From: Serpentinicella alkaliphila
GTDB lineage: Bacteria > Bacillota > Clostridia > Peptostreptococcales > Natronincolaceae
Assembly: GCF_018141405.1 (NCBI RefSeq)
Contig: NZ_CP058648.1
Coordinates: forward strand, 3,173,875 to 3,237,874
Reading direction: 5' to 3'
DNA length: 64,000 nt
Below, piece after piece: positions 1-64,000 of the stretch. Position 1 is the first letter of the stretch. Every line of letters begins with the position of its first letter. Made by a program: the position numbers and the translations under genes. Below the pieces are notes generated by a model. It made no database searches. It was given only the letters and a program-made list of their open reading frames with translations, and was not told the DNA's origin.

Positions 1-341
1 TCAGCGACTTTATTTGCACCTCCAATATGCCCAGAAACAAGACTAATGGCATATTTTCCAGAGTCATCGCATACAACTACTGCAGGATCTGTTAATTTAG
101 AGTTAAGCCATGGTGCAATACTTCTTACGGCTATTCCACTGGACATTATCATTACTATCTCTTTATACTCCACAAAAACATATGCCATAAAATCCTTTAA
201 ATTCCCTTTTATCGGGTAGATATTTGGAGTACCAGAGTTAATATATTTTTCCAGAGTATATAAATGACCTGAGGAAGCTTCCTGTATTTTAAGTCCCAGT
301 CTTAACCCATCCTCTGTAATTGATAATATGGCCCTCTTCAT
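1..341 (-). CDS. cbiG: Cobalt-precorrin-5A hydrolase CbiG, N-terminal part (cut by window edge)
   Basis: Reading the minus strand from the ATG at 341 gives MKRAILSITEDGLRLG, then a segment ending in SSGIAVRSIAPWL, VVVCDDSGKYAISLVSGHIGGAN, which is the conserved N-terminal half of CbiG. CbiG opens the ring lactone of cobalt-precorrin-5A and releases acetaldehyde, a cytoplasmic step of anaerobic corrin synthesis. The start overlaps the stop of cbiF by 4 nt (ATGA), so the two are translationally coupled. The C-terminal part lies beyond the left edge. Its place at the end of a run of cbi genes supports the call. Confidence 0.9.
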   Translation of the reverse strand, partial: MKRAILSITEDGLRLGLKIQEASSGHLYTLEKYINSGTPNIYPIKGNLKDFMAYVFVEYKEIVMIMSSGIAVRSIAPWLNSKLTDPAVVVCDDSGKYAISLVSGHIGGANKVA

Positions 342-1090
342 TTTGTTCCACTCCTATACATATGTGTAAAACAAGCATCATATAGCTTCGACATTTCATA
401 CTCAGAGTTTAGAAAATCACCTACTAATATTTGAGCAAATCTATCTATATTTTCAGCCTTAACCTTATCGGCTATATCCTTAAGTGTTCCTCTTAAAATT
501 TTTTCATCAGGCCAAGTTGCCTTATAGACAACTGCCACTGGTGTCTCTTCACTGTAGCCTACTTTAAGTTGCTCTACTACCCCTTCTATATCCTGAATAG
601 AAAGAAAAATAGACATAGATGCCCTATGCTTTGATAATTCATCTAACCTTCCACCTTCAGACTTTCCTGTTCGTCCCTCAAGCCTAGTTATTATTACTGT
701 TTGGCTTACCCCTGGTAAAGTAAACTCTGCTTTTACTCGAGACGCAGCTGCTAAAAATGAACTAACCCCGGGTATTATTTCATAAGGTATGTTTCTTCTA
801 TCAAGCTCATCCATTTGCTCCTTTATAGTTCCGTAAATAGATGGATCACCAGTATGTAGCCTAGCTAAAGTCTTCCCTTTATTATGACTTTCTTGCATTA
901 CCTCTATCACTTGATTGAAGTCCATTGAGGCACTATCATAAATTTCTACATCGGATTTGCAGTAATCTAATAGTTTCTTACTTACTAATGAACCTGCATA
1001 AATTACTACATCAACCACCTGAAGTCTTTTCATGCCCTTCACCGTAATAAGCTCCTCATCACCGGGGCCAGCCCCTATAAAATATACCAT
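338..1090 (-). CDS. cbiF: Cobalt-precorrin-4 C11-methyltransferase CbiF
   Basis: A 250-residue member of the tetrapyrrole SAM-methyltransferase family. It has the N-terminal GAGPGD loop (residues 6-11), the GDPSIYG motif (81-87) and the PGVSSFLAAA segment that follows it. The YAGSLV and LHTGDPSIYG context is typical of CbiF/CobM rather than CbiH or CbiL. It methylates C11 of cobalt-precorrin-4 with S-adenosylmethionine. Length is normal. Only one base separates its start from the cbiL stop, and it overlaps cbiG by 4 nt, so it is part of one long operon. Confidence 0.93.
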   Translation of the reverse strand: MVYFIGAGPGDEELITVKGMKRLQVVDVVIYAGSLVSKKLLDYCKSDVEIYDSASMDFNQVIEVMQESHNKGKTLARLHTGDPSIYGTIKEQMDELDRRNIPYEIIPGVSSFLAAASRVKAEFTLPGVSQTVIITRLEGRTGKSEGGRLDELSKHRASMSIFLSIQDIEGVVEQLKVGYSEETPVAVVYKATWPDEKILRGTLKDIADKVKAENIDRFAQILVGDFLNSEYEMSKLYDACFTHMYRSGTK

Positions 1091-1091
1091 T

Positions 1092-1787
1092 TTAATACTC
1101 CTTCCGACTAATTACTATGGATAAATACTGTTTACCTTTCTTTAAATGCTCTTCTATACTATGCACTACTTCACAACCTTCTAATCCGCACCTTTTTACC
1201 ATAACACTGTTATCTATGAGCCCTTTTTCATTTAATATATTTATTAGCTTTTCACTATGGTTAAAAACCTTCAGAAAGGCTTGTCCTCCACTAACATCAA
1301 TAGCTCTATTAATAAGCTCTTCATCTGCAGTGGCTGGTATAATTGATAGTATCTCTTCTCCAGTTACCAAGGGTTTATTTAACAGAGCTGCTGATGCACA
1401 AAAGGATGTAATTCCCGGTATAGTTTCCACTTCTACCTCTGAGTCCAAATTCTTTAAAATATAGCTATATGTACTGTATACAGATGGATCTCCGAGGGTG
1501 ATAAAGCCAATATCCTTTCCATCCGCAGCATAGGACTCCACTACTCTAGCAGCCTTTTTGCCCACTTCATACATTATTTCCGTATTATTTACCATTGGAA
1601 ACTCCATATATATAATCTCTGCCCTAGGATTTATAAAATCTTTAGCTATTTCATATGCAATACTTCCGTTACTTTTCTTAGCCTCAGGGATAATTAATAA
1701 ATCTATATTTTCTAATACCCTCACTGCTTTTAAAGTTAATAGTTCCTTATCTCCAGGACCCACTCCTATACCATAAAACTTACTCAA
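1092..1787 (-). CDS. cbiL: Cobalt-precorrin-2 C20-methyltransferase CbiL
   Basis: A 231-residue SAM-dependent methyltransferase with the GVGPGD loop (residues 8-13) and GDPSVYS (99-105). The LTLKAVRVLENIDLLIIPEA stretch is typical of CbiL/CobI. It adds the C20 methyl that later allows ring contraction. The start is a TTG codon at 1787-1785. Its Shine-Dalgarno is a run of nine G residues (minus strand, 1802-1794) placed six bases upstream, which is unusual. It lies 17 nt behind cbiT in the cbi operon. Confidence 0.92.
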   Translation of the reverse strand: MSKFYGIGVGPGDKELLTLKAVRVLENIDLLIIPEAKKSNGSIAYEIAKDFINPRAEIIYMEFPMVNNTEIMYEVGKKAARVVESYAADGKDIGFITLGDPSVYSTYSYILKNLDSEVEVETIPGITSFCASAALLNKPLVTGEEILSIIPATADEELINRAIDVSGGQAFLKVFNHSEKLINILNEKGLIDNSVMVKRCGLEGCEVVHSIEEHLKKGKQYLSIVISRKEY

Positions 1788-1793
1788 TCAATT

Positions 1794-1802
1794 CCCCCCC
1801 CC
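1794..1802 (-). promoter_or_regulatory. Poly-G9 ribosome binding site of cbiL
   Basis: Nine consecutive G residues on the minus strand, six bases before the TTG start of cbiL, form the only visible Shine-Dalgarno in the 17-nt gap between cbiT and cbiL. Homopolymeric G tracts are prone to slipped-strand length change, which would alter the spacing to the start codon. That such change happens here is inference. Confidence 0.6.
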
Positions 1803-1804
1803 GT

Positions 1805-2383
1805 TCATTTTAGAGCACTTATTATATAAATTGGATTTTGTGCCTTCATCATCCAACCAGGGACAGTAGCAGCTTTAGATATATTGACATTTATGCACTC
1901 AATATCTTTAAATCCCTTTTCTGATAAAATCTTTAAAAGATTGTATGTACTTTCTAATAAAATAGTATTTGCTACAACTATTCCACCTGTTTTAAGATGT
2001 TTATGTACATAGTCCACTATTTCAACTATATTTTTACTACCCCCACCTATAAAAATCCTATCAAAGGCAGTAGTTGGTAAAGCCTCTGGGGCTTCTCCCT
2101 TTATAATATTCACATTATTTAGCTGAAATCGTTCAACATTCTTATTTACTAACTCAATAGCCTCTTCATTACTATCTATACTGTATACTAATCCATTCGG
2201 ACAAAGTAGGCCCATCTCCACAGTAACACTACCTGTACCACACCCTATATCTAGCACTACTAAATCTTCAGTTAATTTTAGTTTACTTAAAGATATTACC
2301 CTAACTTCCGTTTTTGTTATTGGTACATTACCTGTAATAAAGTATTCCTCAGGTATACCTGGTGTTCTATAATTCCAACTCAT
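1805..2383 (-). CDS. cbiT: Cobalt-precorrin-6B C15-methyltransferase (decarboxylating) CbiT
   Basis: About 192 residues when started at the second Met (2383), where the sequence MSWNYRTPGIPEEYF matches the usual CbiT N terminus; an upstream Met at 2404 would add seven unrelated residues. It has a class I methyltransferase fold with VLDIGCGTGSVTVEM as the SAM-binding motif I and the IFIGGGS motif. It methylates C15 and removes the acetate carboxyl from ring C. The start overlaps the end of cbiE by 4 nt. In many genomes CbiE and CbiT are fused (CobL); here they are separate. Confidence 0.92.
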   Translation of the reverse strand: MSWNYRTPGIPEEYFITGNVPITKTEVRVISLSKLKLTEDLVVLDIGCGTGSVTVEMGLLCPNGLVYSIDSNEEAIELVNKNVERFQLNNVNIIKGEAPEALPTTAFDRIFIGGGSKNIVEIVDYVHKHLKTGGIVVANTILLESTYNLLKILSEKGFKDIECINVNISKAATVPGWMMKAQNPIYIISALK

Positions 2384-2994
2384 CTTTCTATCACCACCAC
2401 ACATAAGTCACTAAATTCCATACTTTTTATTGTTTCAGGACTTGAAATAGTAATTCTTTCATCATCATATGAAAGATTTTCTCCAATTATCATCCTCATA
2501 TTGCAATACCCGTTTTCCAACAGGTTTGTGGCAATTACAGAAGGGGTATTCTTTTTATCGGTGAGAAATAAAACACCTTCCCTTTTATTGAAATCTATGT
2601 CATCAAATATTCTTCCATGAAGACTAAGTAACTCGAAATTTTTCCAGCTCTTTTTTAGTTTCGAAAATAGATATTGAAAAGAGCTTATTCCAGGTATGAC
2701 AGTTAACTCTGATTCATCAAATTTACTAATAAAGGCATCTAAAAAACTGTAGAAACCTGGATCACCTGAAACTGCAATACATACTTTTTTAAATGTTCTC
2801 AAATATTCTACTTTTTCGATCATATCCTTTATTCCGGAATCAAACTCTAATACTTCCTTACCTAAATGCTCAAAAGTTTTGAGGTTTCTTTTACCTGCTA
2901 CTATTAGATCGCAGTCCTCTATTGCTTTCAAAGCTATTGGTGTAACTAATTCTAACGCTCCAGGTCCAATGCCCACTATAGTAATACTATTCAT
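2380..2994 (-). CDS. cbiE: Cobalt-precorrin-7 C5-methyltransferase CbiE
   Basis: A 204-residue tetrapyrrole methylase with the VGIGPG loop (residues 7-12) and SGDPGFYS (76-83). The AIEDCDLIVAGKRNL segment is characteristic of the CbiE/CobL N-terminal domain. It adds the C5 methyl group. It overlaps cbiD by 8 nt upstream and cbiT by 4 nt downstream, so translation along this part of the operon is tightly coupled. Confidence 0.93.
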   Translation of the reverse strand: MNSITIVGIGPGALELVTPIALKAIEDCDLIVAGKRNLKTFEHLGKEVLEFDSGIKDMIEKVEYLRTFKKVCIAVSGDPGFYSFLDAFISKFDESELTVIPGISSFQYLFSKLKKSWKNFELLSLHGRIFDDIDFNKREGVLFLTDKKNTPSVIATNLLENGYCNMRMIIGENLSYDDERITISSPETIKSMEFSDLCVVVIER

Positions 2995-4108
2995 GAGCTA
3001 ACACCTCCATAATACTATCGACTTTATTACTTTTTGCAAGTAACTTTTTCATTGAAAACATGGCAACTCCAATACTTAAAGAGCCAAAAACATACTCTTC
3101 ACACCTTAATGCGCATTTGTCTACCAAAGTGATGTAAATATCTTCAAAATCTTCGCTTTCAATAATTTGTATTGCCTCCTCAGTTGTCCTACACTCCATT
3201 ATTTGTACAAGTTTATGCTGTGGACATCCCATAATTCCAAGATATGCTACCAAGATTTCCATTCTAGTATCACTTACTCTACTGTGAGTATAAAATATAC
3301 CCCCTGCAGGTTTGACTAATTTTCCGATATGTCCTGCTAATATAACTCGCTTAAAGCCCAGCTCACTACATTTCTCTAGAGCAAATCCAAGATAATTACT
3401 TATCTTTACGATCTTATCTTCTTTTATATTTAGCCATGTCTTAGAAAAAACTTCACCGTAATTTCCTGGCACTAGCACTATACTACTTAATCCCACTTCT
3501 TTTTTGTAATTTAATTCTAAAGCAAGAGTATCTTTAATGGCATCTTCTGACATAGGCTCCACAATACCCGTTGTTCCTAGTATAGAAAGGCCTCCCACTA
3601 TTCCTAGCCTTGGATTAAATGTCTTCTTTGCCAGCTCTTCTCCAGCTGGTATTGAAAGCTCTATTTCAATACCAGTGCCCTTGGGTAAAACCTCTGAAAC
3701 TTCCTTTTTTATCATAACCATAGGAATAGGATTTATAGCTGGACTACCTGGCTTTACTTGTAAGCCCGGCATAGTTACAATTCCTATTCCTTTTCCTGAG
3801 ATTATTTTTATTTCCTTAGTTATTACTTTTCTTACTTTTGCATAAACATGTATTCCGTCTGTAATGTCTGGATCGTCTCCTGCGTCCTTAATAATATAGC
3901 AGGTTGCATATTCTTCTGTAATAACCGGGTCATTTACATCTAGTTTAAGCTTCCAGCCCTTTGGAGTATCAATTTCTACTTGTTCTAAAATTCTATCATT
4001 AAATAACATATATACCGCTGCCTTAGCCGCAGCTGCAGCACATGAGCCTGTAGTGAAGCCAGTCCTAAGTTTTTTACCATTTTTCATAACAAATTTACTA
4101 TTATCCAA
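2987..4108 (-). CDS. cbiD: Cobalt-precorrin-5B C1-methyltransferase CbiD
   Basis: A 373-residue CbiD. The diagnostic N-terminal motif TGFTTGSCAAAAAKA sits at residues 16-30, and the central TVPKGTGIE-like segment, NPRLGIVGGLSILGTTGIV and GHIGKLVKPAGG are present. It methylates C1 of cobalt-precorrin-5B in the anaerobic pathway. It overlaps cbiC by 8 nt and cbiE by 8 nt. Length and motifs are normal and nothing suggests a defect. Confidence 0.95.
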   Translation of the reverse strand: MDNSKFVMKNGKKLRTGFTTGSCAAAAAKAAVYMLFNDRILEQVEIDTPKGWKLKLDVNDPVITEEYATCYIIKDAGDDPDITDGIHVYAKVRKVITKEIKIISGKGIGIVTMPGLQVKPGSPAINPIPMVMIKKEVSEVLPKGTGIEIELSIPAGEELAKKTFNPRLGIVGGLSILGTTGIVEPMSEDAIKDTLALELNYKKEVGLSSIVLVPGNYGEVFSKTWLNIKEDKIVKISNYLGFALEKCSELGFKRVILAGHIGKLVKPAGGIFYTHSRVSDTRMEILVAYLGIMGCPQHKLVQIMECRTTEEAIQIIESEDFEDIYITLVDKCALRCEEYVFGSLSIGVAMFSMKKLLAKSNKVDSIMEVLAHE

Positions 4109-4736
4109 GGCTTTTATTTGCCTCCCTCAAAATAGCATTTACAATAGCTACTCCTATTGTACTTCCACCTTTTCTACCCCTAGTAATTATACAAGGTATT
4201 TCTGTATTCCATAGCTCATCCTTAGATTCAGCTGCTCCTACAAAGCCCACTGGAACTCCAACTACAGCTATAGGTTTAATTCTATTATTTTTATACAGCT
4301 CCATAATTCTATATAGGGCTGTTGGTGCATTGCCAATGATAAAAACGATATTTTCATTTAATTTTCCTGCGATGTCAACAGCTGCCATAGAACGGGTAAT
4401 ACCTTCAGTCTTCGATACGTCATAGGCCTCCTTACTGTCTACATAACATTCAATCTTTATTCCTAATTCATTAGATAGCTTTTTACTTATTCCTGCTTTA
4501 ATCATATTAGTATCGCTAACTATTGTACAGCCTTCCTTAAAGGCTTTTAATAGCAATTGTTCAACCCCTAATTTAAACTCCAATAAGTGCACATATTCGA
4601 AATCAGCAGTCGTGTGAATTACCCTTTTAATTATATCTCCGCTCAATCCGATTACATTTTTGTCTCCTAAAAGCTCACTGATTATGTCAAAGCTCTTTTC
4701 CTCAATTAAATTAGGATTTTTAATATACTCAAACAT
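4101..4736 (-). CDS. cbiC: Cobalt-precorrin-8 methylmutase CbiC
   Basis: A 211-residue CbiC/CobH-family protein. The RVIHTTADFEYV motif puts the catalytic histidine at residue 41. VSDTNMIKAGI, IGNAPTALYR and VGVPVGFVGAAESK follow in the usual order. It moves the methyl from C11 to C12 to give cobyrinate (hydrogenobyrinate in the aerobic pathway). It begins 5 nt after the cbiX stop and overlaps cbiD by 8 nt. Confidence 0.95.
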   Translation of the reverse strand: MFEYIKNPNLIEEKSFDIISELLGDKNVIGLSGDIIKRVIHTTADFEYVHLLEFKLGVEQLLLKAFKEGCTIVSDTNMIKAGISKKLSNELGIKIECYVDSKEAYDVSKTEGITRSMAAVDIAGKLNENIVFIIGNAPTALYRIMELYKNNRIKPIAVVGVPVGFVGAAESKDELWNTEIPCIITRGRKGGSTIGVAIVNAILREANKSLG

Positions 4737-4741
4737 ATCCC

Positions 4742-5095
4742 TTACTCCTTAATAGAATTTACAACTATATTAATCAGCTCTTCTCTTACTCCTATTGGTT
4801 CTAACATTCTAAACATTATTCCAGGATGTTTTTGTTCTGCTTCCCCTATCATTTGAGGTATGTCTTCATTTATATGTACACCTGAAAATAGAAAGAGTGG
4901 ATAAACCGTAATTTCAATAATCCCCATATCTTCCAGTTTTTTTATTACATCAAAGAAACCTGGTTCTGCAAGTTCCATAAATGCTCCTTCTACTACTAAC
5001 TGTGTCTTCTCTCTAACCTTATCTACTACTTGTATAAACTGACTTTGAGCTTCCTTATTTCTGCTTCCGTGTCCTATAATAATTATTCCTTTCAT
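4742..5095 (-). CDS. cbiX: Short sirohydrochlorin cobaltochelatase CbiX
   Basis: About 117 residues, starting MKGIIIIGHGSRNKEA. The start at 5095 is chosen because an AAGGAG Shine-Dalgarno lies about seven bases before it; the ATG at 5101 is too close to it. The GHGSR histidine and a second histidine in LFSGVHINEDIPQ are the metal-handling residues of the family. It inserts Co2+ into sirohydrochlorin, the entry to anaerobic corrin synthesis. This is the short single-domain form, half the length of the two-domain CbiX, and should act as a homodimer. It is the first gene after the cobalamin riboswitch. Confidence 0.9.
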   Translation of the reverse strand: MKGIIIIGHGSRNKEAQSQFIQVVDKVREKTQLVVEGAFMELAEPGFFDVIKKLEDMGIIEITVYPLFLFSGVHINEDIPQMIGEAEQKHPGIMFRMLEPIGVREELINIVVNSIKE

Positions 5096-5260
5096 GGCCA
5101 TACTCCTTTATGAATTTATTAAATTACTTAATATTGCTCTTATTTCTATATCAAAACTATTGTACCAGAATGTGGATTGTATATACTACTACCATAGAAT
5201 CTTGATTTACAGATTAATAGTTTTAGCGAAATCCTTGTAACTAAATACCTAGATGATAGA

Positions 5261-5300
5261 CAAAATAAAAAACCTCTCGTCAAAAACTAGTCGAAAGGTT
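5261..5300 (-). terminator. Intrinsic terminator, expression platform of the cobalamin riboswitch
   Basis: On the minus strand AACCTTTCG (5300-5292) pairs with CGAGAGGTT (5279-5271) and is followed by TTTTTTATTTT. It lies between the riboswitch aptamer and cbiX. Effector-bound aptamer would be expected to favour this hairpin and stop transcription. Confidence 0.8.
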
Positions 5301-5369
5301 ACAAATACGCAGAAGTAATCCTGTGTATAATGTCACCCCCTATCGCTCGTAGAGTTTAATTGGTGATAT

Positions 5370-5536
5370 GGTTCAGGCAGGTCTTCTGGCTTAAGTTTCA
5401 TTGTTCCCCAAACCTTCCCAGTTTCCCAGTGGCTTACTTGAAGAACTCTTCTATTACAGTGGCGTGACCGCGTGGGCTTATACCCATCTTCCCTTTTCAC
5501 TGATTCATAACTTTTCTTATAATCAGCACCTGTCCA
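5370..5536 (-). promoter_or_regulatory. Cobalamin (B12) riboswitch aptamer
   Basis: Minus-strand landmarks in order: ACAGGTGC near 5533, GGGAAGATGGG, CACGCGGTCACGCCACTG, then the B12 box AAGTAAGCCACTGGGAA near 5438-5422, GGGAAGGTTTGGGG, and the closing AAGCCAGAAGACCTGCCT (5393-5376). These are the conserved blocks of the adenosylcobalamin riboswitch. It lies upstream of cbiX, with a terminator between, so it controls the entire cbi operon. Confidence 0.95.
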
Positions 5537-5559
5537 TTTATTTAGTTTTAATACATTTT

Positions 5560-5588
5560 ATTATATATTACTACTTGCTAAATATCAA
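5560..5588 (-). promoter_or_regulatory. Promoter of the cbi operon
   Basis: Minus strand TTGATA (5588-5583), a 17-bp spacer, then TATAAT (5565-5560). Transcription would begin near 5553, about 20 bases before the riboswitch. This is a near-consensus vegetative sigma factor promoter. Confidence 0.75.
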
Positions 5589-5729
5589 TTTATTATGTAG
5601 TTAAAATATCTTACTCAAATCTCTAGAATACAATACTTTCTTATATGTTATACCCATATTCTCATATAAATATTGATTTCTAGTTTAAATCGACTAACAT
5701 AAGCTACAGAATACTAATTTATTAATTAG

Positions 5730-5762
5730 AAAAACTTACACTTTCAATTGTGTAAGTTTTTC
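5730..5762. terminator. Bidirectional terminator-like hairpin after xylB
   Basis: AAAAACTTACAC and GTGTAAGTTTTT form a 12-bp stem with an 8-base loop. Flanking A and T runs suit both strands. It lies downstream of xylB (minus); nothing converges from the left, since the cbi promoter points away. Confidence 0.65.
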
Positions 5763-5874
5763 GTTAGAAACTATTATACTTTAAATCATCTATAGGTGGT
5801 CTACAGATGTATTTATGATGAAAACTACTTGTTACTAAAACATATAAATAGTTTATTTTTTATCCTAAGTTATA

Positions 5875-7350
5875 TTAATTGTTTAGTTGTTTAAATAACT
5901 CTTTTGTCGCAGGATATATTTTTCTAAATTTATCATACTTTTTGTTATATATTTCAGCATTTTTTGCATTAGGTGCAATGCTATCAGTTATATTAATGTA
6001 TTTACTACAAGCTTCCTCTACTGTATTAAACAACCCAAACCCAACTGTAGCTAATATGGCTGCTCCATAAGCAGGACCATCATTAGTGTTTAGTTTATTT
6101 ACTGTTACGTTTAGTACATCAGCAATTATTTCACACCAAAGTTCACTTCTCGCTCCACCGCCATTAATACTAATGCTATCAATTGCAATTCCCATTTCTT
6201 TTATTATTTCAAAGGTATCTCTAAGTGAAAAGGCTACACCTTCCAGTACTGCTCTAGTCATATGCTTTCTTTCATGAATCATATTAAGTCCAATAAAGGT
6301 CCCCCTGCAATTAGGATCGTTATGTGGTGTTCTTTCACCCATTAAATAAGGGAGATAAAATACATTGTCATCTACTTCAGCCTCTTTCGCTTCTTTTAGT
6401 AGTTCTTCATAGTTTTCCGTTTTAATTATAGTTTCTATCCACCACTTAAGAGATGCAGCCGCAGCAAGTGTTACTCCCATTAGATGATATTTTCCATTTG
6501 CATGACAGAAAGAATGTAGACTATTGTTTTCATCTACAAAGAATTGTTCATTTGACGTGAAAACAACACCTGAAGTACCAAGGGATAATGAACAGGAGCC
6601 TGGTTTAACTACTGCGCCACCTACAGCAGCAACAGCCTGATCTCCACCGCCAATCACAATTTTCACATCATCACGAAGTCCTAACTCAGCTGCTAGATCA
6701 GATTTTATATTAGCAACTACCTCATAAGATTCAAGTAGCTTTGGTAATTGGCTCTCTGAAACACCTAAGACCTCAAGCATTTCTAAAGACCATTTTCTAT
6801 TTTTCACATCTAAATACAAAGTGCCAGATGCATCAGACATATCCGTTGCAAATATTCCTGACATTTTATATGCAATGTAATCCTTAGGAAGCATTATTTT
6901 CTTTACGGCTTTAAAATTCTCTGGCTCATTTTCCTTTAACCATAATACTTTTGGAGCAGTAAAACCTGGTAATGCTAGATTCCCTGTCCAGCTAGATATC
7001 TTCGACTGTCCTACTACATTATTTAAATACTCACACTCTTTCTCGGTCCTTTGGTCATTCCATAGTATTGCAGGCCTTATAGTTTTGTCATTCTCATCTA
7101 GAGTAACCATTCCATGCATTTGACCACTAAAACTTATAGCCTTAACTTTACTTTTATCTAAATCATCCAAAAGCTCATTAAGTCCTACTATACATTGCTC
7201 CCACCAATCCTCTGGATTTTGTTCAGACCAAAGAGGTTTTGGAAATGATATAGGATATTCTTTACTGACTGATTTGACAATTTCACCATTTTCATTTATT
7301 GCAATTATTTTAACTGAGGTTGTTCCAATGTCTATACCAACAAAATACAT
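5875..7350 (-). CDS. xylB: Xylulokinase (FGGY family)
   Basis: A 491-residue FGGY carbohydrate kinase. DIGTTSVK (residues 7-14) is the N-terminal phosphate-binding loop. SGQMHGMVTLD, AILWNDQRTEKEC, LPKDYIAYKMSG and GGGDQAVAAVGGAV follow as in XylB, and FINGGGARSELW-like sequence closes the C-terminal lobe. It should phosphorylate D-xylulose to xylulose 5-phosphate for the pentose phosphate pathway. It is the last gene of an operon whose polyol dehydrogenase would supply xylulose. Other FGGY substrates, such as D-ribulose, cannot be excluded from sequence alone. Confidence 0.88.
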   Translation of the reverse strand: MYFVGIDIGTTSVKIIAINENGEIVKSVSKEYPISFPKPLWSEQNPEDWWEQCIVGLNELLDDLDKSKVKAISFSGQMHGMVTLDENDKTIRPAILWNDQRTEKECEYLNNVVGQSKISSWTGNLALPGFTAPKVLWLKENEPENFKAVKKIMLPKDYIAYKMSGIFATDMSDASGTLYLDVKNRKWSLEMLEVLGVSESQLPKLLESYEVVANIKSDLAAELGLRDDVKIVIGGGDQAVAAVGGAVVKPGSCSLSLGTSGVVFTSNEQFFVDENNSLHSFCHANGKYHLMGVTLAAAASLKWWIETIIKTENYEELLKEAKEAEVDDNVFYLPYLMGERTPHNDPNCRGTFIGLNMIHERKHMTRAVLEGVAFSLRDTFEIIKEMGIAIDSISINGGGARSELWCEIIADVLNVTVNKLNTNDGPAYGAAILATVGFGLFNTVEEACSKYINITDSIAPNAKNAEIYNKKYDKFRKIYPATKELFKQLNN

Positions 7351-7378
7351 TTTTTCCCCTCTTTTCTGATTTGGGTAT

Positions 7379-8419
7379 TTACTTAATTTTAATTACAGCT
7401 TTAACTACGTCACTAGCGTTTCCTGCAACGAAATCAAAGGCTTCCTTAGTTTTGTCAAACTCAAACTCATGACTAACTATATCTTTTACATTTAATGATC
7501 CACTTGCGATAGCATTAATTGCAGTCGGATATAGATTTCTGTAACGAAAAACAGTTTTAATTTCTGCTTCTTTACCCATAAGCTTCATAAAGTCAAATTC
7601 AACTTCGTCTTTAGGTGTCATTCCAACTAATACTATTGTTCCGCCACGTCTAACTACATCTACAGTTTGTTTTAGTGTTATTTCTGCCCCAGCAGTGTCA
7701 ATTACTACATCTGCACCTCTGCCATTTGTAAGTTCTGCAATTTTCTCTATTACATTAGTAGTTTTAGCATTAATAACATGAGTTGCGCCAATTTTCTCAG
7801 CCACTTGTAATCTATTCTCTAATACATCAACAACAATCACATTAGAAGCACCTTTAGCTTTAGCTGAAAGTAATGTTACAAGGCCGATACAACCAGTTCC
7901 AAAAATAACTACTGTATTTCCTAGTTTAACTCCACCTTGGTCAGTTGCATGTAACCCCACTGCTAATGGTTCTACTAAAGCCCCTTCTGTATTTGAAACA
8001 TTTTCAGGTAGCTTAAAGCACATATCTTCTGGATGAGCAACATAGTTAGTAAATACACCGTGGTAAGGAGGTGTTGCAAAGAACTCCACATCTGTACAAA
8101 GATTGTATTTACCACTCTTACAGAATTCACATTTTCCACAAGTTTTACCTGGTTCTAAAGCTACTCTATCACCAACAACAAGATTTTTTACATTTTTACC
8201 AATCTCTACAACTTCTCCGGCACACTCATGGCCTAAGATAAAATCTCCTTCAACAACAAAACTACCGATTTTCCCATGTGTATAGTAATGAACGTCAGAT
8301 CCACATATACCAACTACATCCACTTTAATAAGTACTTCATTTTCTTTTATTTCAGGCATCGGAACATCTTTAACTACCATATTGTTAGTACCTTGCATAA
8401 AAATTGCCTTATTACACAT
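7379..8419 (-). CDS. Zinc-dependent polyol dehydrogenase (xylitol/sorbitol/L-iditol type)
   Basis: A 346-residue medium-chain dehydrogenase. Catalytic zinc ligands lie in VGICGSDVHYY and GHECAGEV; four structural-zinc cysteines are in CGKCEFCKSGKYNLC. The Rossmann motif reads GTGCIGLV, with VDVLENRL after it, which suits NAD+. The family oxidises polyols at C2 to ketoses. With xylulokinase 28 nt downstream, xylitol or D-arabitol to D-xylulose is the likely reaction. It follows the substrate-binding protein gene, separated by a hairpin that may lower its expression. Confidence 0.85.
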   Translation of the reverse strand: MCNKAIFMQGTNNMVVKDVPMPEIKENEVLIKVDVVGICGSDVHYYTHGKIGSFVVEGDFILGHECAGEVVEIGKNVKNLVVGDRVALEPGKTCGKCEFCKSGKYNLCTDVEFFATPPYHGVFTNYVAHPEDMCFKLPENVSNTEGALVEPLAVGLHATDQGGVKLGNTVVIFGTGCIGLVTLLSAKAKGASNVIVVDVLENRLQVAEKIGATHVINAKTTNVIEKIAELTNGRGADVVIDTAGAEITLKQTVDVVRRGGTIVLVGMTPKDEVEFDFMKLMGKEAEIKTVFRYRNLYPTAINAIASGSLNVKDIVSHEFEFDKTKEAFDFVAGNASDVVKAVIKIK

Positions 8420-8464
8420 TAAGATTGCCCCCTTAATTAATTATATTTTTATCCTTATATTAAA

Positions 8465-8499
8465 ATTGGTACGCATACCATTGCTAGCTGCGCACCAAT
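8465..8499 (-). terminator. Hairpin between binding-protein and dehydrogenase genes
   Basis: Minus strand ATTGGTGCGC (8499-8490) pairs fully (one G-U) with GCGTACCAAT (8474-8465), then TTTTAATAT. With only a short U run it is more likely a partial terminator or 3' end stabiliser, which would keep binding protein above downstream enzymes. Confidence 0.6.
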
Positions 8500-8521
8500 T
8501 ATATTGAAATTCAAACCTTAC

Positions 8522-9508
8522 TTATCTTATTGCTCCTGCTCTTTTGTGCATTTCAATGAATTCATCAACGTTATCAATATTGATTAATGGACAATCGATA
8601 TCCATATCGATTTTAGTTTCTTCACCAGTTAAAAGTTTATGGCTTGTTGCTAATAAATTAGTAGCAAGTTCATAAGCACTTTGTAAACTTGTAGAAGTCA
8701 TTAATCCTTCTTTAATTAATAGTACCGCTTCAGCTGTTCCATCAACACCGTAAGCTAAAATATTAGCAAATCTTGCATCACCTTTAACTACTTCAAGTGC
8801 ACCAGCTGCCATATTGTCGTTCATAGCAATTATAGCGTCAATTTTGCTGTTCGCTTGTACCCATGTTTCCATGTAGTTCATAGCTTCATCTTTATTCCAG
8901 TTAGCGATTTCTTCTCCAACGATTTTTACATCAGGTCTTTTTTCAAAGAACTCTTTTTGCCAGCTAACACGTCTTGCATCAGCATGGAAGTTTCCTGGAG
9001 GTCCATTTAATACAACTACATTAGCATTTTGAGGAATTTGATCAATTGCAACAACCGCGTTAACTGCTGCTTGTGCATATGGATCAGCGTCTACTGAAGA
9101 TGCTCCTTCGATTCCATCGATTCTTGCATTTGTCGTAATTGTAATGATTCCAGCCGCAACAGCTTTTTCAGCATATGGTCTTTGTGCTTCACCATTGTTT
9201 GGTTGGATAATTATTGCATCATACTTGCTTGTTATAGCATTTTCAATTAATGCATTTTGAGTTGAGTCATTAGCTTGACCATCAAATATGTCTACAACAA
9301 TATTGTCATACTTTTCAGCTTCTTCTTTAACAGCGTTTGCTAACCATGCAGCAAATGAGTCAGCTTGTGCTCTCGCAATATAAGCTACTCTATAAACCTG
9401 AGGACCTTCATTTTTAGGTTCCGTTTTAGTTTCTGCAGGTTTACTACACCCTACTAACACTGACATCATTAATACAACTACTAGTAATACTGATAACCAT
9501 TTTTTCAT
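8522..9508 (-). CDS. Sugar ABC transporter substrate-binding lipoprotein
   Basis: A 328-residue type I periplasmic-binding protein of the ribose/galactose group (Peripla_BP_4). A signal sequence MKKWLSVLLVVVLMMSVLVGC ends in the lipobox LVGC, so it is a membrane-tethered lipoprotein. Family features include VAYIARAQADSFAAW, DAIIIQPNNGEAQRPYAEKA, and IIAMNDNMAAGALEV. It captures the sugar or polyol for the permease and ATPase encoded upstream (9561-12076). The ligand is not evident from sequence; the enzymes downstream suggest a pentitol or xylulose-type sugar. Confidence 0.88.
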   Translation of the reverse strand: MKKWLSVLLVVVLMMSVLVGCSKPAETKTEPKNEGPQVYRVAYIARAQADSFAAWLANAVKEEAEKYDNIVVDIFDGQANDSTQNALIENAITSKYDAIIIQPNNGEAQRPYAEKAVAAGIITITTNARIDGIEGASSVDADPYAQAAVNAVVAIDQIPQNANVVVLNGPPGNFHADARRVSWQKEFFEKRPDVKIVGEEIANWNKDEAMNYMETWVQANSKIDAIIAMNDNMAAGALEVVKGDARFANILAYGVDGTAEAVLLIKEGLMTSTSLQSAYELATNLLATSHKLLTGEETKIDMDIDCPLINIDNVDEFIEMHKRAGAIR

Positions 9509-9560
9509 TTAATCTCCCCCTTAAATAATTTTATTTTAATAGATTACTCTATTAAAGCCT

Positions 9561-10568
9561 TTAGTTATTCTTCGCTGTTTCTTTCGAATCTGCTTCAACA
9601 CTTCTTAACTTTCGTTTTGTTCTTTTTGACTTTGCCCATATATCATATATTACAGCTAGTGCTATTATTGCACCACGAATAATTTGTTGTAAATACGAGT
9701 TTACTCTTGTTAGAACCATGATATTATCTAGAAAACCAACAATGAATGCACCTGCTAGAGTACCTACTGCAGATCCAATTCCACCAGTGAAGCTTGTTCC
9801 GCCAATTACAGCTGCTGTAAGGGCATGGAACTCAAAACCAACCGCACCGTTAGGCATTCCACCATTAACCCTAGACATGAATATAACTCCAGCAATACCT
9901 ACAAATACACCATTTATAATATATGCTTTCATCTTAATACTATCTACACTTATTCCTGAGGCATTAGCTGCTTCCTCGTTACCACCAATCGCATATACCG
10001 ATCTTCCGAAAATAGTATGTTTTAAAATATACCAGGTAATTGCTAATATTACTAACATGAAAACTATAGGTGTTGGAAGTCCAAAGGTTGAGCCTTGACC
10101 AAACTTAATATAATCACCAATTTGATATATGTTTTGTCCATTAGTATATAACAGTGCTGCTCCACGGGCCATAGTCATCATAGCCAAAGTAGCAATAAAA
10201 GGCGGTGTCTTAAATTTTGTAACCATTAGACCATTTAGTATATTACATATTACACTGGCAATAATAGCTACTATGAAAGCTAAAAGTAGAGATCCAGTAT
10301 TAATGTAGGTTGATACCGAAAGCACCCCTGCCAAGGCTAAAACTGAACCTGATGACAAGTCTAACATACCACATATTATTAGTATTGTTTGCCCAAAGGC
10401 TAAAATCGTTACTACAGAAATTTGCCTAGAAATATTCGTTAAGTTAGTATAGGATAAAAAGTTTTCATTTGCTAAGGAGCATATAATGAATAAAACAGCT
10501 AATACTAAAAATATACTATATTTACTTTTTATCTCTGTCCAAATTTTATTTATTTTATTAGTTGTCAT
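9561..10568 (-). CDS. Sugar ABC transporter permease (RbsC family)
   Basis: A 335-residue BPD_transp_2 permease with about ten hydrophobic segments. The SRQISVVTILAFGQTILI, GMLDLSSGSVLALAGVL and TAAVIGGTSFTGGIGS motifs are those of RbsC-type permeases. It forms the membrane channel of the transporter with the ATPase immediately upstream (14 nt gap) and the lipoprotein downstream. The basic C-terminal tail is cytoplasmic. Confidence 0.9.
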   Translation of the reverse strand: MTTNKINKIWTEIKSKYSIFLVLAVLFIICSLANENFLSYTNLTNISRQISVVTILAFGQTILIICGMLDLSSGSVLALAGVLSVSTYINTGSLLLAFIVAIIASVICNILNGLMVTKFKTPPFIATLAMMTMARGAALLYTNGQNIYQIGDYIKFGQGSTFGLPTPIVFMLVILAITWYILKHTIFGRSVYAIGGNEEAANASGISVDSIKMKAYIINGVFVGIAGVIFMSRVNGGMPNGAVGFEFHALTAAVIGGTSFTGGIGSAVGTLAGAFIVGFLDNIMVLTRVNSYLQQIIRGAIIALAVIYDIWAKSKRTKRKLRSVEADSKETAKNN

Positions 10569-10582
10569 GTATTCACCTCAAT

Positions 10583-12076
10583 TTAACTTGTTTTAGTGGC
10601 TAATTTCATAATTTCTTCTTGTGAAAAATCACTTCTCATTAACTCACCAGCTACTTTACCTTTTGATATAACATATATTCTGTCACACATTCCAATAAGT
10701 TCAGGAAGTTCAGAAGAAACCATTATAATGCCTTTTTTCTGTTTAGCCAATTCCATCATTAAAACATATATTTCATACTTTGCCCCAACATCAATTCCCC
10801 TTGTTGGTTCATCTAAAATTAAAACATCTGGATCAGTAACCATCCATTTAGCAAGAATTACTTTTTGTTGATTACCACCACTTAAAGATTCTATTGAGGT
10901 TTCAACAGTAGGTGTTTTAACCCTCATTTTCTTGCAATAATCCTCTATAACAGCATTCTCTTCTTTAGCGTGTAGTCTACCTCTATATATAAACTTCTTT
11001 AGACTACTAAGAGAAACGTTTTCCCTAACACTTCTTACTGGTACTATACCATATCTACGTCTATCCTCTGATAACATTACAACCTTTTTATTTATACAGT
11101 CCTTAACAGTTTTAATACTGACTTTCTCACCTTTGATTATAATCTCCCCAGATTGGTATTCATCAAGACCAAATAGAGATCTCATAATCTCTGTTCTACC
11201 AGCCCCCATAAGCCCAGCAAAACCAATTATTTCACCCTCACGAACATGAAAGCTTATTTCGTTAAAATTACCTTTATTTGTTAGGTTTTTTACTTCAAGT
11301 AATGTATTGCCAATTTCAACCTCTTCTTTAGGAAAATTATTTTCTAATTTTCTACCTACCATCTGAGATATAACAGTTTCCATATCATACTGTTCTTTGG
11401 GTCTTGAATCAATAACACATCCATCTCTAAAAACAGTTATTTCATCAGCAATTTTGAAAATCTCATCCATTTTATGAGAAATATATATAATACATGCGCC
11501 TCTACTTTTTAATTCATTTATTTTTTTAAACAGTACTTCAACTTCTTTTTGAGTGATTGCAGAGGTAGGTTCGTCCATAATAATTATATCTGAATTCCAT
11601 GAGATAGCTTTTAATATCTCTAACATTTGTATATCAGAGACTGTTAAATCCTTTAGCTTTGTTTCAGGAGAGTAATCTAGACCCTCTCTATTTAAAAGTA
11701 CAATTGTATTCCTTCGTATTGCCCCCCAATCAACATTACCATACCTGTTCTTAGGCCAGTTCCCTACAAATAGACTTTCCTCTACAGTCATTTCTGGAAT
11801 GTAGTTTAACTCTTGGAATATCATAGATATCCCTAAGCTTCTAGCTTTAATCGGATCCTGTACTTCAACAACTTTTCCATCGATTAATATTTCCCCAGCA
11901 TCAGCTTTGTAAATCCCATTAATAATCTTCATTAAAGTAGACTTGCCAGCCCCATTTTCACCGCACAATACATGAACTGTGCCTTTTCTTACAGAGAAGT
12001 TAATATTATCTAATGCTTTAACACCAGGAAAAGATTTCTCAATGTTACGAACTCTTAGTTTAACAACCTCATCCAT
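10583..12076 (-). CDS. Sugar ABC transporter ATP-binding protein (RbsA family, two ABC domains)
   Basis: A 497-residue protein with two fused nucleotide-binding domains. The first has Walker A GENGAGKST (about residues 39-47), signature LTVSDIQMLEI and Walker B IIIMDEPTSAI. The second has the usual degenerate loop GLMGAGRTE, a good signature LSGGNQQKV and VLILDEPTRGIDVGA. This tandem layout with a weakened second P-loop is normal for RbsA/MglA/XylG. It powers uptake with the permease and lipoprotein of the same operon. Confidence 0.92.
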   Translation of the reverse strand: MDEVVKLRVRNIEKSFPGVKALDNINFSVRKGTVHVLCGENGAGKSTLMKIINGIYKADAGEILIDGKVVEVQDPIKARSLGISMIFQELNYIPEMTVEESLFVGNWPKNRYGNVDWGAIRRNTIVLLNREGLDYSPETKLKDLTVSDIQMLEILKAISWNSDIIIMDEPTSAITQKEVEVLFKKINELKSRGACIIYISHKMDEIFKIADEITVFRDGCVIDSRPKEQYDMETVISQMVGRKLENNFPKEEVEIGNTLLEVKNLTNKGNFNEISFHVREGEIIGFAGLMGAGRTEIMRSLFGLDEYQSGEIIIKGEKVSIKTVKDCINKKVVMLSEDRRRYGIVPVRSVRENVSLSSLKKFIYRGRLHAKEENAVIEDYCKKMRVKTPTVETSIESLSGGNQQKVILAKWMVTDPDVLILDEPTRGIDVGAKYEIYVLMMELAKQKKGIIMVSSELPELIGMCDRIYVISKGKVAGELMRSDFSQEEIMKLATKTS

Positions 12077-12247
12077 TTTAATCTCCTTTCATGCTATAGA
12101 ATATTTCTATATACTTATTAAATTTTGTTTTACAAATAGTTATATTTTTTTAAAGATGTAAAGTTATGTCTAAATGTATTTGTAAAAATTAGCCGCCTAG
12201 GACCTAATTTAATCCTATAATTAGAATAAACTTACATGAAAAGTACA

Positions 12248-13231
12248 TTATATTTCTAAAGACAAAGTTGTCTCTCGTTCTATAAGTTTTGTTTGCAAAA
12301 TATAGTCTTTTACTGCAACTTCATCTCCATTGATTTGCTTGATTAATAATTCAACGATAGTTCTACCTATTTCTTCTATTGGCTGATTAATAGTAGTTAG
12401 TGAAGGATATAGAAGCTCACCAATAAAACTATTGTCAAACCCAATAATCTTAACTTGATTCGGTATTGTAACCCCTCTTTTTTTAAGAGATCTCATTATA
12501 GTAGCTGCTGCGATATCATTAAAAACAAATATGCCATCATATTGACTAATATCATTCATACTATTTATATCTGCCTCTAACATTTCTACTTGAAAGTCGC
12601 TCTGAAACTCAATAAAGCTTACCTCTACACCCTTATCTTTGGCCGCATCCATAAATCCTTCAAATCTTAGCTCCGTTGCTTCAAAAGATTTAGGTCCTCT
12701 TATCTGCAAAATTCTTTCGCAGTTTTTACTATATAGATGCTCAAACGCCATTCTTCCTCCATTATAGTTATCGGAAGAAACGGTAATAATATTATCGAGT
12801 ATATGGTTTTCAAAGGCCACTACAGGAATGTTAATATTGCTATATTCTGATTTGCACTGACTTCGTGAAGCAATAATACCTGCTACCCTATGACTTTTCA
12901 AAACTTCTAAATAATTTTTTTCTTTTTCCTTATCATCATCTGTGTTGCATAAAAATATATTATATCCCATATTTTTCGCGTAATCTTCTATAACAGATGC
13001 TAATTGATTGAAGAATGGGTTTGATATATTTGGAACCATTAATCCTATCGTTTTAGAATTTTTAGTAAACACCGCTCTCGCTAGTGCATTAGGAGTATAA
13101 TTTAACTCCTCTATCACTTTTTGAATTTTTTTCTTAGATTCCTCACTAACATAACCATTATCATTTAGGTATCTGGATACGGTTGCAATTCCAATTCCAG
13201 CCCTTTTCGCAATCTCTCTAATATTTGACAT
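12248..13231 (-). CDS. LacI-family transcriptional regulator
   Basis: About 327 residues starting at the ATG at 13231, which has AAGGTAGG seven bases before it and gives MSNIREIAKRAGIGIATVSR. The upstream ATG at 13258 would add nine residues outside the family norm. The N-terminal helix-turn-helix (IREIAKRAGIGIATVSRYLN) and hinge helix (YTPNALARAV) precede a periplasmic-binding-like effector domain (TIGLMVPNISNPFF, IPVVAFENH). It heads the transporter operon, so local control by the transported sugar is likely. Two palindromes upstream are candidate operators. Confidence 0.9.
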   Translation of the reverse strand: MSNIREIAKRAGIGIATVSRYLNDNGYVSEESKKKIQKVIEELNYTPNALARAVFTKNSKTIGLMVPNISNPFFNQLASVIEDYAKNMGYNIFLCNTDDDKEKEKNYLEVLKSHRVAGIIASRSQCKSEYSNINIPVVAFENHILDNIITVSSDNYNGGRMAFEHLYSKNCERILQIRGPKSFEATELRFEGFMDAAKDKGVEVSFIEFQSDFQVEMLEADINSMNDISQYDGIFVFNDIAAATIMRSLKKRGVTIPNQVKIIGFDNSFIGELLYPSLTTINQPIEEIGRTIVELLIKQINGDEVAVKDYILQTKLIERETTLSLEI

Positions 13232-13344
13232 ATCAATTCCTACCTTTATAATTCCCATATCTCAGAAATTTTTTATCTATAATTAGTTTCAATCAATTTA
13301 CTTATCTCTATGCTTTGTACCCTTAAAATTTAAAACACAACATG

Positions 13345-13358
13345 TGGAACAAGTTCCA
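13345..13358. promoter_or_regulatory. LacI-type operator candidate O2
   Basis: TGGAACAAGTTCCA is a perfect 6+6 inverted repeat around AA, flanked by ACATG on the left and CATGT on the right. It lies 115 bp before the regulator gene and 177 bp (centre to centre) from the second palindrome at 13522-13535. No other gene is close by. Confidence 0.55.
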
Positions 13359-13521
13359 TGCATGTCTTAGTAAATTATTGTACATACTCAGTTAATTTGA
13401 GCAGCACATCCTACTTTAATTATATTAAATATATGACTTGTACTTCACACTTTATGAATATAACCTTTAATTAAAATAAACACTTTTTAACACAATACTT
13501 TCACCCTAAAGAACAAACTAA

Positions 13522-13546
13522 TGAAACATGTTCCATATTCATTATA
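13522..13546 (-). promoter_or_regulatory. LacI-type operator candidate O1 with -10 box
   Basis: TGAAACATGTTCCA (13522-13535) is an inverted repeat with one mismatch and shares the GTTCCA arm with the palindrome at 13345. On the minus strand TATAAT (13546-13541) lies six bases before it, with a weak -35 (CTGACT) 17 bp further up. The operator would therefore cover the transcription start, as for a repressor. The sigma and repressor assignments are inference. Confidence 0.5.
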
Positions 13547-13880
13547 TCATATGTTATAAATCAAGTCAGTATAATTATTATTTTTGTGATTTTTTTTATA
13601 TTTTAAAATTTTTCATAACCCTCGTTTTCTATTTTTACGCTTGAAATTAAAGGGTGTTATAAAAAATTAATATGATTTAAATCTTCAATCACCATTATGA
13701 CTATAAATCTTTACTAAACATTAAAATCTATGGACAGTATCCTCACTCACTCTAACCAATGAGTTTCCCAGTTAAAATTTCTGTCTTCTACTGATAACAT
13801 AACATGTTTTGCTATTTTTTCCAATACTACATGTTTTCCAATAAAAATAGATATATTACTAAAGGTCCTAATAATGGCTC

Positions 13881-13910
13881 TTGATTTTATAAGTATGTTC
13901 ATGGTAGAAT
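13881..13910 (+). promoter_or_regulatory. Probable promoter of the glycine-riboswitch transcript
   Basis: TTGATT (13881-13886), an 18-bp spacer and TAGAAT (13905-13910) place the start about 65 bases before the aptamer. The match is moderate and other AT-rich hexamers exist nearby. Confidence 0.35.
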
Positions 13911-13983
13911 AACATTTGTTCACAAAATAAAATTTTATACGTATCGGATGAAGGTAATAGAATACAAACTGTAGACTGTTATT

Positions 13984-14069
13984 GGACGAGCCTCTGGAGA
14001 GACTCAAAAGAGCACCGAAGGGGAAAGCCTGAAACATCAGGTGAAACTCTCAGGTAAAAGGACAGGGGA
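13984..14069 (+). ncRNA. Glycine riboswitch (single aptamer)
   Basis: The plus strand carries the conserved blocks CTCTGGAGAGACTC, GCACCGAAGGGG, AAAGCCTG, GGTGAAACTCTCAGG and AAAAGGACAGGGG, the canonical glycine aptamer. Only one full aptamer is visible, although tandem pairs are common. A terminator follows at 14157-14193 and an AgcS symporter gene at 14320, so it should control glycine/alanine uptake or export. Confidence 0.92.
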
Positions 14070-14156
14070 TTTTTCTCATTTAATGTAATACTATTGTATC
14101 TACGTTTCTTTGTACATACAATGGTTTGTTCATGCATGAAAAATCTAATTCCAACC

Positions 14157-14193
14157 AGAGACTAAACTTTGAATAGTCTCTTTTCTTTTTTTT
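14157..14193 (+). terminator. Terminator, expression platform of the glycine riboswitch
   Basis: AGAGACT (14157-14163) pairs with AGTCTCT (14175-14181) and is followed by TTTCTTTTTTTT. It lies between aptamer and start codon, so the switch works by transcription termination. Confidence 0.8.
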
Positions 14194-14319
14194 GAATCTC
14201 AATATTACTTGTAAAGGAGAGATGCAAATCAATACTACATTATTACAATCTGTAAAATATAAGTCCTAATTTATAACTGTTATAAAAAATATATTTAACT
14301 ATACTACGGAGGTTTTGTC

Positions 14320-15675
14320 ATGAAATTATTAATGGAAATCATTTCTAAAATTAATGGTGTTTTATGGGGCCCAGTAATGTTATTCTTTTTATTGGGTACA
14401 GGAGTACTTTTTACAGTGAAGCTAAGATTCATTCAAATTAGAAGATTTAAAGATATTTGGAGAGAAACATTTGGCGGAATCTTTAATAAAAAAGAGAAAG
14501 CAGATGAAAATGGTATTTCTTCATTTCAAGCTCTAACAACTGCAATAGCTGCCCAGGTTGGTACAGGAAATTTGGCTGGAGTTGCGACAGCTATTGCTGC
14601 GGGTGGCCCAGGAGCAATCTTTTGGATGTGGTTAAGCGGTTTCCTAGGAATGGGAACAATTTTTGGTGAAGCAGTTCTATCTCAACTTTATACAGAAAAA
14701 GTGGACGGTGAATTAACGGGCGGTCCAGCATACTATATTAAAAATGGTTTAAATAGTAAATTTTTAGCAGGATTTTTCGCGATAGCTATTGTACTAGCAT
14801 TAGGGTTTATGGGGAATATGGTTCAGTCAAATTCTATATCAGAAGCAGCATATGTTGCTTTTAATATCCCTAAGTTAGTAACAGGGGGATTTGTTGCAGC
14901 TTTAGTTGGTCTAATTATAATTGGCGGTATTAACAGAATAGCTTCTTTTACTGAAAAAATCGTTCCTTTTATGGCAGGCCTATATATTATAGGTGCCCTT
15001 ACAATTGTTATAATGAATTACAATCAAATTCTACCAGCTTTCAAAATGATTTTTATTGGAGCTTTTAATCCTATGGCAGCAACTGGTGGAATTATCGGTG
15101 CTTCAATAAAAGAAGCCTTCCGTTATGGAGTAGCTAGAGGTTTGTTTTCTAACGAGGCTGGTATGGGTTCAACCCCTCATGCCCATGCTATTGCAAAGGT
15201 AGACCATCCAGCACAGCAGGGATTAGTTGCAATAATGGGTATAATTATCGATACTGGCATAGTATGTACATTAACTGCATTAGTAATTTTGACAACTGGA
15301 TCTCTTTCAACTGGCCTTAATGGATCTCAACTGACACAAGAAGCATTCATTAGAGGTTTAGGCACCCATGGTGCTACCTTTGTTGCTATATGCTTATTCT
15401 TCTTTGCCCTATCTACTATAATTGGTTGGTACTACTTTGGGGAATCAAACATTAAATATTTATTTGGTAAAAAAGGTATTGGCTTTTACAGAGTTTTTGT
15501 ATTAAGTTTTATTATTTTGGGTACTGCAATGAAAGTTGAAATCGTATGGGAATTAGCTGACACTTTTAATGGTCTAATGGTTATACCTAATCTATTAGCC
15601 TTACTAGGACTAGTTTCCCTTGTAGTTAAGAGTACTAATGAATACGAAAGCAAAGGAGAGCATTCTAAAATATAG
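14320..15675 (+). CDS. Sodium:alanine/glycine symporter (AgcS family)
   Basis: A 451-residue member of the alanine/glycine:cation symporter family with about ten or eleven transmembrane segments. It has the family motifs ALTTAIAAQVGTGNLAGVAT, GGPGAIFWMW, and RGLFSNEAGMGSTPHAHA. The ATG follows a GGAGG Shine-Dalgarno. It should move alanine or glycine with Na+ across the cytoplasmic membrane. The upstream glycine riboswitch makes glycine the likely physiological ligand. It is a single-gene unit ended by the hairpin at 15700. Confidence 0.92.
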   Translation: MKLLMEIISKINGVLWGPVMLFFLLGTGVLFTVKLRFIQIRRFKDIWRETFGGIFNKKEKADENGISSFQALTTAIAAQVGTGNLAGVATAIAAGGPGAIFWMWLSGFLGMGTIFGEAVLSQLYTEKVDGELTGGPAYYIKNGLNSKFLAGFFAIAIVLALGFMGNMVQSNSISEAAYVAFNIPKLVTGGFVAALVGLIIIGGINRIASFTEKIVPFMAGLYIIGALTIVIMNYNQILPAFKMIFIGAFNPMAATGGIIGASIKEAFRYGVARGLFSNEAGMGSTPHAHAIAKVDHPAQQGLVAIMGIIIDTGIVCTLTALVILTTGSLSTGLNGSQLTQEAFIRGLGTHGATFVAICLFFFALSTIIGWYYFGESNIKYLFGKKGIGFYRVFVLSFIILGTAMKVEIVWELADTFNGLMVIPNLLALLGLVSLVVKSTNEYESKGEHSKI

Positions 15676-15699
15676 GCTTTAATTCATACAATATTCCAT

Positions 15700-15737
15700 A
15701 TAAATATAGAGGGAGGCAATACTCCCTCTATATTTAT
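15700..15737. terminator. Bidirectional terminator between agcS and the acyl-CoA ligase gene
   Basis: TAAATATAGAGGGAG (15701-15715) pairs perfectly with CTCCCTCTATATTTA (15722-15736), with a 6-base loop. The stem ends in A/T on both sides, so it can end the plus-strand symporter transcript and the minus-strand biotin operon. Confidence 0.85.
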
Positions 15738-15763
15738 AAAATTATCGATAAATCTTCTTCTAC

Positions 15764-17101
15764 CTAGATTAAACTTCCGTTGCCAAATTGTTTAAGTAAC
15801 CTTCTATCTATCTTTCCATTCTCATTTCTAGGAATGCTGTTTATAATAACAATGTCCTTTGGAACTTTTGTATATTCTAAATACCGTTTACAAAACATCT
15901 TTATTTCATTTTTTAGCTCTACTTCATTTAACTTCTCATAAATTGATATGACTGCCATAATCTCTTCTCCCTTTAAGTGGTGAGCCTTTCCTATAACTAC
16001 AGCCTCATTAACATCGGGATGTTGCATTATGACCTTTTCAATCTCTTCTGCCATTATTTTTTCCCCTGCTTTGTTAATAATATTTCCTTCTCTACCTGTA
16101 AGAAATAAAAAATTATCTTCATCTAAATATCCCAAGTCCCCCGCTGAATGCTTTGTAGGAAAACCATCAGCAATATAAGGACTCTTGACCCATACTTTTT
16201 CGTTTTCAATAATTATTTGTACATCTGGAAAAGCTCTCCCTACACTACCTTCTTTCTGTAGGGAATCTTCGAAATTTAAATAGGATATATGTCCAAGTTC
16301 ACTTGCCCCATAATATTCAACAATTTTTGCCTTCGGAAATATTTCTTTTAATCTACTAAATGTATTCATATCTAATTTAGAACCTGCGGATACAACTGAT
16401 TTAACCTCTAATGATTGTATATTGTCACTAGTCGTTAATATTTTATATAACGCTGGAACCATAAAAATAGCATCAATATTTTTTTTATTGATGATATTCA
16501 TTATTTCCATAGGTTTTTGTTTTTTCGTATGGACTAATGTGCCACCCTCATAAAAAATATGTATAGCACCGTTAAGGTTCGCTGTGTAGTGAAAGTTTCC
16601 ATTTAACAGTAGTCTATTACCCTTGTTAATATTAAATATTTCACTTTGATGTTTAAATGCTCTTTCCCAGGTGTTATAACTTCTCCATATTAATTTTTCT
16701 TCCCCTGTAGTTCCAGAGGAAAGGGCACAAAGAAAAAGATTTGAACCATGGTCTAAACCAGATGCTCTATTATCTTTATATAGCTTGATCTCCCCATTAA
16801 TAATTATTCTAGGGTCAATTTTATTAATTAATCGTTTGTAGTTTTCCTTGGAAATATTCGGTGAAAGGATGACAGAAATTAGTCCAGCCTTCCAAGAGGA
16901 TAAGAAATACATGAGTTGCTTAACTGGGCTATCCTCCTTTATAATTACCAAATCCCCTTTATTTCCAAACTTTAACAACTGTTCAGAAATATTGTCAATA
17001 AATTCTTTTGCTTCTAAGTATGAATACTCCTCATAGTCAGATTGTATAAATTCCCTTTTACCGTCATTAGTAGCTATTCTATCAATTATACTTAAACACA
17101 T
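15764..17101 (-). CDS. AMP-forming acyl-CoA ligase (YhfT-like)
   Basis: A 445-residue ANL-superfamily enzyme, somewhat short for the family. ALSSGTTGEEKLIWRS is the ATP-binding P-loop motif, YYGASELGHISY the adenylate motif, and HSAGDLGYLDEDNFLFLTGR the hinge. The C-terminal NENGKIDRRLLK carries the catalytic lysine. It activates a carboxylic acid to the CoA ester. The gene follows bioY and a thiolase, the same trio as Bacillus yhfU-yhfT-yhfS, so a substrate linked to biotin precursor supply is possible. The actual acid is unknown. Confidence 0.82.
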   Translation of the reverse strand: MCLSIIDRIATNDGKREFIQSDYEEYSYLEAKEFIDNISEQLLKFGNKGDLVIIKEDSPVKQLMYFLSSWKAGLISVILSPNISKENYKRLINKIDPRIIINGEIKLYKDNRASGLDHGSNLFLCALSSGTTGEEKLIWRSYNTWERAFKHQSEIFNINKGNRLLLNGNFHYTANLNGAIHIFYEGGTLVHTKKQKPMEIMNIINKKNIDAIFMVPALYKILTTSDNIQSLEVKSVVSAGSKLDMNTFSRLKEIFPKAKIVEYYGASELGHISYLNFEDSLQKEGSVGRAFPDVQIIIENEKVWVKSPYIADGFPTKHSAGDLGYLDEDNFLFLTGREGNIINKAGEKIMAEEIEKVIMQHPDVNEAVVIGKAHHLKGEEIMAVISIYEKLNEVELKNEIKMFCKRYLEYTKVPKDIVIINSIPRNENGKIDRRLLKQFGNGSLI

Positions 17102-17104
17102 GAG

Positions 17105-18265
17105 TTATTCATCCTTTGTTATATTTCTAATCATAATAGCAGCCCCCTGTCCACCAGCGACTCCTATTGCAGCAATACCTCTCTCTTTATTATCCTTTTT
17201 CAGTATTTCAGCTAGGTGAAGAGTAATAATAGCACCAGAAGCTCCATAGGGATGTCCATATGCTAATGCCCCACCCCAGAGATTTATAGTTTCTTCCGAA
17301 ATACCTAACTCCTTAATAAAGCCTAATATCTTTACTGCAAATGCTTCATTAACTTCATAAACATCTATTTGATTTGAAGTTAATTTCCTTTCATTAAGTA
17401 ATTTCTTAACTACATTTATTGCACCGACTGGTGGGTAATTTGGATTTACTCCTATACTTCCAACGGCTTCAATAATAGCTATTGGCTTAAGATTATATTT
17501 TTCTACTGCCTCTTGTGAGGCCAGTAATAGTGCACAAGCACCATCATGTGTTAAGCATGAATTACCACTTGTTATATTTCCACCTGGTTTTACTACTGGT
17601 GCAGCCTTAGCTAAAAGTCTCATAGACATTTTTTCTCTTATACTTTCATCGGAAATTTGACTATCTCCATCCAAACTAATTATTACATCTTTAAGTTTAT
17701 TCTCATACTTAGCTTCAATAGCCCTCTTATGACTCATTAAAGCCCATCTATCCATATCATCTCTACTTAGTCCAAAGAGCTCTCCTGTTTTTTCAGCACC
17801 AGTTAGCATATCCGGGTCTCCTAAAATAAAAGGTGAAAACTGGGCCTTAGAATAAAAAACAGCTTCACCTTCAAATTTAGGATCTTTATTGTTATATCTT
17901 CTCATAGGTTCTAAAGATGTACTTTCTACTCCACCAGCTATCACTAAATTTGCTTCAGAGGCTTTAATCATATAGTAAGCCACAAATATTGATTTCATCC
18001 CTGAGCCACACTGAAAATCTATAGTTGTAGCTGGTATTGATTGGTCCCATCCTGCTTCCAATAAAGAGAGTCTAGCTATATTACCACCAGGGCCAATAGC
18101 ATTTCCGAGGAATACTTCATCAATATTCTTTGGTTTTAGAGCATTTCGCCCAAGTAACCTATTCATAACAGCTGCTCCTAATTTTTCCGGAAGATAAGTA
18201 GAAAGCTTTCCATTTTTCTTTCCTATTGGGGTTCTACAACCATCTACGATATAAACTTTATTCAT
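17105..18265 (-). CDS. Thiolase (acetyl-CoA acetyltransferase family, YhfS-like) lacking one catalytic Cys
   Basis: A 386-residue thiolase. DFQCGSGMKSI contains the nucleophilic cysteine (residue 86), YEVNEAFAVK and WGGALAYGHPYGASGA carry the conserved Asn/Glu and catalytic His. The C-terminal motif that is normally C-x-G-G-G reads GVAGGQG (residues 368-374), so the second, proton-transferring cysteine is replaced by glycine. It may therefore be a degradative thiolase with altered chemistry, or not a true acetyl-transferring enzyme. It lies 3 nt before the ligase gene and 7 nt after bioY, clearly co-transcribed with both. Confidence 0.82.
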   Translation of the reverse strand: MNKVYIVDGCRTPIGKKNGKLSTYLPEKLGAAVMNRLLGRNALKPKNIDEVFLGNAIGPGGNIARLSLLEAGWDQSIPATTIDFQCGSGMKSIFVAYYMIKASEANLVIAGGVESTSLEPMRRYNNKDPKFEGEAVFYSKAQFSPFILGDPDMLTGAEKTGELFGLSRDDMDRWALMSHKRAIEAKYENKLKDVIISLDGDSQISDESIREKMSMRLLAKAAPVVKPGGNITSGNSCLTHDGACALLLASQEAVEKYNLKPIAIIEAVGSIGVNPNYPPVGAINVVKKLLNERKLTSNQIDVYEVNEAFAVKILGFIKELGISEETINLWGGALAYGHPYGASGAIITLHLAEILKKDNKERGIAAIGVAGGQGAAIMIRNITKDE

Positions 18266-18272
18266 CTATTAT

Positions 18273-18812
18273 CTACCTACTTTTTAAATGTGGTTTTAAC
18301 CTTTTAGCTAACAATGTTGCAGCGATTACCTTTAAAATATCTCCTGGTATGAATGGCAGTGCACCAGTAACAATTGCCTTCTCTAACCCCATTCCAGTTA
18401 AAAAGTTTAGCCTAGATACACCTAATAAATAAACAACTATAATTCCTCCAACTATCGCTGAACCCCCTAATTTCCATATATTGTTTGATTTTCTACATAG
18501 TAGACTTATAACTACAGCTCCTACTAAAAAACCCACAATATACCCACCAGAAGGTCCGGCTAAAACACCTATTCCTGATCTACCACCTGAAAAAACAGGA
18601 ACTCCAGCAACTCCAAGCAGTATAAATATAAAAACACTTAAGAATGCTTGAAATGGCGCCAACAGCTGCCCAGCTAACATAATCCCTAAAGTCTGCCCAG
18701 TTACCGGTACAGGACTAAAAGGAAGGGGTATTACAACATAACCTAGTACACTAATTAAAGCAGCAAATATCGAAGAATACATCATATCTTTTAGTTTAAA
18801 ATTTTTAGTCAT
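18273..18812 (-). CDS. bioY: Biotin ECF-transporter substrate-binding component BioY
   Basis: A 179-residue BioY with about six hydrophobic helices. PLPFSPVPVTGQTLGIMLAG and FSGGRSGIGVLAGPSGGYI are hallmark BioY motifs. It binds biotin in the membrane and uses an energising ECF module encoded elsewhere. It is the first gene of a three-gene operon whose promoter overlaps a BirA operator, which fits biotin repression. Confidence 0.93.
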   Translation of the reverse strand: MTKNFKLKDMMYSSIFAALISVLGYVVIPLPFSPVPVTGQTLGIMLAGQLLAPFQAFLSVFIFILLGVAGVPVFSGGRSGIGVLAGPSGGYIVGFLVGAVVISLLCRKSNNIWKLGGSAIVGGIIVVYLLGVSRLNFLTGMGLEKAIVTGALPFIPGDILKVIAATLLAKRLKPHLKSR

Positions 18813-19023
18813 TATTTTTCCTCCTAGTAATTAAAATGCGTTATTATAATTCCAGTAAATCTTATATAAATTCTATATGTTTAATGTAAGCTGATTCAAT
18901 GCTTCTTTATTCATTTATTATATTGCTATTCGACCTCCTAGTTTGTTTGAGAATTTGATAATATCATGGCCATATTCATATTCATGTCTCTATTAAAATA
19001 TATAAAGCTACTAATATCAGTTA

Positions 19024-19052
19024 ATTATAGAATACTGAAGAAGTATTGTCAA
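19024..19052 (-). promoter_or_regulatory. Promoter of the bioY operon
   Basis: Minus strand TTGACA (19052-19047), 17-bp spacer, TATAAT (19029-19024), a perfect consensus sigma-A promoter. The -35 box is inside the BirA operator. The leader to bioY would be about 205 nt; I see no riboswitch in it. Confidence 0.85.
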
Positions 19053-19078
19053 CCAATATATATTAGTTGGTTAACTAA
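19046..19078. promoter_or_regulatory. BirA (biotin repressor) operator
   Basis: TTGTCAACC (19046-19054), 14 bases, then GGTTAACTAA (19069-19078). This matches the known bipartite BirA signal of Firmicutes (TTGTTAACC, 14-15 nt, GGTTAACAA). It overlaps the -35 box of the bioY promoter, which explains repression by biotinyl-AMP-bound BirA. Confidence 0.85.
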
Positions 19079-19187
19079 TAATTGTTTAGATCTCAAAATC
19101 TTTAAATATTAATAAAGAACCTCTTTTAAAAAGCTAATAAAATTTAGTACAGTATTAAATGATTTAAAGATCCAATCTAATACAATC

Positions 19188-19226
19188 CAAAAAGACCGTA
19201 TTAAGTCAATTGACTAAATACGGTCT
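19188..19226 (-). terminator. Terminator of the leuCD operon
   Basis: AGACCGTATTTAGTCAA pairs with TTGACTTAATACGGTCT on the minus strand (19226-19193), a 17-bp stem with one mismatch and almost no loop, followed by TTTTTGG. It separates the leuCD transcript from the bioY promoter. Confidence 0.8.
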
Positions 19227-19319
19227 GGTTCCACTTAGGAAACTATTCAAATAATATAGAATTCAATATGTTTTTAATTACTTTACTACTCTTCACCAGT
19301 TTAAATGGATACCTATAAA

Positions 19320-19844
19320 TTAGTAGTTTTTATCAGCATAGCCAACCCAGCCGCCTTCTTTAACTAGTGTCTTGTCAAACTCACCAATTACAAAATCAAT
19401 TTCATCTGATCTATCTTGGGTAGTCACGATAATCTTAGATCTGTCAATGTCTATTGTTATAGTAGTATCTTTGTCAGAATATGTGTCAAAAAGATAATCA
19501 ATCTTTTCTTTCGGTAATTGTATTGCAAACATGCCGCAATTGTACATATTCTGTCTAAATATTCTTGCAAAGTTTTCTGCGATAACTACATTTATTCCAT
19601 TTACCTCAAGAGCCCATGGGGCATGCTCTCTTGAAGAACCACATCCAAAATTTTCTCTTGTTACTATTACTGCCTTATCATTAATATCTTCCTTATTGTT
19701 GAACCCATTAAGCACTAAGTCTTCTAATAAGAATGGTTTTAAAGCCTCCTTCGTAATTTCCGTAAGATATTTCGCTGGAATTATCTCATCAGTATTGATA
19801 TCACTTCTGTCTAAGAATAAAACTTTTCCACTAAATTTTTTCAT
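19320..19844 (-). CDS. leuD: 3-isopropylmalate dehydratase family small subunit (LeuD-type)
   Basis: A 174-residue swivel-domain subunit of the aconitase superfamily. It shows DRSDINTDEIIPAKYLT and the signature ENFGCGSSREHAPWAL. With the large subunit 16 nt upstream it forms the heterodimer that isomerises 2-isopropylmalate to 3-isopropylmalate in leucine synthesis. No leuA or leuB is in the window, so related hydro-lyases (homoaconitase, citraconate or dimethylmalate dehydratase) remain possible. Confidence 0.8.
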   Translation of the reverse strand: MKKFSGKVLFLDRSDINTDEIIPAKYLTEITKEALKPFLLEDLVLNGFNNKEDINDKAVIVTRENFGCGSSREHAPWALEVNGINVVIAENFARIFRQNMYNCGMFAIQLPKEKIDYLFDTYSDKDTTITIDIDRSKIIVTTQDRSDEIDFVIGEFDKTLVKEGGWVGYADKNY

Positions 19845-19860
19845 TTTTTTCCCCCACTAA

Positions 19861-21147
19861 CTATCCTTTATATAATTGAGAATTTGTTATTTTTCCCTCA
19901 AGAGCTGAAGCTGCAGCTGTTGCAGGGCTCATTAAATGAACTGTACCACCTTTACCCATTCTACCATTAAAGTTACGATTTGTTGTCGAAGCACATGATT
20001 CACCGTTCGCAAGAATTCCATTACTCATACCAAGACAAGCCCCGCATGTAGGATTTGTTACACAAAACCCAGCATTTTGGAAGATTTCAATTATACCTTC
20101 TTTTAAAGCCATAGTATAAATATCTGGAGTTGCAGGACTTACAATTCCACGAACGTCATCATTAATTTTCTTGTCTTTAAGAATTTCAGCTGCAATTCTA
20201 AGGTCTTCTATTCTACCATTTGTACAACTTCCAATATAAACCTGGTCAATTTTTGTACCAATCATTTCATCTACTGGTTTAACTTGATCCGGTTTAAACC
20301 CAAAAGTAACCATAGGCTCTAAATTAGAAATATCATATTCATATATTTTTTCATAGTTTGCATCTTCATCAGAAATCCACTTAGAGTATTCTTTTAAAGC
20401 TTCTTGTTTTGAACTAAATTCATCCTTAATAAATTCCCACAAATATTCCACTGTTGTCATATCCGGATAGCATACTCCACTTGTACCACCTGCTTCTATC
20501 GCCATATTACACAATGTCATACGTGATTCCATTGACATAGCATCTACTACAGGTCCTGTAAACTCTATTACCATATTTGTTGCACCATTTACTGTAAGCT
20601 CTTTTATAATGAATAGTATTAGGTCTTTTGCGTAAACACCTGGTTTTAATGAACCATTTAATACGAATTTTATAGTTTTAGGTGAATGAAATGCACAAAC
20701 CCCTTTTAATATACCTACTTCAAGGTCTGTAGTTCCAACTCCTGCTGCAAAAGCACCAAAAGCTCCATGAGTACAAGTATGAGAGTCACCCATAATTATT
20801 GTAAAACCTGGTCTAACGAAACCCTTTTCAGGAAATATTGCATGACAAACTCCATTTCTTCCAATGTCAAAAAAGTCCTTAATACCATGTCTTTTAGCCC
20901 AGTCACGTAGTATTTTTCCCTGTTCAGCTGTTTTCGAATCCTTCGCAGGGGTTACATGATCTATTACTGCTTTAATTTTCGTAGGGTCGAAGACTCTGTC
21001 CATCCCCCTAGCCATAAGGTCCGTAATTGCAATTGGTGTCGTAATTTCATGACAGAAAACTCTATCCAATTTTAGAACATGCGTATCAGGAAACGGCATA
21101 TTCACTCTGTGTGCATCAAATATTTTTTCAGCTAAAGTTTTACCCAT
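19861..21147 (-). CDS. leuC: 3-isopropylmalate dehydratase family large subunit (LeuC-type)
   Basis: A 428-residue aconitase-family large subunit of the bacterial/archaeal two-subunit type. Cysteines for the 4Fe-4S cluster are in YIGSCTNGR and in NPTCGACLGMSNG. MGDSHTCTHGAFGAFAAGVG and the C-terminal TTNRNFNGRMGKGG motifs are intact. It forms the active site with the small subunit. No T-box or leader peptide is seen upstream. The isolated gene pair leaves the exact substrate open, as for the small subunit. Confidence 0.82.
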   Translation of the reverse strand: MGKTLAEKIFDAHRVNMPFPDTHVLKLDRVFCHEITTPIAITDLMARGMDRVFDPTKIKAVIDHVTPAKDSKTAEQGKILRDWAKRHGIKDFFDIGRNGVCHAIFPEKGFVRPGFTIIMGDSHTCTHGAFGAFAAGVGTTDLEVGILKGVCAFHSPKTIKFVLNGSLKPGVYAKDLILFIIKELTVNGATNMVIEFTGPVVDAMSMESRMTLCNMAIEAGGTSGVCYPDMTTVEYLWEFIKDEFSSKQEALKEYSKWISDEDANYEKIYEYDISNLEPMVTFGFKPDQVKPVDEMIGTKIDQVYIGSCTNGRIEDLRIAAEILKDKKINDDVRGIVSPATPDIYTMALKEGIIEIFQNAGFCVTNPTCGACLGMSNGILANGESCASTTNRNFNGRMGKGGTVHLMSPATAAASALEGKITNSQLYKG

Positions 21148-21180
21148 ATTCTTTCTCCTCTTTCTTTTCTTTTATCTCAG

Positions 21181-21430
21181 CTTATATAGCTTTACTTATA
21201 GAACAATAATTTATAACCTGACTCAATTTAAATATACATAATATTATATATTTTTTTTTCTGAATTTTCAAACAAAATTTAATAATATTTTAATTTTACG
21301 TCATAGATTAATAAGCTTGTTTTATTATTGTTAATTTCTAAGTCACATAAGGGTACTTCTAACTATCCTTTGTACCTATGTATATATTGCTTGAATTACG
21401 CTGTTAAGCACAGTTATAGGCTATAATAAC
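21181..21430. other. Intergenic stretch without recognisable features
   Basis: About 250 AT-rich bases upstream of leuC. I see no T-box, riboswitch or open frame here; a promoter for leuCD is expected but I cannot place it confidently. Confidence 0.4.
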
Positions 21431-21434
21431 CATG

Positions 21435-21471
21435 AAAAAACCCCCTAAAACATTCTATCAGGGGGTTTTTT
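21435..21471. terminator. Terminator after the cold-shock gene
   Basis: AAAAAACCCCCT (21435-21446) pairs with AGGGGGTTTTTT (21460-21471), loop of 13 bases. Strong GC core with flanking A and T runs; works for the minus-strand csp transcript. Confidence 0.9.
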
Positions 21472-21482
21472 ACTATAGTATT

Positions 21483-21680
21483 TTATATAGCAGTAATATC
21501 TTCTGCTTGAAGACCTTTAGGTCCTTGAGTTACATTGAATGAAACTTTTTGACCTTCCTCAAGTGTTTTAAATCCATTGGTATTTATTTGAGAAAAATGT
21601 GCAAAAACATCTTTGCCGTCTTCTCCTGTAATAAATCCAAATCCTTTTTCTGCATTAAACCATTTTACTGTACCATTCAT
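21483..21680 (-). CDS. Cold-shock protein (CspA family)
   Basis: A 65-residue single cold-shock domain. KGFGFI is the RNP1 motif and DVFAHF the RNP2 motif; the start [17 protein letters not shown] is canonical. It binds single-stranded RNA and DNA and acts as an RNA chaperone in the cytoplasm. It is a stand-alone gene with its own strong terminator. Several paralogues are usual in such genomes, so a specific letter is not assigned. Confidence 0.95.
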
Positions 21681-21890
21681 CTAATAATACCTCCGAATTT
21701 TATTAAAGATTTAAAATCTAACCTCACAAATAAAATTCCCAAGAAAGTAAATTTATATTCATTAAATATTAAACATTACATAAAATGAGATTTATTTATT
21801 GATAAAATATAAGATTTATCAATAAATTTGAGTTATTACATTTAATAATCTAATATCAAATATATCTAAAGCTTCTCTTCTATAATAATC

Positions 21891-24086
21891 CTATTTTGTA
21901 TATATGTTAAAAAGCACTTGAGCTGTTTGCGCTCTAGTAGCTGTTGTTCTAGGCATAAGTCTATTGCCTTCTCCTTGCACGATACCTGTTCTCACGAAAA
22001 ATTTCATTGCACCTAATGCATAACTAGGAATCTCATTTATATCTTTAAACTCTTCAAAAGGCCTACCGACATTATTATCAACAGGCAACGCTCCTAACTT
22101 ATCTAATACATGATGTAAAATTACAAGCATATCTTGACGTGTTATTGGAGTTTCAGGTGAATAAAGGTTATTACCAACTCCTGACACAAGGCCAAGCCTT
22201 TTCGCAGTGCCAAGATATTTTGTGTAATATTTGTTACCTGCATCAGCAAAGTTGTTCGTAACGTTTGAATCAAGTTCTATATTATATGAATTCATCACCA
22301 TAACTAAAAAGTCAGCCCTAGTTATATTATTACCTGGAGCAAATCTTCCATTTCCAACACCATTGATTACGCCTCTTTCATACAGGTTATCGATCGCCTT
22401 AATTGCCCAAGCGTGTTGATTGTTAACATCGCTAAAATACCTTGATTGATTTACCGTAATTAGTAACTCTTTACTCTCATTATGAAGTCTATCTAGAGCA
22501 GTTATAGCAAAGTCTATTTTATCAAGGTCATAACTACTATTAATAATAAATTCCTGAACAGTTTTATCACTTTTTCTTACAGTTCCTATAAGTTGAAGGG
22601 CACTTCTATCAGAGTCAATGTCTAGACTATTACCCTTATTCATCCTATATATTGCATAATAAGCCGTATTTCCACCATTATCTATCCAAGTCAACTTTGT
22701 TTGATTAGAAAGAGCCTCTACTTTTCCTTGAACAGGAGTACGTGGAGCCTGTCCACCTTTCCAATCCATAACAGGAACCAAAGCCTTAGTCCCCCACAAA
22801 TCTTGCCTCATAGCATTTACAACCTGCTGCTTATTCGAATCATTAAAATTTCTGAATCTAAACATTATGCTACCCATTACTTCCGGCTTCAAAACATTAA
22901 ACTTATGCTGACGCACAAATTCATCTACTGCATTCTGATTCTGGAAATATTGGTCCGAATCACTATTAACCTTATATAGAGCCTGGCCTATATATAGGTG
23001 TACTTTTCTGTTTTTAGTGACTTCTGACCACCAACTAACTGCTTCTCCATATGGAACATGCGGATTAGCAAAAGTAAAATAAATCTGAGGAGCGATATAA
23101 TCGATAATCTCCTCTTCTACCCACTTCTTAGTATCAGCAAAACTTCTATCATAGTTTGGTAATCCAGCATTTGTATTTGAGCCACTAGGATGTCCATCCT
23201 TTTTGTTTGCCCAGATTGCAGCTGGGCTAATACCGAATTTGACCCAAGGCTTTGCTGATCTTATTTCATTTGAAATCTCTTTTACAAGTAAATAGGTGTT
23301 ATTTCTTCTCCAATCCCCTTTATTAGAAAATTGTCCTGTATTAAATTGCATAAAGGTATTATCATCTTCTAATTCTCCAACAAAATTTTCATAATAAAAG
23401 TAATCATCGAAATGTATCCCATCTATGTCGTAATTCTTTACAACTTCCATTACCCTTTTTCTTACCCATTCTCTTGCCCCAGGGATACCAGGGTCTATTA
23501 CAAACCTAGACTTTGTAGTCCTAATCCAATCCGGATAATCTCTATAAACACTTTTGTTTATACTAAGTGACTGTATTGTAGCTTCGTTAGTATTCATAGA
23601 TATCCTATATGGATTAAACCATGCATGAAGTTGAAGATTACGCTTATGAGCTTCTTCTATAGCAAATGCCAATGGGTCAAAGCCTGGGTCTTTACCGAAG
23701 GTTCCAGTAAGGTAACGGGACCAAGGTACAATATCTGATCTATATAGGGCATCTCCCTCAGGGCTCACTTGAAAGAATACGGCATTCATATTCATCTCCA
23801 CAGATTTATCTAATATTGAAATTAGTTCCTCCTTAGTTTTGTGTATTCTTTCTTGATCATTTACAATGTTTCTAGTCTCGACAGATGGCCAATCTAGATT
23901 TATTACAGTTGAAATCCAAGCACCTCTCAAATGTCTTTTTACAACAGGTGATTCATTTGGTATAAATTGCTTGTATTGATCCCACGGAGTTGATGTTGCA
24001 AAAGCATCAACAGGTAATCCAACTAACAATACTGAAAACGCAACGCAATATACAATAAACTTACTTAAGTAACTTTTATTTAACAT
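21891..24086 (-). CDS. GHL10-family glycoside hydrolase with three SLH domains
   Basis: About 731 residues when started at the ATG at 24086, which has GGGGGA before it and opens a clean signal peptide ending near AFATS. Residues about 35-370 are a DUF187/GHL10 (YngK-like) TIM-barrel hydrolase: RGAWISTVINLDWPS, WFNPYRIS, IDGIHFDDYFYY, YIAPQIYF. A fibronectin-like segment follows. The last 180 residues hold three SLH repeats (VINGVGNGRFAPGNNITRAD, LVSGVGNNLYSPETPITRQD, IVQGEGNRLMPRTTATRAQ), which tether it to secondary cell-wall polymer. The glycan substrate is unknown; cell-wall or exopolysaccharide cleavage is plausible. Confidence 0.87.
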   Translation of the reverse strand: MLNKSYLSKFIVYCVAFSVLLVGLPVDAFATSTPWDQYKQFIPNESPVVKRHLRGAWISTVINLDWPSVETRNIVNDQERIHKTKEELISILDKSVEMNMNAVFFQVSPEGDALYRSDIVPWSRYLTGTFGKDPGFDPLAFAIEEAHKRNLQLHAWFNPYRISMNTNEATIQSLSINKSVYRDYPDWIRTTKSRFVIDPGIPGAREWVRKRVMEVVKNYDIDGIHFDDYFYYENFVGELEDDNTFMQFNTGQFSNKGDWRRNNTYLLVKEISNEIRSAKPWVKFGISPAAIWANKKDGHPSGSNTNAGLPNYDRSFADTKKWVEEEIIDYIAPQIYFTFANPHVPYGEAVSWWSEVTKNRKVHLYIGQALYKVNSDSDQYFQNQNAVDEFVRQHKFNVLKPEVMGSIMFRFRNFNDSNKQQVVNAMRQDLWGTKALVPVMDWKGGQAPRTPVQGKVEALSNQTKLTWIDNGGNTAYYAIYRMNKGNSLDIDSDRSALQLIGTVRKSDKTVQEFIINSSYDLDKIDFAITALDRLHNESKELLITVNQSRYFSDVNNQHAWAIKAIDNLYERGVINGVGNGRFAPGNNITRADFLVMVMNSYNIELDSNVTNNFADAGNKYYTKYLGTAKRLGLVSGVGNNLYSPETPITRQDMLVILHHVLDKLGALPVDNNVGRPFEEFKDINEIPSYALGAMKFFVRTGIVQGEGNRLMPRTTATRAQTAQVLFNIYTK

Positions 24087-24323
24087 TTTTTTCCCCCTTT
24101 GAATAAAGATTAGCTTGAACTCTAGAATATAGTACCTTAGCACCTATATTGCATTTAACTAATACAAAATGTTAGTGTATTTCAATTATATCAAAATGAA
24201 AGTTCGATTTATATTTCTCAATTATTACAAATTACTATCATTTGTACTACATATTTACATAATTTCATTAAAACTCATTTAATATCAATTTAACAATGAT
24301 AAAATCTCATGCCCTTTGGGAAT

Positions 24324-24357
24324 CAAAAAAATAAAACATCTTCTTGGACGTTTTATT
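24324..24357 (-). terminator. Terminator of the CPBP protease gene
   Basis: Minus strand AATAAAACGTC pairs with GATGTTTTATT (one G-U), followed by seven T residues. It ends the transcript of the gene at 24372. Confidence 0.7.
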
Positions 24358-24371
24358 ATAGTTCTATATTT

Positions 24372-25103
24372 TTATAGGATAAATGATAAAACAATTGTTA
24401 ATCCCACCATTAAAACATTTGTAAAGCTATGCATAATCATTGGATAGATTACACTTTCGGATTTTTCATAGCATTCCCCATAAAACAGGCCTAGTATAAT
24501 CGCATAAACAACTTGAAATACACTATATCTAAGTTCAAAGGGTCTAAGTGTAAAGCCCACATGGGCTAACCCAAAAATAACTGCTGACATAATATTAGAT
24601 AAACTTACTTTTCCCTTAAAAACTCTTCCTTCAATTACTAAGGCTAACATAGTTATTGCAAAACTTCTAAATATAAGTTCTTCTGATGGACCTGAAAGTA
24701 GAAGCTGGAAGCCTAATTGTCCTAATATGTTTACTGTGGATAATGGAAATGTAAATGGTTGAAATGATTTCGTTACAACGACTGTTATAAAAGCCCCTAC
24801 AGTATACATACTAAAATATTTAAAAAAACTAATTAAATATTGCTTTCCAGCTTCTCTGTTACCCCAGTTAAAGCCAAACTCTATGGATTTAATTTTTTTT
24901 ATAAGAATCATTAGAATAACAAAGATAAGGGCCTGTGAAATGTGATGAATAGATACCCATGCAAAAGCGCCATCAGTGTCTATTACTTGATAATTTAATG
25001 AACTAGCGATCATTCCCGCAAGCCTAGGGATAAATAATAACAAAAATGATATTAACAATACCCATAAAATATTTTTTAGTAGCTTAAACATGATTTCCCC
25101 CAC
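24372..25103 (-). CDS. CPBP-family intramembrane metalloprotease
   Basis: A 243-residue membrane protein with about seven helices. GPSEELIFRSFAI carries the paired glutamates and arginine of motif 1, FGLAHVGF the histidine of motif 2, and MIMHSFTNVL the last histidine and asparagine. These are the catalytic features of the CAAX protease/bacteriocin-processing (ABI) family. No bacteriocin gene is adjacent, so the substrate is unknown. An earlier ATG gives MFKLLKNILW, which could be the real start four codons in. It is a single-gene unit. Confidence 0.85.
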   Translation of the reverse strand: MGEIMFKLLKNILWVLLISFLLLFIPRLAGMIASSLNYQVIDTDGAFAWVSIHHISQALIFVILMILIKKIKSIEFGFNWGNREAGKQYLISFFKYFSMYTVGAFITVVVTKSFQPFTFPLSTVNILGQLGFQLLLSGPSEELIFRSFAITMLALVIEGRVFKGKVSLSNIMSAVIFGLAHVGFTLRPFELRYSVFQVVYAIILGLFYGECYEKSESVIYPMIMHSFTNVLMVGLTIVLSFIL

Positions 25104-25350
25104 TTAATGTTTGAAATTAAAATTTAGTACACAAGCTTTCATATACATTATATTACATACTTACTAAATTACACATAATTTTCATAAGTTTATGAGATCT
25201 ATATATAGAATAAAGAATTGCATTAGGTCTTATTTGCTTATTGCAATTATCTATTTCTATGTGTAAATAGTGGTTACATATGATTATTCTATTAAGTTCT
25301 TTAGTATAGAATCTTGTACAATCTATTATTTACAATTAGTATTTATATAA

Positions 25351-25887
25351 TTATACTCTCAGCGAGCCACGGAACCCCCTGGCAGCATAGTATGATTCTG
25401 CACCATTATGATATACGAAGACTTGGCCATACCTACGATCACAAAAGAGGGCTCCTCCAAGTTTTCTAATCTCATTAGGTGTTTTCACCCAACTCGACGT
25501 TTTCATATCAAAATTACCAAGCTTCTGCAACTCCCGGTATTGTTCCTCAGTCAAAAGCTCTATACCCATACAAGCAGCCATCTCAATAGCACTGTTCTTG
25601 GGTTTATGTTCTTTCCTCGTTTCCATTGCCTCTTGATCATAGCACAAACTCCTACGTCCTTTAGGACTTTCCTCTGAACAATCATAAAAAATGTACTCGT
25701 CTGTCATTTCATCATATCCAAAAACATCCGGTTCTCCACCTGTTTCTTCCATTTCATTAAGTGAACGTAGTTTTTCAGTATTAACTTCCAACTTTCCTTG
25801 TACTTTATCCCATTCCAGATCTCTATGGCGATGCATATTTTTCTCAAAACGTACTTTCAATATATTAAGTAGATCAAAGTATGCCAT
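25351..25887 (-). CDS. DUF4256 family protein
   Basis: A 178-residue soluble protein. The pattern of GGEPDVFGYDEMTDEYIFYD, CSEESPKGRRSLCYD, AIEMAACMGIELLTEEQYR and FCDRRYGQVFVYHNGAESYY matches DUF4256, a small family of unknown function found in Firmicutes and Bacteroidetes. No signal peptide or membrane segment. It is isolated; the broken VOC gene lies upstream on the same strand. Confidence 0.8.
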   Translation of the reverse strand: MAYFDLLNILKVRFEKNMHRHRDLEWDKVQGKLEVNTEKLRSLNEMEETGGEPDVFGYDEMTDEYIFYDCSEESPKGRRSLCYDQEAMETRKEHKPKNSAIEMAACMGIELLTEEQYRELQKLGNFDMKTSSWVKTPNEIRKLGGALFCDRRYGQVFVYHNGAESYYAARGFRGSLRV

Positions 25888-25996
25888 GCTTATTTACTCC
25901 CTTCTAATCTTACTCATCCGAGTTAGTTACTATTACTATAATCAAACCTTAATTCTAAATCTATGATTATTTGTATTTACATGTTTGTCCAAACAT

Positions 25997-26880
25997 TTAA
26001 AACCCCTCAAATGCTTTTTGCAGAGCTTCCAAATCAAATTTTTTCATTTTTAGAAACGCCTCTGTCAACCGTTTTGATTTTTCTTTATCACCGAATTTCA
26101 TCATCTCATACAATACTGTAGGTACAATTTGCCATGATATTCCGAACTTATCTTTTACCCAACCGCATTGCTCTGCCTCAGGTACAGCAGAGAGTTTGTC
26201 CAAAAATAATTAATTTCATCCTGATCTTCACATTTAATAATGAGTGAAAATGCCTCATTAAAACTAAAATCCACATCAAAACTATTGTCCATGGCAGCAA
26301 AAGGAATGTCGTGCAGTTTAAAGGCAGCATAGTTTATTTTTGCCTTGGGTGTTACTGCCTCTCCTTCTTTATATCTGCTAATAGTACTTACTTCCGAATC
26401 TTCAAACACTTGTGTGTAGCAAATTATTGCTTCCTCAGCCTTACCACATGACTCATTTGAGAAAAGTAAGTTTGGTACGATCTTTTGAACACCTTGTCCA
26501 TAATCCATAAATATTAACTGCCAGGATAAACCATATCGATCCTGTACCCACCCATACCACTTGCTAAAAGGGTATTCCCCTAGTGGCATTAATTCCTTTC
26601 CACCTTCAGATAAAGCTTTCCATTTTGTGTTTACTTCTTTAGCTGAGTTACAGTGTACCATTAATGAAATTGATGGGTTGAATTTGAAATATGGACCGGC
26701 ACTAATTGCTTCAAATTGTTGTCCTGCCAGTTCAAAACTAACAACTTCAGTGTCACCCGATGATATGTTTTCTAAAACTATTACATCCAATATCTTAGTT
26801 TGGTCAAATAAACTGATATAGAACAAGACCGCTTCCTTAGCATCCTTCTCATACCATAAACGTGGAACAATTTTTTGCGT
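25997..26880 (-). pseudogene. Two-domain VOC (PhnB-like) protein gene, broken by start loss and frameshift
   Basis: The minus strand encodes two PhnB/3-demethylubiquinone-methyltransferase-like VOC domains in tandem. The first runs from QKIVPRLWYEKDAKEAV to YGLSWQLIFM, the second from VPNLLFSNESCGKAEEA to [12 protein letters not shown] and the helical tail ending ALQKAFEGF. Frame continuity is lost near 26200: NYFW should be followed by [14 protein letters not shown], which lies in another frame; loss of one G in a TGGGAC would explain it. The expected start codon after a good AGGAGG is ACG (26880-26878), suggesting ATG was also lost. The gene appears inactive; a sequencing error at one site cannot be excluded. 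Confidence 0.75.
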
Positions 26881-27451
26881 TACAACCCTCCTAAACTATT
26901 TATCTATTTTCTGTTAATAGAGTAATACTTCATAGATTAAAAATACCCAATATTCTACAGTACATAGCATCAAGTTTTTACTTCCAAACATACAGATTAA
27001 CTGGCCAACTGACATTTCAGTAATTTCGTAATTAAAACAATAAAAAATTCATCTGTTTAAAGTGATGATTTCTACAGTGTACTTAATTTAAGTTTTATTA
27101 AAACTAATTAAGTACTTATACATAAGTGTGAAAATTATCTCTTTCATTTGTTTCTTCGATGTCCTTTAATGACTAGCTTGTGCGGAGGTTTTTTACATGA
27201 ATGGGTTTGCATTGTATCAGTGTAAGTCAGTAAAACCATGTATCCTCTAAAAATGAATTTTCATTCGAATCTACAACTTCTTACTAAAACCATAAAAAAT
27301 AGTGCATGCAAACAAAGAAAATAAGTGTTTTTTAGCATGCACAGTTATAATTTAAATATTTTACAACCTATAACCTTAAGGTGGAATTTGTCGAAATGGT
27401 AGTGAGCCCGTCTATTTAATAATTTTTTTATTAAAACTCAAAACATATGAT
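26881..27451. other. Intergenic region with little recognisable content
   Basis: 570 AT-rich bases between the VOC pseudogene and the sortase gene. A tiny plus-strand frame at 27199 (17 codons, GGAGG before its ATG) is the only coding hint and is probably chance. The inverted repeat at 27302-27342 is listed separately. I see no RNA motif. Confidence 0.4.
27302..27342 (-). terminator. Possible terminator after the sortase gene
   Basis: GTGCATGC (27302-27309) and GCATGCAC (27335-27342) form an 8-bp stem with a 25-base loop; TATTTTTTATGG follows on the minus strand. The large loop makes it a weak candidate. Confidence 0.4.
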
Positions 27452-28219
27452 TTATCGAACTTTTCGTGCTATAAGTACAAATCGACCAGTAATATCGTGA
27501 TTAGAACAGGTTACCAAAGTGAGAAAAGAATCTCCATAAATAGGTGTTACAGGCAATGGTAATAGAGACTCTTCCTGTAATTTGCTCACAAACTCTAAAA
27601 ATACATTTTCATCCTGAAATTTCAAATAGTTGAACCAAGGAAATGTATTTCGATCTACATGAACCTCTGAAAGAAAAACCGCAATTACCTCGTAAATTAT
27701 CTCCTCATACAATGTAGTAAGCCTAATCCTAGAATAACTCTTAAAAAAGGTTTCATCACGATATTTAAGTAGATTGGCAAACATAGATCCGTTCTTCATA
27801 TTGTGACCATATATAATATAATTCTCTGCTCCATCTGTGAAACGACTGTCCAAAAATGGGGTCCCCGCTATAGAATACTGCTTTTTAAAATTCCTGCGCA
27901 GATAATATTCTGGACTCTCAGGTGTGAACATCACCGGATAGTCTATATTTGTTCCTTCTACATATAACCATGCAAAGAAATCACTATTCTTCAACTTAAT
28001 TTCTTCCATGTCGGGTAATGGCTGCGGATCTAAATGGTCAGAACTCCCTAGAGCTTCGTGCTGAGTTCGTATCTCCTCAACTTCCTTTGATAAGTCAGTA
28101 AATTCTTTCTCCAACACTCTTCCATTTAGCCAATATTGTAATAGCTTCATGCCAAAAAAACAAGCCAAGATAAGTAAAACGATTGCGACAAAACGCCGCA
28201 ATCGCTCTTGTCTCATCAT
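27452..28219 (-). CDS. srtB: Class B sortase
   Basis: A 255-residue cysteine transpeptidase with an N-terminal membrane anchor (AIVLLILACFFGMKLL). The catalytic histidine is in YIIYGHNMKNGSMF (residue 139), the cysteine in TLVTCSNHD (residue 238) and the arginine in GRFVLIARK near the C terminus. The NYIIYGHNMKNGSMFANL block is that of class B enzymes. Its start overlaps the stop of the giant surface protein by 4 nt, so the two are coupled and the neighbour is its likely substrate. Confidence 0.9.
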   Translation of the reverse strand: MMRQERLRRFVAIVLLILACFFGMKLLQYWLNGRVLEKEFTDLSKEVEEIRTQHEALGSSDHLDPQPLPDMEEIKLKNSDFFAWLYVEGTNIDYPVMFTPESPEYYLRRNFKKQYSIAGTPFLDSRFTDGAENYIIYGHNMKNGSMFANLLKYRDETFFKSYSRIRLTTLYEEIIYEVIAVFLSEVHVDRNTFPWFNYLKFQDENVFLEFVSKLQEESLLPLPVTPIYGDSFLTLVTCSNHDITGRFVLIARKVR

Positions 28220-31200
28220 GAATTAATTCTTCTCTTTTTAGGTCTAAATAGTACACCTGAGCTAATTAGGCAAAGGGCCATTAGAATCATCCAAAGAATC
28301 ACTGGAGTATCGTCACTTGTCTTTGGAATATTCAAACCACCAAGGGGTATACCGTTATCATCCACATAGATATATTCTCCATCTGATATTGTTTTCTTCG
28401 TATATTTCCCCAAAGGTATGCCTTCATCGTCTATCAAAATGAATACCTCCGGCCCCTCTTCAGGAGAAGGTGGTACAACAAACTGAGGTATTGGCTCTGG
28501 TGTTGGTGGAGGTGTTTCTGGTTCCTCTATCGGTGGCTCTGGCGTTGGTGGAGGTGTTTCTGGTTCCTCTATCGGTGGCTCTGGCTCTGGTGTTGGTGGT
28601 GTAGTTCCTCCACCCGACGATTTTCTTTGATTCTCTACTTCTATTACCTTTATAAGCTCTGACTCTGCATCTACTGTAATTAAAATCTGAGAATTATTTA
28701 ATAGGTATCCAGAAGGAGCTGAAACTTCCTTCAGTATATATTTACCAAACTCCAAAAGGTTATATATAGCTATTCCATCTGGACCTGTAGTTAAATCTAC
28801 TCCGACTTTCTCGTCATTTTCATTTCTTAGTGTAAATACAGCTCCAGAGAGAACTATGGTAGGGTTATTTCTATCTACCTTCTTAACTAAGATTGAGCGA
28901 AGAGGATCATTTTTTATTGTGATAGAAGTAGCTTTGTTATCATATATGGTGACAAGCTGATCTGCTTTGAGCTTATGATATCCATTAGGTGTGTTTACCT
29001 CCCTAATTACATAATCACCTATTTGAAGATCTAAGACTTCAGCTTTACCACCCTCATCAGTAACCACTTTTTTTACAAGTAACTCTAAGTCATCAGCCTT
29101 GTAAATTTCAAACTCAACGTTTTGAAGCGGCTTTGCAGTGTATGAGTCAATCTTGTTGATAACAAGATTTCCAAGAGGAATTTTATCATTTTCAAATCTT
29201 ATTTCTAGTGTATCCAAACCGTCTAATACATCATCCGAAAGTTCAATCTGAACCTCACTAGTGTTCAAATAATATCCTTCCGGCGGCGTTACTTCCCTTA
29301 TAACGAGTTTCCCGTATTTTACGTATTCCCAAATCGCAAATCCATCTTTATCTGTGATTATTTCAGATACAAGAATTTCTTCTTCTCCAAGAAGCCTAAA
29401 TAGTCTAAACAAAGCTCCTTGTAGCTTTATTTCATTATTAACCTTATCAACCTTGATTAGTTTAATATTTCCTGTATTTATAGTATTTTCTACGTTATAG
29501 AGAACCTCCGAATTTCCTACTGGACTTGCATATACTAATTGCTCATCCTCTGAAATATTTGCCTTAAGTTCTATAACTTGATTTTTATAATACTCGGCTG
29601 GAGATATTTCTTTTATTATATAACTTCCATAAGGTATATCTGTAAATGTAACAAGCCCATCGATACCGCTCTTTGTAGTAATCCCTAATGAATCCCCGAA
29701 CTCATTAAATAGCTCAAACTCAGCCCCCTCTATAGGTTCTTTTGTTTGAGAGTCAATCTTTCTAAAACCTATACTTCCTTTTATTGTAGAGTTTTGAGCT
29801 GTAAAAGTAATATCTTTATTGGAACTGTTTATAACTATCAGGTAAGGATCACCGATTAAAACATATCCCTCTGGAGCAGATACCTCCTTAATAGAATAAG
29901 TTCTAAATTTTAGTCTATCAAATGTAAGTCTTCCGCTACTATTTGTTGTTTTTTCACTTAATACATTCCCAAAGGTGTCTATAAGCTGGAAGGTAGCTCC
30001 TACAAGCTTTACATTTGTATCTTTATCTACTTTTTCTATAGTGATACTTCCTAAAGTTCCAGAAGCGCCCCCGCCTCCTATTTGGAAACTAACAACTATA
30101 TTGCTGCTAGTAGAGTCTTGAGTCGGTCTGCTTCCTTTAAAAGTAACAGTGTTTTTAAAAGTAGCATTTCTATACGCATCACCTATATCTGTTCTAAATT
30201 CTAAAATATAAGGACCATCTATAGTCTGATTAAAATGAAACTCAAAAGTTCTACTTGGGCCGTCATATTTTATATTATCAGCAGTAAGATATATTTCATC
30301 TCCTTTAGTCAGATTACCATTATTAGGACGAACAGCCTTAAATAGTTTAACACTTTCAGTATCTAGGAAAAGACCCTCTTGTAAGACGTCTTCTAGTACT
30401 GGATTTTCAATATCTAAGCTGTTTTGATTTACAGTTACTTCCCAATCTATATAGTTATTACCATTCGTATAATTACCCTTTTTACCTACCACCGTATTGT
30501 TTATGTTTCTACTTCCTGTTACTACTACTTCACCAGGAATCTCATTTGCTGATATCCTTGCAGTATTTGTAACTGTTATAGTTTTATTATCTTCAAATAT
30601 ACTTAGGTCTTCAACTATAGTTTTAAATTTAATTATTTTCTGATCATTAATATTTCCTACATCGTATGTAAGAATATTACTGCTTTCATCATAGTTTGGA
30701 GTGATAAACTCATTTCCAATGGTGGATGAGCCAACTACATATTTATGACCAACTGGTATAACATCTTTAACAATTACATTAGTTAAAGGCATCTTGTTTT
30801 GATTAATTGTTATCTCCCACTCTATCTCCCTCGTGTTGTAGTTATATCCTAATGAACGTTTCGATATAACCTGACTTCTTACCTGTTGAGTAGCTGTAGA
30901 TATAGATTCAGGTCCATTTGTATAGTTGAGAGTTGCCCTATTAGTAAAATTTGTGTTTCTGTTAGTTGCGTAAATATTGTTATCTAAAACCCTTGTTTTA
31001 AACTCTATAGTTACAGTTTTTCCAACAGTTAATTCATCAGGTATGTTATAAGTAATTAGTCCTCTTCCATGTTCCCCTGCGGTTGGTCCAATAAAAGTCA
31101 ACCCAGTTATAGGATTTATAATATTATTATCATTGTCTCTGACCTCAAAGGAATTTTCTACATATTCAAGTCCTGCCTGTATTGAATCTGTAACAACTGC

Positions 31201-32685
31201 TCCACTCATAGCAATCTTATTGCTATTTACTGTTATCCTCCAAGTTATTTCTTGATTACTTGAATTATATCCAAGTGCTTGTTTTTCTATTACACTAGTT
31301 GGCACTTCAACTCCTACACCAATTTTGGTGTCATTTGGAACTCCATTTCCTTCTAAAAGAGCCTCATTGGTATATGTTTTGGGTTGGTTTGATTCAAATG
31401 CCGTAGGGTCTGTAACTTTTGTTCTATATGTTAAAGTTTGAGGTTCGTTAATAGTTGTATTAAACTCATAGGTCAATACTCTATTAGCTTCATCATACTT
31501 TAGAGGCCCAGTTGTATTATTAATAGTTACCTCGCTTCTATTTACTTTAATGCTTAATTCATCAAGCGTTAAACCTACTGGCAATTTATCAGTTATTTTT
31601 GCATTTTCGATTGTAAAATAATTGTTGTTAATCTTAACAGTCCAATCTATATTATCAAAGCCAGATAATTCACCATATTTTTCAATAAAATCAGATGTTA
31701 CATCTACTTGCGCCTCGTTAGAAAATGAAGTCTTAGGATTATTTTTATATTCAAATTCTGCTAATGCCTGATTTTTAAATAATAGGGTTTGATTATTTTC
31801 TGTAAAACCTGATATTTCAGGTCTAGTCTTAAAGGTTATTATATATTCTTCACCTGCAGTTTTATTTATTGGTTCACTAAAGCTAAAGCTTAATTCTCCT
31901 TCTGAGTAATTAAAACTTCCTACTACCTCAGGGTCTATACTGAAAGAGCCTTCAATATATACTTGATTAGCTTCTATAAAGTCCTTTATAACTACATTAT
32001 CTAGTTCTCTAATAATTGGATACGTTTCTGGCTTCACATTGATAGTCCAAGTAATTTCGTTTGTTTCTTTATCATAATTACCGTCTTTTTCTAGCTTAAT
32101 GTCAAACTCCTCATCTTCCAGTTCAAAAGGAATAGTTATTACCTTTGATTGCCCACTACCTAAATCAAAAACAATATCTTGATTTCCATCATTGCCAATT
32201 TTCTCAGCATCAAATTCACTGTAAACCCAGAAAAAACCTGAAACATTCGAAAGTGATGTGGCAAATTCTGTGAATGTTATAGTTCCTTGATTGTCTGTAT
32301 CAATAACCACATTTCCAAATAAATTTCCTTCGCTATCTTCAAGAGGTATGTTCAGCTGATTTTTAATAGGTATCTCATTAGGTATGCTAAAGCTGTATTT
32401 TTGTCCTGCTGTTATACCATAAACAGACCCTGTAACAGTTTCCATATCAGGAATTGCAAAATCGTATTGAAGCCTTAACTTTGAATCTTTATTTACATCT
32501 CCTAAAAACGGATTCCCATCCTCATCTGTTATCTCAACATTAGTTATAAATTGAAAGTGTATTATATCCGAATCTGCATATGCAACTAGCTGCTCCATAG
32601 GTATTAACCCTAGGATTAATATGATCATCAATGTAAAACTAAGTAATCTCTTCAAACCTTTTTTTTGTAAAGACAAATTAACCAT
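28216..32685 (-). CDS. Giant sortase-anchored surface protein with SpaA/Cna_B repeats
   Basis: A 1489-residue secreted protein. A signal peptide ends near AYADS (about residue 38). Residues about 190-870 contain five related adhesin-like repeats with the theme K-x-GxYN-x-EITW-x-V (starts near 196, 332, 463, 603, 730). Five SpaA/Cna_B-type domains follow (starts near 875, 965, 1068, 1170, 1263), each with a Lys in a K-V/I-D motif and a Glu in I-x-E-V, the pair that forms internal isopeptide bonds. Then come a proline-rich stalk and the sorting signal IPKTSDDTP (1453-1461), a hydrophobic helix and RPKKRRINS. The motif is IPKTS, not LPxTG. It is probably a wall-anchored adhesin or pilus-like fibre. 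Confidence 0.88.
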   Translation of the reverse strand: MVNLSLQKKGLKRLLSFTLMIILILGLIPMEQLVAYADSDIIHFQFITNVEITDEDGNPFLGDVNKDSKLRLQYDFAIPDMETVTGSVYGITAGQKYSFSIPNEIPIKNQLNIPLEDSEGNLFGNVVIDTDNQGTITFTEFATSLSNVSGFFWVYSEFDAEKIGNDGNQDIVFDLGSGQSKVITIPFELEDEEFDIKLEKDGNYDKETNEITWTINVKPETYPIIRELDNVVIKDFIEANQVYIEGSFSIDPEVVGSFNYSEGELSFSFSEPINKTAGEEYIITFKTRPEISGFTENNQTLLFKNQALAEFEYKNNPKTSFSNEAQVDVTSDFIEKYGELSGFDNIDWTVKINNNYFTIENAKITDKLPVGLTLDELSIKVNRSEVTINNTTGPLKYDEANRVLTYEFNTTINEPQTLTYRTKVTDPTAFESNQPKTYTNEALLEGNGVPNDTKIGVGVEVPTSVIEKQALGYNSSNQEITWRITVNSNKIAMSGAVVTDSIQAGLEYVENSFEVRDNDNNIINPITGLTFIGPTAGEHGRGLITYNIPDELTVGKTVTIEFKTRVLDNNIYATNRNTNFTNRATLNYTNGPESISTATQQVRSQVISKRSLGYNYNTREIEWEITINQNKMPLTNVIVKDVIPVGHKYVVGSSTIGNEFITPNYDESSNILTYDVGNINDQKIIKFKTIVEDLSIFEDNKTITVTNTARISANEIPGEVVVTGSRNINNTVVGKKGNYTNGNNYIDWEVTVNQNSLDIENPVLEDVLQEGLFLDTESVKLFKAVRPNNGNLTKGDEIYLTADNIKYDGPSRTFEFHFNQTIDGPYILEFRTDIGDAYRNATFKNTVTFKGSRPTQDSTSSNIVVSFQIGGGGASGTLGSITIEKVDKDTNVKLVGATFQLIDTFGNVLSEKTTNSSGRLTFDRLKFRTYSIKEVSAPEGYVLIGDPYLIVINSSNKDITFTAQNSTIKGSIGFRKIDSQTKEPIEGAEFELFNEFGDSLGITTKSGIDGLVTFTDIPYGSYIIKEISPAEYYKNQVIELKANISEDEQLVYASPVGNSEVLYNVENTINTGNIKLIKVDKVNNEIKLQGALFRLFRLLGEEEILVSEIITDKDGFAIWEYVKYGKLVIREVTPPEGYYLNTSEVQIELSDDVLDGLDTLEIRFENDKIPLGNLVINKIDSYTAKPLQNVEFEIYKADDLELLVKKVVTDEGGKAEVLDLQIGDYVIREVNTPNGYHKLKADQLVTIYDNKATSITIKNDPLRSILVKKVDRNNPTIVLSGAVFTLRNENDEKVGVDLTTGPDGIAIYNLLEFGKYILKEVSAPSGYLLNNSQILITVDAESELIKVIEVENQRKSSGGGTTPPTPEPEPPIEEPETPPPTPEPPIEEPETPPPTPEPIPQFVVPPSPEEGPEVFILIDDEGIPLGKYTKKTISDGEYIYVDDNGIPLGGLNIPKTSDDTPVILWMILMALCLISSGVLFRPKKRRINS
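28495..28590 (-). repeat. 42-bp tandem repeat encoding the proline-rich stalk
   Basis: Two nearly identical 42-bp units (start to start 28502 and 28544) encode the 14-residue unit EPPIEEPETPPPTP, preceded by a shorter variant. Such in-frame repeats between the last Cna_B domain and the wall anchor can vary in copy number between strains. Confidence 0.8.
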
Positions 32686-33548
32686 CTCCTTTCTGTAATC
32701 TAATTCAAGGCAATTTAAAATTCCTTGTTCTTGCAGTTTAGGAAAAATTCAAGTAAATTATTGTGCACTTAAACATTATTGCTGCCCCTTTCAAATAATA
32801 ATTGATGATATCATACCCTCAAGTCATGGTATTAAAACAAACTTAAGGTCAGTTTAATAATATATCTGTATTTTTAAAATCTTAATAAAGTACATAATTT
32901 TAGTTATACTAAGATTGCCATATACTCCACTTGTTACTATTTAATTCAATCCTTATATTCAAAAATATTTCTGCAAGATTCCAATCAACAATCCATGAAT
33001 TTTAATCTGAAACTAGTGAGCATTAGCTCCTATTTTATGGCTTTATTTAGTAAATAAAATTTTTATACTTCCATCCCTTAAGAATATGCTTAAACCTTAA
33101 TGTCTTATTACGCATTTTTTTCCTTAAAGTAACTGGTGTTGCTTTAATCATACAAAAAAACTGACAAAACATTTTTTAGTGATTCTCATATACCTGTTGA
33201 AACATCGCTGTATTTCTACAAGGATTATCTTTCACGATTGCGTGAATACTAAAACTTACCCATTTTCTTTAAAACAAACGATAAAACTCTACAAATCAGT
33301 TATTAACTGAATTGTAAAGCCTTAGTGTAAATCCTCAATTTATACTCATCGTAAACCCTAACTAGTCCTTGCCTTTGTATCGCACTGGTACAATGCAGTA
33401 CAAATACTATATACTCTCCGTCGTATAGCTAAACCAGCAAAATATCTAGTGGTTCAATTCCAGAAACCATTTTCGAACTTTCAGATCAGATTCTTCCTAA
33501 AGTAATAATAGCAACATTAACATCAGCATTAGTTTTAATCCACTCATA
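32686..33548. other. Long intergenic region, mostly featureless, with a coding-like remnant at its end
   Basis: 860 AT-rich bases. The left 100 bases should hold the promoter and leader of the giant surface protein, but I find no clear -35/-10 and no cyclic-di-GMP riboswitch motif. The last 120 bases on the plus strand (33433-33552) form an open frame without a start codon, described separately. The remainder shows nothing I recognise. Confidence 0.45.
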
Positions 33549-33552
33549 TTAA
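33433..33552 (+). pseudogene. Possible C-terminal remnant of a membrane protein gene
   Basis: The plus strand reads TSKISSGSIPETIFELSDQI then [19 protein letters not shown] and TAA, with no start codon and a stop just upstream. The composition, an amphipathic segment then a hydrophobic helix, resembles the end of a transporter. Its stop overlaps the convergent stop of the tagaturonate reductase gene. It could be chance; the family is unknown. Confidence 0.3.
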
Positions 33553-34997
33553 TACATCACCTGAAAAATAGCCTTTTTCATACCTAACTCTAGAATATTA
33601 GTTAAGTAAGTAGTTATAGCATCTGTTAAACCCGAAACTTGATTCAAATCCATTTTCCAGACTTTTTCGTTTGATAATATAGTAGCTACAATAGTTTTCA
33701 ATTGCTCTGATGATCCATCATGCACCTTCCATAGACTCGCATATTGTTCGAGGATAGCTGCATCGTCAGATAAAACAATTTTCTCCCCATTTCTTTCTCC
33801 CCTATGAAAATTTATTAATGCGGCTAAGGAGAAGGTTAGCTTTAGTGGCAGTTTTCCTTCCCTATTTTGATATTCTAAAATAGAAGGCAGTACTCTAGTT
33901 TCGAATTTCGACATAGAGTTTAATGCAATACTCATTAAATCATGTTTTATAAAAGGATTTTTAAAACGATCTATTACCGAATTTGCAAATGCTTCAAGCT
34001 CTTCTTTGGTCAAATCTAAAGTTGGTATGATTTCTTCAAATATAGTATCCTTCACAAATTTTCCAACAACTTCATCTTCTATTGCTTCTCTTACTGTATC
34101 TATTCCATAAAGGTATGCCACAGGCACCATACTTGTATGGGCTCCATTTAGTATTCTTACCTTTCTAGTCCTGTACGGTGTTATATCATCAACGAATAAA
34201 ACATTTAACCCCACTTTATCTACAGGAAATTCACTTTTAACAAAATCTGGACCTTCAATTACCCATAGATGAAATGGCTCTGCTTCTACCACTAAATCGT
34301 CTTCATAGCCTAACTCTCTATATATTTCTTCTAGTCTTTCTCTTGGATACCCGGGTACAATTCTGTCTACTAAACTGTTACAAAAAATATTAGCCTCTAT
34401 AATCCATTGAAGAAATTCCGATTCAAGCTCCCATAGCTCAACAAACTTCAGGATTATCTCTTTTAACTTATCGCCGTTTTTTTCAATCAACTCACAGGGA
34501 ATGAAAATAAGTCCTTTACTTTTGTCCCCATTAAAGAACTTATACCTACGATATAACAATGCAGTTAACTTACCTGGAAAACTTACTTGTGGTCGATCCT
34601 CTAATCTATCCTTTTTATGTAAGAAAATGCCCGCCTCGGTAGTATTAGATATTACAAATCTTAAGTCAGGATTCTCAGCTAATTTTAAATACTGATCATA
34701 ATCAGTATAGGGATTTATTCCCCTTGTAACACAATCAATCACTTTGTGTTCACTTGTAACTTGACCATCTTGTATTCCTTTTAGATATAATGTATAAAGA
34801 CCATCCTGGAGATTCAGGATTTCTATTAATCCATTTTGAATCGGTTGTATAACTACGATCCCACTATTAAAATCTGCTTCTTCATTCATTGTATGAACTA
34901 TCAAATCAACGAAGGCTCTTAAAAAGTTTCCTTCTCCAAATTGTAGTATTCTTTCTGGGTACTTACTATGCTGATGAATGTCTTTGCACAATTTCAT
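33549..34997 (-). CDS. uxaB: Tagaturonate reductase (altronate oxidoreductase) UxaB
   Basis: A 482-residue long-chain mannitol-dehydrogenase family enzyme. [15 protein letters not shown] is the N-terminal nucleotide-binding motif of the tagaturonate reductase branch, and [17 protein letters not shown] is the catalytic helix of the family. It reduces D-tagaturonate to D-altronate with NADH. The length is that of E. coli UxaB. It lies 14 nt behind an L-galactonate-dehydrogenase-like gene that would produce tagaturonate, and is the last gene of the TRAP operon. No altronate dehydratase is in the window. Confidence 0.85.
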
Positions 34998-35011
34998 AGA
35001 TAATCTCCCCT

Positions 35012-36034
35012 TTAATCAAATTTTACTAAAACTTTTAATTTAGTGCCGTCATTATTTTTTAAAACTTCAAAGGCATCAATTACTTTTTCTAATTCAAACA
35101 CATCCGTTACCATATTGTCTATCTCAACTTTTCCACGAGCTACTAAATCAATTAAAGGAGGAAAATCATTTAAACTATTTCTTGAACCATATATATCTAA
35201 TTCCTTTTTCAACAAGATAGAATGATTAAAGGTAGTTTCTCTTTTTCCATTACCTATCAGAACTACCTTCCCTCCAAAAGCTACATTCTCTATACAGTTT
35301 AAAAATGTTTTCGGTAATCCTGCTGCTTCAATACATACATCCATCCCATGACCATTCGTAATTTCTTTAACTCTTTCATTTACATCAGATTTAGCTACAT
35401 TTACGACTCCATCTGCACCCATTTTCATAGCCTGCTCCAACCTATCCTCAAATAAATCTGTAACATATATTTCTGCTCCTTTAAGCTTAGCAGATATCAT
35501 AGCAAATATACCTATTGCCCCTGCACCAAAGATTAATACTTTATCTCCCTTTTGGATATCTCCTCGGTTTATTGCATGGTAGCTTATTGAAAAGGGCTCT
35601 ATTAAAGCCAGTGTTTTTGCTGAAAGCATATTACCATTGTATATTCTTTCAATAGGCATCGTTATGTACTCAGCAAAAGATCCATCTCTTTGCACTCCCA
35701 TTGTCTCATTTAACTCGCAACAATTTACTTTTCCCCTTTGGCAAGAATAGCAATGTCCACAGTTAAAATAAGGGTTTGCAGTAACAATCATTCCTTTTAG
35801 TAAACCCAAATCATTTTCCTCTATCTCTATAACTTCCGCAGAAAACTCATGTCCAGGAATTCGAGGATAGCTTGCAAAAGGTTGGTTGCCTGTATATGTG
35901 GCTATGTCTGAACCACAAATGCCACAGTACTTTATTTTAAGTAGTGCTTGCCCCTTCTTACGGATAGGTATTTCTTTTTCAACCAATTCTATTACCCCAG
36001 GTTCTTTTATTTGAACTACCTTCATTGTTTTCAT
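35012..36034 (-). CDS. Zinc-dependent dehydrogenase, L-galactonate 5-dehydrogenase-like (LgoD)
   Basis: A 340-residue medium-chain alcohol dehydrogenase. Catalytic zinc ligands are in CGICGSDI and GHEFSAEV; structural-zinc cysteines are in [15 protein letters not shown]. The NAD-binding motif is GAGAIGIFA. The stretch [15 protein letters not shown] closely resembles GNQPFFSYPRVLGHE of E. coli LgoD (YjjN), as I recall that sequence. LgoD oxidises L-galactonate to D-tagaturonate, the substrate of the next enzyme, UxaB. Other aldonates such as L-gulonate remain possible. Confidence 0.72.
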
Positions 36035-36132
36035 TATTTATCCCCCTATTTCTACTCATAAAAAAGATTTTCAATATTTTTATTTAGATCTTAACTTTTA
36101 TGGTATTTGACAAATTACATTATTCTATAGGG

Positions 36133-36786
36133 CTATATTTTCAGTAATGCTGCTTCCCGAGCATTAGCTATATGTCCTTTTATTGTTTCTTCGATTTTCT
36201 TTTCATCTTTATTTATTAATGCCTCAATAATATCAAAATGTTCAGGTCTTGATCTATTAACTATGTCTTCTATTGCTAAAGTAGACATAACACGAATTCT
36301 ATAGTCTAATTCAAATATTCTATTAGTGAATTTAATTAAGTGACTATTATTTCCGGCCTTAATTATGTATTTATGAAACTCAATATCCAAGTCAAAATAC
36401 TCAGTTCCACTTGGATGACCTAAATCAAAATTTGCACTTTCAAATTTTTTCCTCAAATCAATTAAATATTCTTTTGACATATTTCTGCACCCAATCTTAG
36501 CAAAATAAGGTTCTACAATTTCTCGTACTTGAAATACTTCATGAATGTCTTGAACAGTTATCGGTGAAACAATAATGCCTTTGCGAGGATATATGGTTAT
36601 AAACTTCTCTTGGCTCAAGCGTAATAACGCTTCTCTAACTGGTGTTCTGCTCATACCTAACTCATTTGAAAGCTCTGCTTCTGATATTGGGTTTCCTGGG
36701 GCTAGTTCACACTTAACTATTTTATTCTTTATCAAATTATATGCTTTCTCTTTTAATGGTAATTGCGTTTTAGTTGTTTCTATCAA
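36133..36786 (-). CDS. GntR-family regulator, FadR subgroup
   Basis: A 217-residue regulator. The N-terminal winged helix reads EAELSNELGMSRTPVREALLRL, the classic GntR signature, followed by the WH turn FITIYPRKGIIVSPI. The C-terminal all-helical FCD domain contains the metal-binding histidines (DLDIEFHKYIIKAGNN, and one in KGHIANA). It lies between the TRAP transporter and the two dehydrogenases, so it probably senses a sugar acid and represses the operon. No operator could be assigned. Confidence 0.88.
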   Translation of the reverse strand: MIETTKTQLPLKEKAYNLIKNKIVKCELAPGNPISEAELSNELGMSRTPVREALLRLSQEKFITIYPRKGIIVSPITVQDIHEVFQVREIVEPYFAKIGCRNMSKEYLIDLRKKFESANFDLGHPSGTEYFDLDIEFHKYIIKAGNNSHLIKFTNRIFELDYRIRVMSTLAIEDIVNRSRPEHFDIIEALINKDEKKIEETIKGHIANAREAALLKI

Positions 36787-36924
36787 TGGGTTTACCTCCT
36801 ACTTTTAAAAGTGTTTTATATAAATGAATTAAATGTATCAAATTCTCATCATTTTTTAAACCCTATATAACTATTATTCATAAACAAGAGTGAAGATTTA
36901 TATAAAATATTATATTTAGAGTTA

Positions 36925-38214
36925 TTAGTAAATTAAATTAACAATGCCTACAGAAAATGCCGGAACAAATGTTAACAACATCAGACAAATAAAAAGAAGT
37001 ATGTAAAATGGTATTGCTTCTCTAATAAAGCTCTTAATTTTACATTTTGTTATTCCACATGTCACAAACATAAGCGTACCCATAGGTGGCGTTAAACAAC
37101 CAATGGCCATGTTAAATATAAATATCATGGCGAACTGAATTTCATTTATTCCATAAGTTGTAGCTACCGGTGCTAATAAAGGTACCAATACAATCATAGC
37201 TGCATTTCCCTCGATAAACATACCAACGATAATCAAAAATAAATTAACAGCCATAAGGAATATATATTTATTTGAGATCATATTTACAATTAACTCAGTT
37301 GCTTGCTGAGGAATACGCTCTCTAGTAAGAATCCAGGCGAAAGCAGAAGCAGCGCCTACGATGAGCATAATAGAGGCAGTGCCTGTAATTGTTTCTTTAA
37401 TTCCTGAAATAATATGCGAAAATTTCATCTCACGGTATACAACACCAAGTATAAGAGAATATACAATTGCAACAGATCCTGCCTCAGTTGGTGTGAAAAT
37501 TCCTAAACGAATACCCCCAATAATAATAACTGGTAAAAAAAGAGGTAGTGCAGCACTTCTTAATACTGAGAGAAATTCCGCAGGTTTTACGCTTGTAGTT
37601 CGTGTCGGCATATAACCCCGCTTTTTAGAAATAATAGTTACCAATATCATCATTGAAACACATAATAGTAGTCCTGGCCCTATTCCTGCTATAAAGAGTC
37701 TCCCAATTGATACATTTGCTATTGACCCATAGATAATCATAGCAATACCTGGTGGAATTAAAGGTGTAATAATAGCTGAAGAGGCGGTAACAACGGATGA
37801 AAATTCTTTTGAAAAACCTTTCTTTTCCATCTCTGGCACCAGCATCTTTGCTTGCATGGCTGCATCTGCAAGGTTAGATCCTGACAATCCTCCCATAAGA
37901 GTGGATAATAATACATTTACTTGAGCTAAACCACCTGTCATACGTCCTGTTACTATTTCACAAAAGTCCATAACCCGCCTTGTCACGCCAGAATAATTCA
38001 TAAATACACCGGCACATATAAAAAATGGGATCGCAAGAAGAGGAATACTTTCGATTCCTGCTATAAAACGTTGTGCAATAATCTGAGTTGGAATATTTGG
38101 TGTAAGAGAAAAATAAACAACGGAACCTGCTAACAATGAAGCAAAAACCGGAACCTGTAAAAATAAAAGCATTAATAGAACAATAGTACCTAAACCAACA
38201 GCACTTATATGCAT
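36925..38214 (-). CDS. TRAP transporter large permease (DctM family)
   Basis: A 429-residue membrane protein with about twelve helices. FFICAGVFMNYSGVTRRVMDF, GGLSGSNLADAAM, and NMAIGCLTPPMGTLMFVTCG are typical DctM/SiaM motifs. With the small subunit (overlapping by 10 nt) and DctP it forms a Na+-driven, binding-protein-dependent uptake system. The operon enzymes suggest a sugar acid as ligand. Confidence 0.93.
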   Translation of the reverse strand: MHISAVGLGTIVLLMLLFLQVPVFASLLAGSVVYFSLTPNIPTQIIAQRFIAGIESIPLLAIPFFICAGVFMNYSGVTRRVMDFCEIVTGRMTGGLAQVNVLLSTLMGGLSGSNLADAAMQAKMLVPEMEKKGFSKEFSSVVTASSAIITPLIPPGIAMIIYGSIANVSIGRLFIAGIGPGLLLCVSMMILVTIISKKRGYMPTRTTSVKPAEFLSVLRSAALPLFLPVIIIGGIRLGIFTPTEAGSVAIVYSLILGVVYREMKFSHIISGIKETITGTASIMLIVGAASAFAWILTRERIPQQATELIVNMISNKYIFLMAVNLFLIIVGMFIEGNAAMIVLVPLLAPVATTYGINEIQFAMIFIFNMAIGCLTPPMGTLMFVTCGITKCKIKSFIREAIPFYILLFICLMLLTFVPAFSVGIVNLIY

Positions 38215-38720
38215 TCTTCTTCCCTGCCTTCCTTATTTACTTCTATTTTGAATAGTTTCATTCCTGTCATTAAAGTGTGATTGATCATCATTAAAATGCA
38301 ACCTACTGGCAAAGCACCATAAATTATTGGGTATGGCACTCTTAATATATTGGTTAGCCTTCCGGTATTGTGTAGCTGCTTAACAAGATTTGAACCATGA
38401 ATTATAAAAAAATAAAGTACATACATCACCACAAAATATCCTAAAATCTCTATTGTCTTCCTCATAAAAGGTGGCATAAGATCTACTACAACATCTATAG
38501 CTACATGACTTCCGCTACGAAATGCTGCCCCCGCTCCTAAAAACACGAGCCAAATAAAACACCATATTTGAACTTCTTCTAACCAAACAAAGGGTTTATT
38601 TAAAAAGTATCGCATTATAACACCTGAAAAAGTAATACTTACAAGTACAATCAATGATATAGCAGCTAGTAGAATATCCAAATTTATTAAGTATTTCAAA
38701 ATACTATGCCTCATTTTCAT
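38205..38720 (-). CDS. TRAP transporter small permease (DctQ family)
   Basis: A 171-residue membrane protein with four predicted helices. MRYFLNKPFVWLEEVQIWCF and LGAGAAFRSGSHVAID are DctQ signature segments. The start at 38720 follows a GGGGGCG Shine-Dalgarno. It couples the large subunit and the binding protein of the TRAP system. A hairpin lies between it and the dctP gene. Confidence 0.92.
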   Translation of the reverse strand: MKMRHSILKYLINLDILLAAISLIVLVSITFSGVIMRYFLNKPFVWLEEVQIWCFIWLVFLGAGAAFRSGSHVAIDVVVDLMPPFMRKTIEILGYFVVMYVLYFFIIHGSNLVKQLHNTGRLTNILRVPYPIIYGALPVGCILMMINHTLMTGMKLFKIEVNKEGREEECI

Positions 38721-38891
38721 GTATTCGCCCCCCTATCATATATCATTCTCCCCACAGATGAACTTATCAGTGTACCTAATAGTGTTATGGAAAACATTAT
38801 TATCCTATTATGTACCTGCTACTTAGCATTACGTAAATTCTTTCTTTTCTTAACAGCTTAAACTTTCCGTCGCTCATATCCTTATATTTTA

Positions 38892-38921
38892 TTATCCGGA
38901 GGCTAGAACACCTCCGGATAA
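38892..38921 (-). terminator. Hairpin between dctP and dctQ
   Basis: TTATCCGGAGG and CCTCCGGATAA (38892-38902 and 38911-38921) form a perfect 11-bp stem with an 8-base loop. There is no long U tract on the minus strand, so it more likely protects the dctP message or attenuates transcription partially. Confidence 0.6.
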
Positions 38922-38965
38922 AATTAAACCTCTTGATTCATGCAAGAATTATTTAATGCTTGAAT

Positions 38966-39985
38966 TTATTTCATATTAGCTCTAACCGTATCATAAAGTC
39001 CTGGGGACCATATAGCTGTGAACTCTGGAAGAGAGTAGAACGCCTTTGATACTTCCTGAAACTCTGATAAATCTATTTCTATAACTTCAACACCTTCAGC
39101 TTTAAATTTAGCTAAAGTATCTTCTTTAATTTTGTCTTGAAGGTTATTGTTAAATATACCAGCTTCTGTACCCGTTTCCATTAAAATTTGTTGTTGCTCA
39201 GCAGTTAAAGATTCAAAGAAAGTAACTCCACCAATCCAAGTAGTAAAGTTCTTAACATGAGCTGTTAATGTTAAATATTTAGCAACCTCATGAAATTTAC
39301 CGTTATAAAGAACTGGTAGTGGATTTTCTAGGCCGTCAATCGTGCCTTGTTGTAAAGATGTATAAACTTCTCCCAATGCCATAGGTGTAGGTGTTGCTCC
39401 TAAAACTTCAAAACCTTTTACTTGAATTGTATTGTTAGGAACACGGATTTTCATCCCTTTCACATCTGCTACAGTTTTTACAGGTTTTGTTGTAAGAAGA
39501 TGACGATCCCCATACATCCAATTAGAAGCCAATAGTTTTAAACCCTTTTCCTCAAGTTTATCACTTTGCTCTTGCCACCAGTCACTCTCTGTTAATTTCC
39601 AGCATTGATCCCAGTTGTCAAATATATATGGTCCAAATACTATACCGAAATCTGGAACACCACGATCTGCATAAAATGCCCCATCAGCCAATGTAATAAC
39701 TGAATCACCAGCTAGCATTTGGTCAATTAAATCATTTTTAGACCCTAACTGACTAGAAGGAAATAATTCAACCTTCATACTTCCATTACTTCTTTCTTCA
39801 ATAAGTCTTTTCCATTCAATCGCAGTAACGTCAATTGGTTCACCAGGGTTATTCTCATAGGCTATCTGAATCACCACTGGTTTAACTTCCGCTGGATTTG
39901 GTGCAGCTACTTCTTTTCGGCCACATCCAATTAGTAGAGTTAAAATCATTAGTGATACCAATAAAATAGAAATCGTTTTCTTCAC
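38966..39985 (-). CDS. TRAP transporter substrate-binding lipoprotein (DctP family)
   Basis: A 339-residue extracellular binding protein. The signal peptide ends in a lipobox (LLIGCGRK), so it is anchored as a lipoprotein. DctP features are VELFPSSQLGSKNDLIDQM, GMKIRVPNNTIQVKGFE, and GEVYTSLQQGTIDGLENP, where the conserved Arg in KIRVPNN binds the ligand carboxylate. It heads the operon with the permeases, regulator and dehydrogenases, consistent with a sugar-acid ligand. Confidence 0.92.
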   Translation of the reverse strand: MKKTISILLVSLMILTLLIGCGRKEVAAPNPAEVKPVVIQIAYENNPGEPIDVTAIEWKRLIEERSNGSMKVELFPSSQLGSKNDLIDQMLAGDSVITLADGAFYADRGVPDFGIVFGPYIFDNWDQCWKLTESDWWQEQSDKLEEKGLKLLASNWMYGDRHLLTTKPVKTVADVKGMKIRVPNNTIQVKGFEVLGATPTPMALGEVYTSLQQGTIDGLENPLPVLYNGKFHEVAKYLTLTAHVKNFTTWIGGVTFFESLTAEQQQILMETGTEAGIFNNNLQDKIKEDTLAKFKAEGVEVIEIDLSEFQEVSKAFYSLPEFTAIWSPGLYDTVRANMK

Positions 39986-40052
39986 TTTATTCTCCTCCTT
40001 TTTTATATTTCAAATGTGCATCAGCACATTTAAAAATGTCCCTAATTATAAC

Positions 40053-40379
40053 TTAAAAACCTATCAATGCGCCGCCATCAACAATTAAAGATGTAACTAT
40101 TTACAAAGTTAGCCGCTTTAGAAACGACATACATAACTACCCTTCCTATATCTTCTGGAGAACCAAAGGCTCTCATGGGCGTCCTACTAAGAATTTTTTT
40201 CTTTCATCATCACACTCTATTGCCTTTTGCATTGGTGTATCCGTCCATATGGAAGTAACTGATTTAACACGAATTCTTTCAGCCAAGACTTCAGTAGCCA
40301 AAATTTGAACCATCTCATGCATAGCTGACTTAAAAGCGGGATAGCCAGTTACATAAGGTACCCCTAGAGGTACCTTCAT
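40053..40379 (-). pseudogene. Short-chain dehydrogenase (SDR) C-terminal remnant
   Basis: The minus strand encodes the second half of an SDR: VTGYPAFKSAMHEMVQIL holds the active-site Tyr and Lys, IRVKSV and TDTPMQKA follow. The reading then needs a frame change near 40185 to continue [20 protein letters not shown] and another near 40090 to reach VDGGALIGF and the stop at 40053. The N-terminal nucleotide-binding half is absent. It lies upstream of dctP, so it may once have been part of the sugar-acid operon. Confidence 0.8.
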
Positions 40380-40695
40380 AGATATAAACTTTCTTATGTA
40401 ATTTCGTATAAGGAATTAGCGCACTCCACGCTCACTTTAGCCTTTATTCCATTAGTAGCTCTAGATATTTTTTTAATATTTTTTCTTTGGTGGGATCAAT
40501 TCATATGTATTTTAAAGATTGAGCAAGGCACGACAACAGCCTTGTCCCTAATATTAAGATATTGAGATGTTAAAAATCATTATGCACTAACAATTTTTCC
40601 GGTGATTACATGACTTAAGAGCCATGGTAAGGTCCTAGAGGTAGGGTCCAAATATGCAGAAAATTTATAGACTCTCTGATATATCACAGATATAT
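40380..40695. other. Intergenic stretch between SDR remnant and IS element
   Basis: About 315 bases with no recognisable coding or RNA signal. It may contain decayed sequence from the missing half of the SDR gene, but I cannot detect it. Confidence 0.35.
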
Positions 40696-42392
40696 TACAG
40701 ACATGAGTTATGCAGTTCGTGTAAATAAATGTAAATAAGACTGATGTATCGTATATTATAATATACTAAAAAATATTTTTGTTTTATATGTCTTGAAATA
40801 GCAAAAAAGACTTGACTTTTTAAACCCGCCCCAATAATCAAAGTGAATGGTATTAATAGCCATTACTCTTGATGAATGGGTGATAAATATGACTCTTGGG
40901 AAACCGAAATATAGAAATTTACAACAAGGAAATGGGGGCGGAACGCCAGTTTTAAAAGCAATTTGGGATAAATTTGATTTTTCACTTCTGCTTACGCAAT
41001 CGGGTATTGTAAAACGTAATGGTGTACCCACTTGGCTTATTGCTTTTGCTTATGTGGTAGGACTTATTGCTAATAAAAATTCTGTCTCACGTATTTCTGA
41101 TTATGCTACTAAGGATAGCTTATTACAACCGATGTTTCGGAATCTTAAAATGGCTCAATATACCTTTAGCCGCTTTTTTACAACTGATTATAATTGGGGT
41201 TTATTTAGTTTTAAAAGAGTACAAAGACTACAACAAGAAGAAGAAACTGCATTTACTGAAGGAGATGTTATTGTACTTGATGATACAAAGGTGGCTCATG
41301 CCCATGGAAAGAAAATCCCTTTCCTTTGTTGGTTATATGATAGCTCCATTAAAATAAATATCTGGTGTATGAATATAGTTGCTACAACTGTTGTATTAAA
41401 GAACGGACTTAAATATCCATTGTTTTGGCGTATTTGGCGTAAGGTAGAAAATAGCGATGAAAAACAGACAAAAATAGATCTTTCAAAAGAAATGCTAATG
41501 GATATTCGCCGGATTTACACAGGGGTACTATGGGTTGCCATGGACCGCCGGTTTTTATGCAAAGACTTTTTAATTGGCTCACAGATCATCAATATGATTG
41601 GGTTACTAAGGCAAAACGTAATACAAACACTTTATCGAAAAGAAATTGAGAATATTACAGGCCGAGAACGCTTTATCCCTGTAAAGCCTTCAATGCTTAT
41701 TAAAGAAGTTTTTTCAAACTTCTTATTAGTGGTGCTAAAGATAAAGTAAGTGCTATATCCATACCTAATATTTATATCAAGTTACCCTACCGTTTAGTTG
41801 GAAAGCAGGGTAAAGTAGTAACTAAGTATCGTTATACGCCTATTGCAAAAGCAGTTGTAGCTACAAGACTCAAAGAAGATACTGAAATGATGAAGGATGA
41901 ATTTGAGAAAAACAAAGAGGTTGCGCTACATATCGTGGGGCTTACCTTTTGATTAGTAATAGGGTCGATAATCCTGAAGAAGCTTTAGATGCATATATTA
42001 AGCGTTGGAGCATTGAGGTTTTTTTTAGAACTGCAAAACAAGAACTGGGGTTGAATTCTTGCCACTCAACGTCGGAAAGTCATCATTACGCCCATATTGA
42101 GCTCATTTTTACAGCAGAAACTTTACTTGTCTATGCAAGATGGGAACTCAATAATAAAGGCGCTGAAGAAGGCTTCACCCACGGCGAAATGGTCCGAAAC
42201 TTTTTCAACGCCACATACCGTATCGTTATAAAAGCACAGCAATGCTTTCAAACTATACAAGTACATTTTGACACAGAAGTTAGGCAATTTGCAAGACTTA
42301 TTGATAAATTTTGGCCGAAGAATTTATTGTTAGGTTGGTTTACTGTGCAAAATTCCCAGTATATGGAGTCAATTGCATAACTCATGTTACAG
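40696..42392 (+). mobile_element. Decayed IS4-like insertion sequence with terminal repeats and 5-bp target duplication
   Basis: Terminal inverted repeats ACATGAGTTATGCA lie at 40701-40714 and, inverted, at 42374-42387, giving an element of 1687 bp. It is flanked by TACAG on both sides (40696-40700 and 42388-42392), a clean target-site duplication. One transposase gene fills it and is frameshifted. The family is a DDE transposase of the IS4/IS701 kind; exact assignment needs a database. Confidence 0.8.
40847..42380 (+). pseudogene. IS4-like DDE transposase, frameshifted
   Basis: An N-terminal frame runs to 41749 with VIVLDDTKVAHAHGKKI (first Asp) and VLWVAMDRRFLCKDFL (second Asp). The last part is in another frame (41949-42380) with RWSIEVFFRTAKQELGLNSC (Glu). 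Between them the frame must change several times: near 41567 and 41630 (where TDHQYDWVTKAKRNT appears in a different frame), near 41735, and near 41930. At least four frame disruptions make it inactive. Confidence 0.8.
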
Positions 42393-44117
42393 ATATAACT
42401 TTATATTATTTTACTAATTTTGTCAATATATTCCTAAAATTAAAAACACCTCTCTTGTTTGTTATTATGTAGCTAAAGAAATATTGAACCTTAATTGACA
42501 GCACATGTGAAAACGTTATTTTTACTTTAATTAAGAGTATAAAAAAATCATAATATTAGGTAACATAATTCTAGATTTTAACTGGATTATTATGGTAATA
42601 TTTAATAGAAAGAAGGTGATTGTATGGTTATCTTAGGTATAATGATGTCTATGATAAATAAATTAGGCATTATAATAATTTTGGCAGTAATAATTTCTAA
42701 GATTGGCATATTTAAGAAGATTATCACAAAAAAAGATGTGACAATCGCTGATAAGATTATATTATCAATTGTATTTGGGGCCATAGGAATCATGGGCACT
42801 TATTCTAGTGTTCCTGTTAATGGAGCTCTTGCTAATACACGTATAGTGGGAGTGATGGTTGGTGCTTTATTAGGGGGTCCAATAGTAGGCTTGTTAGCAG
42901 GATTAATAGCAGGAGGACATCGATTTCTCATTGACATTAGGGGTTTTACAGCTTTAGCCTGTGGAATTTCCACCGTTGTAGAAGGTTTAATTGGTGGATA
43001 TGCTTATTACTACATAATAAATAAAAGAAATAAATGGTATTATGCATTTTACTTTGGAATTTTTGCTGAGATTGTTCAGATGTTGATTATACTAATTATT
43101 GCAAGACCCTTTGCAAGTGCTTTAGCACTTGTAAAAATAATACTATTTCCAATGGTAATCGTAAACTCCTTAGGAATCGCAATTTTTATAGGGATAATAG
43201 AGAATATCTATTTAGAACAGGAAAAAATTGCTGCTAGTCAGGCTGAAAAAGCCTTAAAAATTGCTAATTTGACCCTGCCATTTTTGAGGAAAGGTTTAAA
43301 CTTCCAAGTAGCCCAGATGGTTGTAGATATAATATATAATATTGTCGATGTAGCAGCTGTGGCAATAACCGATACTCATCAAATACTAGCTCATAAGGGC
43401 TTAGGAGAAGATCATCACCTGAGTGGAAGCAATATTTTGACACAGGTAACTCGTTCAGTAATCGACAGTAGACACTATAAAATTATATCTAAAAAGAAGG
43501 GCATAGATTGTGATGTTAAAAGCTGTCAATTGAAGTCTGCGATCGTTGTACCATTAAAGCAACAAGATATTGTAGTTGGAACTTTAAAATTATATAGACA
43601 AGAAGAAAACAGCATAACTTCTTTGGATGTGGAACTAGCTTTGGGTCTTGCACAATTATTTTCTACTCAATTGGAGCTTAGTAGACTTGATTATCAAGAA
43701 AAACTGTTGGTAGAATCAGAGTTAAAAAACCTTCAAGCCCAAATAAATCCGCATTTTCTTTTTAATGCTATTAACACTATTGTATCCTTTATCCAAATAG
43801 ACAGTTCTAAAGCAAAAGCTCTTTTAATCTCTCTAGCAGATTTGTTTAGAAAGAGTCTTAAGAATCGTCAAGAACTGGTAGATTTAACAACAGAATTAGA
43901 ACATATTGCCTCTTACCTAGAAATAGAGAGAGCAAGATTCGGAGATAAACTAAAAGTAAACTATCAGCTAGAGGAAGGACTAAACTGTCAGTTGCCACCC
44001 CTTATCCTTCAGCCAATAGTTGAAAATGCAGTAATTCACGGAATTTTTGGTACTATGTCAAGAAAAAGTACAAGTTAAATTAGGATTTTCTTAATATTTT
44101 CATCATTCAACATTATG

Positions 44118-45030
44118 TCAACTCGCTTCTTGGTATAATTTGCTTAGCTCCTTGTTATATTCAGCTTCATACTGATTTGGAGATAAATATCCACAATGGC
44201 TATGTATTCTTACTGTATTATAAAATGCTTCTATATAGTTAAAAACCAATCGATATGCATGATTATAATCTAATATCTTGAATCTATTTATCCACTCTCT
44301 TTTAATTAATGCATGGAATGATTCTATACATGCATTATCCCATGGATTAGCTTTCCTAGAATAACTATTTATAAATTTTTCTGTAGATTTTTGATATCTT
44401 TGTACATGTATATTGCACCCCGCGATCTGAATGCATAACTAATGGTTTACTTATATTCCGTGATGCCTTGGCTTTATTAATTGCTTCTATTACCCATTTT
44501 GCTTCTAGGGTAGTACTAAGCACCCAAGATATTATTTTTCTTGAATACAGGTCCATTATACTAGTTAAATATACAAACCCTTCATAGGTCCAAATATATG
44601 TAATATCAGAACACCATACTGCGTTTGGTTCGGATGGGTTAAATTCCTTATTCAATATATTAGTAAGTTCCTCACTAAAATTCGAATCTATTGTTGTAAC
44701 CGTATAAGGCTTTACATATTGGGCTTTTATTCCCATTTCTCTCATATAATTACCTACTGTTTTTTCTGATATGGTTTCTCCATTTTGTTGTAATCGCCGT
44801 GTGTTATTTTAGGAGCTCCATAGTTCTGATAAGACTCATCATGTATTTGCTTAATTTGAACCTTTATATATTCTTTTCTTTTATTCATATCAGAAGGAAC
44901 CCTTCTCTTAAAGGAATTATAACCACTCCTAGAAACGCCTAGTATTTTAAGCACTCCGCTAACATTAAGCCGGCGTTTTCCCTCTTCATTTAATTCATCT
45001 TCCTTTTGGGATGTTTCTATAAAGAGAGCC
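44118..45030 (-). pseudogene. IS3-family transposase OrfB (rve integrase), frameshifted
   Basis: Reading the minus strand: an HTH_21-like start (GVLKILGVSRSGYNSFKRR) to YGAPKITH, a frame change near 44806, then QQNGETISEKTVGNYMREMG and the DDE core with AVWCSDITYIWT (Asp) and MHSDRGVQYTC (Asp). A second frame change near 44398 leads to NPWDNACIESFHALIKREW (Glu) and the C terminus at 44118. Two frameshifts inactivate it. Confidence 0.85.
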
Positions 45031-45034
45031 TCTG

Positions 45035-45322
45035 TTAGTTTCCCAGAATGCTGATTGCCTTTTTTAGTATTTCTAATGCATCCTGCGCATCTCTTAACTC
45101 TTTACGTAGTCTTGCATTTTCTTTAGCTTCATCACTTTGGTAATTACCAGATCCTCTCGTAGGCACCTCACCATTATTTGACTTTGATTCTTTTACCCAA
45201 GCTGATAATGCTGTTCTACTTACCCCCAAATTCTTTGCACAAACCATTAATCCTAAGTCTTTATGCTCTAAATAGTACCTAGCTGCATCCTCTTTAAATT
45301 CTTTTGTATACTGTTTACTCAT
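45035..45322 (-). CDS. IS3-family transposase OrfA (helix-turn-helix)
   Basis: About 95 residues from the ATG at 45322, preceded by GGAGG. MSKQYTKEFKEDAARYYLEH and LGVSRTALSAWVKESK form the HTH_Tnp_1 domain; the C terminus (LRKELRDAQDALEILKKAISIL) is the leucine-zipper coiled coil typical of IS3 OrfA. Intact, but its partner OrfB is broken, so the element cannot move alone. Confidence 0.85.
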   Translation of the reverse strand: MSKQYTKEFKEDAARYYLEHKDLGLMVCAKNLGVSRTALSAWVKESKSNNGEVPTRGSGNYQSDEAKENARLRKELRDAQDALEILKKAISILGN

Positions 45323-45690
45323 GTCTATTCCTCCATCTTTCACTAATTTCATTATAACTTTATTTTTGGAATTTTCCACTTTCAACTTGTACTATTTATA
45401 TTCTAGCACCATTTACCTAAAACCATTGGTGGCTCTATTACCATAAAATCTAAACAGAAATTGCAAGATATTATTTTGGAAGTCATTGATGATGGAGTGG
45501 GTATGGATTGGGAACCCTTAAATAGACTGATGGACGAGAAAAACGATAACAAATCTATTGGTATTAAAAATGTGAATAAAAGATTAGTTAATCTTTACGG
45601 TGAGGACTATTGCTTAACTGTAGACAGTAAAATAAACGAAGGGACCTGTGTACAAATTAGAATTCCATTATATACTTAGGGGGTGGTAGT

Positions 45691-46461
45691 ATGCCTTATC
45701 AAGTAGTGATTGTTGATGACGAAATGCCAGCAAGAATGAATATTTTAAACTTAATTTCACAACACGATGATTTTGTAGTTGTCGGTGAGGCTTCAAGTGG
45801 TACAGAAGCAGTTAAGTTATGCGAAAAAGCTATGCCAGATATTGTTTTTTTAGATATACAATTACAGGACATGACTGGTTTAGATGTTGCTGCTATGTTA
45901 ATCAAGCTACCATCACATCCAAAAATTGTTTTTGTAACAGCCTTTAATGAGTACGCAATAAAAGCCTTTGAATTCTCTGTAGTAGATTATTTACTGAAGC
46001 CTATAGATGAAAAAAGATTTATAATGACCATAAACAAACTTAGGAGAGAGGTAAAATACTCAAGTCAGACTACTATAGATGCAGTTCACATCCTCATAAA
46101 AAAACATTTACAACTAGAGCATTCCAAACAAAAGATTTCCTTAGAAAAGGACGGAAAGCTTTTTGTATTGTCCCCTAGGGATATTATATATATTGAAACA
46201 AGTAATCGAAATACAAAAGTAATTAGCAGCAGAGGTGACTTTATTTCATCTTTGTCTATATCAGACTGGGACGAGAGATTGCAGGAGCATGGCTTTTTTC
46301 GACCCCATCGAAGTTTTTTAATCAATTTAGACGAAATAGATGAGATCATACTATGGTTTCACAATAGCCTACAAATAAAAATGCGAGGACATAAAAATAA
46401 TATTCCTATAAGCCGAAATAAACTTAAGGAGTTTAAAGAAAAGGTAGGATTAGAAAACTAA
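45691..46461 (+). CDS. LytTR-family response regulator
   Basis: A 256-residue response regulator. The receiver domain has the acidic pair (VIVDDEMPA), the phospho-acceptor Asp at residue 55 (PDIVFLDIQLQDM) and the conserved Lys in DYLLKPID. The LytTR DNA-binding domain occupies the last 100 residues (ISLEKDGKLFVLSPRDIIYI, FFRPHRSFLINLDEIDEI). It lies 11 nt after the kinase tail and just before a CstA-type transporter gene, like the BtsSR-BtsT arrangement. With its kinase disrupted, its activation must be absent or come from another source. Confidence 0.92.
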   Translation: MPYQVVIVDDEMPARMNILNLISQHDDFVVVGEASSGTEAVKLCEKAMPDIVFLDIQLQDMTGLDVAAMLIKLPSHPKIVFVTAFNEYAIKAFEFSVVDYLLKPIDEKRFIMTINKLRREVKYSSQTTIDAVHILIKKHLQLEHSKQKISLEKDGKLFVLSPRDIIYIETSNRNTKVISSRGDFISSLSISDWDERLQEHGFFRPHRSFLINLDEIDEIILWFHNSLQIKMRGHKNNIPISRNKLKEFKEKVGLEN

Positions 46462-46481
46462 AATCATATTATTCAATATAT

Positions 46482-46510
46482 TTGACATTTTAAACATAAT
46501 AAAATACATT
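46482..46510 (+). promoter_or_regulatory. Possible promoter of the cstA-type gene
   Basis: TTGACA (46482-46487), a 17-bp spacer, then TACATT (46505-46510). A second -10-like TATAAT is at 46547-46552. The gap to the gene is about 110 bp. Confidence 0.45.
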
Positions 46511-46519
46511 TTGTGCAGA

Positions 46520-46537
46520 TATGTAAATATTTACATA
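46520..46537. promoter_or_regulatory. 18-bp palindrome upstream of the cstA-type gene
   Basis: TATGTAAATATTTACATA is a perfect palindrome ten bases after the TACATT -10 box, a position suited to an operator. The bound protein is unknown. Imperfect direct copies GTACTTAC (46561) and GTGCTTAC (46593) further on could be LytTR half-sites, but this is weak. Confidence 0.4.
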
Positions 46538-46621
46538 ATTTACTTATATAATATTCCTGAGTACTTACAATATTCAAGCATGATATCTCTAAGTGCTTAC
46601 CAAATTATGGGGGGTTAAGTT

Positions 46622-48052
46622 ATGGAATTATTTTTATTGTCTGTTGTCGCTTTAATAGTTGGCTATGTTTTTTATGGAAGATTTGTGGATAAGTCTTTTG
46701 GAACAAAAGAAGAAAGACAAACTCCTGCATTATCCATGAAGGATGATGTTGACTATGTACCAATGCCTTGGTATAAAATTTTCTTAATCCAGTTTTTAAA
46801 TATAGCTGGTTTAGGTCCGATTTTCGGGGCAGTAGCAGGTGCTTTGTGGGGACCAAAGGCTTTCCTTTGGATTGTTTTAGGAAGTATATTTGCTGGTGGA
46901 GTACATGACTATTTTTCAGGAATGCTTTCCATTAGAAATAATGGTGCTTCTGTATCAGAAATCGTTGGAATATATTTAGGAAATGGTGCAAAACAGTTCA
47001 TGAGGGTTTTCTCAATTGTGTTATTAGTTCTTGTTGGGACGGTTTTTATGACAGGGCCAGCAAGACTTTTGGGGAATCTAAACTTTTTAGGAATACAAAA
47101 TTACCAAGTTTGGCTAGGAATTATATTAGTTTACTATTTCCTTGCTACCATCCTTCCAGTGGATAAAGTAATTGGTAAAATATATCCTATTTTTGGGGCA
47201 GTTCTTTTGATAATGGCCGTTGGTATCGGCAGTATGCTAGTTATTAGAGGATATCAAATCCCGGCGCTTGGATTAGAAAATATTCATCCTAGAAATTTAC
47301 CTATATGGCCCTTGATGTTCATAACCATTGCATGTGGTGCAATCAGTGGATTCCATGCAACACAATCACCTCTTATGGCAAGATGTGTTGAAAATGAAAG
47401 ATATGGTCGAAAGATTTTTTATGGTTCTATGATTGCCGAAGGAGTAATCGCCTTAATTTGGGCAGCAGCAGCCATGAGCTTTTATAACGGTACTGAGGGC
47501 TTAGCAGTAGCAAGTTCTGCAGGAGGTCCCGGAGCAGTAGTATATGAAATATCAATTGCTTTACTAGGAGGATTTGGTGGTCTACTAGCGATGCTTGGAG
47601 TAATCGTCTGCCCAATTACTTCTGGTGATACAGCATTTAGAAGTGCCCGATTAGTAATTGCAGATTTCATGAAGTCAAATCAAACACCTATATCAAAGAG
47701 ATTATTATTAGCTATTCCTTTATTCGTAGTGGGCTTTAGTTTAAGCTTAATTGATTTTAATATTATTTGGAGATATTTTGCATGGTCTAATCAAACTTTA
47801 GCAACAATCATGCTATGGGCAGCCGCAGCCTACTTAGGCTACAGTAAAAAAAATCACTGGATTGCAACAATACCAGCGACCTTTATGACTGGCGTAGTCA
47901 CCACATATATTCTACAAGCCCCTGAAGGCTTCAAACTTTCGACCTCAATCTCATATCCTGTTGGGCTGGGAGCAGCAGCAATTGCTTTAGGAGTATTTAT
48001 GTATAAAATAAAGAGCTACTCTGGAAATAAACCTTTAGAAGCAGAAGCATAA
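46622..48052 (+). CDS. CstA-family carbon-starvation transporter (short form)
   Basis: A 476-residue, multi-pass membrane protein of the CstA family, shorter than the 700-residue E. coli CstA/BtsT. GPIFGAVAGALWGPKAFLWI, GGVHDYFSGMLSIRN and GFHATQSPLMARC are hallmark motifs. E. coli members take up pyruvate or peptides. The ATG follows GGGGGGTTAAGTT. Its position behind a LytS/LytTR pair suggests regulation by it, as BtsSR regulates BtsT; pyruvate is thus a reasonable but unproven substrate. Confidence 0.88.
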   Translation: MELFLLSVVALIVGYVFYGRFVDKSFGTKEERQTPALSMKDDVDYVPMPWYKIFLIQFLNIAGLGPIFGAVAGALWGPKAFLWIVLGSIFAGGVHDYFSGMLSIRNNGASVSEIVGIYLGNGAKQFMRVFSIVLLVLVGTVFMTGPARLLGNLNFLGIQNYQVWLGIILVYYFLATILPVDKVIGKIYPIFGAVLLIMAVGIGSMLVIRGYQIPALGLENIHPRNLPIWPLMFITIACGAISGFHATQSPLMARCVENERYGRKIFYGSMIAEGVIALIWAAAAMSFYNGTEGLAVASSAGGPGAVVYEISIALLGGFGGLLAMLGVIVCPITSGDTAFRSARLVIADFMKSNQTPISKRLLLAIPLFVVGFSLSLIDFNIIWRYFAWSNQTLATIMLWAAAAYLGYSKKNHWIATIPATFMTGVVTTYILQAPEGFKLSTSISYPVGLGAAAIALGVFMYKIKSYSGNKPLEAEA

Positions 48053-48142
48053 AGGTAAGAACGTCAGCAAAAGTTATTGCAAAAAAGTTAGATTATCTAT
48101 TAAGAAGTATTGAATTAAACTTAAAACCTATAAAAAAACACT

Positions 48143-48178
48143 AATGCGGTAGCTTTGATGTGCTACCGCATTCTTAAT
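48143..48178 (+). terminator. Terminator of the cstA-type gene
   Basis: AATGCGGTAGC (48143-48153) pairs with GCTACCGCATT (48162-48172), 8-base loop, followed by CTTAATTTTT. The remaining bases to 48418 show no feature I recognise. Confidence 0.85.
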
Positions 48179-48418
48179 TTTAAGTATCCATCGCACTTTT
48201 CTGTTGCTCAATTTGTTATTGCTACATTGTAATACTCAACTCTATAAAAAATATAGCCTAATTAAATAGATTTAAACATATATCCCTAACATAAAAAGAA
48301 TTACCATTCAGTAGGTGTACTCTGCATTATCTGTTGGAGGCGATGTATATCATAGCCCAACAGAATATGGTTTCTTTAGTATAACAATCTTCAGGATACA
48401 ATTTATACTTATTACTTC

Positions 48419-48814
48419 TTATATAATATTCCTCAAAAAAACATGCAATACTGCAGACAGGAATACTAAAATTCCAATACCCCTATGAACTACTCTCCAA
48501 TGTTTCTGAAATGCCCTAAATTTCTGACCTACAAGCGCAGTAATTGCCATGATAAAAATAGAATATAGCAAAACTGTTCCTGTATGTAATACATATAAAC
48601 TATAGGCCTGACTTCCATGATAAACTCCCAGTAAAAGAATTATAAAACCAGTAACAGGATGGGCTTTCCTTGTAAACTGATATAATTGGCCAAGAGTTTT
48701 AGCCTTTTCCTTTCCTTCCTTTTTATACTTCTTCATATAATTATGTTTTATAGGATAAATACTTCCCATAATGAAAATAAGCCATAAGTTAATCCAACCC
48801 ACTGTAGTTATCAT
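48419..48814 (-). CDS. Small four-helix membrane protein with heme-type histidines
   Basis: A 131-residue protein with four hydrophobic helices. Histidines are placed in or near the helices: KAHPVTGF, GVYHGSQA, LHTGTVLL, WRVVHRGIG, AVLHVFLRN, a pattern seen in cytochrome b561/ferric-reductase-like and DUF proteins binding heme b. I do not recognise a named family. It is 18 nt behind a cytochrome b5-like lipoprotein gene, so the two may form an electron-transfer pair across the membrane. Function is inferred. Confidence 0.6.
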   Translation of the reverse strand: MITTVGWINLWLIFIMGSIYPIKHNYMKKYKKEGKEKAKTLGQLYQFTRKAHPVTGFIILLLGVYHGSQAYSLYVLHTGTVLLYSIFIMAITALVGQKFRAFQKHWRVVHRGIGILVFLSAVLHVFLRNII

Positions 48815-48832
48815 TACAGCACCCCCAAAAAA

Positions 48833-49195
48833 TCATTTCTCAATCCTACCTATTGCTTTAATATTTTTAAGAACTTTAGTGCCATGAGGAGAATCTCTCA
48901 AAATTTCTTCAGATAAATCTCTTCCTGCCTGAAAACCATTATGAGTTCCAGATTTCCATTTTGAAGAACTAGTCACATCATAAACTATACCATCCACCAC
49001 AATATATGCATTTCTACCTTCATTACCATCATTTAGAGCTACCTCTTCCATGACCATAATAGGCAATTCCTCTATAGCAACATCTTTAGTAGTATTATTA
49101 CTATCTGAAGCTTTATCAGTTTTGCAAGCAACTATAACTAATAATAAAACCATAAGTAATAATATAAAAAATAAATATCTTTTTTTCATTACCAT
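48833..49195 (-). CDS. Cytochrome b5-like heme-binding lipoprotein
   Basis: About 120 residues. The signal peptide has a lipobox (LLLVIVAC), so it is an extracytoplasmic lipoprotein. Residues about 45-121 are a cytochrome b5-type heme/steroid-binding domain: NAYIVVDGIVYDVTSS, then GTHNGFQAGRDL and SPHGTKVLKN, whose histidines are the expected axial heme ligands. The four-helix protein behind it has multiple histidines. Together they could pass electrons to an extracellular acceptor. Confidence 0.8.
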   Translation of the reverse strand: MVMKKRYLFFILLLMVLLLVIVACKTDKASDSNNTTKDVAIEELPIMVMEEVALNDGNEGRNAYIVVDGIVYDVTSSSKWKSGTHNGFQAGRDLSEEILRDSPHGTKVLKNIKAIGRIEK

Positions 49196-49198
49196 CAC

Positions 49199-49418
49199 CT
49201 CTTTATGATTATACTTATTTAATAGCCAAAATATCTTATGTTAAACTTTTTTCTTTGATTTACGAATGTACTGTTTCTGATTCCAAATTTATCAGATTTG
49301 TTAATTAAATATAACTATTTAAAGGTAGCGTGGTAACAAGTAGCCGTATAGCTAAGAAAATTTACAATCCTACAGTAGGAGGGGAAGAAGTAATGAGTTG
49401 CTGAAACTTTCACTTAAA
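49199..49418. other. Intergenic region upstream of the heme-protein pair
   Basis: Contains GGTAGCGTGGTAAC near 49325, which recalls the 3' end of a c-di-GMP-I riboswitch, but the required 5' half is missing, so no riboswitch is called. No gene is seen. Confidence 0.4.
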
Positions 49419-49472
49419 AAGGGAGATATATCCCTCAATCGTACTGGTATACGTTGATGATATATCTCCCTT
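49419..49472. terminator. Terminator after the nucleoside-type ABC transporter
   Basis: AAGGGAGATATATC (49419-49432) and GATATATCTCCCTT (49459-49472) form a perfect 14-bp stem with a 26-base loop; TTTTTAAG follows on the minus strand. Confidence 0.7.
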
Positions 49473-49502
49473 CACAAAATCTAGATGCTGTTTTTGGATA
49501 GC

Positions 49503-50438
49503 TTAACGCTCTTCGCGATAGTATGGGGTTCCTAGTGCCTTCGGTCCCTGACTCTCTCTAGAATTTTTCATAGATACAAAAACTAAAACAATTATTGTAA
49601 CAAGATATGGTAACATATCAATTAAATATTGGGAAACTTGTAAGCCAGTCCCCTGTATTCTAAAGCCGATAATATCAAGACCGCCGAAAAGATATGAGCC
49701 CATTAAAGCCTTATATGGATTCCATGCAGCAAAAATTACTAAAGCAACAGCAATCCAGCCTCTACCTGCAGTTACATAATCCTGCCAAGCTGGAACATAC
49801 ACCAATGATAGATATGCTCCTCCAAGACCACAAAGTGCTCCACCTAATAGCACATGAACATACTTATATTTAGTTATATTAATGCTGGCTGCATCAGCAG
49901 CCCCTGGATTTTCCCCTACTGCCCTTAAATTTAAGCCAAAAGAAGTCCTATATAGATAAATACCTAATAAAATTGCAACAATATATCCTAAGTAAACAAA
50001 CATATCATGTCTAAAAAATATTTGTCCTAAAAATGGGATATCTGACAGACCAGGAATTGCTACTGGCTTAAAAAAAGCTTTTATTTTATCAGGAGCAATC
50101 TGTCCTACTAATCTCTGTCCCATAAACGACGAAAAACCCGTGCCAAATATTGTAAGTGTTAAGCCGGAAACTACCTGATTAGCCCTTAATGTTATTGTAA
50201 GTAGCGCATAAATTAAAGCCCCTGCCGCTCCTGCTATCATAGCAGCAAACAAAGCTAAAAATGGATTTTGAGTTAATAATCCTACTTGAAAACCAATAAC
50301 AGCACCCATTAACATCATTCCTTCAACTCCTAGGTTTAAGTGTCCAGCTTTCTCAGAAACTATGGCACCTAGAGTTGCAAACAGTAGTGGTGTTCCCGCT
50401 ACAACAGCTGCCGCTAAAAAAGATATATTTAAGCCCAT
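49503..50438 (-). CDS. Nucleoside-type ABC transporter permease (NupQ-like)
   Basis: A 311-residue BPD_transp_2 permease. TPLLFATLGAIVSEKAGHLNLGVEGMMLMGA is the signature start of the second permease in BMP-type nucleoside transporters; only part is quoted: GHLNLGVEGMMLMG. ANQVVSGLTLTIFG and GENPGAADAASINITKYKY follow. It pairs with the upstream permease (1 nt gap). About nine membrane helices. Confidence 0.9.
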   Translation of the reverse strand: MGLNISFLAAAVVAGTPLLFATLGAIVSEKAGHLNLGVEGMMLMGAVIGFQVGLLTQNPFLALFAAMIAGAAGALIYALLTITLRANQVVSGLTLTIFGTGFSSFMGQRLVGQIAPDKIKAFFKPVAIPGLSDIPFLGQIFFRHDMFVYLGYIVAILLGIYLYRTSFGLNLRAVGENPGAADAASINITKYKYVHVLLGGALCGLGGAYLSLVYVPAWQDYVTAGRGWIAVALVIFAAWNPYKALMGSYLFGGLDIIGFRIQGTGLQVSQYLIDMLPYLVTIIVLVFVSMKNSRESQGPKALGTPYYREER

Positions 50439-50439
50439 A

Positions 50440-51543
50440 CTATTTAGCCTCTCTTCCCACTAATATTTCTTGCATTTCTTGCTTATCGTTCTTAGATTTA
50501 CTAATTCTCTCGAATTTAAACCTTACAAAAAACTCACTACCTAAAACGAAGAATAATATCATTCCTTGTAATAATAAAGCCGCTGCCTGAGGTATACCAA
50601 AGGCTGTTTGAATAAAAGAACCACCTTGTAGTAAAGCCGCAAACAAGATAGATACGATTAAAATTACAGGAGCTTTTAATGCGGATAGCCAAGCAACAAT
50701 GATAGCTGTAAAGCCTACACCAGCAGAAAGTTCCACTGAAAGTGTGTTATTTACAGCAGAAGCCTGAATCATTCCAACTAAACCACTAAAACCACCACTT
50801 AAAATCATTGCAGTAATAATTGTCTTTTGTATATTAATACCTGCATAACGTGCAGTATTTTCACTTTCGCCTAGAACTGCAATTTCATAACCCTTTTTAG
50901 AATGCTTCATGAAAATATAAGTAAAGATTACTAATGCTAAAGCAAATATCCATCCGATATGCACACCTAGAAACTTTGGTAAAATTGCATTGTCGGTGAA
51001 ATTTGCTATTTTAGGAAAACCCATCGAATTAGGATCTTTCCAAGGACCGTATTGCAAATAAGTAACCCACTTAATAGCAATATAATTCATCATTAAAGTT
51101 ACTATGGTCTCATTAGTACCCCACTTCGCTTTTAAAAAAGCAGGAATTAAAGCCCATAGGCCTCCGCCAATAATACCAGTTGTTATCATAAGACTTAATA
51201 GGATTGGCTTAGGCAATTGTGAGAAATTCAGTGCAACAAAACTAGCTGAAAGCGCACCAATCATTATTTGGCCTTCTCCACCGATATTCCAGAATTGCAT
51301 TCTAAAGGCTATACTAATACCAAGTGCTGAAATAATTAAAGGAATAGCTTTGATTATGGTCTCTTTTGTTCTATAGGCAGATCCAAAAGCACCATTTATC
51401 ATAGATATATAAACTGACATAGGATTTAAGTCTAGAATCATTATAAAAAATGCAGAAGTTAATAAAGCAAGGAGGATGGCAATTAGTTTAATACCTGTTG
51501 CCTTTCTCTTAGAAACTTCACTTCGTTTAACAAGCTTAAACAT
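50440..51543 (-). CDS. Nucleoside-type ABC transporter permease (NupP-like)
   Basis: About 367 residues starting at the ATG at 51543, which follows GGAGGTGGAGC; an in-frame start upstream would extend into the ATPase gene. It is a BPD_transp_2 permease with eight to ten helices. FRMQFWNIGGEGQIMIGAL and GTNETIVTLMMNYIA are NupP/YufP-type motifs. It overlaps the end of the ATPase gene by eight bases. First of two permeases in the transporter. Confidence 0.9.
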   Translation of the reverse strand: MFKLVKRSEVSKRKATGIKLIAILLALLTSAFFIMILDLNPMSVYISMINGAFGSAYRTKETIIKAIPLIISALGISIAFRMQFWNIGGEGQIMIGALSASFVALNFSQLPKPILLSLMITTGIIGGGLWALIPAFLKAKWGTNETIVTLMMNYIAIKWVTYLQYGPWKDPNSMGFPKIANFTDNAILPKFLGVHIGWIFALALVIFTYIFMKHSKKGYEIAVLGESENTARYAGINIQKTIITAMILSGGFSGLVGMIQASAVNNTLSVELSAGVGFTAIIVAWLSALKAPVILIVSILFAALLQGGSFIQTAFGIPQAAALLLQGMILFFVLGSEFFVRFKFERISKSKNDKQEMQEILVGREAK

Positions 51544-53068
51544 GCTCCACCTCCAATTCATCCAACTTTTCACCAACCATTAGTAACCCTAACTTTTCTC
51601 TTGTGGCTTCTTTTGCGTCAATAATACCAGTAATTTCTCCGTCACATAAAACCATAATTCTATCACACAATTCAATTAGTACATCAAGGTCTTCAGCAAC
51701 AAATAGAATAGCTACACCTTTTTGTTTCTCTTCATTGAGTAAATCATAAATCATATGACTAGCATTAATATCTAGACCTCTAACAGGATACGCCGTAATT
51801 ATTAAGTCAGGATTAGAATCTAATTCTCTGCCCAGCAATACCTTTTGTATATTTCCACCTGATAAATCTCTAATCGGATGATTAATACCAGGAGTCTTGA
51901 TTTCCAATTTATCTATTAACTCTAATGCCTTTTTCGCAGCCGGCTTACGATCAATGAGCCAGCCTTTTTGGTTTTGATATTGTTTTAAAATTAAATTATC
52001 AACCATATCCATCGAAGCAACTAACCCCATGCCCAATCGGTCCTCAGGAATAAAACTCATACTAATACCTTTAGTAATAATTTCTTTTGGAGATTTACCA
52101 ATTAAATTATCACCCTTAAATATGATTTGACCTGATTTAACTGGATATAGGCCTGCAATAGCTTCACAAAGTTCTTTCTGTCCACTACCGGCAATACCTG
52201 CCACACCTAAGATTTCTCCACTACGTAAGTTAAAGTTTAAACCTTTCAAGCCTTCAACTTTTTCCTCATTTAATACCCTTAGATTACTTACGTTTAGAAC
52301 AATGTCCTGTTTCTCAATTTCAAGTCTCTTAATTTCCAAATCAACAGAACGACCAACCATTAAATCCGTTAATTCCTTAGGGTTTGTATTTATTTTATCT
52401 AAAGTCCGAATAGTATTACCCTTTCGAAGCACAGTAATGCGATCAGCTACTTCCATTACCTCATTCATTTTGTGAGATATAAATATAACAGCGCAGCCCT
52501 CATCCTTCATTCTTTGCATTATTTTAAATAATTTAGCTGTTTCTTGAGGAGTCAATACAGCAGTAGGTTCATCTAGAATTAAGATATTTGCTCCCCTATA
52601 TAAAACCTTTAGAATTTCTAAGGTTTGCTTTTCTCCGACAGACATATCATATACTTTTTTATCTGGGTCAACATCTAAACCAAATTTCAAAGAAACTTCC
52701 TTGATCTTAGTTGTCAGTTTTTTTTGATTTAGAAAAAGCCCGGTCTTTTGACCTAGTATAATATTTTCTTTAGCAGTTAAAACATCAACAAGTTTAAAAT
52801 GCTGATGAATCATACCAATTCCAGCATTAATCGAATCCTTTGGTGAAGCAAATTTTACTTCTTCCCCAAGAATAAAAATAGAACCGCCGTCAGGGGTATA
52901 AATCCCTGACAGCATGTTCATTAATGTGCTTTTTCCAGCACCATTTTCCCCTAGTAGAGCATGAATCTCTCCGGAGTTAACAGTAAGATTAACATCTTGG
53001 TTAGCAATAACCTTGCCGAAAGTTTTGGTGATTCCTTGCATCGAAATATAGGACATACCCTTAATCAT
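51536..53068 (-). CDS. Nucleoside-type ABC transporter ATPase (NupO-like, two ABC domains)
   Basis: A 510-residue tandem ABC ATPase. The first domain has Walker A GENGAGKST, signature MSVGEKQTLEI and Walker B ILILDEPTAVLTPQE. The second has the variant P-loop GIAGSGQKE, signature LSGGNIQKVLLGREL and a Walker B-like LIITAYPVRGLDI in which the Asp-Glu pair is replaced, as is known for this NupO/YufO type. Together with the lipoprotein and two permeases it drives nucleoside uptake. Confidence 0.9.
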   Translation of the reverse strand: MIKGMSYISMQGITKTFGKVIANQDVNLTVNSGEIHALLGENGAGKSTLMNMLSGIYTPDGGSIFILGEEVKFASPKDSINAGIGMIHQHFKLVDVLTAKENIILGQKTGLFLNQKKLTTKIKEVSLKFGLDVDPDKKVYDMSVGEKQTLEILKVLYRGANILILDEPTAVLTPQETAKLFKIMQRMKDEGCAVIFISHKMNEVMEVADRITVLRKGNTIRTLDKINTNPKELTDLMVGRSVDLEIKRLEIEKQDIVLNVSNLRVLNEEKVEGLKGLNFNLRSGEILGVAGIAGSGQKELCEAIAGLYPVKSGQIIFKGDNLIGKSPKEIITKGISMSFIPEDRLGMGLVASMDMVDNLILKQYQNQKGWLIDRKPAAKKALELIDKLEIKTPGINHPIRDLSGGNIQKVLLGRELDSNPDLIITAYPVRGLDINASHMIYDLLNEEKQKGVAILFVAEDLDVLIELCDRIMVLCDGEITGIIDAKEATREKLGLLMVGEKLDELEVEHV

Positions 53069-53088
53069 TTTATCACCTAATCTAATTG

Positions 53089-54189
53089 TTATTTTACGTT
53101 ACCTTCTACACCTTGAACAAACCAATCAAAACTTAACATTTCTACATCAGTCATCATTACGCCATCTGGAACCTTAACTTCTCCTGTTTGATCTTTAATT
53201 GGACCAACAAAGATTTTTTGTGTTCCAGCGATAATTTCTTCTTGAGCCTTCTCAACTAAAGCCTTTGCCTCAGCAGGGGCATTTTCTGTAAGTGGAGCTA
53301 ATTCAACTATACCTTCATCCATACCACCCCAGTAACTTTTAGCTTCCCAAGTACCTTCCATTATAGCTTGTACTTGATCTACATAGTATGGTCCCCAGTT
53401 CCAAATAGGAGCTGTCATATAAGCCTTTGGAGCCGTATCTTTCATATCAGTGTTATAACCTACAGACCATTTACCTCTTTCCTCAGCAGCTATCTGAGGT
53501 CCAGCTGTATCTTGATGTTGTGCAATTACGTCAGCACCTTCATCTAATAAAGCAATAGCAGCTTCTTTTTCCTTAGCAGGATCGTACCAAGTGTTTGTCC
53601 ATTTAACACTTACTACCGCGTCAGGATTAACGGATTGTACACCTAAAGTGAAAGCATTAATTCCTCTAATTACTTCAGGAATATTAAAAGCAGCAACGTA
53701 ACCAATTTTATTTGACTCTGTTTTTAAACCAGCAACTATACCTGATAAATATCTAGCTTGATATATTCTACCAAAATAATTTGACATATTTTCAGTCATT
53801 TTATAACCAGAGCAATGTATGAACTTAACATCTGGAAACTCTTTAGATACTTTTTCCATATAATCCATATAACCAAAGCTTGTAGCAAAAATAACAGTTG
53901 CACCTTGATCAATCATGTCTCTCATAACTTTTTCTACTTCTGGACCTTCTGGAACAGACTCTTTATAAAATGTTTCTACATTTAATTGTTCTTCTAAGTA
54001 TTTTCTTCCCTCATTGTGGGCATAAGTCCAACCACCATCACCAATTGGTCCAACATAAATAAAACCTACTTTGATTTGTTCATTCTTGTCTTCAACCTTT
54101 GGTGCATCTGCCTTTTGGCTAGTACAACCAGTTATTAGTAAAGCTGCAATCATTACCATAATAAGCACTAAACTTAAAACTTTTTTCAT
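53089..54189 (-). CDS. BMP-family nucleoside-binding lipoprotein
   Basis: A 366-residue basic membrane protein (BMP/PnrA-like) family lipoprotein; the lipobox is LLITGC. GFIYVGPIGDGGWTYAHNEG, ATSFGYMDYMEKVSKEFPDV, and GYKMTENMSNYFGRIYQARYL are PnrA/NupN-type motifs. Members bind purine nucleosides. It is the first gene behind a purine riboswitch, which supports purine nucleoside as the ligand. Confidence 0.9.
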   Translation of the reverse strand: MKKVLSLVLIMVMIAALLITGCTSQKADAPKVEDKNEQIKVGFIYVGPIGDGGWTYAHNEGRKYLEEQLNVETFYKESVPEGPEVEKVMRDMIDQGATVIFATSFGYMDYMEKVSKEFPDVKFIHCSGYKMTENMSNYFGRIYQARYLSGIVAGLKTESNKIGYVAAFNIPEVIRGINAFTLGVQSVNPDAVVSVKWTNTWYDPAKEKEAAIALLDEGADVIAQHQDTAGPQIAAEERGKWSVGYNTDMKDTAPKAYMTAPIWNWGPYYVDQVQAIMEGTWEAKSYWGGMDEGIVELAPLTENAPAEAKALVEKAQEEIIAGTQKIFVGPIKDQTGEVKVPDGVMMTDVEMLSFDWFVQGVEGNVK

Positions 54190-54320
54190 TAATTTTCTCC
54201 CCCTAAAATTTTATAATGTATATTGTAAACCAAGATATAAGTCAATTCCTAAAAGGGCCTTGAACAATACCTGGATTTCTTTTTAATAGGATTCAACCTA
54301 ACAGACTACTCCTTCTACTG

Positions 54321-54366
54321 AAAAAAATAAAACCCCCCTAGAATGTTTCACACTCAGGGAGGTTTA
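54321..54366 (-). terminator. Terminator, expression platform of the purine riboswitch
   Basis: Minus strand AAACCTCCCT pairs with AGGGGGGTTT (ten pairs, one G-U), followed by TATTTTTTT. It lies between the aptamer and the BMP gene, so ligand binding likely promotes termination. Confidence 0.85.
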
Positions 54367-54452
54367 TAAGTAAATTAAAAGTAGTACTAATATAACTATT
54401 ACTCTCCATATACAAAGTAGTAATAGTATATACTACAATAAAATATAAACAC

Positions 54453-54520
54453 CCCGTAGTCCGGCAATTTACGGTAGCCAGGTAGAAACGTTTAGACCCT
54501 ATCTCTAAACATATACGGAA
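54453..54520 (-). ncRNA. Purine riboswitch, variant J1/2
   Basis: On the minus strand P1 is CCGTA (54518-54514) with TACGG (54458-54454); P2 is TTTAGA/TCTAAA around loop GATAGGG; the conserved GTTTCTACC, then TACCGTAAA loop of P3 and GGACTACGG close it. The base equivalent to position 74 is C, the guanine-type state. J1/2 reads UAUG where UAAUC is usual, and J2/3 is one base short. It controls the BMP transporter operon. Confidence 0.82.
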
Positions 54521-54567
54521 ATACGAATAATTTATTAAATTATTAACTTGTTGTTCACTATAGTCAT

Positions 54568-54596
54568 ATAATATAAGAATTTGAAATAAAAATCAA
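54568..54596 (-). promoter_or_regulatory. Promoter of the purine-riboswitch transcript
   Basis: Minus strand TTGATT (54596-54591), a 17-bp spacer, TATTAT (54573-54568). The start would be near 54561, about 40 bases before the aptamer. Confidence 0.65.
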
Positions 54597-54599
54597 TAG

Positions 54600-55026
54600 G
54601 TAATTATGTTTTATACTAAACTTTTTGTTTCTAAATTACAATATCAAATACAACCTCCTTAAGTAGTACCTATTATGATTATTTTCACCTATCAGAACTA
54701 TTAAAAATTATTATTAATAGCACCATATAAACAATAGAACTATTTCACTTATACCCCTATACACACAAAAAAGTGATGTATTAACTTAGTTGCATTTCAT
54801 ACTAATATCATTGATCAAAATACGTTCTATAAGCTATCCCGGCCCCTACGCCTAAAACTCTCTCTCAGTTATTTTTGAAATATCCAAATGTATGGATCGA
54901 ATAAAACAGAACTTTACAAACACTTATAAACATCAAAACAATTTCTGGACTACAGATAGTACACTGTAGTATATTTTCTTGTCATCATATCCAACATTCA
55001 GCACGTTTCAGTATATTACTCTCAGC
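54600..55026. other. Intergenic region without recognisable features
   Basis: About 420 AT-rich bases between the riboswitch promoter and the regulator gene at 55027. I see no gene, RNA motif or strong hairpin. Confidence 0.4.
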
Positions 55027-55329
55027 CTATGTATTGGTATCTATATACTTCTTCAGTAAGTTCTCTAATGAATTTACGTACTCAATAAAATCTTTTTTAC
55101 CTCGTTCAGTTAAACTATATATAGTTTGAGGTTTCTTATTAAAAAAACTCTTTAGTATTTCTATATATCCTGATTCACTCAATTTTGATAAATGTACACT
55201 TAAATTCCCATCCGTTGCTCCCGTAACTTCCTTTAACTCCTTAAAACTTTTCTCACCACCTATCAGACATGATACTATAGCAATTCTAATCTTCGATTGA
55301 AATATATCAGGTATTGAATTTATATCCAA
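55027..55329 (-). CDS. Winged-helix transcriptional regulator (HTH_34/MarR-like)
   Basis: A 100-residue protein with a winged helix: RIAIVSCLIGGEKSFKELKE, TDGNLSVHLSKLSESGYIEI (recognition helix), and a wing ending KPQTIYSLTERGKKDFIEYV. It lacks a ligand domain, typical of the small ArsR/HTH_34-type regulators that are encoded beside a membrane protein. The stop of the membrane-protein gene lies six bases upstream, so the two are co-transcribed and it may regulate that operon. Confidence 0.82.
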   Translation of the reverse strand: MDINSIPDIFQSKIRIAIVSCLIGGEKSFKELKEVTGATDGNLSVHLSKLSESGYIEILKSFFNKKPQTIYSLTERGKKDFIEYVNSLENLLKKYIDTNT

Positions 55330-55335
55330 TTATAC

Positions 55336-55980
55336 TCACCTCACCTGTTGAGACTTTAAAAAGAAACCTGTGTAAAAAAATGTAAATGGAAATGCTATAG
55401 AATATAAGATTTGAGTTGTTGAATCGCTTAATAGTGGTATATTAAAATATGCATACAGAGCACTAATCCCTATATAAGCACAGGATAAATACTTAAGCTG
55501 CCTATACCCTGTAAACCATGATGTAATCAAAAGACCCATTGCCAAACTAAAAAACATAGTTGAAAAACTATTTGCTCGAATAGTGATCATTTCTAAATTC
55601 AACTCACTAGTACCAGTAACAATACTAAATTTAGAAGGTATTACGTTTATGGCTAAAATTAATACCCAAACCTTCATTAACTGTTTTTCTAAACCTACAA
55701 GTGGTATTTTGTTAGAAACTTTTCTATAAACTAAAGCTGCAACCAATGCAATTATGGATACAGGCGCCATAAAATTTAATATTGGATAGTTATTTAATAT
55801 ATATCCCACTTTTTCTTTATTTACTGTCATATAAAGCATTATTATACTATTTAGTGTAAAAAGCAATCCCCAATAAATAAATATAGTACTAAAAGATATA
55901 AAAGATTCTTTTGTTCTACTTATTATGCTCTTTATTAATTCAACACTCTCAACTGCTTCATTTAAGATTTTTTCGTCCAT
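55336..55980 (-). CDS. Uncharacterised multi-helix membrane protein
   Basis: About 214 residues starting at the ATG at 55980, preceded by GGGAGG, giving MDEKILNEAVESVELIKSII. It has six or so hydrophobic helices (IFIYWGLLFTLNSIIMLYM, APVSIIALVAALVYRKV, TMFFSLAMGLLITSW and more). I do not recognise the family beyond resemblance to small membrane proteins paired with winged-helix regulators. No catalytic motif is visible. Adjacent regulator suggests a stress- or lipid-related role, which is inference only. Confidence 0.65.
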   Translation of the reverse strand: MDEKILNEAVESVELIKSIISRTKESFISFSTIFIYWGLLFTLNSIIMLYMTVNKEKVGYILNNYPILNFMAPVSIIALVAALVYRKVSNKIPLVGLEKQLMKVWVLILAINVIPSKFSIVTGTSELNLEMITIRANSFSTMFFSLAMGLLITSWFTGYRQLKYLSCAYIGISALYAYFNIPLLSDSTTQILYSIAFPFTFFYTGFFLKSQQVR

Positions 55981-56025
55981 AAAATTACCTCCCAGTTTTA
56001 ATATTAAAAGTACTTTATAAAACAA

Positions 56026-56542
56026 AGTATAATATTAAGTTCGAAAATTGTCAATGTATTTTAAAATTTATTTATTTAACCCTTCTAACAATCAAAAGAT
56101 TTGAAGGAAAAATTGAAGAAGCCGCATTATTTGGATTAAGACACCCGCCTCTGAATAGAGACCACTGAAAAATAATATACTTTTTTGTAATTACATTTAT
56201 AAATAGTTCTAAACGAAAGAAAACCTTTGAGAACGTTCCAAATTCTCAAATATTTTACTAGTTTTTATTGCTATTTTAGTGATTTTAATTTCATTATTCT
56301 CTTTAAATTAACTACAAATACTGTTAATGCCCCCTGCTATAGAACGGCATTTTATGTGCAACTCAATTGACAAAATCTATTTGAAATAAATAAAGGATAA
56401 ACATCAAGTAGTTGACTAAATTCTTGTCAACCTATTTAATGGTTATCCTTTTTATGTTATTATTACAGTCTATATTTATTTAGAAAGAAAGACAGAAGTC
56501 TCCTCTACCACAATTCAACTTCTGTCCCCATAAAACAATATT
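56026..56542. other. Intergenic region before the three-gene transposon
   Basis: About 500 bases with no gene. At 56390-56455 a long imperfect hairpin (AAAGGATAA...GTTGAC and GTCAAC...TTATCCTTTT) may be a terminator or an end of the transposon. Nothing else is recognised. Confidence 0.4.
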
Positions 56543-57057
56543 ATGATAACTCTAATTACAGATAAAATCAATACATTTAATCAAATTTCATATAATAAAT
56601 TTCTTGATACTATAAACCTCTACCAATTATCTTGCTCCTGTACCTTGTCTGGCTGCCTTATTAAACATGGTTACTATAACCGTTCTATTAAGACACCCGA
56701 AGGTTTCATTACACTGTCCATTTTGCGCATGAAATGTAAACGCGGGCAAGACGCATGCCATATTCCCTAAGTTTATCGTTCCTTACTCCCAAATACTTCT
56801 TAATGACCATATATCAATGATAAGAGCATATATTTCCAATGATTCATTTGAATCCATTATGACTACCAATGAATATATAGATGAAAGTAACATCAGATAT
56901 GTTATCAGTATGTATTTAAGGTACTGGAAGGAAGCTCTTCTTCGCTTTCGGATTTTCTATTGCCGATGATATCGTATCCATCATAAGACACTGTCTTTCT
57001 ACATTCAAACGGCAGTTTATGCAGATTAAATGCATACCAAATATTATATTTACATAA
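56543..57057 (+). pseudogene. DUF6431-like transposon protein, frameshifted
   Basis: The first frame ends at 56770 and contains SCTLSGCLIKHGYYNRSIKT, a CxxxxC-type segment typical of DUF6431 proteins found in transposons. A frame change near 56740 continues GKTHAIFPKFIVPYSQILLND and RYVISMYLRYWKEALLRFRI; a second near 56965 leads to IVSIIRHCLSTFKRQFM and a stop at 57057. Probable role in target recognition or regulation; inactive here. Confidence 0.65.
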
Positions 57058-57137
57058 AACCACATAAGCCTGTTTTACCATTTGTTTTTTATATTCTAAA
57101 CTCTAAATATACTTTAAATAGAAGGAGGATTTTAAAG

Positions 57138-58384
57138 ATGAATGATGAAGCAAGAAGAAATATTGCGCTTTTTAGATACGGGATCATCGCTCCAATAGTA
57201 AGTGGAACCTACGATGAAGATAAAAGTATAAAAGAGTTTTTTTCTGATACGGCTAAAAAAACCTATACCAATCCAAGAGGTGAAGATACAAAAATTTCTG
57301 CCTCAACTCTTGAACGGTGGTACTACAGTTATAGGCAAAGTGGCTTTGATGCCCTTATTCCACAACGAAGGCGTGACACCGACTGACCCAGAAAAATTGA
57401 CGAAGATATAATGGAGCAGGTTCGCTTTCTAAAAAAGGAATACCCACGAATACCTGCAACTTTAATACATCAGAAGTTAATTGATAATGGCACCATAAAT
57501 AAAGGTGATATATCTCTCTCCACAATCAATAGATTTGTAAATCAAATTAAAATTGAAAATAAATATACAGGTAACAAAGATATGAGGCGATATGAAAGAG
57601 CCCACATAAATGAAGTATGGTGTGGCGACAGTAGTGTTGGTCCTTATATTAAAATAGATGGAACAAAAAAACGCACCTATATCATTGCACTACTTGATGA
57701 TGCTTCAAGATATATTGTTGGAATTGATATCTTTTTTAATGATACCTTCATAAATCTTATGTCTATCATGAAAACAGCTGTCACAAGATTTGGAAGACCA
57801 AAGATTTTAAATTTTGATAATGGATCATGCTATAAAAATAAACAGATGGAACTTCTAGTTGCAAGGATAGGTTCAACCATAAATTACTGTGCTCCATACA
57901 CTCCAACCAGTAAAGCGAAAGTAGAAAGGTGGTTTAAAACATTGAAAGATCAATGGATGTCTCAGCTAAACATGAGTGATTACTCATCTATTGCTTTGAA
58001 CTTCGTGAAGCCTTACTAAACTATGTTAATCATTATAATCAGAGCATACATAGTTCTCTTAACGGGTTGTGCCCCCAAGATAGGTTCTTTAATGAATCAT
58101 ATCTTATAAAAAGATTACCTGAAGAGTTGATTGAAACAACATTTCTTCTTGAGTACGAGAGGCGTGTATCTGCTGATAACGTAGTAATGATAGATGAAAT
58201 TGAGTATGAGGTGCCTTATCGTTATTCAAAACAGAAAGTTACCTTAAGGTATTCACCTGACCTTAGTAAAATCTATGTAGTTGACAAGCATACCGGTGAA
58301 CTTACAGCTATAAAACTGTTAAATAAGCAGGAAAATTCACTGATAAAAAGAGAAAAAGTAAAATTTACGGGAGGCAAATATTAA
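57138..58384 (+). pseudogene. DDE transposase (rve/Mu-type integrase), nonsense and frameshift
   Basis: From the ATG at 57138 (GGAGG before it): MNDEARRNIALFRYGIIAPI, an HTH region to QRRRDTD, then an in-frame TGA at 57384-57386 where CGA would read through. The frame goes on with RFLKKEYPRIPATLIHQKL and the DDE core: EVWCGDSSVGPYIKIDG (Asp), ILNFDNGSCYKNK (Asp), PTSKAKVERWFKTLK (Glu). A frame change near 57995 leads to LREALLNYVNHYNQSIHSS and the C-terminal Mu-type barrel ending 58384. Confidence 0.8.
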
Positions 58385-58385
58385 A

Positions 58386-59193
58386 ATGATCGATTACATT
58401 AGCAGATATGGGCTTGACTTTAACCCATTCATAAAGAACACAAAAGATATCGTAGTGGAGACATCTGAATACAATGAAATAATCTACAGGCTTAATTATC
58501 TTTTAAACAATAAAGGTTTCGGAGTAATTACAGGTGGTCCAGGACGGGGTAAGACTACAGCAATTAGGAGCTGGGTTAATGGGCTTAATAACTCTTTATA
58601 CAAGGTTATATATACTTCACTGTCAACACTTACAGTGAGTGAGTTCTACAAACATCTGTCATCAGAACTAGGCCTTGAGCCAATGCATAAAAAAACAGAC
58701 AACTTTAAAAATATACAAGCAGAAATAAACAGGTATTCCATTGAGAAACGTATAACCCCAGTAATAATAATAGATGAAGCTAACTACATCAACAATCTTT
58801 GTACTTAATGACCTTAAAATGCTTTTTAATTTTGATATGGATTCAAAAGATAGAGCCGTAGTTATTCTTGTAGGCTTGCCTCAGCTTAATAATACTTTAA
58901 GATTAGTTGCTAATGAACCATTAAGACAAAGAGTTACTATGAACTATAATCTCGATAGTCTCAGCAGAGAAGAATCACTTTCTTATATAAAAGGAAAACT
59001 TTCGGGTGCAAAATCTACTTTGGAAATCTTTAACGCCAATGCACTAGAAGCTATAATAAATGCATCAAATGGTATACCAAGACTTATTAATAAGATATGC
59101 AATTCAAGTCTTATTATTGCTAATAGCAAAAATGCCAATATAGTAGATTCTGACATAGTAATGCTTGCAGTAAATGAAATTGAATTAGGATAA
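58386..59193 (+). pseudogene. AAA ATPase of the transposon (ExeA/TniB-like), frameshifted
   Basis: Begins one base after the transposase stop. Walker A is ITGGPGRGKTTAIRSW, Walker B VIIIDEANYINN, then a frame change near 58790 before LNDLKMLFNFDMDSKDRAVV, sensor segment VILVGLPQLNNTLRLV and the arginine-rich PLRQRVTMNYNL. It resembles the ATPases that activate TnsB/TniA-type transposases. A single-base change breaks the frame. Confidence 0.8.
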
Positions 59194-59197
59194 TAAT

Positions 59198-59233
59198 AAA
59201 TCCATGGATGTCTTTAAAGATGTTCATGGATTT
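59198..59233 (+). terminator. Hairpin after the transposon ATPase
   Basis: AAATCCATG (59198-59206) pairs with CATGGATTT (59225-59233). No long T run follows, so termination is uncertain; it might be a transposon end structure. Confidence 0.45.
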
Positions 59234-59342
59234 AAGCGAAATAACATATAACTTAACCTTATTTATTGTGATTATGTTCCATTAAGTACGTTGAATAATG
59301 TAAAGATTGGTCTTAAAGTAAACATTAAATAAAACGAAGAAG

Positions 59343-60778
59343 TTAACCGCATTTAATTTGAAGAACAACACCCTGCATACGCATACCAATTAAGCCCGAT
59401 GTTAATGCCACATCGTAGCCATGCTGATTTTTAAGCTCACTATTTTTGGATTCAATTTTATATCTTTCTTTTGATCGTGTCTTAAAATATTCACTCTTTT
59501 CAAATTCAATCTGATCTTTATGAATATCCGACTTTATCGTAACAGAATATGTTTTAGACTTTGCCCCTGGTTTATAACAACCCTCTCGTTTGCTACAGTT
59601 TTTACATTTTTCTATATCAAAATAGTATGTAGTTACTTGATTTCTCTCTTTGCTTTTTTTACCTTGTTTTGCTGTGCGTATTGCCATACGACCAGCTGGG
59701 CATACATACATTCCCGCATCGTTGTTAAATTCAAATTCATCTTCTACTTTTCTTGGACCTTGCGAAACCATAGGGTTAAGTTTTGCTATAAGTTTAATAT
59801 TATTTTCTTTTGCATAGTCAAGATTACCTTTTTCTGAATATGCTGCATCACCAATTATTTCTTCAACTTCAAATCCAGCATGAATACTTTTCTCTACTAA
59901 TGTTTGTAGTTCTTTTCCATCTGCTTTTTCACCGGTTGTTACTGTAGCAGCAGTTATTATTCTCTCTTCGCTCATTGCAATATGTGATTTATATCAAAAG
60001 AATGAACTGTCAGCTGTTTTATGTCCTATTTTTGCATCCTCATCCTTTGAAAGTTCTAATTGTTCGATATCATCTTTGACTGTTTCTTCTAAATAATTTA
60101 ACTTCTCTTTAATTGTTGGAATGTCCGTTAATCCAGGTTCTCCTTTAATTGTTTGAATAAGGTTTTGACAATATTCTATATTATCTTCTAGTAATCCACT
60201 GGTAACTTTTGTTGGAAATTTTTCTTTTAAGTTTGGTGCTACTGCATACACTGACTTCCTTAAATTACTAGATCTTTCTTGCAAAACTTCCATTGCTGAT
60301 TTTTTGTTGTAGCGGGCTCGAGTATGGGTTGCATCTACTATTATTGTTTTGCTTTTGATTACTCCTTCCGTAATTGCAAATGATACACTTTTTTCAATTA
60401 TAGATCCATCAAATTCATATCCTTTAGTCGTAACTTTCTAAGCTTTGTCAATAGACTTGGATGTATTAAATTGGTCTCATCCGGAGCTAAGCCTATAAAA
60501 TATTTAAACTACATATCATATAAAGAACGCTCTACAACGTCTTCATCTGAAAGCTCATAAATTACTTTAAGTAACAAGTATTTAAACATCATAACTATGT
60601 CTTTAGCTCCCCTACCAATATTTTGGCTATATGAAGATGCTAATTCATTATATACAAAAGAAAAGTCCACCAAGTCATTAAATTGCTTAAGCATATGATT
60701 CTTTGGTATCAACAGCTCATAAAGTTCTGTATATTTACTTAACATAATTTTTTGTTGTCCATTAAGCATAGTAACCAC
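59343..60778 (-). pseudogene. IS1182-type transposase, multiply broken
   Basis: The minus strand encodes an N-terminal part from 60778 (LNGQQKIMLSKYTELYELLI to DEDVVERSLYDM), interrupted by a stop near 60509, a middle part (60293-59994) with SAMEVLQERSSNLRKSVYAV, ending FF at 59994, then a C-terminal part (59975-59343) with IIGDAAYSEKGNLDY (Asp), MVSQGPRKVEDEF, the four-Cys segment CKNCSKREGCYKP and ERYKIESKNSELKNQHGY (Glu). The sequence between 60293 and 60509 still encodes HTRARYNKKS-like residues in other frames. At least three disruptions make it inactive. Confidence 0.8.
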
Positions 60779-61057
60779 TCTTTTCTATTAAATTTAGTTA
60801 CTATACATATTCGACATTTAATTTAAAAATCCTTTTTGTACTAAAAAAATTGCCATCATATTTTTATGGTGGCAATTTTTTAGTTGAATAAGACATGTTT
60901 TTGTTGCGCTCAAAATTCAGGCGTAATTGAGACAGGAATAAAATATCGAAAAAAAACTGCTAGAAGAGGCTCAAAGCAAGCCTCAGTTTCTAACAGTTTT
61001 TATGTTTATTGCTATTTAGTGGTCAATTCGGTATTTTCCCGATTGCCCCCCGTAGAT
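60779..61057. other. Non-coding DNA with two hairpins
   Basis: One hairpin at 60843-60881 (AAAAAAATTGCCATCATA with TATGGTGGCAATTTTTT) and one at 60952-61001 (AAAAACTG, TAGAA, GAGGCT with AGCCTC, TTCTA, CAGTTTTT). Both look like terminators, but no gene reads into them, so they may be mobile-element ends. Confidence 0.5.
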
Positions 61058-61155
61058 TTATTTGGTGGAGACTGGGAAAAATCGAACTCCTGTCCTAAAG
61101 CCCCTCCGAGTACAGTTACTGATTTGAATCTCGTCTTACCTGACTAACAGTAAAT
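61058..61155 (-). pseudogene. Degenerate copy of the ssrA (tmRNA) 3' end
   Basis: A 98-bp stretch aligns with the 3' end of the intact ssrA at 62791-62910, in the same orientation: TTATTTGGTGGAG, AATCGAACNCCTGTCC, AAAGCCC, CTCCGAGTNCAGTTACTGA, ATCTCGTCTTACCTGAC. It differs by several substitutions and a 14-base deletion (the TTTACCATTAGCTT part). It lies 1.64 kb from the intact gene. This is the footprint expected from integration of an element into ssrA. Confidence 0.82.
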
Positions 61156-61216
61156 ATAGTCAATTTAGCTTCAATTCTTTCTCTTCTAACTCTATCAATA
61201 GGTAGCATAAATCAAT

Positions 61217-61663
61217 CTACAGGCCTTCTAACAGAGGCAGTACGTGACGATAAGGAACAGGTGAAGATATAACAATGGATGTTGTGACAACTCCACATGG
61301 TATAAATCGATCTATTAGCTTCTTCATGCCCTCAATATTACTTACAGCGGCTTTTATAAAATAATCAATATGCCCAGTTACACGATGACACTCTATTATA
61401 TCTTTATCATCAATAATCATTTGATCTATTACATGTGGGGATACTTTAAGAGAGCTTAATTGAATAAACAAAATACTACCTCTTCCTATTGCATCAAGAC
61501 TCACTCTTGTAGTAAATTCTTCGATTACGCCTTTTTCCTGTAGTCTAATCATCCTTTCCGCTACACTGGGGCGACTAAGAGACAGCTTTTTAGATAAATC
61601 ACTAACGGTCATTCGGGAATTCTTCTGAAGAAGTTCAAGTAAATTTACATCTAATTTATCCAT
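61217..61663 (-). CDS. Lrp/AsnC-family transcriptional regulator
   Basis: A 148-residue feast/famine regulator. LDVNLLELLQKNSRMTVSDL and SRPSVAERMIRLQEKGVIEE are the N-terminal helix-turn-helix; the C-terminal RAM ligand-sensing domain (GSILFIQLSSLKVSPHV, ECHRVTGHIDYFIKAAVSN) is complete. It lies divergent from the YitT-type gene across a 159-bp gap and probably regulates it in response to an amino acid or related ligand. Confidence 0.9.
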   Translation of the reverse strand: MDKLDVNLLELLQKNSRMTVSDLSKKLSLSRPSVAERMIRLQEKGVIEEFTTRVSLDAIGRGSILFIQLSSLKVSPHVIDQMIIDDKDIIECHRVTGHIDYFIKAAVSNIEGMKKLIDRFIPCGVVTTSIVISSPVPYRHVLPLLEGL

Positions 61664-61822
61664 AGGATCACCACTTTCAAAATGAAAATATTTTAAGAAT
61701 TATTTATACAAAAATAACGCGAAACACAAGAAAACCATTCATTATTTAATTCCTATTGACTATTGAATAGTATATCATGAGTTAAAGATATTTTTAACTA
61801 TTTTTTTAAAGGAGAATCAATT

Positions 61823-62440
61823 GTGAGAAATATATTTGGTACACTATTAGGTTGCTTGGTTACAAGCATCGGCATTATTATACTTAGGAACTCTTACCTA
61901 GTAACTGGAGGAACAGCTGGATTATCTTTAACCCTGTCATATTTTTTCAACATACCTTTCTCAACCATATTTTTTGTTGTAAATGTACCTTTTTATCTTT
62001 TCTCACTTTCAAAAATGGGGTGGAAATTTACAGTATCTACACTGGGTGCAGTAACTTCTTTATCATTAATGACAAGAATAGATAAACTAATACCATCATT
62101 TACGATTCCTGCATTCTTTGGTGCAGTTCTGGGAGGATTTGTAATCGGCATAGGTTTAACTATTATATTTAGTCATGGTGCTTCCCTTGGAGGAGGTAAC
62201 ATAATAGCTCTATTTTTACAAAAAAAATACAATGTTAATCCTGGTAAAACCAATTTTATCTTTGATTTTATTGTGGTAACCCTTAGCTTTTATTCAGTGG
62301 GAATATTTAATGGAATAGTATCAATTTTATCTATTGCAATTACATCTAGTGTGATCAGTTATTATGTGGAAAAAAGGATCAATAAAACTGAAATTCAAGA
62401 AATTATCGAACATGACTCTGTTGTGCCAATTACCCTCTAA
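61823..62440 (+). CDS. YitT-family membrane protein (short, DUF161 only)
   Basis: A 205-residue protein with six hydrophobic helices. NSYLVTGGTAGLSLTLSYFF and ASLGGGNIIALFLQKKYNVNPGKTNF are the YitT/DUF161 hallmarks (quoted in part). It lacks the C-terminal DUF2179 domain that most YitT proteins have. The GTG at 61823 follows AAAGGAG. Divergent from an Lrp-type regulator. Function of the family is unknown; a transporter is suspected. Confidence 0.85.
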   Translation: MRNIFGTLLGCLVTSIGIIILRNSYLVTGGTAGLSLTLSYFFNIPFSTIFFVVNVPFYLFSLSKMGWKFTVSTLGAVTSLSLMTRIDKLIPSFTIPAFFGAVLGGFVIGIGLTIIFSHGASLGGGNIIALFLQKKYNVNPGKTNFIFDFIVVTLSFYSVGIFNGIVSILSIAITSSVISYYVEKRINKTEIQEIIEHDSVVPITL

Positions 62441-62500
62441 TGAGTATCTCATGAATACATGTAGAAAAATCTAAATCCAATAAAGCAAGTATTTATTTAA

Positions 62501-62538
62501 AAGCTCAATCAGTTGTATGTACTGATTGAGCTTTATTT
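62501..62538 (+). terminator. Terminator of the YitT-type gene
   Basis: AAGCTCAATCAGT (62501-62513) pairs with ACTGATTGAGCTT (62521-62533) with a 7-base loop, followed by TATTTAAT. Confidence 0.85.
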
Positions 62539-62539
62539 A

Positions 62540-62745
62540 ATCATATTAAGCAATTATATATGCATATTTATTTATTAGTTCAAATAATAAGTTGTAAATC
62601 TGTTTGATAATTATGTATACAAAAAATGCTTTTAAGAAACAGATAGCCCCTTTATGATTTTATACCTATTATTATTGCAAAAGTTATAAGCCTAGATTCT
62701 CCTGAGATTCTTTTGAAGCTTTATTCAATTTTCACACAGAGCCTC
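62540..62745. other. Intergenic stretch before the ssrA terminator
   Basis: About 205 AT-rich bases; no feature recognised. Confidence 0.35.
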
Positions 62746-62782
62746 AAAAAATTAGAAAAGCCATCTATTTAATAGATGACTT
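62746..62782 (-). terminator. Terminator of ssrA
   Basis: Minus strand AAGTCATCTATT and AATAGATGGCTT pair over 12 bases (one G-U), followed by TTCTAATTTTTT. It ends the smpB-ssrA transcript. Confidence 0.75.
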
Positions 62783-62795
62783 ACTAAACATTATT

Positions 62796-63145
62796 TGGTG
62801 GAGGCGAGGGGAATCGAACCCCTGTCCGAAAGCCCTTTACCATTAGCTTCTCCGAGTGCAGTTACTGATTTAAATCTCGTCTTACCTGACACCCAGTAAC
62901 AAGTTTCAGGTTCAACCAGCTCCAATTATACAACTTAAGGTCGAAGCACACCTTAAGACGTTCCCCGCTGTGATGGCGCCTCTATCTAAGCTGCGGGAGA
63001 CCTAGTAGAGACGAGCAGCTATTAAGCTGCTAAAACGAAATTATCGTTTGCGTTTAATTTTTTGCCCAATTCTTTTACGTGTCACCAAGCAAAACACGAC
63101 TCGCTACTAATGACTCCAAACCCCCGTCGAAACCTGTACGCCCCC
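62796..63145 (-). ncRNA. ssrA: Transfer-messenger RNA (tmRNA)
   Basis: 350 nt. The 5' end GGGGGCG and the 3' CGCCTCCACCA pair as a tRNA-like acceptor stem; CCA is encoded. GGTTCGATTCCCC is the T-arm. The tag frame reads GCA AAC GAT AAT TTC GTT TTA GCA GCT TAA, the peptide ANDNFVLAA. It rescues stalled ribosomes with SmpB, encoded 7 nt upstream. Confidence 0.97.
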
Positions 63146-63152
63146 GGGAATA

Positions 63153-63620
63153 TTATTGTCTTTGTCTTTCTCTTAATTCTTTTTGGATTCTTCTATTAGC
63201 ATCCTTTTTAGCAATGTCATCACGTTTATCATGTAATTGCTTACCCTTTGCAACACCTAGTTGTATTTTAACTCTCCCATTCTTTAAATATGCACTAACG
63301 GGAATTAAAGTATAACCCTTTTGCTGTATATACCCAATAAGTTTTCTTATTTCTGCTTTATGCAAAAGTAATTTTCTAACTCTTAGAGGATCTACATTAA
63401 AAATGTTTCCTTGTTCATAAGGGCTTATATTTACATTATACAGGAATACCTCTCCGTTTTCAACACGGGCATGGCCTTCCTTTAAATTAAGCTTACCTTG
63501 TCTTATTGATTTTACTTCAGTTCCTTTTAGCTCAATACCAGCTTCATAAGAATCTTCAATAAAATATTCAAAATGAGCTTTTTTGTTTGTGGCTAGAACT
63601 TTTTTATCTGCGCCTGCCAT
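63153..63620 (-). CDS. smpB: SsrA-binding protein SmpB
   Basis: A 155-residue Smp[42 protein letters not shown] and the C-terminal tail ([18 protein letters not shown]) that lies in the mRNA channel are as usual. It binds the tRNA-like part of tmRNA and brings it to stalled ribosomes. ssrA begins 7 bases after its stop, so they are probably co-transcribed. Confidence 0.96.
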
Positions 63621-63809
63621 ATTAATTCACCCTTTTACATATAAACTATAATTATATTAGTGCTGAGATACAATTATATCATAATTATTATAGAATTACA
63701 ATGGATTACCCTTTTATAATTATTACCAAATCTCTATAATAATATTATAAGGTATATATTTTATATTAACAATGATACACTAATATAAAAGATATAGGGG
63801 GGACCAATT
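63621..63809. promoter_or_regulatory. Divergent intergenic region, smpB and the TrkA_C-type gene
   Basis: About 190 AT-rich bases contain the divergent promoters of smpB and the gene starting at 63810. I could not place the boxes with confidence. Confidence 0.3.
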
Positions 63810-64000
63810 ATGCCTATAACATATGGATTTATAATATTAATAATTCTTGCACTTATAGTTGAAGTTTTATCAATAGCTCTAAAGGTAACCGGACTAGATA
63901 TTGATAAGGCAAGATTTCAAGTAATTTCCATCATAACACATACGGGCTTCACTACCCGTGAATCAGAGCTGATTACTCAACATCCAACAAGACGGAGAAT
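63810..64000 (+). CDS. TrkA_C-type membrane protein, N-terminal part (cut by window edge)
   Basis: From the ATG at 63810, preceded by AGGGGGG: MPITYGFIILIILALIVEVL, a membrane helix, then ITHTGFTTRESELITQHPT. That last segment, with TGFTTRESE, is typical of small membrane proteins with a TrkA C-terminal (RCK_C) domain, thought to act in ion transport. Only about 63 codons are present, so the domain itself is not seen. The protein is likely complete to the right of the window. Confidence 0.7.
   Translation, partial: MPITYGFIILIILALIVEVLSIALKVTGLDIDKARFQVISIITHTGFTTRESELITQHPTRRR

Follow-up and report, generated by a model that had tools for sequence, protein, structure and literature searches.

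A LytS-type sensor kinase gene interrupted by an IS3-family element in Serpentinicella alkaliphila, with adjoining LytTR regulator and CstA-family transporter genes intact

If a two-component system loses its sensor but keeps its regulator and target gene, how is the target controlled from then on? A locus of Serpentinicella alkaliphila, located in a 64,000-nt stretch of DNA analyzed here as a whole (the window), raises this question. We found that its LytS-type kinase gene is split by an IS3-family element (44048–45411; transposase on the [−] strand), which is flanked on both sides by TTT (44045–44047 and 45412–45414). Deleting the element and one TTT in silico yielded a kinase frame of 562 residues that contains no stop and reads GILPKTIGGS. 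The original prediction had described both the split with its 3-bp duplication and the restored frame; the former is corroborated by the exact element ends, the TTT repeat and the sister copies of the element, and the latter was reproduced, and 27 related loci align with it through the junction.

The upstream part of the kinase (42624–44047, [+] strand) comprises the 5TM-5TMR_LYT, GAF, and His_kinase domains (Pfam PF07694, PF01590, and PF06580), as also seen in an alignment with BtsS and its relatives; its frame, starting at 42624, continues into the element and reaches a stop at 44078. The downstream part (45415–45679, [+] strand) contains the rest of HATPase_c (PF02518) with the G boxes, giving the joined kinase the order 5TM-5TMR_LYT, GAF, His_kinase, and HATPase, while no NCBIfam profile matched the kinase. 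Specifically, His377 and the N box (VENAVIHG) both reside in the upstream part, and the break falls 3′ of the N box and 5′ of the G boxes, in agreement with the earlier proposal that the phospho-accepting His is cut off from most of the ATP-binding domain. A start-codon scan of the downstream part revealed in-frame candidates without an evident ribosome-binding site, so that a split kinase that still works is unlikely. Since the His and N box are on one frame and the remaining ATP-binding part on another that has no evident start, the kinase is expected to be incapable of autophosphorylation, an anatomy that is observed and a loss of activity that we infer from it. RNA structure around the downstream part did not exceed that of shuffled sequences (z = 0.30). 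A candidate CcpA-type cre site 117 bp before the kinase ATG (13 of 16 positions) was rejected, as 17% of shuffles scored equally and the site is not conserved.

The insertion is a genuine transposition and not a chance repeat, as judged from the shared ends, the sister copies, and the duplications at three of these. The genome, assembled as one contig (3.26 Mb, 99.76% complete), contains four other full copies of the element (99–100% identity) and two partial pieces. All full copies have the same ends, and reading the flanks of the four others revealed duplications of AAC, ATAC, and GTC at three and none at the fourth (L002). OrfA (45035–45385, [−] strand; HTH_Tnp_1 in Pfam) has near its end an AAAAAAG slippery site (A6G type; 45059–45065, [−] strand) for the predicted programmed shift to OrfB, which lies in the −1 frame relative to OrfA; such a shift between orfA and orfB is the normal arrangement in IS3 elements. 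The OrfB of a sister copy scored 278 bits against the NCBIfam profile NF033516 (transpos_IS3; cut-off, 160). An assembly chimera is a scarcely credible origin of the inserted copy: the internal frameshifts of this copy do look like errors in an unpolished repeat, but, like other copies in the genome, it is bounded by exact ends and a target duplication, and a chimera would create no duplication at its junctions. Also highly improbable is an on/off switch of the kinase, with only a fraction of the population carrying the insertion or with the element excising precisely. The clean 3-bp duplication and the four sister copies with an intact OrfB, which might allow excision in trans, would suit such a switch, but the assembly has the filled site only, and IS3-family elements rarely excise precisely.

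In the deposited sequence, the OrfB of the copy within the kinase does carry the two frameshifts noted in the original prediction, which read them as signs of an old insertion; it appears as three frames (115, 147, and 106), whereas all four sister copies have the 326-codon frame intact. Our comparison of copies does not support such an age. The alignment of the kinase copy with its nearest sister (L002) contains two substitutions besides the two indels, and the only changes private to the kinase copy are the two OrfB lesions, both on ACAGC, a motif occurring three times in the 1361-bp element. At 44398–44401 ([−] strand), ACAGC reads ACAAAG, and at 44798–44799 ([−] strand), a CG is inserted at the motif; both lesions are probably sequence errors, and they resemble the garbling found in most copies of a second repeat in this assembly.

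This other repeat is a second IS (40702–42386, [+] strand; about 1685 bp, IS701/IS4-like) that is present in at least 19 copies and was absent from the original prediction. It has the ends CATGAGTTATGCAG and a perfect 7-bp duplication, TTACAGA (40695–40701 and 42387–42393), and its end lies ~230 bp before the start of the kinase; all of its matches to NCBIfam profiles were below cut-off. Only 2 of the 19 copies examined (L052–L070) show an intact 510-codon transposase frame, and the other 17 are garbled, mostly centrally. The central 400 bp accounts for 19 of the 28 indel columns and 25 of the 37 substitution columns (binomial, 8e-7 and 2e-8, respectively, on the only partly justified assumption that columns are independent). 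At the ACAGC site of this element, nine copies agree; the other ten are garbled, with nine different strings among them, and some of these include ACAAAG, just as the OrfB of the kinase copy does. Where the window is single-copy, its frames are long and ordinary. Differences among copies thus cluster in the centers of the elements, several of them at ACAGC, and resemble long-read error tied to particular motifs, in repeats left unpolished. Adjoining the second IS, at 40030–40400 on the (−) strand, is a short-chain dehydrogenase-like remnant, apparently a pseudogene.

The OrfB frameshifts are most simply read as long-read errors left behind in repeats beyond the reach of short-read polishing, with real mutation being possible. 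An old insertion and a kinase that has long been a pseudogene, as first supposed, would account for the two frameshifts in the deposited sequence, but motif-specific error explains them as well, and the nearest sister copy is only two substitutions away. Moreover, neither the upstream nor the downstream kinase half contains a frame lesion, and we saw no accelerated evolution: for each half, and likewise for the regulator, the window's terminal branch is of unremarkable length. An old insertion is very unlikely on these grounds, and the event is best called recent on an evolutionary scale, as inferred from the same comparisons. As a practical lesson, frameshifts inside multicopy elements of this assembly are unfit for dating insertions.

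Next, the locus was compared with its relatives. By tblastn against members of the same family and order, the joined kinase aligned in one piece over the junction with every one of the 27 related loci, each uninterrupted and followed by a LytTR regulator. The junction in the closest relatives reads VENAVIHGILPK, the same as the joined frame. A complete CstA-type gene was also present in the two relatives with long flanks, L049 (an uncultured Alkaliphilus MAG) and L050 (a Clostridiaceae MAG). Both have the gene order of the window but without the insertion, and their identity to the window is 72–73% for the kinase, 66–67% for the regulator, and 78–79% for CstA. A scan of genome contigs yielded two close relatives and one distant one. 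Four other loci (L010, L013, L018, and L021) have, after the kinase/regulator pair, a small gene starting MIHAEVSLYPLK and not cstA; we take its product to be a thiamine-binding protein of the MTH1187/YkoF type. Kinase/regulator pairs without cstA downstream suggest a different regulon.

Downstream of the insertion, the response regulator (45691–46461, [+] strand) has Response_reg (PF00072) and LytTR (PF04397) domains, with the acidic pocket and the phospho-acceptor preserved (D9, D10, D55, T83, and K103). The CstA-family transporter (46622–48052, [+] strand), a single-copy gene, scored 195.6 bits against PF02554 (cut-off, 27) and 88.5 bits against the E. coli-type CstA equivalog NF011590, which is below that profile's cut-off of 1188. 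Both genes are intact, as stated in the original prediction. Between them lies a putative LytTR operator (46484–46516, [+] strand) composed of GACATTTTAAAC and TACATTTTGTGC, 21 bp apart, a spacing conserved in relatives; the TATAAT of a putative cstA-type promoter (46547–46552, [+] strand) is located 63 bp from the start of the first repeat. Among 11 promoters of this kind, self-match at 21 bp exceeded that at all other spacings (mean of 7.45 out of 9 compared with 5.55–6.45). The motif pair at this spacing occurred in 5 of the 11 promoters, compared with 0.01 expected in shuffles, an excess that is biased upward because the motif was written after viewing these promoters, the spacing scan being less affected. 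LytTR sites have been described as two repeats of 9–11 nt with spacers of 11–13 nt, and the E. coli YehT site quoted in the same work has the same 21-bp period (PMC4847170); the spacing of the window operator agrees with these sites. As read from the DNA, the kinase is the broken part of the system, and the regulator, putative operator, and target are intact.

Could another kinase replace the lost one? A search of the genome for an intact copy of the kinase in the same strain found none: the protein has no second copy or paralogue matching it, and the interrupted gene is the single PF06580 kinase, with no other of the LytS type. Two LytTR domains are encoded in the genome, and the other regulator belongs to an Agr-type locus. 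In that locus (L039, 125–3178; near 408 kb in its own genome), its neighbors are an AgrC-like kinase and an AgrB-like protein, both named by eye from their sequences. Cross-talk from the Agr-type locus is unlikely. Because the genome has no other LytS-type kinase and the only other LytTR regulator is in this Agr-type locus, the regulator is, on gene content, orphaned in this strain.

We therefore favor, with a probability of roughly 85%, a BtsSR-like sensor recently knocked out by IS3 transposition, leaving the kinase dead and the transporter uninduced at a basal level. The steps would be that a multicopy IS3-family element transposed into the sensor gene recently on an evolutionary scale; that the kinase could then no longer phosphorylate itself, with no other LytS-type kinase to replace it; and that the regulator, putative operator, and transporter gene would remain, with the transporter no longer induced by its external signal, probably pyruvate. 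Acetyl phosphate, another kinase, or basal activity may nevertheless drive the regulator. A regulator kept active without its kinase, through a small-molecule donor, a non-cognate kinase, or transcription from the IS, would make the transporter constitutive. The intact state of the regulator, putative operator, promoter, and transporter is compatible with this alternative, as is a weak promoter-like site (TTTCCA-18-TATATT; 45373–45402, [+] strand) at the right end of the IS pointing toward the regulator; the transposase itself is transcribed away from it. However, promoter-like sites are at chance level (22 found, 24.3 expected from shuffles), and with an insertion that looks recent, intact parts do not show use, so we regard this alternative as unlikely. 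It is doubtful, too, that the orphaned regulator is functional, by another phosphate donor or constitutively, with a signal-inducible transporter rewired to constitutive expression.

Under the favored reading of a recent knock-out, the strain offers a natural loss of the kinase beside an intact regulator, putative operator, and transporter, and could serve to study how a BtsR-like regulator behaves on its own. In other respects this is an ordinary knock-out, and IS insertions are numerous in this IS-rich genome. Chance disruption of genes by IS is expected here, since the two elements are present in at least 19 and in 5 copies.

With regard to known systems, the element shares with the IS3 family an OrfA/OrfB arrangement with an A6G slippery site, imperfect TGGT..ACCA ends, and 3- to 4-bp duplications, and differs in nothing noteworthy except that the OrfB of the kinase copy reads as frameshifted. 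The locus is best explained as a BtsS/BtsR-like two-component system in an Alkaliphilus-related bacterium of the Clostridia. Pyruvate binding by the BtsS of E. coli is mediated by Arg72, Arg99, Cys110, and Ser113 (PMC10653868), and target expression in E. coli is affected both by His382 of the kinase and by the Asp of the receiver (PMC3875573). In our alignment, R72, R99, C110, S113, and H382 correspond to R73, R100, C113, S116, and H377 of the window kinase. As all four pyruvate-binding residues are present, the uninterrupted kinase would probably sense pyruvate and switch on a pyruvate transporter. These residues do vary, since L018 and L021, in which no CstA gene follows, lack two of the four, with T in place of the first and S in place of the third. 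The regulator scored 177.7 bits against the BtsR equivalog NF008677, below its cut-off of 246, and is accordingly termed BtsR-like and not assigned to BtsR. Overall, the window resembles BtsS/BtsR-BtsT (YehU/YehT-YjiY) of E. coli in kinase domain order, in the four pyruvate-site residues, in having a receiver-LytTR regulator and a CstA-family target, and in the direct repeats with a 21-bp period upstream of the target. It differs in that the transporter gene adjoins the pair, the kinase is interrupted, the upstream kinase part is about 40% identical, and the operator letters are ACATTTT as against ACCGCTTA.
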